From a virus, in IMG/VR virus record IMGVR_UViG_3300027985_000380, positions 1 through 33,485 of that record: a stretch of DNA of 33,485 nt; one strand, given 5' to 3'. The translations under genes were made by a program, and so were the position numbers. The notes under the pieces are model-generated. The model had not been told where the DNA came from. It saw nothing but the letters and a program-made list of their open reading frames with translations, and searched no databases. Each line of letters starts with the position of its first letter. The first letter of the stretch is position 1. Below, piece after piece: positions 1 to 33,485 of this stretch.

Positions 1-119
1 TTTTAAGCCCCCTAAACCGTTATTTTTTATAACCGTGAACTTTAACAACATCAACCAAGAAATCGCCTACATAGGAATTGTCTGTGCGATATAATTTAAC
101 CTTAAGAATACTATCAGCA
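1..119. repeat. Terminal overlap, left copy
   Basis: Bases 1-119 are identical to bases 33367-33485. A direct repeat exactly at both ends of a window is what a circular (or circularly permuted) genome gives when assembled linearly. It implies a 33,366 bp unit. It includes the last 33 codons plus stop of the fibre gene. Confidence 0.95.
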
Positions 120-3100
120 CCTTTTCCAACACCACTAATCATAGTTCCTGAAATTTCAACCGCTAAAGTGCCTGTTGACCAAGTTCCACTCATTACTGCC
201 ATATCATAGGTTGTAAATGAAGCAGGTACTAAATCATATTGGTTGAACCATTTGTACTCGGCTCTAAATGTTGGTGAACCAGCCTTTGTCGCTTCGCCAT
301 GAACGTGTAAATAAATTTCACTATCTTTAATTCTATCTGGTGGTAATGGTACAATAAATTCTACATACTCACTTGTGTCATTTTGAGGAAATTGTAAGCC
401 GATATTCACATAGTCATAATCTGGTTTTGAATTAATTCCTTGTAACGCCTTTGTTAAAGGCACGTTAATACTAAACTCTCCGTCATAGTAATAGATAGTC
501 GCTAATCCACTCACACCGTTGCTATCGTCGTATAAGTACTCGAAGTAAACAATATCGCCACTAGCAAGGCTTGGGTGAGTGAATGATAAGCCGTCACCAG
601 CAATTACCGCACTAGAAATCGTTAAATCAACTGCAAGACCGCCTACTATCTTCTGTAACTTCTTCAATGATATGATAGGGTAAGATGTGTTCGTGACCGT
701 TGCATTAGTTCCGTAAATGTCAATGTCAGATAGTCCGTTAAGCACGTTCACTGAACCACTAGCAGAGCCTAGTAATGTACCGCTTGTTTCAAGTAAGGTT
801 TCGGTTTGTGTGGCTAGTTCGTAAAGTAAGAAACCACTACCACTTGTTGAATTTGTACCAATAACACCAGTTTCAGTGCCACCAGTAGTTAAGTAATTGA
901 TGAATTGACCGCCATTCTTTGCCAAAGGGTAATTAGTCGTATTAACTGCAACTACTCCTACAACATCAGCGGTTTTTATCTTATGAATCTCATAATACTT
1001 TCCATTCCTTATTTCTTGGCTATCTTTCGTTCCGTTAGGTAATGAATATAACCTATTGTTACCTTGAATGAACTGTGTTGTTGATTTAAAGGCTTCGTAG
1101 GTTGTGGCGGTAGAACCGAGTTCGAGTTGGAAAGTACTAGGTGTTGCAATTCCGCTGAAAGCGATATAAAATGTTCCTGCGCCTGTTGTTACGCTTGTTC
1201 CTGTTCCGCTTGCTACCTCAACTAAATTGATGTCATAAGTCTTATAAGCCACGCTTTCCGACCAAGTATATTGAGTGCTTGGTTTAACGCCGATTTTATA
1301 AGCATAAGATGTTGCATATTTTTGATAATCAAACAAGTTCTTCTCTGTTGCCTCTAGCATTTTCATTGGGCTAGCCGATAGTAAGTTGTCGTTCGGTAAT
1401 GTGCCGTCGAGTACCCACGCGTCCATTTGGGCTTTGATTTGTGTGTCACTTATTAGGTCAAATGTGCTTTTAGATAATGGTGAGTATTGTTTGTTGGATA
1501 TGAGGTTTGAAACGTTGAAGGTATATGCGTACTTAACATAATTGCTATTAGTTGATGACGTACCATTAAAAATAATTTGTGGACCACCTGCACCAGATAT
1601 TGCCGATAATGTTACAAGATTTGAAAGAAATTGATAAGTTGTTAATGAAGTTGTTAATGAGGTTGCAGAACTTGTAATCCCGCCTGCAATATCACGATAT
1701 TTCAAATCAATTTGAGTTGTGTCTGCATTCCCTTTTGCAACTACTGCCATATATACTTTTGTTCCATTGTCAAATGCTAAAGTATTGTTATAAGTATTTG
1801 GTGCTGTTTGTGGCGTTGCGGTATACAATTCTATTTCTCCACTCGTTACGCGTAGACTACATAATCCACCTGTCCACCCTGTGGTTACGATAAATATCGG
1901 ACCACTATTAGCGATTTTTTGTGTCGCTTGCAAAGCCAACCCATCTAATTTTACTTTAAGCGAACCACCAGCGACCTTTTGAGGTAATGACACAATGTCT
2001 GTACCGACTACGCTTGATTGTACTGTGGTTTCTTCTTGCTTAATTAATGTGCTTTCGATGTTATCAATGCGAGTTTCGTGTTCTGCGACTTGGACTTTGA
2101 CTAAGTTGACGTTTTCGATTGTTTCGTACGTTTCGTCAATTACGTTTCCGTTTGCGTCTGCGTTGGCTTTTGCTACTACTGTTGTTCCATCGACAATGTC
2201 TTCAATGTCGCTAGCATTTTGAGATGATAGAGTTTCTAAATCATCAATATCTAATGCTGTTTTAAGTTCTTCGGCAGTAACATTGTCTTGTAAATCAATT
2301 CCAGCAATGGTTGTTGTTTTATCAACTTTCGCAAGTAATGCTGTAACTAAATCAACGCCTTCTGGATAATTTTGGAAGATTGCTAACATATCTTCTATTG
2401 TATCTACAAAACTATCGGCGCTACCGTCTGTTGTATCGTTTAATAACGCGTATAATGCCTCTAACTTTGTTTTATCACTTGATGACATTAAACCACTTAA
2501 TAATGTAGTTGCTTCGCCTAAAGCGGTTTTAAACTCTGTAAGCGAAATATTGTTTTGTAAGTCAATGCCGATGATCGTTGTTGTCTTATCTACTTTATTT
2601 GTATCTAATTCACTGATTTGGCTTTGAAGTGAAGTATCGGTATCATCAACGTATTTTTTATTTGCAATATGATTGTCTTCGGTTGGCGAATATTCACTAG
2701 ATAAATTTTGATTTGTTAAATCTCTATTCATTTTTGTATAATCTTCTGCGCTGATAGAAACCATAATTCTGCCTAAAGAGGAATGAGAGTAAAGAACAGT
2801 ACCTATTTTAATAATTGGTGTTGGGAAACTAGGTATAACATTTGTTAAATTTCCACTTGTTGAAAGGTATAAATCGTCGCCGTCTCCCCAAGCAGATGTA
2901 TCTCCACCAGCTTCACCACTTCTACAAGCAAAACCAGTTTCGTTATTTGAAATAATTTCTGTTGAAATTACAATTGTTTTTGACGCAATATTAGTATCGG
3001 CAGTTGTTGCTAAAGCGATAGTTGGGTTTTGTCCAACTGCCCCTGTCACATACAATGCTTTTAAATTTGCAATAGATGAACCAGTATTGTTTCTTACACG

Positions 3101-3967
3101 AAGTAAATCTTCTAGCCCGTGTTGTAATACTACTTCTGTTGATAAACGCGTTTCAAGGCATTTAAATGTATCGTCCCAACGAGTAGCCCCAATAGGTAAT
3201 GGATCCGCTAACGGACTTGTTGTGTTATATTGTACTGCTTTTACAGAATATAAACCGTTAGCAATATCGTCGCTGTCTAGTTGAAGTTGGTTAACTGCCG
3301 CTTGAAGAGTCGCGAATAATAACTCAAATTCTTCATCGCTTGTTAATGTTTCTGGTATAACAGCGCTCATTGAACCGCTTACAGCTAATGATAAAGTTGT
3401 AGTGTTTTGAAGTAATAAATATTGTGTTGGTTTCGTCCAACCGTCAATATAGACTGCTACATCATTTTTGGTAAATGTAATACCTGACTCTGCGCTAGCA
3501 TAGTTAAATGCGTCACACACATAATAATCACCATTAGTAGATGAACTAGGTAAGTCATTATATAAGCCAAATGTACCGATATAAGTTTCTGCTGTTGGTG
3601 AAGCGTATCGTTCTTTAAATGAAAAAGATACTCCTACTTGCCCTGCTTTATATTTAGAAATCTTTGCTAAAGCTCTTGAACTTACAGGAATCTCCCATAA
3701 TACCCAATCTTGACAAGTTTGATAAAGTGAATTGGTACTTAACAATACATCAGCGCCTGTATAGACTGTATTAGCCATATATTGTGTAATAGTTTCGTTA
3801 TTAGCACCGTAAATCAAATATGATACTTCTACTACGGTATCTGCGTCAAAAGGCGCTAGAACTTGAATAACTGATGTGTAGTTGTCTAAAGCACGAAGCG
3901 TACCTCGTTGACCGTCAAGATACGCACCGCTTTCGTTTATGATAAATAAACTTCCTTTTTTAACCAT
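20..3967 (-). CDS. Tail fibre / baseplate fibre, probable receptor-binding protein
   Basis: This 1315-residue protein is the largest in the genome and the last gene before the circle junction, the usual place for an adhesin. The N-terminal 100 residues look like the beta-rich, BppU-like attachment domain of Gram-positive phage baseplates. The centre (about 430-620) holds coiled-coil stretches and two copies of a motif beginning KVDKTTTI followed by GIDLQ (near 455 and 547), a module common in trimeric fibres of low-GC phages. The C-terminal part is beta-rich, with Ser/Thr/Gly-rich strands, and ends in a compact domain that may bind the host. I see no catalytic motif and no intramolecular chaperone signature. 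The ATG follows a strong AGGAGG seven bases upstream. The fibre role is inferred from length, composition and position; the receptor is unknown. Confidence 0.75.
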   Translation of the reverse strand: MVKKGSLFIINESGAYLDGQRGTLRALDNYTSVIQVLAPFDADTVVEVSYLIYGANNETITQYMANTVYTGADVLLSTNSLYQTCQDWVLWEIPVSSRALAKISKYKAGQVGVSFSFKERYASPTAETYIGTFGLYNDLPSSSTNGDYYVCDAFNYASAESGITFTKNDVAVYIDGWTKPTQYLLLQNTTTLSLAVSGSMSAVIPETLTSDEEFELLFATLQAAVNQLQLDSDDIANGLYSVKAVQYNTTSPLADPLPIGATRWDDTFKCLETRLSTEVVLQHGLEDLLRVRNNTGSSIANLKALYVTGAVGQNPTIALATTADTNIASKTIVISTEIISNNETGFACRSGEAGGDTSAWGDGDDLYLSTSGNLTNVIPSFPTPIIKIGTVLYSHSSLGRIMVSISAEDYTKMNRDLTNQNLSSEYSPTEDNHIANKKYVDDTDTSLQSQISELDTNKVDKTTTIIGIDLQNNISLTEFKTALGEATTLLSGLMSSSDKTKLEALYALLNDTTDGSADSFVDTIEDMLAIFQNYPEGVDLVTALLAKVDKTTTIAGIDLQDNVTAEELKTALDIDDLETLSSQNASDIEDIVDGTTVVAKANADANGNVIDETYETIENVNLVKVQVAEHETRIDNIESTLIKQEETTVQSSVVGTDIVSLPQKVAGGSLKVKLDGLALQATQKIANSGPIFIVTTGWTGGLCSLRVTSGEIELYTATPQTAPNTYNNTLAFDNGTKVYMAVVAKGNADTTQIDLKYRDIAGGITSSATSLTTSLTTYQFLSNLVTLSAISGAGGPQIIFNGTSSTNSNYVKYAYTFNVSNLISNKQYSPLSKSTFDLISDTQIKAQMDAWVLDGTLPNDNLLSASPMKMLEATEKNLFDYQKYATSYAYKIGVKPSTQYTWSESVAYKTYDINLVEVASGTGTSVTTGAGTFYIAFSGIATPSTFQLELGSTATTYEAFKSTTQFIQGNNRLYSLPNGTKDSQEIRNGKYYEIHKIKTADVVGVVAVNTTNYPLAKNGGQFINYLTTGGTETGVIGTNSTSGSGFLLYELATQTETLLETSGTLLGSASGSVNVLNGLSDIDIYGTNATVTNTSYPIISLKKLQKIVGGLAVDLTISSAVIAGDGLSFTHPSLASGDIVYFEYLYDDSNGVSGLATIYYYDGEFSINVPLTKALQGINSKPDYDYVNIGLQFPQNDTSEYVEFIVPLPPDRIKDSEIYLHVHGEATKAGSPTFRAEYKWFNQYDLVPASFTTYDMAVMSGTWSTGTLAVEISGTMISGVGKGADSILKVKLYRTDNSYVGDFLVDVVKVHGYKK

Positions 3968-3976
3968 AATTGCCTC

Positions 3977-4048
3977 CTATTTGTTGCGTGGTTTTGCAAC
4001 ACCGTTTTTTGTTTTTACATGTATTTTACATTCAATAGTTACTTTCAT
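3977..4048 (-). CDS. Possible 23-residue basic peptide
   Basis: A 23-codon frame begins MKVTIECKIHV and is lysine-rich. Its ATG overlaps the stop of the preceding gene as TAATG, with GAGG eight bases upstream, and it ends ten bases before the fibre ATG. The overlap and spacing match many other small genes in this genome, but the length gives no real coding statistics. It could equally be a translational bridge between the two tail genes. No homology is recognised. Confidence 0.35.
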   Translation of the reverse strand: MKVTIECKIHVKTKNGVAKPRNK

Positions 4049-4701
4049 TACGCTACCTCGAAAGACCAACTATCAATTTTTAGCGTTCCAGTAGTTGTAA
4101 ATGAATAAGGCGCTGGAGAAGGGAACAATCTTTTATAAACGAATTTGTCACTTCCGTCATTATAACCTAGTTGGCAATAATAAACTCCAGTTGTCCCACC
4201 TGTAACATCAAAAATAATATCTGCGTCACATTCCATCGCGCCTGTTCCAGTATTGGCAGTGAATGATGTCGATTGCGTGTTCACAAGAACATCAGCGTTT
4301 GTATAAAGTTTACCGAATGTAATAATCTCAAATCCTTGAGTCCATAAGTCTGTTTTACCTTGAACTGTTAAATATGTTCCTGAAACTGTAAATGTAAATG
4401 TATCAATAGTCAATGAACCAGCGGTTGTAAAATCATAAAGTTGGTCAAGGTCTTTTCTGTATAATTCAAAATCTAAACCAGTTGTATAGCCTATTTTAAT
4501 ATAACTTACATCATTTGTTGACGCTGGAACCGAAAATACAATATCGGCGCTTGGAGAAATAACACCTGAACTTTCTACGAATGTAACTGATTTCTCATCT
4601 ACTAAATCGTCCGTTGCGGTATATAACCTTGCCCATGTAATTTTAGGCGTCCAACCATATTTGAATAATGCTGTTTTACCAGCCGTATATAATGTATCCA
4701 T
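4048..4701 (-). CDS. Tail-associated protein with two tandem beta domains
   Basis: The 217-residue product is an internal duplication. Each half has an aromatic strand ending in LYT plus an acidic or polar turn, then a D(I/A)DIVF-like strand, a GY-(T/N) strand, and a DFTT- or SFTT-(A/T)G-(S/T)L turn leading to an IDxxxF strand. The halves cover about 18-105 and 122-217. No catalytic residues are evident. It lies between the large hub-like protein and the fibre, so a baseplate spacer, decoration or fibre-attachment role is likely. Small duplicated beta domains like this often bind carbohydrate in phage virions, but nothing here proves it. The ATG follows GGAGG. Confidence 0.6.
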   Translation of the reverse strand: MDTLYTAGKTALFKYGWTPKITWARLYTATDDLVDEKSVTFVESSGVISPSADIVFSVPASTNDVSYIKIGYTTGLDFELYRKDLDQLYDFTTAGSLTIDTFTFTVSGTYLTVQGKTDLWTQGFEIITFGKLYTNADVLVNTQSTSFTANTGTGAMECDADIIFDVTGGTTGVYYCQLGYNDGSDKFVYKRLFPSPAPYSFTTTGTLKIDSWSFEVA

Positions 4702-4710
4702 AATTCCTCC

Positions 4711-7700
4711 TTATGAAGCTTGATAGAAATAATATAATGGTGAGCATAGTACTAAATCTTCATTTGCTCTCGTAACTCTTATAACATCACCGTAATTGTA
4801 GTTTGTGATAGGGTATTCTGTTTCTAGCCATGTCTTGATCGTAGAACTCAATGCGCAAAACGAACCTGGCGATACATATGTTGCTAAATAATCATAACTT
4901 CCGCTTGTTCCAATAAACGTCCATTGAGTAGGGTAAATGTTAGAAACGATGTTAGGAGTTATTGATATACTTTCGGTTAAAGTAATAATATAATCAGTTG
5001 ATTTTACAATCGAAATAGTATCAGTAACTGATAATGTTTTAGACAAATCAACAACATAATCAGTAGAAGCATAAGAACTAATCGAAGGTGTAATTGTAAT
5101 AGATTCCGTTAAATCTAATACAGGAAATTCAAATTTTGAAATATTAAGTGTATCAGTAACTGTAAAACTATTGCTTAAGTCTACTGAAAACGCTGGTATT
5201 AATGTTGAATATGAAGTATAGATGAAAACTGAATGGCCTAACGTTTCGCCTATTGAAGTGTTTAAATCACTCGTTAGTATTGCAAATATAGGCGTTGATG
5301 TTGTTACCTCGATCCATACATAACCAGCATAATTGCCAATTGGTACTGTAAACTCTGTATATAGTTCATTATCGGTTATTGTAGAACTCCAACTTGTTTG
5401 CACTAATTTAGTAAAATCAATAATTTCTGTTGGTGTATAACCTTCTTTTAGCAAGAAAGGCGTACATTCTACCGTGCTTCCTTTTGCCACAAAACCGTTA
5501 AACTTTGCCATACCACTGAAAATTTTAATGTTTGTGTAATTTGACCTAAATACTAACTCTTGACTGATACCCCATATTTCGCGTGCGTCTTTTAAAACTT
5601 TAATCTCTAATTGTGATTGTTCATTTGAAATTGCAGTATCATTATCTGGGTATTCATCACTATCAGTAATTGTTGAAGTTGTATAAGTTAATATTTTAAT
5701 ATTTTCAACGTTTCCATAAGTGTCTGTATAAGGTGTATCGCTTTGATATATTTGTGTTCCTACCGTTGTAGTACCACTATATTGTTTAGCGCCAGCAGAA
5801 TAGTTATCTTGCATTTCTATTGAAATTAATGATGTATTTCCAAAAGATAATGTATCTACTGTTGCTTCTATGGTTTCAGTATAACCACCACCGTCAAAGT
5901 CTAATTTAATTTGTGCGTAAGTAAGCTTTTCGCCTGTTGGTATTGCTTTAAAGTTTGCTAATAATTGATCAACAGAATAAATTGAATATGTTGTCGTTTC
6001 TGTTGTTTCACTTAAATAAACAAATTCAGTATATTTATCTTTACGATAGACTAAATCTGTCATCGGTATTTCATATTGCCTATAAGCGCTTGGTGTTCCT
6101 TTATAAGCGTTTATATTAGGATTTTCTTTTGAGAAATTCATCACAAATTGTCTAATCGTAGGTTTTATTGATATGTTATATGAACTTAATATTTCACCAT
6201 AGGCATTTTTCATACCTAGTCTAAATAGATTGCCAATATCTTTTGCGATTCCGCGATATGTTGATATTGAATTGCCTTTTCGGTTAACGTGTTTCTTTGC
6301 AACATCTCCTAATGATTTCATATCATTCAAAGAAGCTTGTTCATTAAAGTATTTAATAGAAGGATTTAATTCGGCTGCGTCATCGCGATATACAGTAACT
6401 CTTACGTTAGAGTAAGGCATATAACCTATTCTCATTAATACATCAAATAAACTTAAACTAGGTTTATAATCATTTGTAAAATAATATGTAGGATTCTCGA
6501 TTTGTGCTTGGCATAACACTGCTTCAAGTAAAGCATAATTTGCCGCAATTGCTGTATTCCATTCTGGTGCTAGGTCAACGTCGTTATAACCTATATTAAA
6601 AACGTTTTTTTGACCTTGAATGTAATATAAAGTATTTCCTTTGTTAAGAATAGCACTTCTATTATTACCGCTTCCTACGTTAATTAATGCGTTCCATTTT
6701 GTTTGTTCTACGACAAAGTTAGAAATATCCCATTCTAAAGTATTTGCAAAACTGACTGGATTATCTTCACTATCATACATCGTAAACGCAATACCTTTAA
6801 CATAAAATGAATAAACCGAATAAATAGGTTGGAATGTATGCATTGTTGCGTCAGTATCAATTATCTTGCCTATTTCTTTTGCACGAATTGAAGTATAACC
6901 AGTTTTGCTAGGCTCATATTTGATAAATCTTGCGTCATCTTCTTTAATTACGTTTTGAGCGTTAATCTCTAACCCTGTAACGTAATCGTTGAGATAAACA
7001 TTATATTCTTCATCAATGTAATCAATACCGCTTTGATAATCGTTTTTAAAATAAGTAAATTCAACTGTTGTGAAATCGTCTTGGCCTAGAAATACTTGTT
7101 CACCAATAATTGACGCGCATTCATTCAAGGCCTCAAATACGGTATAACCTTTAAATGTGAATTCAGGGCTAACTATTCCTTTTATTCTATTTCTTGTTTG
7201 CGTTCCTAAAGTATATTCTTGTGTAGGTATTGATAACGGCGATTGATGTTCAATAAAAAGAATTTTATCCACTACTTGATCGAGAGTTATTTTTGTTATC
7301 GTCTCTTCATCAAAAGTAAGAATATTTACTCCTAATTCAACAATGTCAATCACGTCATAAGAAGCGCTAGATGTTCTTGCTTTAATTGATATTGTTTCAA
7401 CACCGCTTGGAGTATAAGTAAATCTTTCTGTTCTGTTTAATATTCCAGGAACAATATGAACATTAAAATCAGGAAATCCAGAACTTCCGCTAGTTGTTAA
7501 ACTTGGAAGTATATAAGTGTAAGTATGTAGTAAAGTTGTTCCTGAATAAACTTCAATTTCTAATTCTGGGTTTGATGAGTTAGCTCGATAATTATATGCT
7601 TCAAGAATTAAGATGATTTGATATTCTCTTACCTCTTTTAAAGTGAAATCGTCAATAACTGTGTCATCATTTGACACACCATAATTAAATGATATTGTCT

Positions 7701-8184
7701 CTTGTGTTTCTGTTGCTTGTACCGATGTTTGTGTAAACTCTGGCGCTAGTTCATAGTTTAAATATGGTTCTATTGATGTTTGGCCACTTAATGAACTAAT
7801 TGTATAAATATAATTATTAATTGTTCCTTTTGGTTGAGTTACTGTCATATCTGGTAAAACACGTTTCTCTAAATCTACAGTTGGCTCAATTATCGTTATA
7901 TCATGTCGATATAATGGACTTGTTCCTTTGCGAACTTTAATAACTTTGTCTTCTGCTAATTTCCAACGTAACGTTTCGCCATCAATGATAGTAACTATTT
8001 TTGATAATCTTGGTAATGGTTTGTTAAACATCAATCCAATTATTGCATATGGTTTAATGAACGGTATTGTGAATGTACCGTGCGCCCTTGTTTCATCAAT
8101 ATTATCTCCATAAGCGATTGAACTTTCGTCAACATAATTGGTTAAATCATATTCAGTTTCATTAATTACTAACTTAATCATCAT
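4711..8184 (-). CDS. Large tail / baseplate hub-like protein
   Basis: This 1157-residue structural protein lies between the short hydrophobic gene and the fibre cluster. The N-terminal 350 residues are beta-rich and contain a long insert; the region from about 300 to 420 resembles tail hub proteins in layout (a conserved TFKGYTVFEALNE helix, then strands). I see no peptidase, lysozyme or amidase motif. Residues about 1000-1080 carry four imperfect repeats of a unit built on DL(S/T)-x-S-(I/L)-(T/S)-(V/I)-T, ending before a small C-terminal domain. Two adjacent ATG codons begin the gene; GAGG lies four or seven bases upstream, and the second ATG has the better spacing. The stop of the preceding gene overlaps the first. 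Hub is the best guess from size and order; a combined Dit/Tal-like protein is an alternative. Confidence 0.6.
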   Translation of the reverse strand: MMIKLVINETEYDLTNYVDESSIAYGDNIDETRAHGTFTIPFIKPYAIIGLMFNKPLPRLSKIVTIIDGETLRWKLAEDKVIKVRKGTSPLYRHDITIIEPTVDLEKRVLPDMTVTQPKGTINNYIYTISSLSGQTSIEPYLNYELAPEFTQTSVQATETQETISFNYGVSNDDTVIDDFTLKEVREYQIILILEAYNYRANSSNPELEIEVYSGTTLLHTYTYILPSLTTSGSSGFPDFNVHIVPGILNRTERFTYTPSGVETISIKARTSSASYDVIDIVELGVNILTFDEETITKITLDQVVDKILFIEHQSPLSIPTQEYTLGTQTRNRIKGIVSPEFTFKGYTVFEALNECASIIGEQVFLGQDDFTTVEFTYFKNDYQSGIDYIDEEYNVYLNDYVTGLEINAQNVIKEDDARFIKYEPSKTGYTSIRAKEIGKIIDTDATMHTFQPIYSVYSFYVKGIAFTMYDSEDNPVSFANTLEWDISNFVVEQTKWNALINVGSGNNRSAILNKGNTLYYIQGQKNVFNIGYNDVDLAPEWNTAIAANYALLEAVLCQAQIENPTYYFTNDYKPSLSLFDVLMRIGYMPYSNVRVTVYRDDAAELNPSIKYFNEQASLNDMKSLGDVAKKHVNRKGNSISTYRGIAKDIGNLFRLGMKNAYGEILSSYNISIKPTIRQFVMNFSKENPNINAYKGTPSAYRQYEIPMTDLVYRKDKYTEFVYLSETTETTTYSIYSVDQLLANFKAIPTGEKLTYAQIKLDFDGGGYTETIEATVDTLSFGNTSLISIEMQDNYSAGAKQYSGTTTVGTQIYQSDTPYTDTYGNVENIKILTYTTSTITDSDEYPDNDTAISNEQSQLEIKVLKDAREIWGISQELVFRSNYTNIKIFSGMAKFNGFVAKGSTVECTPFLLKEGYTPTEIIDFTKLVQTSWSSTITDNELYTEFTVPIGNYAGYVWIEVTTSTPIFAILTSDLNTSIGETLGHSVFIYTSYSTLIPAFSVDLSNSFTVTDTLNISKFEFPVLDLTESITITPSISSYASTDYVVDLSKTLSVTDTISIVKSTDYIITLTESISITPNIVSNIYPTQWTFIGTSGSYDYLATYVSPGSFCALSSTIKTWLETEYPITNYNYGDVIRVTRANEDLVLCSPLYYFYQAS

Positions 8185-8675
8185 CTAACCTCGCTTATAT
8201 CTTTAACCAACCTATTACTATAATATTGACTTGTATATCTTTCTACGGCTAAATCAGCCATGTATTGTCTTGTGCTTAATGCCAAATTATATGCTTTTTG
8301 CGCTAGTGAATATGCCGTTGTTGCAATAACTAAAGGATTACCTGTCGCAACACTTAATCCTATCCCTAAACCAAGACCAACATTATTTGCGGTATTTGAA
8401 AATCTTGTTTGCAATCTTTCCGCTTTTAACGTGTCTCCGCTAATTGAATAGTTTTGTGCGTAATAATCAGTTGTTGCTTGTCCTATTTGTCTTCCGTATG
8501 CATAAACAACTGTTGCTGTTTTAATCGATTTTAGCATATCGTTAGATTGAACTACTGTTGGCTCTTTTGGTTGTTGAGATGTTTCTTTGATTGCTATTTG
8601 TTCTTTTTCTAATGGATTTTCAGTGACTTCTTCTTTAGTTATAGAAGACCAGTCTATAAGTACTTTATATTCCAT
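8181..8675 (-). CDS. Small virion-associated protein with Gly-rich hydrophobic segment
   Basis: The preferred 164-residue product starts at ATG 8675, nine bases after GAGG; an upstream ATG at 8690 lacks a ribosome site. The first 50 residues are charged and Pro/Gln-rich, probably disordered. Residues 50-95 look helical and 96-121 form a glycine-rich hydrophobic stretch (LGLGIGLSVATG), followed by an amphipathic helix. It overlaps the tail-tube-like gene upstream and the hub-like gene downstream, the position where a tape-measure gene normally sits. It could be a pilot or membrane-penetrating protein, or a very short length-determining protein. No family is recognised; both roles are inference. 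Confidence 0.55.
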   Translation of the reverse strand: MEYKVLIDWSSITKEEVTENPLEKEQIAIKETSQQPKEPTVVQSNDMLKSIKTATVVYAYGRQIGQATTDYYAQNYSISGDTLKAERLQTRFSNTANNVGLGLGIGLSVATGNPLVIATTAYSLAQKAYNLALSTRQYMADLAVERYTSQYYSNRLVKDISEVR

Positions 8676-9864
8676 TTGGGTGTGCCTCATTGAAGATACA
8701 CTGATAACTTAATTCACCAGTTTGAGAATAATGATAAGTGCCGTCCATTAAATAGCAAGTATATGTTTCGCTAATTCCACCAGTTACGGCTATATTAATT
8801 TCATAAGTTGTAAGCATATAATCTTTCGATAAAATAGCTTGTAATAATTCAACATTTTTTGCTACTGTGCTATCATATGCAAATGTAACACCCATTGTAT
8901 AGCCAGTTTCTCCTGGAGTTACTTTTGTTTCTGTCGCTTCTGCATTAAATAACGGATTTGCTTTTCTGTTAAAATTAAAGTCTAATACTGGAAGCGTAAT
9001 GGAATCAACTGTTAATGTTGTTCTCGCTAATGCTTCCTCAAATGTTACTGTATAAGAAAGAAGTTGATCGCGTTGATAGTTTACCGAACCTCTTACTAAT
9101 GTCATTGAATAACTAACCGAACCATAACCAGTAATTACCCAAGCAACAGTATATGATTTATTAAATGACTTTGAAACCAAGTCCGCAAATAACGCTTTAT
9201 TCGTTGTTTCATCTATCATAGGTATTGTTAGGCTTAAACTAAATCCTGTCGCTCCTAAAGGCCTTGTATTCGTTCCTAGAGGTATATTCGCAATAGTTAT
9301 CTTGTCACTTACATAACTTACACCTACAACATCTATTGCTGAACCGTTTAATGTGAATGTTGATAAATTATCACCGATACCACCGATGACGAAATCCCAA
9401 GTAAAACTGAATGTATAAACTATTCTTTCTTTGTTAGTTCCGTCTGTTGCATTTACATTATTTATATAAGTGATGTTTTGTGTGTAAGCCTTTAATACCG
9501 TCCAACTTCCAATTGTTTTAGAGTCTGTTTGTGTTTCGCTATAAACGTATTGAGTGAATATTGATTGTAACGCTTCTTTGTCGTCATCATAACCTAGTAA
9601 TTCGGCAATATAGGTTTCTCTATAAATACCTTGTACGAAATCGTTCTGCATTCCGCTTGTAACGCGTTTTAATAACACAGGGGTATATAATATATCAGTT
9701 CCTACTGAAAACTCTCCAGTGACGATTCTATCATATGTTTGGATATCAGCCGTAACATAGAATGTAACTTGTTTATTAATTGTTTCTGCCTCGTATAGTT
9801 CAAGTGCGATAGTGTTTAAATTCGATTGAACTTCAAGTGCAATTTCTTTAATTGTTATATACAA
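8665..9864 (-). CDS. Three-domain beta-rich tail protein (tail-tube-like candidate)
   Basis: The frame is open from TTG 9888, but a TTG at 9864 has GGTGG five bases upstream and gives 399 residues beginning MYITIKEIALEV; I prefer it. The protein contains at least two, probably three, repeats of a domain of about 110 residues. Each copy ends in a strand with pattern Y-(T/Q)-x-x-F-x-(E/W), and repeats two and three also share a G-x-TG turn followed by strands, a helix of about 15 residues and a paired GxxxY strand. The second and third copies align end to end over residues about 165-395. Lying directly after the connector genes, it is the best candidate for the tube or shaft protein. Unlike ordinary major tail proteins it is two to three times longer, as if tube subunits were fused. 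Function is inferred. Confidence 0.55.
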   Translation of the reverse strand: MYITIKEIALEVQSNLNTIALELYEAETINKQVTFYVTADIQTYDRIVTGEFSVGTDILYTPVLLKRVTSGMQNDFVQGIYRETYIAELLGYDDDKEALQSIFTQYVYSETQTDSKTIGSWTVLKAYTQNITYINNVNATDGTNKERIVYTFSFTWDFVIGGIGDNLSTFTLNGSAIDVVGVSYVSDKITIANIPLGTNTRPLGATGFSLSLTIPMIDETTNKALFADLVSKSFNKSYTVAWVITGYGSVSYSMTLVRGSVNYQRDQLLSYTVTFEEALARTTLTVDSITLPVLDFNFNRKANPLFNAEATETKVTPGETGYTMGVTFAYDSTVAKNVELLQAILSKDYMLTTYEINIAVTGGISETYTCYLMDGTYHYSQTGELSYQCIFNEAHPNGI

Positions 9865-10135
9865 CTGTACCACCCAATTCTTTAGCAATAAATTCTGCTA
9901 TATATCTTGTTGTTTCATCTAACCATTGTTCATTTGGATTCGCTCTACCACGCCAACGTGGACTTATCCATTTCTCGTTTGTGTAAACTAGGTAATCAGT
10001 ATCGTTATAAAACTCGATACCGTTTTCTACAAACCTATATTTCCATTGACTTGCCATATAACCAGTCCTGTATGGTGTTTGCGCTCGTAAAATAATGTTT
10101 ATCTGTGCAACGAGTAAGTTTAATTTATCTGTCAT
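9848..10135 (-). CDS. Tail completion protein, HK97 gp10-like
   Basis: The 95-residue protein has the features of the small HK97-gp10-like tail terminator family: a short N-terminal helix, PYRTGYMASQW (the usual TG-x-L-x-x-S turn), then FYNDTDYLVYTNEKW followed by a basic RWRGR loop and a C-terminal helix with WLDETTRYIAEF. It sits after the stopper-like gene, as in siphophage gene orders. Its ATG overlaps the stop of that gene, so the two are probably translationally coupled. The family assignment rests on these motifs and on order; it is shorter than many members, which run to about 130 residues. Confidence 0.65.
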   Translation of the reverse strand: MTDKLNLLVAQINIILRAQTPYRTGYMASQWKYRFVENGIEFYNDTDYLVYTNEKWISPRWRGRANPNEQWLDETTRYIAEFIAKELGGTVVYNN

Positions 10136-10491
10136 TCTAAAATAATTTCCGTTTCGTAGTCTACAAAATGACGATAGATGATATGAGAATCTTTATATAA
10201 ATCATTTTCTACTTTATCAGCGCTTTTAATCTTATATTGCTTGTTGTCAATAATGATAATGTCTTTCGCTTTAAAATCAAGCTTATCTTTTGTGCGTATT
10301 GTACGATTAAATGTAATTTGTTTTAACCCATTAATGATTTGTTCTTCTTTTGAACCACTTTTAACTTTTCGATAACTAATTGGCACTGCGCCTTCAAATG
10401 TAACTACGCCGTCAACTGTAAGAGGCGCGTTACGTTCTAACCATTGTGCTTGGTAAGGATATTGTCCTGTACCATATAAAAAATCATACAT
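10132..10491 (-). CDS. Head closure / stopper-like protein
   Basis: The 119-residue beta-rich protein has the pattern of small head-tail stoppers: an FNRTIRTKDKLDFKAKD segment followed by IIIIDNKQYKIKSADKV, i.e. strands around a metal- or turn-binding loop, and a C-terminal strand. Position between the connector and the tail completion gene supports this. It begins with an ATG overlapping the stop of a 35-residue membrane peptide (TAATG). Assignment is by size, beta pattern and order rather than a diagnostic motif. Confidence 0.55.
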   Translation of the reverse strand: MYDFLYGTGQYPYQAQWLERNAPLTVDGVVTFEGAVPISYRKVKSGSKEEQIINGLKQITFNRTIRTKDKLDFKAKDIIIIDNKQYKIKSADKVENDLYKDSHIIYRHFVDYETEIILE

Positions 10492-10598
10492 TATAGTAAT
10501 CTTTCTACTGTTACTCTAAATGGGTTAGAAATTTGATGTTTAATTCTAGGCATAAATAACATTCCTAAAATAAGCATAATTAATAGAATCTTTTTCAT
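10491..10598 (-). CDS. Single-pass membrane peptide, 35 residues
   Basis: The peptide begins MKKILLIMLILGMLF, a short lysine-led hydrophobic helix, then a basic tail (RIKHQISNPFRV). It could be a membrane anchor or a cleaved signal-like peptide. GGAGG lies upstream, the ATG directly follows the connector stop, and the stop overlaps the next ATG, so it is embedded in the late operon. A membrane peptide amid head-tail connector genes is unusual. No family is recognised. Confidence 0.6.
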   Translation of the reverse strand: MKKILLIMLILGMLFMPRIKHQISNPFRVTVERLL

Positions 10599-11063
10599 TT
10601 AATAATCCTCCCTAATCATATCTTCTGTTAAACTTTCAGTGTAATATTGAATTAATAATCCGTTTGATTCTGCACTAACTTGCACAACCTTTGGTAAGTC
10701 GCTAATTCCAATATAACCAGTTGAAAGAAAATCAGTAAGTCCTTTACCTCTTGTTGTTGATATAACTGCGCAAACTGTATCAACAAATCCTCGTCTATAA
10801 TTGCTTGATTTAGCAATTAAAAACTCCAACATATTCCTAGTAGGTGGTGGTACTAAAGTTTTAAGTGTGTTCATTGTGAATTTCGTAATGTACAAAAGAA
10901 TTTGATCAACACTATCATCGCCTACGCCGATTCGCATATCTACACCAGTTTCATTAAATACATGGTCTAAACTTGGCAATGGTAAATGATATTTCGTTGA
11001 ATAAGTATTTGTTTCGTCATCTAATGCTGTAACTTCTACGGCTCTGTATTGTTCTAAATACAT
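10599..11063 (-). CDS. Probable head-tail connector protein
   Basis: The 154-residue protein follows the major capsid gene, where adaptor or connector proteins lie. It is mainly helical, with a PPPTRNMLEFLIAKS helix and a beta hairpin near the C-terminus (VVQVSAESNGLLIQYY). It does not show the usual gp6-like LKxxLRID signature, so the role is inferred from gene order. AAGGAGGG seven bases upstream of the ATG is a very strong ribosome site, and it is exactly complementary to the 3' arm of the terminator-like hairpin just upstream. Confidence 0.5.
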   Translation of the reverse strand: MYLEQYRAVEVTALDDETNTYSTKYHLPLPSLDHVFNETGVDMRIGVGDDSVDQILLYITKFTMNTLKTLVPPPTRNMLEFLIAKSSNYRRGFVDTVCAVISTTRGKGLTDFLSTGYIGISDLPKVVQVSAESNGLLIQYYTESLTEDMIREDY

Positions 11064-11089
11064 AATAACCCTCCTTATAAAAAAAGAAA

Positions 11090-11117
11090 GGAGGGAAGGC
11101 TGAATACCTTACCCTCC
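11090..11117 (-). terminator. Intrinsic terminator-like hairpin after the capsid gene
   Basis: Read on the minus strand, GGAGGG-T-AAGG pairs with CCTT-CCCTCC across a seven-base loop, leaving one bulged base, and is followed by TTTCTTTTTTT. It starts eight bases after the major capsid stop. Partial termination here would make capsid mRNA more abundant than downstream tail mRNA, as known in several phages. The 3' arm can alternatively pair with the next gene's ribosome site. Confidence 0.8.
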
Positions 11118-11124
11118 ATAACTA

Positions 11125-12039
11125 TTAAGTTGCTGACGCGTCGTGGAATTTTAATAATGCTCTAGTTGGGTTAGTAAGTACCATACCGCAAACGATTTGG
11201 ACTTGTGCTAAAGTACCAACAAATCTTGTAGGTTCTTCAACTAATCTTACCGCTTCAACAGATGTTACAATTGAGAAAGCGTCTGAATCGTACATAACGT
11301 ATTCCATTAAGTCGCCAGAAGCCCATGTGATACCGCCAATTGTTGCTGCGTCTACTGCACCACTATCTGCGTATTCATATTCAAATACGTTAAGCCCTGC
11401 AACTCTACCAACCATACCGTTAGCAATAACATTATCACCGATTTCGCCTGTTCTTTGGAATTCATCAGTTTTGAGCAAATAAGCATAAGTTGCTGGTGAT
11501 ACGATTAATGTATCAGGATGTGCTTTGTTCTCTACCATTTTTTGTCTGTCTGCTACGATTTGATCGTATACATTAACAGATGTATCCGCAACAGTTGTAT
11601 CTGCTACTGGTAAAGTAATGTTATTTGATACTAATATTGAAGTTGTACCGATTAACGCCTTGTAAGCTTCTAAAGTCCAACCTTCTTTAACTTCTTGAAT
11701 TGCTGTTTCCATTTCTGCTGCTGCCGCTGAATAAGCCACAGAAGCAAGTGTTGCACCATAAATCTTTCTTGAACGATTGAATTGTTTGTTAAGCGGGATT
11801 GTAATGAGTGAATCTTGAACGATTGAATCAGAGAAATCAGCACCTGGTGTAGTTGATGTTACTGTTCCTACTCCTGGTTTGTGTACGAAGATTTGCCCTG
11901 CTGGACCGATTTGATATTTGTCTGTGTAAGTTGCTCCAGGAACGAAAATGTTATTCGCCCATAGATTTGGTTCTAGTAATGCAGAATATTTGTCATCTAC
12001 ATAATGCCCAGTCGAAGCTGGATAAATTAAATTTGCCAT
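11125..12039 (-). CDS. Major capsid protein (HK97-like fold)
   Basis: The 304-residue protein forms the icosahedral shell. It has the typical order: an N-terminal arm, a long helix (about 100-125, rich in Ala and Glu), a domain with VSPATYAYLLKTDEFQRTGE resembling the A-domain substrate loop of P22- or SPP1-type coats, then GRVAGLNVFEYE and the final strands with VRLVEEPTRFVG. Scaffold lies directly upstream and no head protease is present, so assembly probably uses an uncleaved scaffold. AGGAGG precedes the ATG. Length and motifs fit the family well. Confidence 0.85.
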   Translation of the reverse strand: MANLIYPASTGHYVDDKYSALLEPNLWANNIFVPGATYTDKYQIGPAGQIFVHKPGVGTVTSTTPGADFSDSIVQDSLITIPLNKQFNRSRKIYGATLASVAYSAAAAEMETAIQEVKEGWTLEAYKALIGTTSILVSNNITLPVADTTVADTSVNVYDQIVADRQKMVENKAHPDTLIVSPATYAYLLKTDEFQRTGEIGDNVIANGMVGRVAGLNVFEYEYADSGAVDAATIGGITWASGDLMEYVMYDSDAFSIVTSVEAVRLVEEPTRFVGTLAQVQIVCGMVLTNPTRALLKFHDASAT

Positions 12040-12054
12040 CTATAATTGGCCTCC

Positions 12055-12609
12055 TTATTTTTGTAATTTTGATTGTTGCTTTTCATAATCTCTTACTGCT
12101 TTGCTTTCTTTGAGGTATTTTTCTTGGTCTGTAAGAACTTTAGGTGGATTGTTATTGTCGTTATGTTGCATGCCGATATTTGTTACGAATGTTTTACCAT
12201 ATTTATCTTTAACAACTTTTAACCCATCTAAAATTGATTGTCCTTCGTTAGTATTCACTTTCGCTAGTGCCATTACTTCCTTAAGGTCATCTTTCTTAAA
12301 TCCCATTCCTAATGCTTCAATAGTAACTTGATAATCCTGTTCTTTTTGAGTGTACAGTTCCACTTGTTTAGCAAGTTCTTCTGTTTTCTTCGACCATTCT
12401 GTTTCTTTCGTCTTATAACTTTCTAAAACGCTATTTCTTTCGTTTACTGAATTTAAAAACTTTTCAACTTCTGGTGCTTCAAATAAGTTAACTTTGAACT
12501 CGCTTGATAACTTTCTCAAGATTTCGCTTGATGTGTTTTTTTGCTTGTTAAATTCTTCTTGCTTTGTTGCTAACTCTTGTTGAGCTTGTAACAATTCTTG
12601 TTCGTTCAT
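12055..12609 (-). CDS. Capsid scaffolding protein
   Basis: The 184-residue product is almost wholly helical and charged, with a Gln/Glu/Lys-rich coiled coil from residue 1 to about 110 and a basic C-terminal tail (KESKAVRDYEKQQSKLQK) that would contact the capsid protein. An Asn-rich linker (HNDNNNPP) separates the two. Direct placement before the major capsid gene is the standard scaffold position. No protease domain is fused. GGAGG precedes the ATG. Confidence 0.8.
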   Translation of the reverse strand: MNEQELLQAQQELATKQEEFNKQKNTSSEILRKLSSEFKVNLFEAPEVEKFLNSVNERNSVLESYKTKETEWSKKTEELAKQVELYTQKEQDYQVTIEALGMGFKKDDLKEVMALAKVNTNEGQSILDGLKVVKDKYGKTFVTNIGMQHNDNNNPPKVLTDQEKYLKESKAVRDYEKQQSKLQK

Positions 12610-12625
12610 AAATCCTCCATTTTAA

Positions 12626-12646
12626 AGCCGTGTCGGCTGTTTTTTT
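12626..12646. terminator. Short GC hairpin with T-run on the plus strand
   Basis: AGCCG and CGGCT pair across a three-base loop, followed on the plus strand by G and seven Ts. Read on the minus strand, the direction of all genes here, the tail is only TTTAAAA. It could act as a weak attenuator between the KTSC gene and scaffold, and as a better terminator of antisense transcription. Confidence 0.45.
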
Positions 12647-12671
12647 AAATCACCATACATTTGTATGTAAA

Positions 12672-13103
12672 TTATCTTAAAAGGGTTTCTAGCCCTATAT
12701 TAAGTTCAGGAATAAACATTCCCATTGCTACTAGCCTTGCTTCGGTTTCTAGTCCTTGTGTTTCAATAACGCCGAATATTTGTTCATCGGTTACTTCTTT
12801 ATCGCTTGGCAAAGGTAAACTACCTATTTTATCGTAAGGCGCTTTAGGTTTTCTTAATCTAACCCAAACAAAATGGCCTTTTGAATTACTTGCTAACATC
12901 GCGTCATATAAATCTGCTTTGCCGAAGTATTTATACATTGATCCGTTATGAAATCTCACAATCAAATCATTATCTGACACACCGACGGCGCTTACGTTAG
13001 ATGATAGTACCCATTGTAAACCGTTATTCGCTAACGTTATCTTTTCATAGGCATTTGGTCTATATCTCTTATATTCACGGTTTTTATCTACTAACAGTTC
13101 CAT
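12672..13103 (-). CDS. KTSC-domain head-module protein
   Basis: Residues about 33-83 form a KTSC domain, seen in SSNVSAVGVSDNDLIV, the NGSMYKYFG turn, and the closing SKGHFVWVR segment. The family is small, named for similarity to part of lysyl-tRNA synthetase, and is common in phages with unknown role. The gene begins by overlapping the portal stop (TAATG) and precedes scaffold, the position of the minor head protein (SPP1 gp7-like) in related phages. A head-assembly role is likely from context only. The C-terminal 50 residues are helical and unassigned. Confidence 0.7.
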   Translation of the reverse strand: MELLVDKNREYKRYRPNAYEKITLANNGLQWVLSSNVSAVGVSDNDLIVRFHNGSMYKYFGKADLYDAMLASNSKGHFVWVRLRKPKAPYDKIGSLPLPSDKEVTDEQIFGVIETQGLETEARLVAMGMFIPELNIGLETLLR

Positions 13104-14674
13104 TATTCAGTAGTACCAATGAGTTCTGTTACATATTTTTTGTATACAGTTTCTTCTTCTTTGGTGAATATATTGATACCGTTTTCTATCTTGATATAAA
13201 CTCTTTCAAGAACTTTTTCTTCATCGGTCATATCTGGGTTGATATAATCGACAGCTGACTTAATCGACCACGTCTTTGCTTGAATACCTTTACTTGCAAT
13301 ATCTGTCTTATCTGCTAATGTTTGAACTTTATAATCATTGAATATAACTTTTGTGTTATAGTCTTTGATTTGTTTTCCTTGTCTAAAATCATCTAATTGT
13401 AACGCTAATTTAAATAATATTCTTAAACATCTTTCCCATAGATCAACTTTCTTTTCTCTCGTACGAACAGATGTCTTTTCTCTTAATTCTTGGCTTTCTT
13501 CACTAGCGGCCGTACTATCTAGCCCTGTAACGCCTATTGTCTGTGGACTAAGTCCCGCATTATTAAGCGCACTTTCGAGTAGTTTCTTGTAAGATTCAAT
13601 ATATTTGTCTGAATGTATTTCGCCTTGAATCATTTCTGGTTTTGTTGGTTTTTCTTTTTCACCAATACCGCCATTATAAGATATGAAATCTTTTTGTAAC
13701 GAAGGAAGGAATGCTGACGCTTGTGTAATAGGGTTTGTAGGTAGCAAATTACTAGGCCAAAATTTATTAATCTTTCCATCTCTAAACTCTTGAACCATTG
13801 TTGACAACACTTCATCGATTGCGTCAAACAATCCAACGCTACCGCTATAATCGCTCTCACCTAGTTTGGAATTTTTAAATTCGCTATTCGGTGTTTTGTT
13901 TGGTTTGTAGATAGAAAACTTATCTTTCAATCCAGGAAAATCAATATCTTTTAATTCTTTTGTTTCATCTAACTCTGACAATGAAACTGATGTAAGGTTT
14001 TTATCCTTGTCTATTGAATATAGCTTGTATCGAATATAACCGCCTTTTTCATCAAAACCATAGATTTCCTTGAGTTTATATTGCTTTTTATCTTTTTCGT
14101 GATATGTGATGAATATATCTTCTACAATCCTACCAGCCTTAATTGTTGGCTCGTATTCATCTGGTTGAATAACTTCAATGATAGGCGTATCGTACATTTG
14201 ATTGTAAGATAACTTGAAAGCAACACCACCAGCCCATGACTCCGTTTCAATTGCCTCTTGCAACAACTCGTTAAAGTTATTCTCGTGTAAGATATATTTA
14301 AGTCTTTCTTCTTCTATTTCGTCTTTCGTTTCTTCTTCATCGTCTTTTAATACATTAAATTCGTAACCGTTAGACAGTAACAAGTCAACCATTTTCTCAC
14401 TGATTAGTTGAGGTAATCCTGAATGTATCTTACGAATGTTAAGGCCTGTTGTTGATTGCGCCCAGAAGTAGTTAAGTTCATCGCTAGTCAATTCGCCTAT
14501 CTTAAACTGTTTTAAATCTTTCTCATACAGTTTTTTTAGTTCTAGGTCATTACCGCCATACCATATTGAATTAATGTACATTGAACGCGTTATTCTATTT
14601 CTCAATGTTTCATTTAATGACGGAGTATTTAATTTATCGTATTCGTATGTACCGATACTGTAATCTTTTTCCAT
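13103..14674 (-). CDS. Portal protein (SPP1 gp6-like family)
   Basis: The 523-residue product forms the dodecameric DNA channel and head-tail vertex. Supporting features are its place right after terL, its length (usual 450-550), a conserved early region (FWAQSTTGLNIRKIHSGLPQ), an acidic segment near 110-125, a central beta wing (VIQPDEYEPTIKAGRI), and a helical crown region after about 365 (LLESALNNAGLSPQTIG, then TAASEESQELREKTSVRT). That last region is characteristic of SPP1-type portals. Its stop overlaps the next start. Confidence 0.85.
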   Translation of the reverse strand: MEKDYSIGTYEYDKLNTPSLNETLRNRITRSMYINSIWYGGNDLELKKLYEKDLKQFKIGELTSDELNYFWAQSTTGLNIRKIHSGLPQLISEKMVDLLLSNGYEFNVLKDDEEETKDEIEEERLKYILHENNFNELLQEAIETESWAGGVAFKLSYNQMYDTPIIEVIQPDEYEPTIKAGRIVEDIFITYHEKDKKQYKLKEIYGFDEKGGYIRYKLYSIDKDKNLTSVSLSELDETKELKDIDFPGLKDKFSIYKPNKTPNSEFKNSKLGESDYSGSVGLFDAIDEVLSTMVQEFRDGKINKFWPSNLLPTNPITQASAFLPSLQKDFISYNGGIGEKEKPTKPEMIQGEIHSDKYIESYKKLLESALNNAGLSPQTIGVTGLDSTAASEESQELREKTSVRTREKKVDLWERCLRILFKLALQLDDFRQGKQIKDYNTKVIFNDYKVQTLADKTDIASKGIQAKTWSIKSAVDYINPDMTDEEKVLERVYIKIENGINIFTKEEETVYKKYVTELIGTTE

Positions 14675-14684
14675 TCGCTACCTC

Positions 14685-16088
14685 CTATATCGTTTGCAAC
14701 ATCTCTTGTATGAAAGGTGTTATTGCATACTCGAAACTGTCAATTCTATCTTTAAATAAATGTTTAGGAAAATCTCTTATATCTGTTTCGTGTAAATTCT
14801 TCTTGTATAGCGTGTTATTAAACGCATCATACGTTTCTTTGCAGTATTCACTAAATAGTAACCTACCTTGATGAATAAACCTTATACCCCAATCTACACG
14901 CTCTTTAATCGTATACTTGTAACTGTTCGCTATGCTTAATCCGTAAAACGCCATAAATAACGGTGTAAGTGAGTTCTTAAGTATTTGCGCCGCACTGTCT
15001 ATGAAAGCGCCGTAAACTTTATAACCTATTTGATCGAAGTAAGGATTAAACCACTTTTGAAATAACTTCCATATTTCTTCTACACCAGCGTGATTAATTT
15101 CTACCTTATCAAGAGCTATTGCCTCTTTGAAGTTTGGTGTGAACCCTACAAGTGTAAATACTGTTAAGTCTGTACTACCAACATCTATGCCGATAGAGTA
15201 TTTAACAAACTGATATTTTGAAGTTGTATTTCTGTAAACGTCTTGAAATCTTACTAGGTTCTTTTCTGGTGATAGATACTTCGCGTAAATCATTCCTTCT
15301 ACGAAACCGCGAATACCAAGTATCTTGGAATTGTATTCAAATGAACCAACAGGGTGAGTATCGTATAGATGTTGTATTTGCTCTTCTTCCATCATTGGAT
15401 TATCATTAAAACCAAACCAATAGAATCTAAACCGTTCATCAGCTTGTTTTGTCAACAATTCATTCATTGTGCTTTCTGGTATCTCTTTTTCGTACTTTGG
15501 CGATGGCCTTCCTTTGTTCAAGTAATCTGTATAAATCTTTTGGTCTGGTAAGCCACCGTTTGATGTTGTAATAAGAAAACCATTATCTCTTGCTAACCGA
15601 GTAAACATTTCACTAACAAAATCGTCATGTGCTGTTTGTATTTCATCTGCCCATATACCGTAAAGCGTCATACCTAAAATTTGTTTGTAACGTGCTTTAT
15701 TATCAAAACCAGCAAAGTATATTCTCTTAATGCCCGTAGAAGTGCGCCATTCTATTCGTGAGCCACCTTTACCTGATTTCATATACTTCATTACTTGGTA
15801 TGCTTTTCCGTTCTTATAAACGAATTTATGCTTGTTGTAGAATGATATAGGGTTATCAATGATCGTTCTTTCTAAAATAGGAACCGTTGAGCCTATAATA
15901 GCAAACTGCGTATGTTCTTTTGGGCTTTCGTAAACTTCAATGTGAAACTTCCTATCTGCTGTTACTGATTTAAGTGAACCTGTAACTCCTTCAAGTGAAA
16001 TATACAAACTTGTATCTTGCAACACGTCCACTGCTTTTTGAGATAAGAATACGCCTTTAATTGTTTTTACTACCGCTTCTTTTCTCAT
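14685..16088 (-). CDS. terL: Terminase large subunit
   Basis: The 467-residue DNA-packaging motor has an N-terminal ATPase and a C-terminal RNase H-like nuclease. Walker A is a variant, GVTGSLKS (34-41), keeping the Lys-Ser but with Leu for the usual Gly. Walker B is LYGIWADEI (D148, E149), and the coupling motif is LITTSNGG (172-179). Nuclease acidic residues are D302 (IGIDVGSTD), D364 (AFIDSAAQ) and D447 or D450 (FKDRIDSF). The start overlaps the small-subunit stop as ATGA, so the two are coupled. The set matches the PBSX/SPP1-type large terminases. The packaging mode (pac or cos) cannot be told, though the terminal overlap would suit headful packaging. Confidence 0.92.
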   Translation of the reverse strand: MRKEAVVKTIKGVFLSQKAVDVLQDTSLYISLEGVTGSLKSVTADRKFHIEVYESPKEHTQFAIIGSTVPILERTIIDNPISFYNKHKFVYKNGKAYQVMKYMKSGKGGSRIEWRTSTGIKRIYFAGFDNKARYKQILGMTLYGIWADEIQTAHDDFVSEMFTRLARDNGFLITTSNGGLPDQKIYTDYLNKGRPSPKYEKEIPESTMNELLTKQADERFRFYWFGFNDNPMMEEEQIQHLYDTHPVGSFEYNSKILGIRGFVEGMIYAKYLSPEKNLVRFQDVYRNTTSKYQFVKYSIGIDVGSTDLTVFTLVGFTPNFKEAIALDKVEINHAGVEEIWKLFQKWFNPYFDQIGYKVYGAFIDSAAQILKNSLTPLFMAFYGLSIANSYKYTIKERVDWGIRFIHQGRLLFSEYCKETYDAFNNTLYKKNLHETDIRDFPKHLFKDRIDSFEYAITPFIQEMLQTI

Positions 16089-16549
16089 TTCTTGTATTCC
16101 GAAACTGTATCATCATCAACGTTAGGCATTTCGTATTTATCAGCCCATTCATCTCTTCTTCTGTTCTTTAACCAGAATATCTGCGCTGTTGTTTCTGCTT
16201 GGTGCCATTTATTTAGTGTTACGATTTCTATTTTCTCTTTAACATATTTTTGGCCCTTACGGTAATATTCAGTTTTAATTTTTAATGCTACTTCTTCTTT
16301 GTACCAATAGCCTATTCCATTTTTATATAATGCATTCTCTATTTTCTCATCTGCCGAAAATGTTGCAATTTTTAATACGTCGGCGAACTCGCTATATTTT
16401 GACTGCCATTCATATAGAGTTGCTACGTGTATTCCCATATTTTTAGCTATATCTTCTCTTAATAGTCCGCTTTCTGCCCATTTAGATATTTGTTTTAGTT
16501 TTTCAGGTTTAAGCCATTCTTTGTATAACGCTGGTCTTCCTCCTGGCAT
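16085..16549 (-). CDS. terS: Terminase small subunit
   Basis: The 154-residue product recognises viral DNA and loads the large subunit. The first 55 residues are a homeodomain-like HTH (KQISKWAESGLLREDIAKNM then GIHVATLYEWQSKY) led by the common start MPGGRP. The middle, with ADEKIENALYKNGIGYWYKEE and an NKWHQAETTAQIFWLKNRR tail, is typical of small terminases of Firmicutes phages. GAGGTG stands six bases before the ATG. It is the first protein gene after the tRNA-containing late leader. Confidence 0.88.
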   Translation of the reverse strand: MPGGRPALYKEWLKPEKLKQISKWAESGLLREDIAKNMGIHVATLYEWQSKYSEFADVLKIATFSADEKIENALYKNGIGYWYKEEVALKIKTEYYRKGQKYVKEKIEIVTLNKWHQAETTAQIFWLKNRRRDEWADKYEMPNVDDDTVSEYKK

Positions 16550-16592
16550 ATTGATTCACCTCATTCCGTAAGAGTGTACTATTTCTTTCATT

Positions 16593-16667
16593 TGGTAGTA
16601 ATGATTGGGCTTGAACCAATAACCAAAGCCTTATAAGGACTCTGCTCTACCGTTGAGCTACATTACT
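16593..16667 (-). tRNA. tRNA-Ile (anticodon UAU)
   Basis: A full 75-base cloverleaf is readable on the minus strand. The acceptor AGTAATG pairs perfectly with CATTACT; the D arm is GCTC/GAGC with loop AACGGTA; the anticodon stem GAGTC/GGCTT closes loop CTTATAA; a five-base variable loop follows; the T arm is ATTGG/CCAAT with loop TTCAAGC. Discriminator A and an encoded CCA complete it. Anticodon UAU reads AUA, a codon frequent in this AT-rich genome. It lies 44 bases upstream of terS in the late leader, so it may be excised from the late transcript. Confidence 0.92.
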
Positions 16668-16672
16668 ATTTG

Positions 16673-16713
16673 CTTCATAGAAGTTTGAAAGGAGTAAGTA
16701 TTCTTCTATGAAG
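16673..16713 (-). other. Perfect 11-bp inverted repeat just 5' of the tRNA
   Basis: CTTCATAGAAG and CTTCTATGAAG pair perfectly across 19 bases, ending five bases before the tRNA. In RNA it would be a stem-loop in the tRNA leader and could position processing. As DNA it could be an operator for a dimeric regulator such as the upstream ArpU-like protein. Confidence 0.6.
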
Positions 16714-16731
16714 TGTAGGAGAATAAAGTAA

Positions 16732-16756
16732 AAGAAGTGTTTTTTACGCACTTCTT
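16732..16756 (-). other. Hairpin near the start of the late leader
   Basis: AAGAAGTG pairs with CACTTCTT (8 bp, nine-base loop). On the minus strand it is followed by TTACTTTATT, so it may be a weak terminator for the early operon. If the -10 at 16765-16770 is used, it would instead be the 5' cap hairpin of the late mRNA. Confidence 0.5.
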
Positions 16757-16764
16757 ATAATATA

Positions 16765-16773
16765 ATTATATCA
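16765..16773 (-). promoter_or_regulatory. Candidate late promoter, extended -10
   Basis: Minus-strand TGATATAAT is a TGn extended -10 with a perfect TATAAT. No good -35 lies at 16-18 bases, which suits a promoter needing an activator; the nearest upstream gene encodes an ArpU-like regulator. It lies in a 259-base gap between the early and late protein genes. Evidence is sequence match and position only. Confidence 0.5.
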
Positions 16774-16808
16774 CGTTTTTTTGAGCAAGGTTTAACAAAA
16801 ATTTAACA

Positions 16809-17249
16809 TTATTCACTCATCTGTTTTTTTATTCTTGAAATGATGTTGTAGATGTAATGTGTAGCATAATTTAACTCTAAACCTAGTTGATCGGCTGTCT
16901 TATGTTCTATCCAAGTACCGATGAATACCTTATATTCAGTCATTTTGCTCTTTTCGTAGATAGATTTGATTAAATCATTTAAATCTTTGAACTCTTTTTC
17001 TTTTATTTTTATTGTTTTTTGCAATATTTTAATCTCATTAATCAATTCATTAAGCATTTCTAACTGCTCAATTTCATTAATTACTTTTTTTGAATTTTCA
17101 ACAGCATAATTAATCGCTTTTACTTCTCCTGGACCGCATTGATTAATGATGTTATTTTTTTGTCTTTCCAATGATTCTAAAGTTATTTTAAGCCCTTTAA
17201 TGTCTAACTCGCACTTATAATACATTTTGTAAAAGTTATTCGGTTTCAT
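16809..17249 (-). CDS. ArpU/RinA-like late transcription regulator
   Basis: The 146-residue protein is helical and coiled-coil to about residue 100 and ends in a sigma-region-4-like HTH (EYKVFIGTWIEHKTADQLG, then LNYATHYIYNIISRIKKQ). This layout and its position as the last early gene, directly before the terminase cluster, match the ArpU/RinA activators that switch on late genes in Firmicutes phages. Its ATG overlaps the preceding zinc-ribbon stop (ATGA). The likely target is the late leader just downstream. Confidence 0.7.
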   Translation of the reverse strand: MKPNNFYKMYYKCELDIKGLKITLESLERQKNNIINQCGPGEVKAINYAVENSKKVINEIEQLEMLNELINEIKILQKTIKIKEKEFKDLNDLIKSIYEKSKMTEYKVFIGTWIEHKTADQLGLELNYATHYIYNIISRIKKQMSE

Positions 17250-17386
17250 AAATCACACTTCCCATAATCACATCTAATACAATGAACACAACCACCTTGC
17301 TTGATTAATACGCCACCGCATTCAGGACATAGGTTAGGATTATTTATCGGTTGTTTTACTTCTTGCTTACTCGTTTGTTGTTCCAT
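17246..17386 (-). CDS. Small zinc-ribbon protein
   Basis: The 46-residue product has a disordered Gln/Lys-rich first 18 residues and then a compact cysteine motif: CPECGG (C20, C23), GGCVHC (C33, C36), IRC (C39) and GKC (C44). This resembles the C-terminal zinc ribbon of adenosylcobalamin-type ribonucleotide reductases and similar ribbons found alone in phages. It begins inside the end of the YopX gene in another frame, overlapping by 20 bases after a good AGGAGG, and its stop overlaps the regulator ATG. Role unknown; nucleic-acid or protein binding is plausible. Confidence 0.75.
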   Translation of the reverse strand: MEQQTSKQEVKQPINNPNLCPECGGVLIKQGGCVHCIRCDYGKCDL

Positions 17387-17783
17387 TATTTTCCTCCTCG
17401 TGAATGTTGCCGATTACTTCATAATTGTAGATTGGGAAATTTTTAAGTTCTTTGTGGTATCGTGATATATCGTTCATATTGTGTTTTTGAACTACAACAT
17501 ACATTGATTTCTCATTACACCACATTACAATTCCCTCTTCACATATTAAATCTGACGATAATTGATATTGTCTGTCTAGTTTGATATTATCTCCTTCAAA
17601 AACCTTTGTGCCGTTCTTGTCTTGTAAACCTGTGAATTGCTCAATGTGATGATGTTTTAATATTTCGTTTTTTGTTGTAAACATTAATTTACCATTAACT
17701 AAAGCGCCTAAAACATAAACTGAATTATTATCAATATATTTTTTTGATAAATCATCGTATACTCTAAATAGTATCTCTCTCAT
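17367..17783 (-). CDS. YopX family protein
   Basis: The 138-residue product fits YopX: MREILFRVYD at the start, HHHIEQFTGLQDKNGTKVFE followed by GDNIKL in the middle, a strand with GIVMWC, and a closing YEVIGNIHEE. YopX proteins are common in early regions of Firmicutes phages and have no proven role. GGAGG precedes the ATG. It overlaps the membrane gene upstream and the zinc ribbon downstream. Confidence 0.85.
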   Translation of the reverse strand: MREILFRVYDDLSKKYIDNNSVYVLGALVNGKLMFTTKNEILKHHHIEQFTGLQDKNGTKVFEGDNIKLDRQYQLSSDLICEEGIVMWCNEKSMYVVVQKHNMNDISRYHKELKNFPIYNYEVIGNIHEEENNGTTNE

Positions 17784-18127
17784 TTTGCTTCCTCCGTTTT
17801 ATTAAAAATTGTAATAATTCCTAATAATTTTATCTTTACAACTTTGTGACCTAAAAACTCTTTATAAGCCATTCTTTTCCAAACAATATGATATTTTTTA
17901 TTTGGTTGAAACTCTTTTGCAAACGGCGTATCATTTTTATTGAAAAAAGTTTGATAGCGTTTTTTAGGTAAGATAGTATCGATAATAAAACTTGATAAAA
18001 CTAAAGGCGAAAATATATTTAAAATTACTATGTACTTAAGATTAAATTCCTCTCCGCGCTTTATTGCTAACCAAATTAAAATATTTGTAATTATAAGACA
18101 CAGAAGATATATCTCAATATATATCAT
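17780..18127 (-). CDS. Two-helix membrane protein, unknown
   Basis: I choose ATG 18127, eight bases after GGAGG, giving 115 residues (MIYIEIYLLCLIITN at the start); a longer frame from 18160 would lack that logic and overlap the preceding gene. Two hydrophobic helices cover about 2-20 and 28-48, followed by a basic region (PKKRYQTFF, KEFQPNKKYHIVWKRM). The cytoplasmic tail could contact host membrane or replication proteins. No family is recognised. Confidence 0.65.
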   Translation of the reverse strand: MIYIEIYLLCLIITNILIWLAIKRGEEFNLKYIVILNIFSPLVLSSFIIDTILPKKRYQTFFNKNDTPFAKEFQPNKKYHIVWKRMAYKEFLGHKVVKIKLLGIITIFNKTEEAK

Positions 18128-18363
18128 TTCTTTTCCTCCAATTTTAGATTGTAACCACATGCGTTGGCTACCACGATTAATGTTCCTAGCTCGTTAAATG
18201 CTTGTGTGATGTATTTCTTCTTAATTCCTGTGATTTTAGTAAGTTCAGCCATTGGCTTTGTGTCTAGTAGTTTGTGCTGAATTTCGGTTGATTTATCGTA
18301 ACCGTCATCCCATTGTTTGAGTATTGGGTCTTTTCTTAAACTGTCAAAGTATGATTTAATCAT
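18124..18363 (-). CDS. Small HTH-like early protein
   Basis: The 79-residue helical protein contains MAELTKITGIKKKYITQAFN, which reads as a helix-turn-helix, followed by a hydrophobic helix (LGTLIVVANACGYNL). DNA binding is plausible but unproven. It overlaps its neighbours by four bases at both ends, so it is co-translated in the early chain. Confidence 0.6.
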   Translation of the reverse strand: MIKSYFDSLRKDPILKQWDDGYDKSTEIQHKLLDTKPMAELTKITGIKKKYITQAFNELGTLIVVANACGYNLKLEEKK

Positions 18364-18842
18364 TTTTCCTCCAATTCTATTAACATTTCTACTGCTTCTT
18401 GAAAGTCTTTAATCATTTCATCGATAGTACTTCCTTGAAATAATCCTAAATCTGTCGTGTTTTCTATCTTACCAACAAACAACTTATCCTCTGCAGAATA
18501 GTGGGGATAAGCATAGTAACCTTTGTAAGTTATTTTTGATAGTTCTTTATCGAATGATGATTTAAGAATATAGTTCCTAAAAATATCTTCTACTTCTGAA
18601 ATATATGATTGTCGGACATCGTCACAACTAAATGCAAACTTTATTTGTCTAAAGAAATCTAATACTTCAATGGATTCATTTCCACTTGCTGACTTAATTT
18701 GTTCGAGTTGTTCAAACCATTTAATAGTTCCAAAAACGGTCGAGTATAACAAATAATCTTCACCGTATAAGGATTTCATATCTTTAATGTAATCTTCTTT
18801 AATTTCGGTTATGTTTCTATCCATAACATCAGTTGTTCTCAT
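18360..18842 (-). CDS. HicB-like domain fused to an unknown N-terminal domain
   Basis: The last 55 residues read as a HicB antitoxin-type domain: YKGYYAYPHYSAEDKLFVGK, then TDLGLFQGSTIDEMIKDF and QEAVEMLIELEE. This is the usual HicB beta-alpha core without the C-terminal DNA-binding module. The first 105 residues are helical and unassigned. No HicA-like toxin lies next to it. Possible roles are neutralising a host HicA toxin or another interaction; both are inference. GGAGG precedes the ATG. Confidence 0.65.
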   Translation of the reverse strand: MRTTDVMDRNITEIKEDYIKDMKSLYGEDYLLYSTVFGTIKWFEQLEQIKSASGNESIEVLDFFRQIKFAFSCDDVRQSYISEVEDIFRNYILKSSFDKELSKITYKGYYAYPHYSAEDKLFVGKIENTTDLGLFQGSTIDEMIKDFQEAVEMLIELEEK

Positions 18843-18845
18843 ACA

Positions 18846-19532
18846 TCATTCCTCCTCCACCCAAACTGTTTGCATTGATTGAGGTGCTTTTGTAAGTACT
18901 TGTCCTTTTTCATAAAAGTAACTTGCCGTTGGAATAAAACATTTTTCTTCATTTCCACAAACGTTTTCTATTGGCTTATTACTAACAAAATCACTTAACT
19001 TCTTTGGCTCATCAAAGATTTCGATTTTTTCAATGTGTAATAATACTAGCGTTTGTCCTTTACCATACTCTTTTAATTGTTCATAAGAAATACAAGTTTT
19101 TTCAAGGTCTCCTGAATGTATGTAATATTCATAATAGTAACTTTCAAGAATTTCCCCTGTTCCTGTAATATCATCCATTTTATCAAAATAAATAATATCT
19201 ATCTTGCTAACCAAGTAACGATAAGGAACTAGGCCGTTAAGAATATATTTTAATTCTTCTATTTCATCAAATTCATCTTTGTATGATGATAACGAATATA
19301 AATAATCTGAACGATTGCCCCAACCATCATCTTCACCCTCTGTAAATCCGTATCCCAATAACGGTTCTGCTTTTGTAACATATTCGTTAAACCATACTTT
19401 GTTTCCTTTAGCAATTTCTTCTAAAACCGATTTAGGAACGTTTTTTAACTTACGTACCTCGATAGTTTTATCACCTGTAAGTTTAGTGTAACAATGTTGC
19501 GGCTTTGTTGATATTAATATTTCTTTATTCAT
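18846..19532 (-). CDS. ASCH/PUA-like domain protein
   Basis: The 228-residue protein starts with ILISTKPQHCYTKLTGDKTI followed by EVRK, the conserved beginning of ASCH domains (KP near residue 11, G-x-K and E-(V/F)-R). Later it has LVLLHIEKIEIFDEPKKLSD and ends with PQSMQTVWVEEE, as in phage ASCH proteins. These proteins are thought to bind RNA or modified nucleotides. Two cysteines near 195-203 belong to an ENVCGNEEKC segment. Its start overlaps the stop of a 44-residue gene (ATGA) with GGAG upstream. Confidence 0.72.
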   Translation of the reverse strand: MNKEILISTKPQHCYTKLTGDKTIEVRKLKNVPKSVLEEIAKGNKVWFNEYVTKAEPLLGYGFTEGEDDGWGNRSDYLYSLSSYKDEFDEIEELKYILNGLVPYRYLVSKIDIIYFDKMDDITGTGEILESYYYEYYIHSGDLEKTCISYEQLKEYGKGQTLVLLHIEKIEIFDEPKKLSDFVSNKPIENVCGNEEKCFIPTASYFYEKGQVLTKAPQSMQTVWVEEE

Positions 19533-19663
19533 TCTTTCTCCTTCTTCGGCTGTTCTGTCAACATACCGACTAATATGTTCTGCACTTGCAGTTTTGTGTT
19601 CTTTCCGCTTATTGATAATAATTCAACGCATTTCTTTATTTTTTCAACTTCTTTATATGTCAT
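19529..19663 (-). CDS. 44-residue helical protein, unknown
   Basis: The product begins MTYKEVEKIKKCVELL and ends in a basic KKEKE tail; it should form one or two helices. GGAGG stands six bases before its ATG, which lies inside the end of the methyltransferase gene; its stop overlaps the ASCH gene start. The arrangement supports translation. No family is recognised. Confidence 0.7.
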   Translation of the reverse strand: MTYKEVEKIKKCVELLSISGKNTKLQVQNILVGMLTEQPKKEKE

Positions 19664-20489
19664 TGCTGTCCTCCATAAATTGTTCTAAATTTGTCTGTTC
19701 AATTTCTTTTTCGCAAAAATCTAATTCAAGTCTAGTTGGAATATTTACTAGCATTTCTTTTATTGCTTTTTCATAAAATTTCTTTTCAATCTCAAAACCA
19801 AACGAACTTCTATTACACTCCGCAGAAGCTCTTAATGTTGTTGCGCTTCCAGCGACAGGGTCAATAACAACATCATATGGATCTGTGTATGTTTCAATTA
19901 ATGTTTTTAAAACTGAAATAGGTTTTTGCGTTGGGTGTATTTTAGGCGTTGTAGTATCTCGTTCCCAGTCCATCCAATCAAATATCATTTTTCCATAATT
20001 ATTAAATTTCGGAAGTTTATCCCTCCATAAAACTACCGCGAACTCCATAGCACCTACTGGTCGCATATTTGCCTTTAATACTTGTGCAGAATAATTTTTC
20101 TTGAAAAATCTTGGCTGATTCTTATTAAACCCAAATTGTTTTGCTTTATCTATGATGTAATGCATTTGTTCAAAAGCGCAAAATATAATCATACAAGGTG
20201 CTTTTCCTCTTTCTCTTGGTTCTGGTTTTAATAGCCTAACACAAAAATTAAAGAAATTATCAATATTGAAATTTTCATCAGTTTTGAAAAATGTTTTACC
20301 AGCAAGTTTAGACTCTCCGTTTTTATTATCTCCATCGACATACCAACTAGGGTTTGAAGCGTAGGCATTATTCCCAAGATTATACGGTATGTCAGCAATA
20401 ATTAATTGTGCTCTTGGAATGTTATATCGCTTTGCATTTTCAAAATGATCGTGATATAGCTCTGTTTTTATTTTCTTTTCATATTCCAT
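19653..20489 (-). CDS. DNA adenine-type methyltransferase (beta class)
   Basis: The 278-residue enzyme would transfer a methyl group from S-adenosylmethionine to an amino group in DNA. Motif IV is ADIPYN (33-36, a DPPY variant with Ile), motif X is HPTQKP (185-190), and motif I is DPVAGSATT (210-218). The order IV then X/I is the beta class. No restriction enzyme or HNH partner adjoins it, so it is probably an orphan methylase protecting phage DNA or marking its origin. GGAG precedes the ATG. Confidence 0.82.
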   Translation of the reverse strand: MEYEKKIKTELYHDHFENAKRYNIPRAQLIIADIPYNLGNNAYASNPSWYVDGDNKNGESKLAGKTFFKTDENFNIDNFFNFCVRLLKPEPRERGKAPCMIIFCAFEQMHYIIDKAKQFGFNKNQPRFFKKNYSAQVLKANMRPVGAMEFAVVLWRDKLPKFNNYGKMIFDWMDWERDTTTPKIHPTQKPISVLKTLIETYTDPYDVVIDPVAGSATTLRASAECNRSSFGFEIEKKFYEKAIKEMLVNIPTRLELDFCEKEIEQTNLEQFMEDSNDI

Positions 20490-20492
20490 TAT

Positions 20493-20966
20493 TTACTCCT
20501 TTTTGTAATCTTCCGCAAATTGTCGAATAAATTCGCTATCCCAATCGTTGAATTGCATTTTTTGTTGTCCTTGTGCCACGCTTTCGCGGTAATATTCATT
20601 TAAGAACCAATAAATGATTTTTTTCTTGTCAGGGTTTAAATCTAATGTTGTGCCAATGCTTGTTAGTGTTCTTTTTAACCTAGCCCCAATCCATTCGTTG
20701 AATTCATCTACTGTACCAATGTAATAGCCGTTGTTATCGCCGATTATTTTCGCGTATTGTTTTGATCGTAATGTTGCGATAATCTCTCTTAACGTTCTTG
20801 TGTCAATGTCGAATAGTTGCGCTAATTCACTCGCTTTAATCGCGTTCTCTTTCGTTAGGTGGCTTTTTAATTCATTATACACATTCCATTCTAGCGTATG
20901 CATATAATCTTTCTTAACTAATCTTTTTGATGTTTCTTCGATATCATCAATACTTAATTGTGTCAT
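20493..20966 (-). CDS. Winged-helix DNA-binding protein
   Basis: The 157-residue protein has a winged HTH near 35-80: KASELAQLFDIDTRTLREII, then ATLRSKQYAKII and a GDNNGYYIG wing. The C-terminal half is helical, ends acidic, and contains a QGQQKMQFNDWD linker. It lies between the replication and methylase genes, so control of early genes or a replication function is likely. GGAG precedes the ATG. No precise family is claimed. Confidence 0.7.
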   Translation of the reverse strand: MTQLSIDDIEETSKRLVKKDYMHTLEWNVYNELKSHLTKENAIKASELAQLFDIDTRTLREIIATLRSKQYAKIIGDNNGYYIGTVDEFNEWIGARLKRTLTSIGTTLDLNPDKKKIIYWFLNEYYRESVAQGQQKMQFNDWDSEFIRQFAEDYKKE

Positions 20967-20976
20967 TTTTATTCTC

Positions 20977-21285
20977 CTAAAATAATCTTAATTGTTGCGA
21001 ATTGTTAAAATTGAATTTATTAATTAATTTGCGCATTTCTTCCTCTATTTCATTTTCAGTTTTGCAAGGAGAAGCACCGCCACTATAACCATTACTTTTA
21101 TCTTCGTATTCAACAGATACAAAATATTTGTGGTTTTCTATTGGTGTCGTAAATTCTCTAACAATCTTACTAATGCTTATTTTCTTCTTGTCTTTTTCAT
21201 AAAAATAACCAAATTCATATTCCAACCATTTGAAGCTAAATTTTGTTGATATAAAGTTATAAATATCAAAATCTTTTTCAATCAT
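20977..21285 (-). CDS. Unknown 102-residue early protein
   Basis: The protein is aromatic- and charge-rich (EYEFGYFYEKDKKK early, then an ENHKYFVSVEYEDKS strand and a C-terminal helix). Its ATG has no clear ribosome site; it is two bases after the end of the interrupted upstream frame, so translation may depend on coupling. No family is recognised. Confidence 0.65.
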   Translation of the reverse strand: MIEKDFDIYNFISTKFSFKWLEYEFGYFYEKDKKKISISKIVREFTTPIENHKYFVSVEYEDKSNGYSGGASPCKTENEIEEEMRKLINKFNFNNSQQLRLF

Positions 21286-21286
21286 T

Positions 21287-21478
21287 TTAATTCATAAGAA
21301 CAGGTTCGATTACTTCTAGTTTTCCGTTAAAGTAAACAACCGCTTTTCTTCCCTTTTTGAACTCTTCTTTGTAATCGAGATATTCACGTTTCAACAACGC
21401 TACTCGTGGTGGCAAGCAACCCTATTTATTAATATAATCTATTGTTGTTTCCTCGATAGTTATAATGATGTCTCCCAT
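21287..21478 (-). pseudogene. Small gene interrupted by an in-frame TAG
   Basis: From ATG 21478 (AAGGAG upstream) the frame gives MGDIIITIEETTIDYINK, then TAG at 21422-21424, and stays open in the same frame for 44 more codons (LPPRVALLKREYLDYKEEF, ending IEPVLMN) to TAA at 21287. Both parts look like protein. TAG is a normal stop elsewhere here, for example at 32206. It may be a nonsense-mutated gene, two genes with a TTG restart just after the stop, or a read-through product. Confidence 0.6.
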
Positions 21479-21479
21479 A

Positions 21480-22196
21480 TTATTCTCCTTTCAACCTAAT
21501 ATTTTTCTTTTCGTCTTTGCCAATCGCTAGTAAGTAATTTTCTGCCTTTTCGATAATTCGCGAACTAATCGCTTCATCAAAGCGTGAAAGCTCGTCTATT
21601 GTGTATTCGCTTGAAATGATCGTAGTTAAGTCGTGCAAGTAACGGTAATTAATAATCTCAAACGCAATATTCAAGTCCGCTACTGTTGGTGACTGTGATT
21701 TGAAGAAGTCGTCAATGTAAAGCGCTTTTGCGTGCTTGTAAGTATAGATTAAATCGTTATATTCTTCCGTATTCGCATTCGATTTTAAATTGACTATTGA
21801 ATCACGCCATAACATATATATCGTTTCTACGCCATTATTTATCATCTCTCCAACGATTGCAGAACATAAGTGTGTTTTACCACTACCAATTTGGCCGCCG
21901 ATGAAGAACCATGATTCTTGCTCTAAATATTCTTGCGCTTTTTGCTTAATGTATTCTTGCCACTGTTCGTTTGTAGTAAAATTATCAAATCTAAACTTTT
22001 CAGTCATTCGTTGCATTCCTGATTTACGTAACAAGATTTTAGCATTACGAATTTTCATACATTCACATTGGCGCAGTGAAAGCTCGTTCTTATATTCCTC
22101 TGCAATATAACCTTTATTTTTGCATATAGGGCAATCATAATCGCCTAAATCGCCAATATTGTCGTTATAGTTCTTAATGTCTTGCTCTAGGCTCAT
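21480..22196 (-). CDS. DnaC-like replication AAA+ ATPase
   Basis: The 238-residue protein would load replicative helicase at the phage origin. A zinc-finger-like pair precedes the ATPase (CPIC at 22-25 and CEC at 44-46). Walker A is GGQIGSGKT (100-108), Walker B ALYIDDFFK (D162, D163), then a sensor strand TTIISSEYT and an AISSRIIE arginine motif. This is the DnaC/DnaI/IstB layout used by phages. Its start overlaps the initiator stop (ATGA), so the pair works together. No helicase gene is present, so the host helicase must be used. Confidence 0.85.
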   Translation of the reverse strand: MSLEQDIKNYNDNIGDLGDYDCPICKNKGYIAEEYKNELSLRQCECMKIRNAKILLRKSGMQRMTEKFRFDNFTTNEQWQEYIKQKAQEYLEQESWFFIGGQIGSGKTHLCSAIVGEMINNGVETIYMLWRDSIVNLKSNANTEEYNDLIYTYKHAKALYIDDFFKSQSPTVADLNIAFEIINYRYLHDLTTIISSEYTIDELSRFDEAISSRIIEKAENYLLAIGKDEKKNIRLKGE

Positions 22197-22966
22197 AATA
22201 TTACACCATGTGTTTTAGTTGATTTTTGTTGATGTTGTTCTTTCAAAGGAAAGATACCTTGCCAACTATTGAGAATTGATTGTTCTAATATTAAAATCTG
22301 TGTTGATTGGTCTTTTGTTAAATCGTCTAGTTTTTTAAGAAACAGTGTTGCAGCTTTATCTGTTAATGGTTTTTTAATCTTTGTTCGCATTGTTTTATAA
22401 TCATTAAGAGTATTTAGTAATTCTTTGTTACCATTAGAAAAGTTTTTAAAAGAAGTATTAATAAAAGAAGACAAAGAAACACTTTCTTTGGTATTACTTG
22501 TAATACTTTCTTTCTCTATATCTATCTCTTTATCTTTCTCTATCTCCGTTTCATTTACCGTTTCCGTAACGTTTCCGTAACGTTTCACATCATTTTCTAT
22601 TAGTTTTTTAGTTTCTCGGTACTTTTGAACACGATGAGTTGAAGTAGATTCTCCAAGCATTTTTGTTGTTTCAGTGAGATAGATAGTTTGGTCATCAAGT
22701 ACTTCCATTAATTCGAGTTCTTTAAAGATAGAAATAGCCGAACGTACAATATCAATATTTGTTCTTGTAATAGTTGATAACATTTGATCGTTGTAAGGTA
22801 TTGTGTCGTTAAACCTCAATGAACCTTCGTGGTCGATACTTTCTACCAATAGTTTTAAGTAAAACAAAATATAATCTTTTCCGTTCGGCATACTCTCGAT
22901 AATCTGTATATCGTGTCTCTTAAAGAAGTTTCTATCTAATTTAAGCCAGTAATACTTTTTATCCAT
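22193..22966 (-). CDS. Phage replisome organizer (initiator)
   Basis: I prefer ATG 22966, giving 257 residues from MDKKYYWLKLDRNF; a TTG at 22993 would overlap the preceding gene by 26 bases. The N-terminal 115 residues match Phage_rep_org_N: FKRHDIQIIESMPNGKDYIL then FYLKLL and IPYNDQMLSTITRTNIDIV, a winged helix that binds origin DNA. The middle is a charged EIEKDKEIDIEKES linker encoded by iteron-like DNA. The C-terminal 85 residues are helical, as in DnaD-like partners. It pairs with the DnaC-like gene next door. Confidence 0.82.
   Translation of the reverse strand: MDKKYYWLKLDRNFFKRHDIQIIESMPNGKDYILFYLKLLVESIDHEGSLRFNDTIPYNDQMLSTITRTNIDIVRSAISIFKELELMEVLDDQTIYLTETTKMLGESTSTHRVQKYRETKKLIENDVKRYGNVTETVNETEIEKDKEIDIEKESITSNTKESVSLSSFINTSFKNFSNGNKELLNTLNDYKTMRTKIKKPLTDKAATLFLKKLDDLTKDQSTQILILEQSILNSWQGIFPLKEQHQQKSTKTHGVIL
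22507..22590. other. Candidate replication origin: CGTTTC iterons beside a pyrimidine tract
   Basis: Inside the initiator gene, plus-strand CGTTTC occurs at 22547, 22559, 22570 and 22581, spaced 12, 11 and 11 bases, about one helical turn. Two units are identical 11-mers (CGTTTCCGTAA). A pyrimidine-rich tract from about 22507 to 22546 adjoins them and could be the unwinding element. Origins inside initiator genes are well known in Firmicutes phages. Confidence 0.6.
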
Positions 22967-22967
22967 T

Positions 22968-23144
22968 TTATTTACCTTTTTTTCTTGCTTCAAATCTTTT
23001 TAGTTGTTCATCACTAATATCGTAATAATCGCCAATTAAAGTTGCTTCAAGTTTTCCCGATTGAATCCAACGCACAACAGTATTTCGGTGCTTACCGTAC
23101 ATAATAGCTACTTCGTTAATTGTATAGTTTTTTCTCTTTTTCAT
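22968..23144 (-). CDS. Small MerR/excisionase-like HTH protein
   Basis: The 58-residue product has YTINEVAIMYGKHRNTVVRW then IQSGKLEATLIGDYY, the HTH_17 pattern of excisionases and small phage regulators: a helix-turn-helix and a short wing. It follows a good GGAGG and ends two bases before the chosen initiator start. No integrase exists here, so a regulatory or replication-linked job is more likely than excision. Confidence 0.78.
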   Translation of the reverse strand: MKKRKNYTINEVAIMYGKHRNTVVRWIQSGKLEATLIGDYYDISDEQLKRFEARKKGK

Positions 23145-23156
23145 AATATTCCTCCG

Positions 23157-23711
23157 TTAATTGTGTTTTTTATAATCTGTAATTGTAAATATTTCGTTAT
23201 TTTTGTTCTTAACTGTTTTATTATTTTTTTTAACAGCCGAATATATATAACTTGAACTTCTATCAAGAAATATATTAGCTTGAGAAAACGATCTAAATGA
23301 GTATGAAATTTCTTTATTATCAACTAAAGTTATTTTATGCTGTGGGTATAAACCATTTTCAAAACCGTGTCTAATATTATCAGCGAGAGTCAACCATTCG
23401 ATATTTTCTAATCTGTTATCTAATCTGTTTCCGTTTTTATGATTAACAGTTAATTTTTTATCTGGTATTCCAAGAAATGTATAAGCAATCAATCTAGCGA
23501 CTAAATGGTCTTTATATTTCCCATCTTTCCACAACGAAACTCTAGCTCCAGTTTGTTTGTTGTTTCCTCTACCTTTTAAAATTCTTGATTTCCAAGTTCT
23601 TACACCGTGTTTTTCGGTATATGTTGTTTTTGATTTTTTAGTTCTAATTCTACCATTTGTTGAAGCTTCATATATTCCTTCATAACCTGGTATGTCTTTC
23701 CATAGTTCCAT
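23157..23711 (-). CDS. NUMOD4/HNH homing endonuclease
   Basis: The 184-residue protein begins with a NUMOD4 DNA-binding motif (WKDIPGYEGIYEASTNGRIR), followed by a basic loop, the HNH nuclease core (VNHKNGNRLDNRLENIEWLT then ADNIRHG), and a C-terminal NUMOD1-like HTH (SFRSFSQANIFLDRS). It is a free-standing selfish gene that cuts DNA lacking it. It lies between SSB and the HTH peptide and has its own promoter-like sequence, so it looks like an insertion. Confidence 0.85.
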   Translation of the reverse strand: MELWKDIPGYEGIYEASTNGRIRTKKSKTTYTEKHGVRTWKSRILKGRGNNKQTGARVSLWKDGKYKDHLVARLIAYTFLGIPDKKLTVNHKNGNRLDNRLENIEWLTLADNIRHGFENGLYPQHKITLVDNKEISYSFRSFSQANIFLDRSSSYIYSAVKKNNKTVKNKNNEIFTITDYKKHN

Positions 23712-23728
23712 TATATCACCTCGTAATG

Positions 23729-23757
23729 ATTATACCATAAATTAATTAAAATGTATA
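23729..23757 (-). promoter_or_regulatory. Promoter of the homing endonuclease gene
   Basis: Minus-strand TATACA (23752-23757, four of six bases matching the -35 consensus), 17 bases, then TATAAT (23729-23734) preceded by TGG. GAGGTG and the ATG follow within 25 bases. Confidence 0.6.
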
Positions 23758-23769
23758 CTAAAATGTATA
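23747..23769. repeat. Two direct repeats of an 11-mer over the -35 region
   Basis: TAAAATGTATA occurs at 23747-23757 and 23759-23769, a 12-base period that overlaps the endonuclease -35. It could be a regulator site or an insertion-boundary duplication. Confidence 0.55.
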
Positions 23770-23775
23770 TTTTAA

Positions 23776-24177
23776 TCAAAAAGGTAAATCATCTACAGTA
23801 TCAACAACATTCTTTTTCGGTTCTTCGTGTTGCTCTTGAGTAATTTCAATCTTTCCACTTTCTTTTTTCGGTTCTAGATATTCAATCTTATCAGCAACCA
23901 CGATTTGGAACGAGTAATTTTTTCCGTTAATATCTCGCGTTTCCGTTTCGATACTTCCAATGACTGCTATTTTGTCGCCTTTCATTTGGTATTTAGATAA
24001 ATTTTCCGCTTGTTCTCTCCATACCTTGCAGTTGATGAACAAAGCTTCTTCTTCTTTTGTTTGATAATTAAACTTTTTTACTGCAATTGTAAAACTTGCT
24101 ACAGGTATATTTGAAGTATTTGTATATCTTAATTCAGGGTCACGTACTAATCTTCCAATTAATGTTACGTTATTCAT
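23776..24177 (-). CDS. ssb: Single-stranded DNA-binding protein
   Basis: The 133-residue product is a classic SSB: MNNVTLIGRLVRDPELRYT at the start, the OB-fold strands (VASFTIAVKKF, FINCKVWREQAENLSKY), then GDKIAVIGSIETETRD and an acidic, disordered tail ending DTVDDLPF, the tip that binds partner proteins. It protects single strands in replication and recombination and sits with ERF and NinB-like genes. GGAGG precedes the ATG. Confidence 0.93.
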   Translation of the reverse strand: MNNVTLIGRLVRDPELRYTNTSNIPVASFTIAVKKFNYQTKEEEALFINCKVWREQAENLSKYQMKGDKIAVIGSIETETRDINGKNYSFQIVVADKIEYLEPKKESGKIEITQEQHEEPKKNVVDTVDDLPF

Positions 24178-24479
24178 TTATTTCCTCCATAAATTTTATT
24201 TTTTTGTTCCCAATTAGGGTATTTTGATTTTAGATACTTTTCTAACTGTGATTTTATTTCTTCTCTGCGCCTACCATTACCGTTATCATAATCGTTATGG
24301 CACTTAACGCAGAGTGTAACGATGTTTTCTTCAATTCCTAGTCCACCGTGAGCTCTTGAAATGAAGTGAGCGTTAGGGAACGCGTTATTTGATTTGCATA
24401 TTACGCAACATTTATCACGTTCCCATACAACTTTTTTAACTTTAGGCGATATATTGCACGCTTTCGTTTGTTTATGAAT
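24174..24479 (-). CDS. HNH endonuclease without a canonical start codon
   Basis: The frame encodes a small HNH protein: CVIC (C25, C28), NAHFISRAHGG (H38, H44) and LCVKCHNDYD (C57, C60, H61). There is no ATG, GTG or TTG in the open frame before the domain. The best start is ATT at 24479, seven bases after GAGGTG, giving 101 residues; the upstream TGA limits other choices. Its stop overlaps the SSB ATG, and it follows the NinB-like gene, a frequent pairing in phages. It may process recombination or packaging DNA. Confidence 0.75.
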   Translation of the reverse strand: MHKQTKACNISPKVKKVVWERDKCCVICKSNNAFPNAHFISRAHGGLGIEENIVTLCVKCHNDYDNGNGRRREEIKSQLEKYLKSKYPNWEQKNKIYGGNK

Positions 24480-25005
24480 TTCTAATCACCTCAATTTCAC
24501 TATCTACAATACCAAACTCATCGCATTTACGAATGACCGTTTCGATCAAGTCTGTCATTTCTTTCGTATCATACTTTGATGAACCGATGAAAACCTGGTA
24601 CATTGTAAGTTCTTTTCCGTTGACTTCGCGAGTTCCAATCTCTCTAATTGCTCTGAATGATTTTCTTAAACCGTCTTCCGTATTCTTTGGTGCTAGCAAA
24701 TACTCTGAATGAACGTTCGCTTCTTCAAGCATAGCGCAGTAAATTTGGTCTATAACGCGTTTTTCTTTGCTACCACTAGTATGTATAGCGATTTTTGTTA
24801 AAAGGCTCCATAGCATAGCGTTTTGGTCTAACGAACGATGAGAAGATGATTTCTTTACTTCGACAGTTAATTCTTCAAATTCTTTATTTTCTTCAACGGT
24901 CATTATCGCGCTTGTCTTGTGGTAGCCACTGACAACGAATGATACAATTAATTTACTGTCATCAGTGGTTACTTTATAAATTTTATCGGCTTTAAACTTG
25001 CTCAT
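24472..25005 (-). CDS. NinB-like recombination protein
   Basis: The 177-residue product has the NinB signature SSHRSLDQNAMLWSLLTKIA, with later EANVHSEYLL and a MYQVFIGSSKYDTKEMTDLI stretch. NinB proteins bind single-stranded DNA and act with recombinases. It overlaps the ERF gene by 14 bases and has no strong ribosome site, so it is probably translated by coupling. The C-terminal helix fits the family. Confidence 0.78.
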   Translation of the reverse strand: MSKFKADKIYKVTTDDSKLIVSFVVSGYHKTSAIMTVEENKEFEELTVEVKKSSSHRSLDQNAMLWSLLTKIAIHTSGSKEKRVIDQIYCAMLEEANVHSEYLLAPKNTEDGLRKSFRAIREIGTREVNGKELTMYQVFIGSSKYDTKEMTDLIETVIRKCDEFGIVDSEIEVIRNS

Positions 25006-25675
25006 AATGTTCTAGGAAGTTAACAAGGTTAGTAAATTCCGTTGGTGTTAAATCGTTTACCTTTTTACCTTTGGCGTATTGATTAGTCCAATTTGTTACT
25101 ACTTCGCTTTTGATTTTACCTTTAGAATCATTTAAAATCTTCATTACTTGAATGTAATAAGATTCCTTTTTTTCTTCTATTTCTGGAAAATGTAAGTCAT
25201 CTTTAACATCTTTAGTTGTTTTTTTGTATGATTTCAAATCTTGTGAACCATCTTTGTCTGGGTCGTCACCAGTTTGAATCTTATATGCTTTCATCAATGC
25301 GTATTTATCTGCATAAGTCATCGCTTTTCCTGGTGCTTTATCTTGGCTATCAACACCATCGCCTAATGTTACCATATCGACAAATTCACTTGGATTATCA
25401 ATATTCACAAAACGATAAACGGTTTTAACTCGCATAAATAATGACTTACTATTTTTATTTTCAATTTCTCCAGTTTCAATAACTTCTCTCGTTAAAGGGA
25501 AAGAATAAACTCCGTATTGGTCTTCTAAAGGTTTAATCGCTTTTAAAATATCACCTTCGCCAACGGCCTTGTAACTTCTGTTTCCCATTTCTACCGTTAA
25601 ATTTTTTGTTACATTTTCAACTTGAAAACTAATTGCTGCCAATCTTTGATAAATATTCATTTCTTTTATTTCCAT
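24992..25675 (-). CDS. erf: ERF-family single-strand annealing protein
   Basis: The 227-residue recombinase anneals complementary strands. It shows NIYQRLAAISFQVENVTKNL near the N-terminus, a GDILKAIKPLEDQYGVYSFP segment, and the diagnostic DKAPGKAMTYADKYALMKAY followed by KIQTGDDPDKDGSQ. The last 60 residues are a lysine-rich linker and helices that probably bind partners. It sits between DUF1351 and NinB, a common Firmicutes phage arrangement. Confidence 0.87.
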   Translation of the reverse strand: MEIKEMNIYQRLAAISFQVENVTKNLTVEMGNRSYKAVGEGDILKAIKPLEDQYGVYSFPLTREVIETGEIENKNSKSLFMRVKTVYRFVNIDNPSEFVDMVTLGDGVDSQDKAPGKAMTYADKYALMKAYKIQTGDDPDKDGSQDLKSYKKTTKDVKDDLHFPEIEEKKESYYIQVMKILNDSKGKIKSEVVTNWTNQYAKGKKVNDLTPTEFTNLVNFLEHYEQV

Positions 25676-26412
25676 TCTGCGTTCATCTCCTTTAAGAATT
25701 CTTTAATTAATTCGTGCGTATGTTCTTCGCATGTGATTGTGTAATCTTTTGTTATCTTACCGTTAAACGTCGGTAAATCGTTTTTAACAACGTTTTCTTG
25801 TTTTACGGTAGATTTACTCAATAACTCTTTATCTTCGTTTATACGTTGAATAATATCGGTTATATCGCATTTTTCGTTAAGTAACTTAATGTAGTTGTCT
25901 TTTGTTAAGTCACCGCACGACATTTCGATAAGTTTTACATTCCGATCGTGTTCACTTCGTTGATTTTTCATCTCATTAATCACGACAATTTCTTTAGCCG
26001 TCTTGTTGAACCAACGGTCTGGGAAAATCATATAATCTTCCCATTCTGGAAGTGAGGTATAATAATCGTATAAATCATCTTTTCGTTTTTGCTCATAAAT
26101 ATCTAGATAATCTTTAATTGATTTCGATAATTCTGTGACAATTTTAGTTTGTTCTTTTAATTGTGATTCCATTTCATCGATAGGTAATTTAATTGATTTA
26201 GCGATTCTAATTCGTTCATCGCTAATTGATTTTGCTACCTTATTAAGTTGAGCTACTGTTTTTGTTGCTGATTCAATATCATCTTCGCTAACTACCCAAT
26301 TTGAATATTGTTTTTTTAATATTTCGATAGATTTAGTTAGTTCTGTAATGTCTAGTTTAATGCTTGGTAAGGTATATTCAACCTTTAAATCTTGAATAAT
26401 TAATTCTCCCAC
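25666..26412 (-). CDS. DUF1351 protein
   Basis: The 248-residue protein starts with a short beta segment, then a long coiled coil (about 20-115: LTKSIEILKKQYSNWVVSED, KSIKLPIDEMESQLKEQTKI), a WEDYMIFPDRWFNKTAKE segment, and an acidic C-terminus (ITCEEHTHELIKEFLKEM). It is the family regularly found just before ERF or RecT genes, and is thought to assist recombination. Its start overlaps the small acidic gene upstream. Confidence 0.78.
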   Translation of the reverse strand: MGELIIQDLKVEYTLPSIKLDITELTKSIEILKKQYSNWVVSEDDIESATKTVAQLNKVAKSISDERIRIAKSIKLPIDEMESQLKEQTKIVTELSKSIKDYLDIYEQKRKDDLYDYYTSLPEWEDYMIFPDRWFNKTAKEIVVINEMKNQRSEHDRNVKLIEMSCGDLTKDNYIKLLNEKCDITDIIQRINEDKELLSKSTVKQENVVKNDLPTFNGKITKDYTITCEEHTHELIKEFLKEMNAEWK

Positions 26413-26600
26413 TATTCCACCTCTTCAAATTCAATATCAACGACATCGCAAGACTTGTTATCAATGAAATCTGCAATGTCACTTGCAACCAATGTAAGGT
26501 TTTCCCTATTATCCATTAACACAGATTCTAATTCATCATAGTCATCCTCAAAATACTTTTGAGTCATTTCTAACTCGATAGTTATTTTAATTTTTTTCAT
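26412..26600 (-). CDS. Small acidic protein, unknown
   Basis: The 62-residue product is strongly acidic (FEDDYDELESVLMD; ending VDIEFEEVE) with a predicted beta strand at each end and a helix between. It overlaps the genes on both sides, and AGGGG precedes the ATG. DNA mimicry or an inhibitor role is possible, as for many small acidic phage proteins, but there is no direct evidence. Confidence 0.65.
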   Translation of the reverse strand: MKKIKITIELEMTQKYFEDDYDELESVLMDNRENLTLVASDIADFIDNKSCDVVDIEFEEVE

Positions 26601-27102
26601 TTTTAATCCCCTTTCTTAACTCATCTAAACTTGTTGGCTCTTCATCTTCCCATTTTACGAATTGGAATAGATGTGACGGAATATAATATCCTTCGTCTTC
26701 ATCATCTGTCGCTTTCCAATATGATATACGTTTTTCTGGTTTAGCGATATATACCACCAACTCGTTATCAGAATCTCTAGCAATCCACTTGAAATCATCA
26801 TACAACACCAATACTGCTTTTTCTTTTTCGTTAAGTACGATAGGTTCTTCGCGTTTCCAAACAAGAGTTGCTGTACGTAAATCATCAATGCTTTCAAGAC
26901 CTCTGTCCCAATTTCTTTCGTAAACTTTCATAATGTCAAAACCATCATAATATAGGGAGGTTAAATCTTCTTTATAACCACCTGAAATGCTATTATATCC
27001 CTTATTTCTAATTAATAAATCACCAACAACAATGTATTTATTCCCGTTTCTTGTTACTACTACTTGACCGCTTTTTAAATCACTCTTTTTAAACTCTTTC
27101 AT
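26587..27102 (-). CDS. Phage early protein, unknown
   Basis: The 171-residue beta-rich protein starts KSDLKSGQVVVTRNGNKYIV followed by VGDLLI, has WIARDSDNELVVYI in the middle, and ends FVKWEDEEPTSLDELRK, a pattern I associate with uncharacterised early proteins of Firmicutes phages. It resembles a small SH3-like fold at the N-terminus. It overlaps a 50-residue gene upstream. Confidence 0.68.
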   Translation of the reverse strand: MKEFKKSDLKSGQVVVTRNGNKYIVVGDLLIRNKGYNSISGGYKEDLTSLYYDGFDIMKVYERNWDRGLESIDDLRTATLVWKREEPIVLNEKEKAVLVLYDDFKWIARDSDNELVVYIAKPEKRISYWKATDDEDEGYYIPSHLFQFVKWEDEEPTSLDELRKGIKNEKN

Positions 27103-27251
27103 TTACTCTCCTTTATATTGTACGGTTTTACCGTGTCTTTGTTTACTTCATAAATCGCTTTCCAAGTAACAATGTAAACCTTGCCGTTGTCTATCCACTG
27201 CTTTCCTACTCTTTCGATACCTTGACAGTCAGTCCCTACGTATATTGTCAT
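27099..27251 (-). CDS. 50-residue beta-strand protein, unknown
   Basis: The peptide begins MTIYVGTDCQGIERVGKQWI and contains VYIVTWKAIYEVNKD, suggesting three strands. Its start overlaps the stop of the zinc-finger-like gene and its stop overlaps the next ATG (ATGA at both ends), so it is clearly part of the early translation chain. No family is recognised. Confidence 0.72.
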   Translation of the reverse strand: MTIYVGTDCQGIERVGKQWIDNGKVYIVTWKAIYEVNKDTVKPYNIKESK

Positions 27252-27496
27252 TTTTGTAAATCTTTCTTAGTATATGGTGTATCATCTAAACCATTATCAT
27301 ATCTACATGTCATTTCATTTAATGATTCTAGATAATCATGTTGGCAATGCATACACATACATTTCCCACAAGATTCACATATCGGTCCATTATGATAATC
27401 ATTTTCATAATCATCGCTTGTATCGTAAGCCCAATCATCAATTGCGTTGTTAATATCACTGTATTCTCTACGCCATTTATGTCTATGTTTACCCAT
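27248..27496 (-). CDS. Small zinc-finger-like protein
   Basis: The 82-residue product is rich in His, Asp and Tyr (MGKHRHKWRREYSDINNAID) and has a CESCGKCMCMHCQHD cluster at residues about 39-53 that could bind one or two zinc ions. The acidic and aromatic context differs from a classic DNA-binding finger. GGAGG precedes the ATG. Function unknown. Confidence 0.65.
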   Translation of the reverse strand: MGKHRHKWRREYSDINNAIDDWAYDTSDDYENDYHNGPICESCGKCMCMHCQHDYLESLNEMTCRYDNGLDDTPYTKKDLQK

Positions 27497-27522
27497 TTTT
27501 TCCTCCTTTTAAATTTTTTTAT

Positions 27523-27978
27523 TCAAATTAAAATAAGTTCTATCATAAGATACAATAGTAAACTAATCATTATTGCTGGAGCAAGATACATCCAAGAAAC
27601 ACTTATTACACTAGATAATTTTAAAAAAATAAATATTATTAATGGTAAAAAACCTAAATAACTTAACCACTTTTTTCCTTCCAAAGCAATAAAATTATCT
27701 TCTAATAACTTAATTATCGCTTCTTCTTCTGATAAAGCCATATCTAATCTTCCTGTACATTCAAAACGGTTTCTAGAAAATTTGTATCTATTAATAGATA
27801 TTGTATATATTCCAAAATTACCTTCTATTACTATTTGCACATTTTCTTTATCAATCTTTTTATAAGATAATAGATGATATTCTTCATCATATTTAAAACA
27901 TTGTTTTAAATTTTTCTTTGTAGCCATTTCTTTTGGTGTTTTATTAATATCTATGCTATCACAAATCGGGCTCCACAT
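27523..27978 (-). CDS. C-terminally anchored membrane protein
   Basis: The 151-residue protein has a soluble N-terminal domain of about 100 residues with strands (VQIVIEGNFGIYTISINRYK) and two C-terminal membrane helices (about 104-121 and 127-149, LSYLGFLPLIIFIFLKLS then YLAPAIMISLLLYLMIEL). Such a layout places the soluble part in the cytoplasm on the membrane. GGAGG precedes the ATG. Role unknown. Confidence 0.65.
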   Translation of the reverse strand: MWSPICDSIDINKTPKEMATKKNLKQCFKYDEEYHLLSYKKIDKENVQIVIEGNFGIYTISINRYKFSRNRFECTGRLDMALSEEEAIIKLLEDNFIALEGKKWLSYLGFLPLIIFIFLKLSSVISVSWMYLAPAIMISLLLYLMIELILI

Positions 27979-27982
27979 AAGT

Positions 27983-28078
27983 TTATTCCTCCTCTAAATA
28001 CTTTTTTAAATTTTTGTAATGCGATGGCTTTAAATCATTCTCTTTGCACCAGGTAAGGAAACTATATATCGTTTTCAT
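27983..28078 (-). CDS. 31-residue peptide
   Basis: The peptide MKTIYSFLTWCKENDLKPSH continues to an acidic end and is likely one amphipathic helix plus a tail. Its ATG overlaps the preceding stop as TAATG; its last codons supply the GAGGAGG of the next gene. It could be a real micro-gene or a translational bridge. Confidence 0.5.
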   Translation of the reverse strand: MKTIYSFLTWCKENDLKPSHYKNLKKYLEEE

Positions 28079-28572
28079 TATAAGATACTCGTTTCTTTAG
28101 CAATTCGTTCGTCTAACTCTTGCTTTTGTTTCTTCAATGTTTCAATTAGTTTCTCTTTTTCCTTTTCTAATTCTTTAACCTTTTCTTGCTTTTCAACAAG
28201 AGCAATAAATTCTTTGCTTTCATATAGCGCAATTTTCGATAATTCATCAACCATATCTAAAACGGTTCTAACCTTTTCTGTTGTTTTAAAAACAGGATTT
28301 CTGTTACTCATATAATCTAATTTAATTAATGCGTTTTCATATTTTTTATCAAAGAATATTGTAACTCTAAAATCACCGCAATCTTGATAGCCGTGTCTCT
28401 TAAAATCCGATTTTATTGATAAATTTAGGGAAACATTAATTTCGCTTTCTTTAGAGCCGAATATAGGGTCTGATGAATAGAAACTAAAAATATGTGTATC
28501 GATTCCTTTTTCTTTATACTTTTCAATAATTGAACTTACTTGTTCTAATTTTAAATTTAATTCAGTTGTCAT
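28078..28572 (-). CDS. Coiled-coil early protein, unknown
   Basis: The 164-residue protein has a beta-rich N-terminal domain (DTHIFSFYSSDPIFGSKESE then NVSLNL; HGYQDCGDFRVTIFFD) and a strongly charged coiled coil from about 122 to 160 (KEKEKLIETLKKQKQELDER). Dimerisation through the coil is likely. AAGGAGAGG precedes the ATG. No family is recognised. Confidence 0.65.
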   Translation of the reverse strand: MTTELNLKLEQVSSIIEKYKEKGIDTHIFSFYSSDPIFGSKESEINVSLNLSIKSDFKRHGYQDCGDFRVTIFFDKKYENALIKLDYMSNRNPVFKTTEKVRTVLDMVDELSKIALYESKEFIALVEKQEKVKELEKEKEKLIETLKKQKQELDERIAKETSIL

Positions 28573-28574
28573 TT

Positions 28575-28739
28575 TTATCCTCTCCTTTTATTAATGCCAT
28601 AAGTTTTGTGTCTTTTAGGTCGCTTTTGATTTTTCTTTTTAGTACCAGTATGACTGTGCGATTTTCTATCAATTTCTCTTGATGATTTTGTACCATCAAG
28701 ATTAGTTGCTATATCTCTGTATGCCATAAAATTAAACAT
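28575..28739 (-). CDS. Small basic protein
   Basis: The 54-residue product is very basic in its second half (TKKKNQKRPKRHKTYG and INKRRG), typical of a nucleic-acid-binding tail or a ribosome-interacting peptide. Its ATG overlaps the preceding stop as TAATG, with GGAGG upstream, and its terminal codons form the next ribosome site. Function unknown. Confidence 0.68.
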   Translation of the reverse strand: MFNFMAYRDIATNLDGTKSSREIDRKSHSHTGTKKKNQKRPKRHKTYGINKRRG

Positions 28740-28939
28740 TATAACTCCTCCATTGTATGGTTCACATAATTATCGTATTGCTCATCTTCGTTGCTACGAT
28801 CAACCAATTTAAGATTAATCTCTAAATGATGTTCAGCACCACAGTGTTTGCAAGTGTGGTTTTCGTTGTGTTCGTTTAGTTCTGTGATGTCAAGCTCGTT
28901 ATCTTCGCCGCAAGCAAGGCAAGTAAAGTATGGTTTCAT
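28739..28939 (-). CDS. Small zinc-ribbon protein
   Basis: The 66-residue product has CLACGEDN (C8, C11) and CKHCGAEHH (C30, C33), a simple four-cysteine zinc ribbon, then a short strand and an acidic tail. These small ribbons are common in early phage regions. It overlaps the preceding gene by four bases. Confidence 0.72.
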   Translation of the reverse strand: MKPYFTCLACGEDNELDITELNEHNENHTCKHCGAEHHLEINLKLVDRSNEDEQYDNYVNHTMEEL

Positions 28940-29295
28940 TCTTTAATCACTCCTACATCTTTAAGGTCTTGTAACATCTGTTCAGCGAGTTCTTGCGTTG
29001 GTAAGTAAATTTGCATGTTATTTTTCCAATTATACGCTAACGTTATCCTATAACATTTAGTAATTCCTTGAAAATAAAAATAATATTTTGGTTCATGCAT
29101 ATCTTCCCAATTAGGCTCGTAATCTTTGCAGAACGTTGCTTTCCAAAGGGCCATATGTAAAAATAAATCAATTCCAGTGCCAAGCCCTTTTAATGAAAGA
29201 TTAGTAGCTCCATACATACCTATTCGTACAGCGTAATAACCAATATCTTTATAGTTCTTTTTTACTACTTCTTTCCATTGTTTTTCGTGTGTCAT
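28936..29295 (-). CDS. Unknown 119-residue early protein
   Basis: The protein is aromatic-rich with helices and two strands (YYFYFQGITKCYRITLAYNW), and ends in an amphipathic helix (LAEQMLQDLKDVGVIKE). GGAGG precedes the ATG. It follows a short membrane peptide. No family is recognised. Confidence 0.65.
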   Translation of the reverse strand: MTHEKQWKEVVKKNYKDIGYYAVRIGMYGATNLSLKGLGTGIDLFLHMALWKATFCKDYEPNWEDMHEPKYYFYFQGITKCYRITLAYNWKNNMQIYLPTQELAEQMLQDLKDVGVIKE

Positions 29296-29307
29296 TTGTG
29301 ATACCTC

Positions 29308-29397
29308 CTATTTTGAATTTTTTTGATCGATTAATACCATTGTAACACCTAAACTAAACGCTATGATAAATAATACCGCTACAACTAACCAATACAT
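29308..29397 (-). CDS. Single-pass membrane peptide, 29 residues
   Basis: The peptide is essentially one transmembrane helix (MYWLVVAVLFIIAFSLGV) with a basic C-terminal tail. Its ATG overlaps the upstream stop (TAATG) with GGAGG seven bases upstream. Small one-helix proteins in early regions often modify host membrane processes, but no role can be assigned. Confidence 0.62.
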   Translation of the reverse strand: MYWLVVAVLFIIAFSLGVTMVLIDQKNSK

Positions 29398-29603
29398 TAT
29401 TCTACCTCCTTAAACCATTCATTTAAATGTTGTTCATTGATTTTTAATGTAATATTATCTCTTCTTAAAAAAATAAATTCCTTATCATACGGCAATTCTA
29501 ATCTTTCCCATACATGTTGTTTCTGTAAAACAATACTTACATTTTCCGCATAATCAACGCCTACGGTAAGAGTATTCCATTTTCTGGGTTTATACTTTTT
29601 CAT
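29397..29603 (-). CDS. Unknown 68-residue early protein
   Basis: The product is basic at the start (MKKYKPRKWNTLTVGVDY) and has strands (VSIVLQKQHVWERL, FIFLRRDNITLKI) ending in an HLNEWFKEVE helix. GGGAAG precedes the ATG. No family is recognised. Confidence 0.62.
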   Translation of the reverse strand: MKKYKPRKWNTLTVGVDYAENVSIVLQKQHVWERLELPYDKEFIFLRRDNITLKINEQHLNEWFKEVE

Positions 29604-29625
29604 CTTTCTTCCCTCTCTTTTTAGG

Positions 29626-29841
29626 TTAAAACCACTTCATCATACTTGTAATTATTTTGTGTATCTCGTTAAATCTCGTTCTTTCGTAATTGGTAGGTTT
29701 ATAACTTGTTTTAATTGCCTTCTCTTGTAAAAATTCAACATCTGTTAAAAGTTTATCAATGAATACTTCTTGATTGTGTAATTCTAATTCTTCTAATTTT
29801 TGCTCAATATCTTTTTTCGTCATTTCATTAAATTTTTTCAT
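29626..29841 (-). CDS. Helical early protein, 71 residues
   Basis: ATG 29841, preceded by GGAGAGAGGAG, gives 71 residues from MKKFNEMTKKDIEQKLEELE; a longer frame from 29895 would intrude far into the upstream gene. The N-terminal 45 residues are coiled-coil-like, followed by a basic linker (KPTNYERTRFNE) and a helix. No family is recognised. Confidence 0.65.
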   Translation of the reverse strand: MKKFNEMTKKDIEQKLEELELHNQEVFIDKLLTDVEFLQEKAIKTSYKPTNYERTRFNEIHKIITSMMKWF

Positions 29842-29857
29842 TATTTCTCCTCTCTCC

Positions 29858-30088
29858 TTAATAAAGATATAAAAACCAACCGCCAATACCAACAAATATT
29901 ACTCCTGGTATGTAGAATAGAGCGCTCCAATGTGGGATTAATATTGATAACGAATCTCCGCTGATTATGAATCCAAACTTTTCGTACATCAATACCATTT
30001 GATAAATTGAAGCAAATCCAATTAGCAATATACCTATAACCAAGCATAAAATGGGTAATAATATTGTTTGTCTTTTTCTTATTTTCAT
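29858..30088 (-). CDS. Two-helix membrane protein
   Basis: The 76-residue protein has a basic start (MKIRKRQ) then helix 1 (about 8-29, LLPILCLVIGILLIGFAS), a loop, and helix 2 (about 56-75). The ATG lies 28 bases after structured element B, behind a purine-rich AGAGAGAAGAAAG stretch rather than a strict ribosome site. An early membrane protein might block superinfection; this is speculation. Confidence 0.65.
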   Translation of the reverse strand: MKIRKRQTILLPILCLVIGILLIGFASIYQMVLMYEKFGFIISGDSLSILIPHWSALFYIPGVIFVGIGGWFLYLY

Positions 30089-30112
30089 CTTTCTTCTCTC
30101 TCTTTCTTGAGT

Positions 30113-30169
30113 GCTAGTTCACTCATTACATAGCCCTATTGAATAAGGCCATGTTGTCAATAAACTAAC
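30113..30169 (-). ncRNA. Structured leader element, copy B
   Basis: On the minus strand, GTTAGTTTA pairs with TGAACTAGC (9 bp including two G-U pairs), then an internal loop TTGACA / AATGAG, then inner hairpin ACATGGCCTTAT / ATAGGGCTATGT (12 bp, loop TCA). It lies in the leader of the two-helix membrane gene. Loop and outer 3' arm match copy A exactly, while the inner stem differs but stays paired. Confidence 0.6.
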
Positions 30170-30197
30170 CTTGAATTGGAATTTCAATCACCTCCTT

Positions 30198-30374
30198 TTA
30201 TTTGGTTTCTTTCATTTTTATTTTAAAGCCTGTATTTAGTGATTCTAAATATTTCTTTGTTGATTCAATTGATTGGTATGGCGCTAAAGACCAATATGGC
30301 TCTATTAAAGGTCCACCAGTATGTATTTGAAGTTTATTTTCTCTATATCTATATCTTATAATTAATTCTTTCAT
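30198..30374 (-). CDS. 58-residue early protein, unknown
   Basis: The product MKELIIRYRYRENKLQIHTG continues with GPLIEPYWSLAPYQSIES and a basic end (FKIKMKETK). It is probably beta then alpha. AAAGGAG precedes the ATG, which follows element A by 37 bases, and its stop is followed by AAAGGAGG. No family is recognised. Confidence 0.72.
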   Translation of the reverse strand: MKELIIRYRYRENKLQIHTGGPLIEPYWSLAPYQSIESTKKYLESLNTGFKIKMKETK

Positions 30375-30411
30375 TTTTCTTCTCCTTTGCGCTTATGCGA
30401 CTTTTATTTGA

Positions 30412-30469
30412 GCTAGTTCACTCATTGTTGACCGTTCGGGGGAAAACGATCAACTGTCAATGAATTAAC
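30412..30469 (-). ncRNA. Structured leader element, copy A
   Basis: On the minus strand, GTTAATTCA pairs with TGAACTAGC (8 of 9), then an internal loop TTGACA / AATGAG, then inner hairpin GTTGATCGTT / AACGGTCAAC (10 bp with one G-U, loop TTCCCCCG). It lies between two early genes, in the leader of the 58-residue gene. See copy B. Confidence 0.6.
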
Positions 30470-30474
30470 CTCCT

Positions 30475-30618
30475 TTATTTACTTGTTAATATTTCAATAT
30501 ATACTTTCGCTTCATATTCCTTATCAAAAATATTTAATGCCTTTTTATTTTTAAAAACTTGATACATTGTCATAAGATAACCGTTTCTGTATTCTTCGAT
30601 TCGTTCTATCGTATACAT
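30475..30618 (-). CDS. 47-residue early protein, first gene of the early operon
   Basis: The product MYTIERIEEYRNGYLMTMYQ continues with VFKNKKALNIFDKEYEAKVY; it looks like a small beta-alpha protein. AAAGGAGG precedes the ATG, about 26 bases after the predicted transcription start, so it should be the first and earliest protein made. Function unknown. Confidence 0.72.
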   Translation of the reverse strand: MYTIERIEEYRNGYLMTMYQVFKNKKALNIFDKEYEAKVYIEILTSK

Positions 30619-30650
30619 TTTGTTTCCTCCTTTGGTTGTTGCCTAATTAC

Positions 30651-30678
30651 ATTATACACCATTATACACCATTGTCAA
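30651..30678 (-). promoter_or_regulatory. Main early promoter
   Basis: Minus-strand TTGACA (30673-30678), 16 bases, TATAAT (30651-30656). Both hexamers match the vegetative sigma consensus perfectly. A second TATAAT at 30661-30666 comes from a tandem duplication of ATGGTGTATA. An A/T-rich stretch upstream could act as an UP element. It directly follows the terminator of the late unit. Confidence 0.88.
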
Positions 30679-30705
30679 TAGTGTTTTGATAATTATTTTA
30701 AATTT

Positions 30706-30739
30706 TTGCAAATAAAAAAAGCGTATCTACGATACGCTT
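30706..30739 (-). terminator. Intrinsic terminator of the late transcription unit
   Basis: Minus strand AAGCGTATC pairs with GATACGCTT (9 bp) across loop GTA, followed by TTTTTATTTG. The stem includes the last codons of the final membrane gene, and its TAG stop straddles the loop. Confidence 0.92.
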
Positions 30740-31572
30740 AAAGTTTGTTCTTCTATTTTTTGTTCTATTTTAGGTTCGTTTAGTTTCTTTAATACATGTG
30801 TTCCGTTCTTAAAATCTACGTAACTATTATATAATGTATCTTTAAGTAAAACTTGTTTTGGAATTTCGAACTTGAACCTAAATAATTGTTTTGTATAATT
30901 CATAATAAAGGTAATGAATAATCCAACAGAGATGATTGATAGCGAAGCGATAGCATCACTAAGATTACCTACTTGAAATATCATATTAACGGTCATTGCA
31001 GCGAACAAAATTCCAGTAAAACCTTTTTTAATTTGTGCCTTACGTTTGCCTTCGTTATGTTTAATAGACGCTGTATAGGCAATCTCGCCGTTTTTAGTAA
31101 TGGTATAATATAAAGGAAAGCCAAAGCCATAAATATTATGTTTCACTGGCTTAAGGTTGTTATATTCTTTAAGTTCCTTTTTGGTAAGTTCTTCAACCTT
31201 TTTATCGCCTACCTTTAATAAGTAATCCTCCTGAATTGCTAGCAACTCGTGAGCGTTTAACCTTTTAACAAACTCTCTAAATGATTCTTTCTCGTTGTTG
31301 TAAGATTCAATTATTTTATTGTTAAGTTTATCGGCAAGTTCAAACTCATCACTATTCAGCCCACTTGAAACACCGTTGTCATAAGCGCCTGAAACCATAT
31401 TAACATTAAGCCATATTACAAACAATACCTGAACCCATGTTTGCCAATCTTGCAAAGTTGGTATAATTTCACCGCTAAATGTCATAGTCTTGTAGGCTAG
31501 ATAAGCCACTAGCGATAATGCGATGATGAACCAAACAGAATTTTTATATACAGTATTTAAGAATTTACTCAT
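30727..31572 (-). CDS. Four-helix membrane protein, end of the late unit
   Basis: The 281-residue protein has predicted helices at about 12-30, 45-62, 184-202 and 207-226. Between helices 2 and 3 lies a charged soluble domain of about 120 residues (NSDEFELADKLNNKIIESYN then KRLNAHELLAIQED), and a 55-residue basic tail follows helix 4. It is too large for a classic holin and has no enzyme motif. As the last late gene, after other membrane genes, it may take part in host release or membrane remodelling. The stop codon is inside the terminator hairpin. Confidence 0.68.
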   Translation of the reverse strand: MSKFLNTVYKNSVWFIIALSLVAYLAYKTMTFSGEIIPTLQDWQTWVQVLFVIWLNVNMVSGAYDNGVSSGLNSDEFELADKLNNKIIESYNNEKESFREFVKRLNAHELLAIQEDYLLKVGDKKVEELTKKELKEYNNLKPVKHNIYGFGFPLYYTITKNGEIAYTASIKHNEGKRKAQIKKGFTGILFAAMTVNMIFQVGNLSDAIASLSIISVGLFITFIMNYTKQLFRFKFEIPKQVLLKDTLYNSYVDFKNGTHVLKKLNEPKIEQKIEEQTLSVS

Positions 31573-32216
31573 TTTAATGCCTCTTTTAATTGATTAAGTA
31601 ATGTGCTTTCGGCTTTATCTGCTTGTTCTTGCGATAAATAACCTTGCTGAACTAAATATTCAACACCATAAATACCCCACGAAATCGTCGCTATAAGAAA
31701 TACATTAAGCATACCACCTAAAATAGTATTGACAACCCATAAAAACGCTGTAATGGTCACTAACGCAAGGAATACAGCAAGTCTTGGCTTCGATTTATAC
31801 CACTGCATTTTTTTAGTTACAATCAACGCAACAATTAATACAGCGAATACGCTAATCACAAATGTTATTGGTAACTTATAAGATGTTTGTTTTTGAATTT
31901 CAAGAGCTTTGATGTCTTTAAGTTCATTTTCTACGTATGAATAGTAATGTTTATCTATTTTAATAATCGTTTCGCTATCGATATAAAAACCGTAATGTTC
32001 ATTATAATTAGTTAAGTCATTTCCTGAATAAGTAGCGTTTTCTGCATAAATGAAATAATTTTCTTCTACTTGTTCAACAACTACGTTATAAATTTCAACG
32101 TCATCGATGTAATAATCAGGAACTATGTTAAAAATTGTGGCTGAAAGAAATAAATAGATTGCTAACGGAGCGCCTAAAGTTATTATTTTAACAATGTCGT
32201 ATATGCTATTTTTCAT
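31569..32216 (-). CDS. Four-helix membrane protein with extracytoplasmic loop
   Basis: The 215-residue protein has helices at about 11-31, 115-134, 146-166 and 167-187. The 80-residue region after helix 1 is acidic and Tyr/Asn-rich (YYIDDVEIYNVVVEQVEENY) and probably faces outside. A C-terminal helix rich in Glu/Gln/Ala follows (EQADKAESTLLNQLKEA). It overlaps both neighbours. No lysis-enzyme motif; a role with the adjacent holin-like protein is inferred. Confidence 0.65.
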   Translation of the reverse strand: MKNSIYDIVKIITLGAPLAIYLFLSATIFNIVPDYYIDDVEIYNVVVEQVEENYFIYAENATYSGNDLTNYNEHYGFYIDSETIIKIDKHYYSYVENELKDIKALEIQKQTSYKLPITFVISVFAVLIVALIVTKKMQWYKSKPRLAVFLALVTITAFLWVVNTILGGMLNVFLIATISWGIYGVEYLVQQGYLSQEQADKAESTLLNQLKEALK

Positions 32217-32640
32217 TTAGAATACTCTCAATTAATTCCCTTGCTGTTTGAGTTAACATAGGATTATCTAATTTTGTCTTGAGTTCCGTTTCGTGCAATA
32301 CATTATTTCTCTGTGTTATCTTATTACTTTCTAGAGTGACTTTTTCAAGTGATGATACTTTAGCTTCGAGTTTTAAGTAGCCATCAGCCATTTTTAAAAA
32401 TTCGTTTGCTAATGAGTTATATTTTTCATCGCTTTTTGTTTTTGCTTTAGTTAAGAACGATTGAACCGCTAATCCACCACTACCAACAAGTAAAGTTGAA
32501 CCACCACTTATTAATGCAGAAAACCAATTCATTTGTGGAATTAATGCTTGTACGTCTGTCGGTAAAGCCATATAAGTTGCAGAAATAATACTCCAACCTA
32601 ACATTCCGTAAACCGTAATATTAAACAATGCTTTTTTCAT
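32206..32640 (-). CDS. Holin-like protein with two helices and a coiled tail
   Basis: The 144-residue product has two membrane helices (about 4-26, VYGMLGWSIISATYMAL, and 43-64, ISGGSTLLVGSGGLAVQS) and a long cytoplasmic coiled coil (about 70-110) with a C-terminal helix. Size and topology fit holins of low-GC phages, though many lack so long a tail. It stops with TAG and overlaps the next gene. Confidence 0.58.
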   Translation of the reverse strand: MKKALFNITVYGMLGWSIISATYMALPTDVQALIPQMNWFSALISGGSTLLVGSGGLAVQSFLTKAKTKSDEKYNSLANEFLKMADGYLKLEAKVSSLEKVTLESNKITQRNNVLHETELKTKLDNPMLTQTARELIESILNEK

Positions 32641-32942
32641 CGTGAAATCAACCCCTTAACTATTTCAATATTTTCTAACTTAATCTTTTTTAATTCTTCT
32701 AAAATAGAATCAATTTTATCTTCTTGCGAATTGATCAACTTATACGCTTTTTGTAATTCATCTTTTAATCTTGAATTTTCTTCCTTGTTTTCTTTAATGC
32801 CACTTTTCAAACCGTCTATTAATTCTTGTAGTTTAATTTTTCCTACTTCCATATTAACTAATTCATCATAACCAATTTGATTTGGCGAAATTACATAACA
32901 AATATGCCCAACAGGCGCTTTTGCTAATGATGTTGTTCTCAT
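32637..32942 (-). CDS. Coiled-coil protein in the late membrane cassette
   Basis: The 101-residue product has a short hydrophobic N-terminal stretch (VGHICYVISPNQIGYDELVN) and then a coiled coil (about 33-95: IDGLKSGIKENKEENSRLKD, LQKAYKLINSQEDKIDS). No strong membrane helix. It lies between two membrane genes, with GGAGGG upstream. It could regulate or tether the holin-like protein. No family is recognised. Confidence 0.6.
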   Translation of the reverse strand: MRTTSLAKAPVGHICYVISPNQIGYDELVNMEVGKIKLQELIDGLKSGIKENKEENSRLKDELQKAYKLINSQEDKIDSILEELKKIKLENIEIVKGLISR

Positions 32943-32967
32943 ATTCCCTCCTAAACGCTTAATTGCG

Positions 32968-33234
32968 TTATGCCTTAAATTTTTCTTTATAAATCAATCT
33001 GTAAATAAATAAACTAATTGCGATGATAATGGGCTTCTCAATGCCGAATGGTGACCATATAAACGCTATATAAGCCTTTGCAAATATTGTTAACCAACTA
33101 GGCGTATTCATAGGCACGAAAGCAATCATATACCATATACCGTTAGTCATGCACCAAACCGACAATATTATTGGTAACATCTTCGGTGTCAAGTAAGGCT
33201 TAACCCATTTCCAAATACTATGCCATATTTTCAT
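32968..33234 (-). CDS. Three-helix membrane protein
   Basis: The 88-residue product has an amphipathic aromatic start (MKIWHSIWKWVKPYLTPKML) and helices at about 17-39, 47-65 and 66-83, ending with a basic tail (YKEKFKA). This is a holin-like size and layout. It has no obvious ribosome site and overlaps the CD1375-like gene by 17 bases, so it is probably translated by coupling. Either this or the two-helix gene could be the pore former. Confidence 0.58.
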   Translation of the reverse strand: MKIWHSIWKWVKPYLTPKMLPIILSVWCMTNGIWYMIAFVPMNTPSWLTIFAKAYIAFIWSPFGIEKPIIIAISLFIYRLIYKEKFKA

Positions 33235-33337
33235 CTAACGCTTTTTGTACTGCTTCCTTGTATTCTGTCGGTACGTCATTAATTGTAAATTTCTTTGCTT
33301 TAATAGCGTTCACAAACGCTTGAATAATTGGGTTCAT
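33218..33337 (-). CDS. CD1375-like small protein
   Basis: The 39-residue peptide begins MNPIIQAFVNAIKAKKFTIN and continues DVPTEYKEAVQKAL. This matches the CD1375-like pattern: a helix, T-(I/L)-(D/N/E)-(D/Q)-VP, then a second helix. The family is found after tail fibre genes in many Firmicutes phages, at the tail-to-lysis boundary as here. AAGGAG precedes the ATG. Function unknown. Confidence 0.78.
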   Translation of the reverse strand: MNPIIQAFVNAIKAKKFTINDVPTEYKEAVQKALDENMA

Positions 33338-33359
33338 AATATCTCCTTATTTTATGGTA

Positions 33360-33379
33360 AGGGGGTTTTTAAGCCCCCT
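33360..33379 (-). other. GC-rich hairpin between fibre and CD1375-like genes
   Basis: AGGGGG and CCCCCT pair across an eight-base loop (6 bp). Neither strand has a T-run after it, so it is a poor intrinsic terminator; it may stabilise the upstream mRNA end or partly pause transcription. Only its right arm is present in the left copy at the window start. Confidence 0.5.
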
Positions 33380-33485
33380 AAACCGTTATTTTTTATAACC
33401 GTGAACTTTAACAACATCAACCAAGAAATCGCCTACATAGGAATTGTCTGTGCGATATAATTTAACCTTAAGAATACTATCAGCA
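33367..33485. repeat. Terminal overlap, right copy
   Basis: Identical to bases 1-119, marking circular closure. The 3' end of the fibre gene is repeated here as a fragment on the minus strand from 33386 to 33485 and should not be counted twice. Confidence 0.95.

Follow-up and report, generated by a model that had tools for sequence, protein, structure and literature searches.

Two copies of a structured element beside orphan Shine-Dalgarno sites in a presumed early operon of a phage: a possible processing or stability element of early mRNA

The window analyzed here, the whole 33,485-nt stretch of DNA held in IMG/VR record IMGVR_UViG_3300027985_000380, is probably a complete phage genome, because its ends carry a 119-bp direct terminal repeat (positions 1-119 and 33367-33485, leaving a 33,366-bp unit). 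The minus strand carries nearly all genes of the phage. The terminase and portal proteins are ~26-30% identical to those of Streptococcus phage Javan351, Anaerostipes phages, and Solobacterium phages, and the replisome organiser and Erf proteins likewise point to phages of Bacillota. A NUMOD4/HNH homing-type endonuclease gene (23157-23711) lies between the recombination and replication genes. A cluster encoding proteins of 281, 215, 144, and 101 aa, some of them membrane-like, occupies 30727-32942, just before the early promoter; no PHROGs family matched these four proteins, and the 281-aa protein had no match in the phage collection.

Three small genes of 47, 58, and 76 codons follow this promoter, and from the promoter and their position they are presumed to form an early operon. 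The features of the region, in the order in which they would be transcribed, are:

30719 to 30739, minus strand: intrinsic terminator at the end of the preceding operon, from terminator prediction
30651 to 30678, minus strand: sigma70-type promoter (TTGACA-16-TATAAT, 12/12) at the start of the presumed early operon with both elements
30475 to 30618, minus strand: 47-aa gene upstream of element A, of no known family
30412 to 30469, minus strand: element A, an imperfect hairpin with outer stem GTTAATTCA/TGAACTAGC and loop strands TTGACA/AATGAG
30198 to 30374, minus strand: 58-aa gene between elements A and B, of no known family
30113 to 30169, minus strand: element B, on the same plan as A, with outer stem GTTAGTTTA/TGAACTAGC and loop strands TTGACA/AATGAG
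29858 to 30088, minus strand: 76-aa gene downstream of B, a probable membrane protein of no known family

The ribosome-binding cassette AAAGAGAGRGAAGAAAGATGAAAA is present in the same region at 30082-30105 and 29597-29620 (a 96% repeat), before the genes at 30088 and 29603, and may be a sign of module duplication within the early operon.

Element A (~58 nt) occupies the gap between the 47- and 58-codon genes and element B (~58 nt) that between the 58- and 76-codon genes; these gaps, of ~100 nt each, come after the first two genes of the operon. A preliminary description of this DNA gave the coordinates and shared minus-strand plan of both copies correctly, as rechecked on sequence and fold, and rightly placed each copy just before a small early gene (58 and 76 codons), but its location of the elements in early leaders must be revised, as both are intergenic and not in a 5′ leader. 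Each copy forms an imperfect hairpin of ~25 bp, about halfway along which lies a conserved segment of interrupted pairing. A and B agree at 15 of 15 positions in the 3′ block, AATGAGTGAACTAGC, and at 15 of 17 in the 5′ block, AGGTTARTTYATTGACA. The nine-base outer stem reported earlier does end in an identical arm but is not fully paired, there being an A-C mismatch in copy A. Similarly, the two strands of what was described as a strictly identical 6x6 internal loop are indeed the same in both copies, but the fold mostly pairs their positions (U-G, U-A, and A-U), so that only a G-G mismatch and a 2x2 CA/AA loop remain unpaired. The inner stem of B comprises 12 bp, including two G-U, closed by a 3-nt loop, as had been proposed; that of A, for which 10 bp and an 8-base loop had been given, comprises 11 bp including two U-G with a 6-nt loop when the terminal U-G is counted.

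Both copies fold far better than expected from their composition. The minimum folding energy is -20.9 kcal/mol for A (z -4.9) and -26.5 kcal/mol for B (z -7.4), no shuffled sequence folds as well as either, and by structure z-score B ranks second and A fourth among 11,142 60-nt windows from both strands of the genome. Most inner-stem pairs differ between the copies while pairing is kept: 7 of the 23 modeled pairs, all in the inner stem, are changed on both sides, and 97.8% of cells in the structure as a whole are paired, the sole unpaired cell being the A-C of the outer stem of A. Sliding the pairing partners abolishes this agreement, in support of the earlier proposal that retained pairing without retained sequence reflects selection on structure. 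Since no further copy or Rfam family was found, covariation here is drawn from two sequences, the minimum, and is suggestive rather than statistical proof. In shuffled genomes, two exact copies of a stretch of 15 nt or more are expected to lie within 500 nt of each other 0.13 times per genome, and chance becomes untenable once the mirrored 15/17 5′ block and a strong hairpin in both copies are also required. The duplicated structured element is thus a real observation.

Several lines of evidence concern the nucleic acid in which this structure acts. On the sense (coding) strand, almost every non-Watson-Crick pair is a G-U, which becomes A-C on the complementary strand; the antisense fold reaches only -13.0 and -9.4 kcal/mol, compared with -20.9 and -26.5 for the sense strand, and a covariance model scores the antisense strand at 18 bits, compared with 82 and 77 for the sense copies. 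Because G-U pairing strongly favors folding of the sense strand over that of the antisense, the sense transcript rather than a DNA cruciform is the likely target. Selection on either RNA or cruciform structure had been suggested; the former is favored, and the poor antisense folding speaks against the latter.

Known categories do not account for the element. In Rfam no family was found in the region at gathering or relaxed thresholds, the best relaxed match (18 bits) being far below its cut-off, and no U run follows the hairpins, in agreement with the earlier statement that no known riboswitch or terminator is recognized. No intrinsic terminator was called at A or B, neither of which is followed by a T run, and the TTGACA within the element is not part of a promoter, as no -10 hexamer lies 16-18 nt away. 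ESAS sequences of cluster K mycobacteriophages are similar in having conserved inverted arms around a variable middle, in several copies per genome, before non-structural genes; however, their spacers are mostly 4-13 bp, in contrast to the paired 27-28 nt stem-loop of A and B (PMC3203893). In those phages ESAS occur together with a 13-bp box, GGGATAGGAGCCC, adjacent to the start codon (PMC3203893). This box has 0 matches here with up to 2 mismatches allowed, and A and B are accordingly not counted among the cluster K SAS/ESAS.

The genome holds exactly two copies, with the next model score at 13 bits against 82 and 77, opposite-strand matches at the same sites aside. The preliminary description expected further copies in related phages and took their absence as grounds for refutation. 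None was found among the matches listed by pattern scans of IMG/VR, in the phage collection, in ~1,150 genomes of Bacillota, or in 50 related viral records, an outcome that formally goes against the element. A blastn comparison of the early region with 50,697 phage records had no result beyond chance matches, none of which fell within the elements. Exact pattern scans of IMG/VR returned about the chance number of matches, and among the matches listed none folds into the element; the same was true, among the matches listed, of a 15-mer scan of genome contigs, for which a 15-mer is too short to be specific. Covariance model searches of 50 viral records related by portal and Erf proteins and of ~1,150 Bacillota genomes yielded no copy, the large covariance runs having used stricter filters without a positive control. 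These absences are weak evidence. The test has little power because the sole close relative found in the collections by terminase and portal searches, IMG/VR contig IMGVR_UViG_3300012147_000986 (portal 64% identical), is a 4.1-kb fragment without the early region (portal gene 534-2216), and the collections may omit records very near this phage.

A feature that the preliminary description did not include is an orphan Shine-Dalgarno (SD) site (AAAGGAGG) preceding each copy, immediately at the stop codon that ends the gene before it. These sites and two possible mini-ORFs are:

30469 to 30475, minus strand: orphan SD AAGGAGG directly 5′ of A, its last G being the first base of the outer stem
30191 to 30197, minus strand: orphan SD AAGGAGG (in AAAGGAGGTGA), 21 nt 5′ of B, from the listing of AGGAGG sites
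30393 to 30425, minus strand: possible mini-ORF (MSELAQIKVA) whose initial AUG lies within the 3′ loop strand of A
30085 to 30126, minus strand: possible mini-ORF MSELALKKEREER of B, its stop overlapping the ATG of the 76-aa gene

When all AGGAGG sites on the coding strand were listed and the start codons downstream checked, these were the only two intergenic sites without an ATG 4-10 nt downstream. The sites at 31232 (inside the 281-codon gene) and 16544 (just inside a 154-codon gene) also have no nearby start but are not intergenic, and all remaining sites have an ATG 4-10 nt downstream. The orphan site of A is followed only by a TTG, 8 nt downstream, which opens 12 codons; that of B is likewise without ATG and has a TTG only 3 nt away, opening 22 codons. 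Association of a structured element with such gene-free SD sites is unusual.

New in sequence, A and B belong to a known general kind, the intercistronic structured element of phage mRNA, and are probably a control or processing mark on messenger RNA. For their function, we tentatively favor a cis-acting processing or stability element of early mRNA, in the form of an RNase III-type hairpin and/or an exonuclease barrier with STAB-SD-like ribosome parking. Host RNA polymerase would start at the promoter at 30678-30651 and transcribe the small early genes, and the transcript would fold into a ~25-bp imperfect hairpin in each ~100-nt gap between the first three genes, placed just after a strong SD with no proper gene behind it. 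RNase III-type cleavage might occur at or near the conserved internal loop, the stem being long enough. Cleavage by RNase III typically leaves a 2-nt 3′ overhang. In addition or instead, the hairpin may act as an exonuclease block, while a ribosome parked on the orphan SD could shield the message as in STAB-SD leaders, and the outcome would be expression of successive early genes at different levels. In this scheme early expression, cleavage, stabilization, and ribosome parking are all inferred, and the RNases are assumed to be those of the host.

This proposal is ranked first because the ~25-pair interrupted stem resembles T7 R1.1 and because the inner stem varies freely, which is consistent with RNase III sites of B. 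subtilis. T7 R1.1 is a 60-nt RNase III site of early mRNA, a hairpin with an internal loop (PMC6121014), and in B. subtilis what defines RNase III targets is chiefly that pairing near the cut is consistent, preferences for particular base pairs being modest (PMC11780869). A and B share with the RNase III signals of T7 (R1.1) and of the early mRNA of Bacillus phage SP82 an imperfect hairpin of ~60 nt with an internal loop, between early polycistronic genes and present more than once per operon, and their 23 modeled pairs in one stacked stem give the imperfect duplex of about two helical turns typical of such signals. As in RNase III substrates, the inner stem is free in sequence and held in length, and both copies lie downstream of a perfect promoter, itself after a terminator. 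The paired but changed stems, the G-U bias of the sense strand, the coincidence of the only two intergenic AGGAGG sites lacking an ATG with the two elements, and the accessible SD of the gene after A (see below) also speak for this role. However, the loop of T7 R1.1 is asymmetric (4/5; PMC6121014), whereas that of A and B is symmetric and strictly conserved in sequence, with cleavage only proposed. The ribosome-parking component draws on STAB-SD and polypurine 5′ mRNA stabilizers of Bacillota (cryIIIA and others), which set a strong SD without a proper start beside a stable stem-loop; the site of B (AAAGGAGGTGA), with its TTG at 3 nt, may be of this kind. In Bacillota a strong SD stabilizes mRNA even without a start codon (PMC3997798), mutations in the ribosome-binding site shortened the life of SP82 phage mRNA (PMC7509114), and the aprE leader is stabilized by a stem-loop plus SD (PMC11805744).

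Other observations fit this processing or stability role less well. The strong SD abuts the hairpin in A but is 21 nt off in B. The known STAB-SD elements lie near mRNA 5′ ends; A and B, in contrast, are operon-internal, and so internal to the presumed primary transcript unless the mRNA is processed; A moreover has its TTG 8 nt downstream. Strict conservation of the loop sequence is not a requirement of RNase III, and for this reason the 21 conserved loop and arm bases exceed what the model needs. If the role is nonetheless correct, the phage tags its early mRNA with an RNA module that can be used repeatedly and that combines a ribosome parking site with a hairpin that is processed or protective, a compact means of giving neighboring genes different mRNA lifetimes.

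The same excess of conservation in the loop strands and 3′ arm over RNase III needs keeps a dedicated RNA-binding protein in play. A phage or host protein could read the conserved loop strands together with the outer stem, the inner stem serving as scaffold, and so regulate the early mRNA; identical loop strands and 3′ arm around an inner stem that only keeps its pairing are the pattern expected under selection by a loop-binding protein. No candidate for such a protein was identified, however, and masking of the next start is not seen: the SD of the next gene after A is predicted to be open (0.98 unpaired), so hairpin A does not simply mask that start. We regard this as doubtful, though the foremost alternative. 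A protein that reads the loop would constitute a new RNA-protein switch. Broader, and a shade more doubtful, is the proposal of a new class of phage cis-regulatory RNA, defined by a conserved internal loop, freely varying stems, and an orphan SD; a dedicated factor of the phage or host would read it and so set the expression of successive early genes.

The orphan SD sites at both copies could alternatively belong to a translational device. Either a TTG-started leader ORF might run through the hairpin to a stop at AATGAGTGA, or the ribosome-binding site might be split, with looping out of the inner hairpin bringing the SD near the AUG of the mini-ORF (MSELA...), itself coupled to the gene that follows. 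In both copies the conserved 3′ block, ATG AGT GAA CTA GC, opens MSELA..., and the mini-ORF of B overlaps the start of the next gene as ATGA. Coding for MSELA may be the cause of conservation in the 3′ block, but this would not explain the matching 5′ arm or the stem. Split sites are used by T4 genes 38 and 25, with the same order of SD, stem-loop, and AUG (PMC3014915), but there the spacing after looping out is 5 and 11 nt; counted on the sequence, the collapsed SD-AUG spacing remains ~15 nt for A, a value that B reaches only with the weaker AAGG, outside the 5-11 nt of the T4 sites. The TTG-started peptides are not conserved either (MTVDRFPPNGQQ and MTTWPYSIGLCNE) and end at different stop codons, and the other genes with AGGAGG start with ATG. 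Altogether such a device is unlikely.

Duplication of a structured RNA near the promoter of a presumed early operon also recalls the put RNAs of HK022, two copies of which lie in early transcripts; in a put-like role, the nascent hairpin of A or B would bind RNA polymerase and cause read-through of later stops. We consider this improbable: put RNAs comprise two stem-loops in ~70 nt, with one copy per early operon, and act on E. coli RNA polymerase (PMC9378689), whereas A and B have a single stem-loop each and so fall outside that group, and the coding strand of the early region offers no convincing intrinsic terminator further downstream. Similarly improbable is a repeated DNA element (mobile, protein-binding, or cruciform) without an RNA role, which would account for two intergenic copies with conserved arms but not for the G-U bias of the sense strand, and which has no copies elsewhere in this genome or in the other genomes searched. 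Chance resemblance or functionless duplication, which having only two known copies and no relatives found would suit, is very improbable given the rarity of nearby 15-nt repeats and the changed but still paired inner stems, whose sequence a recent duplicate would have kept.

The top structure z-score of the genome belongs to a different locus, the tRNA-Ile(TAT) region at 16593-16758, where strong hairpins on both strands lie alongside the tRNA and possibly represent a terminator or a tRNA processing region.
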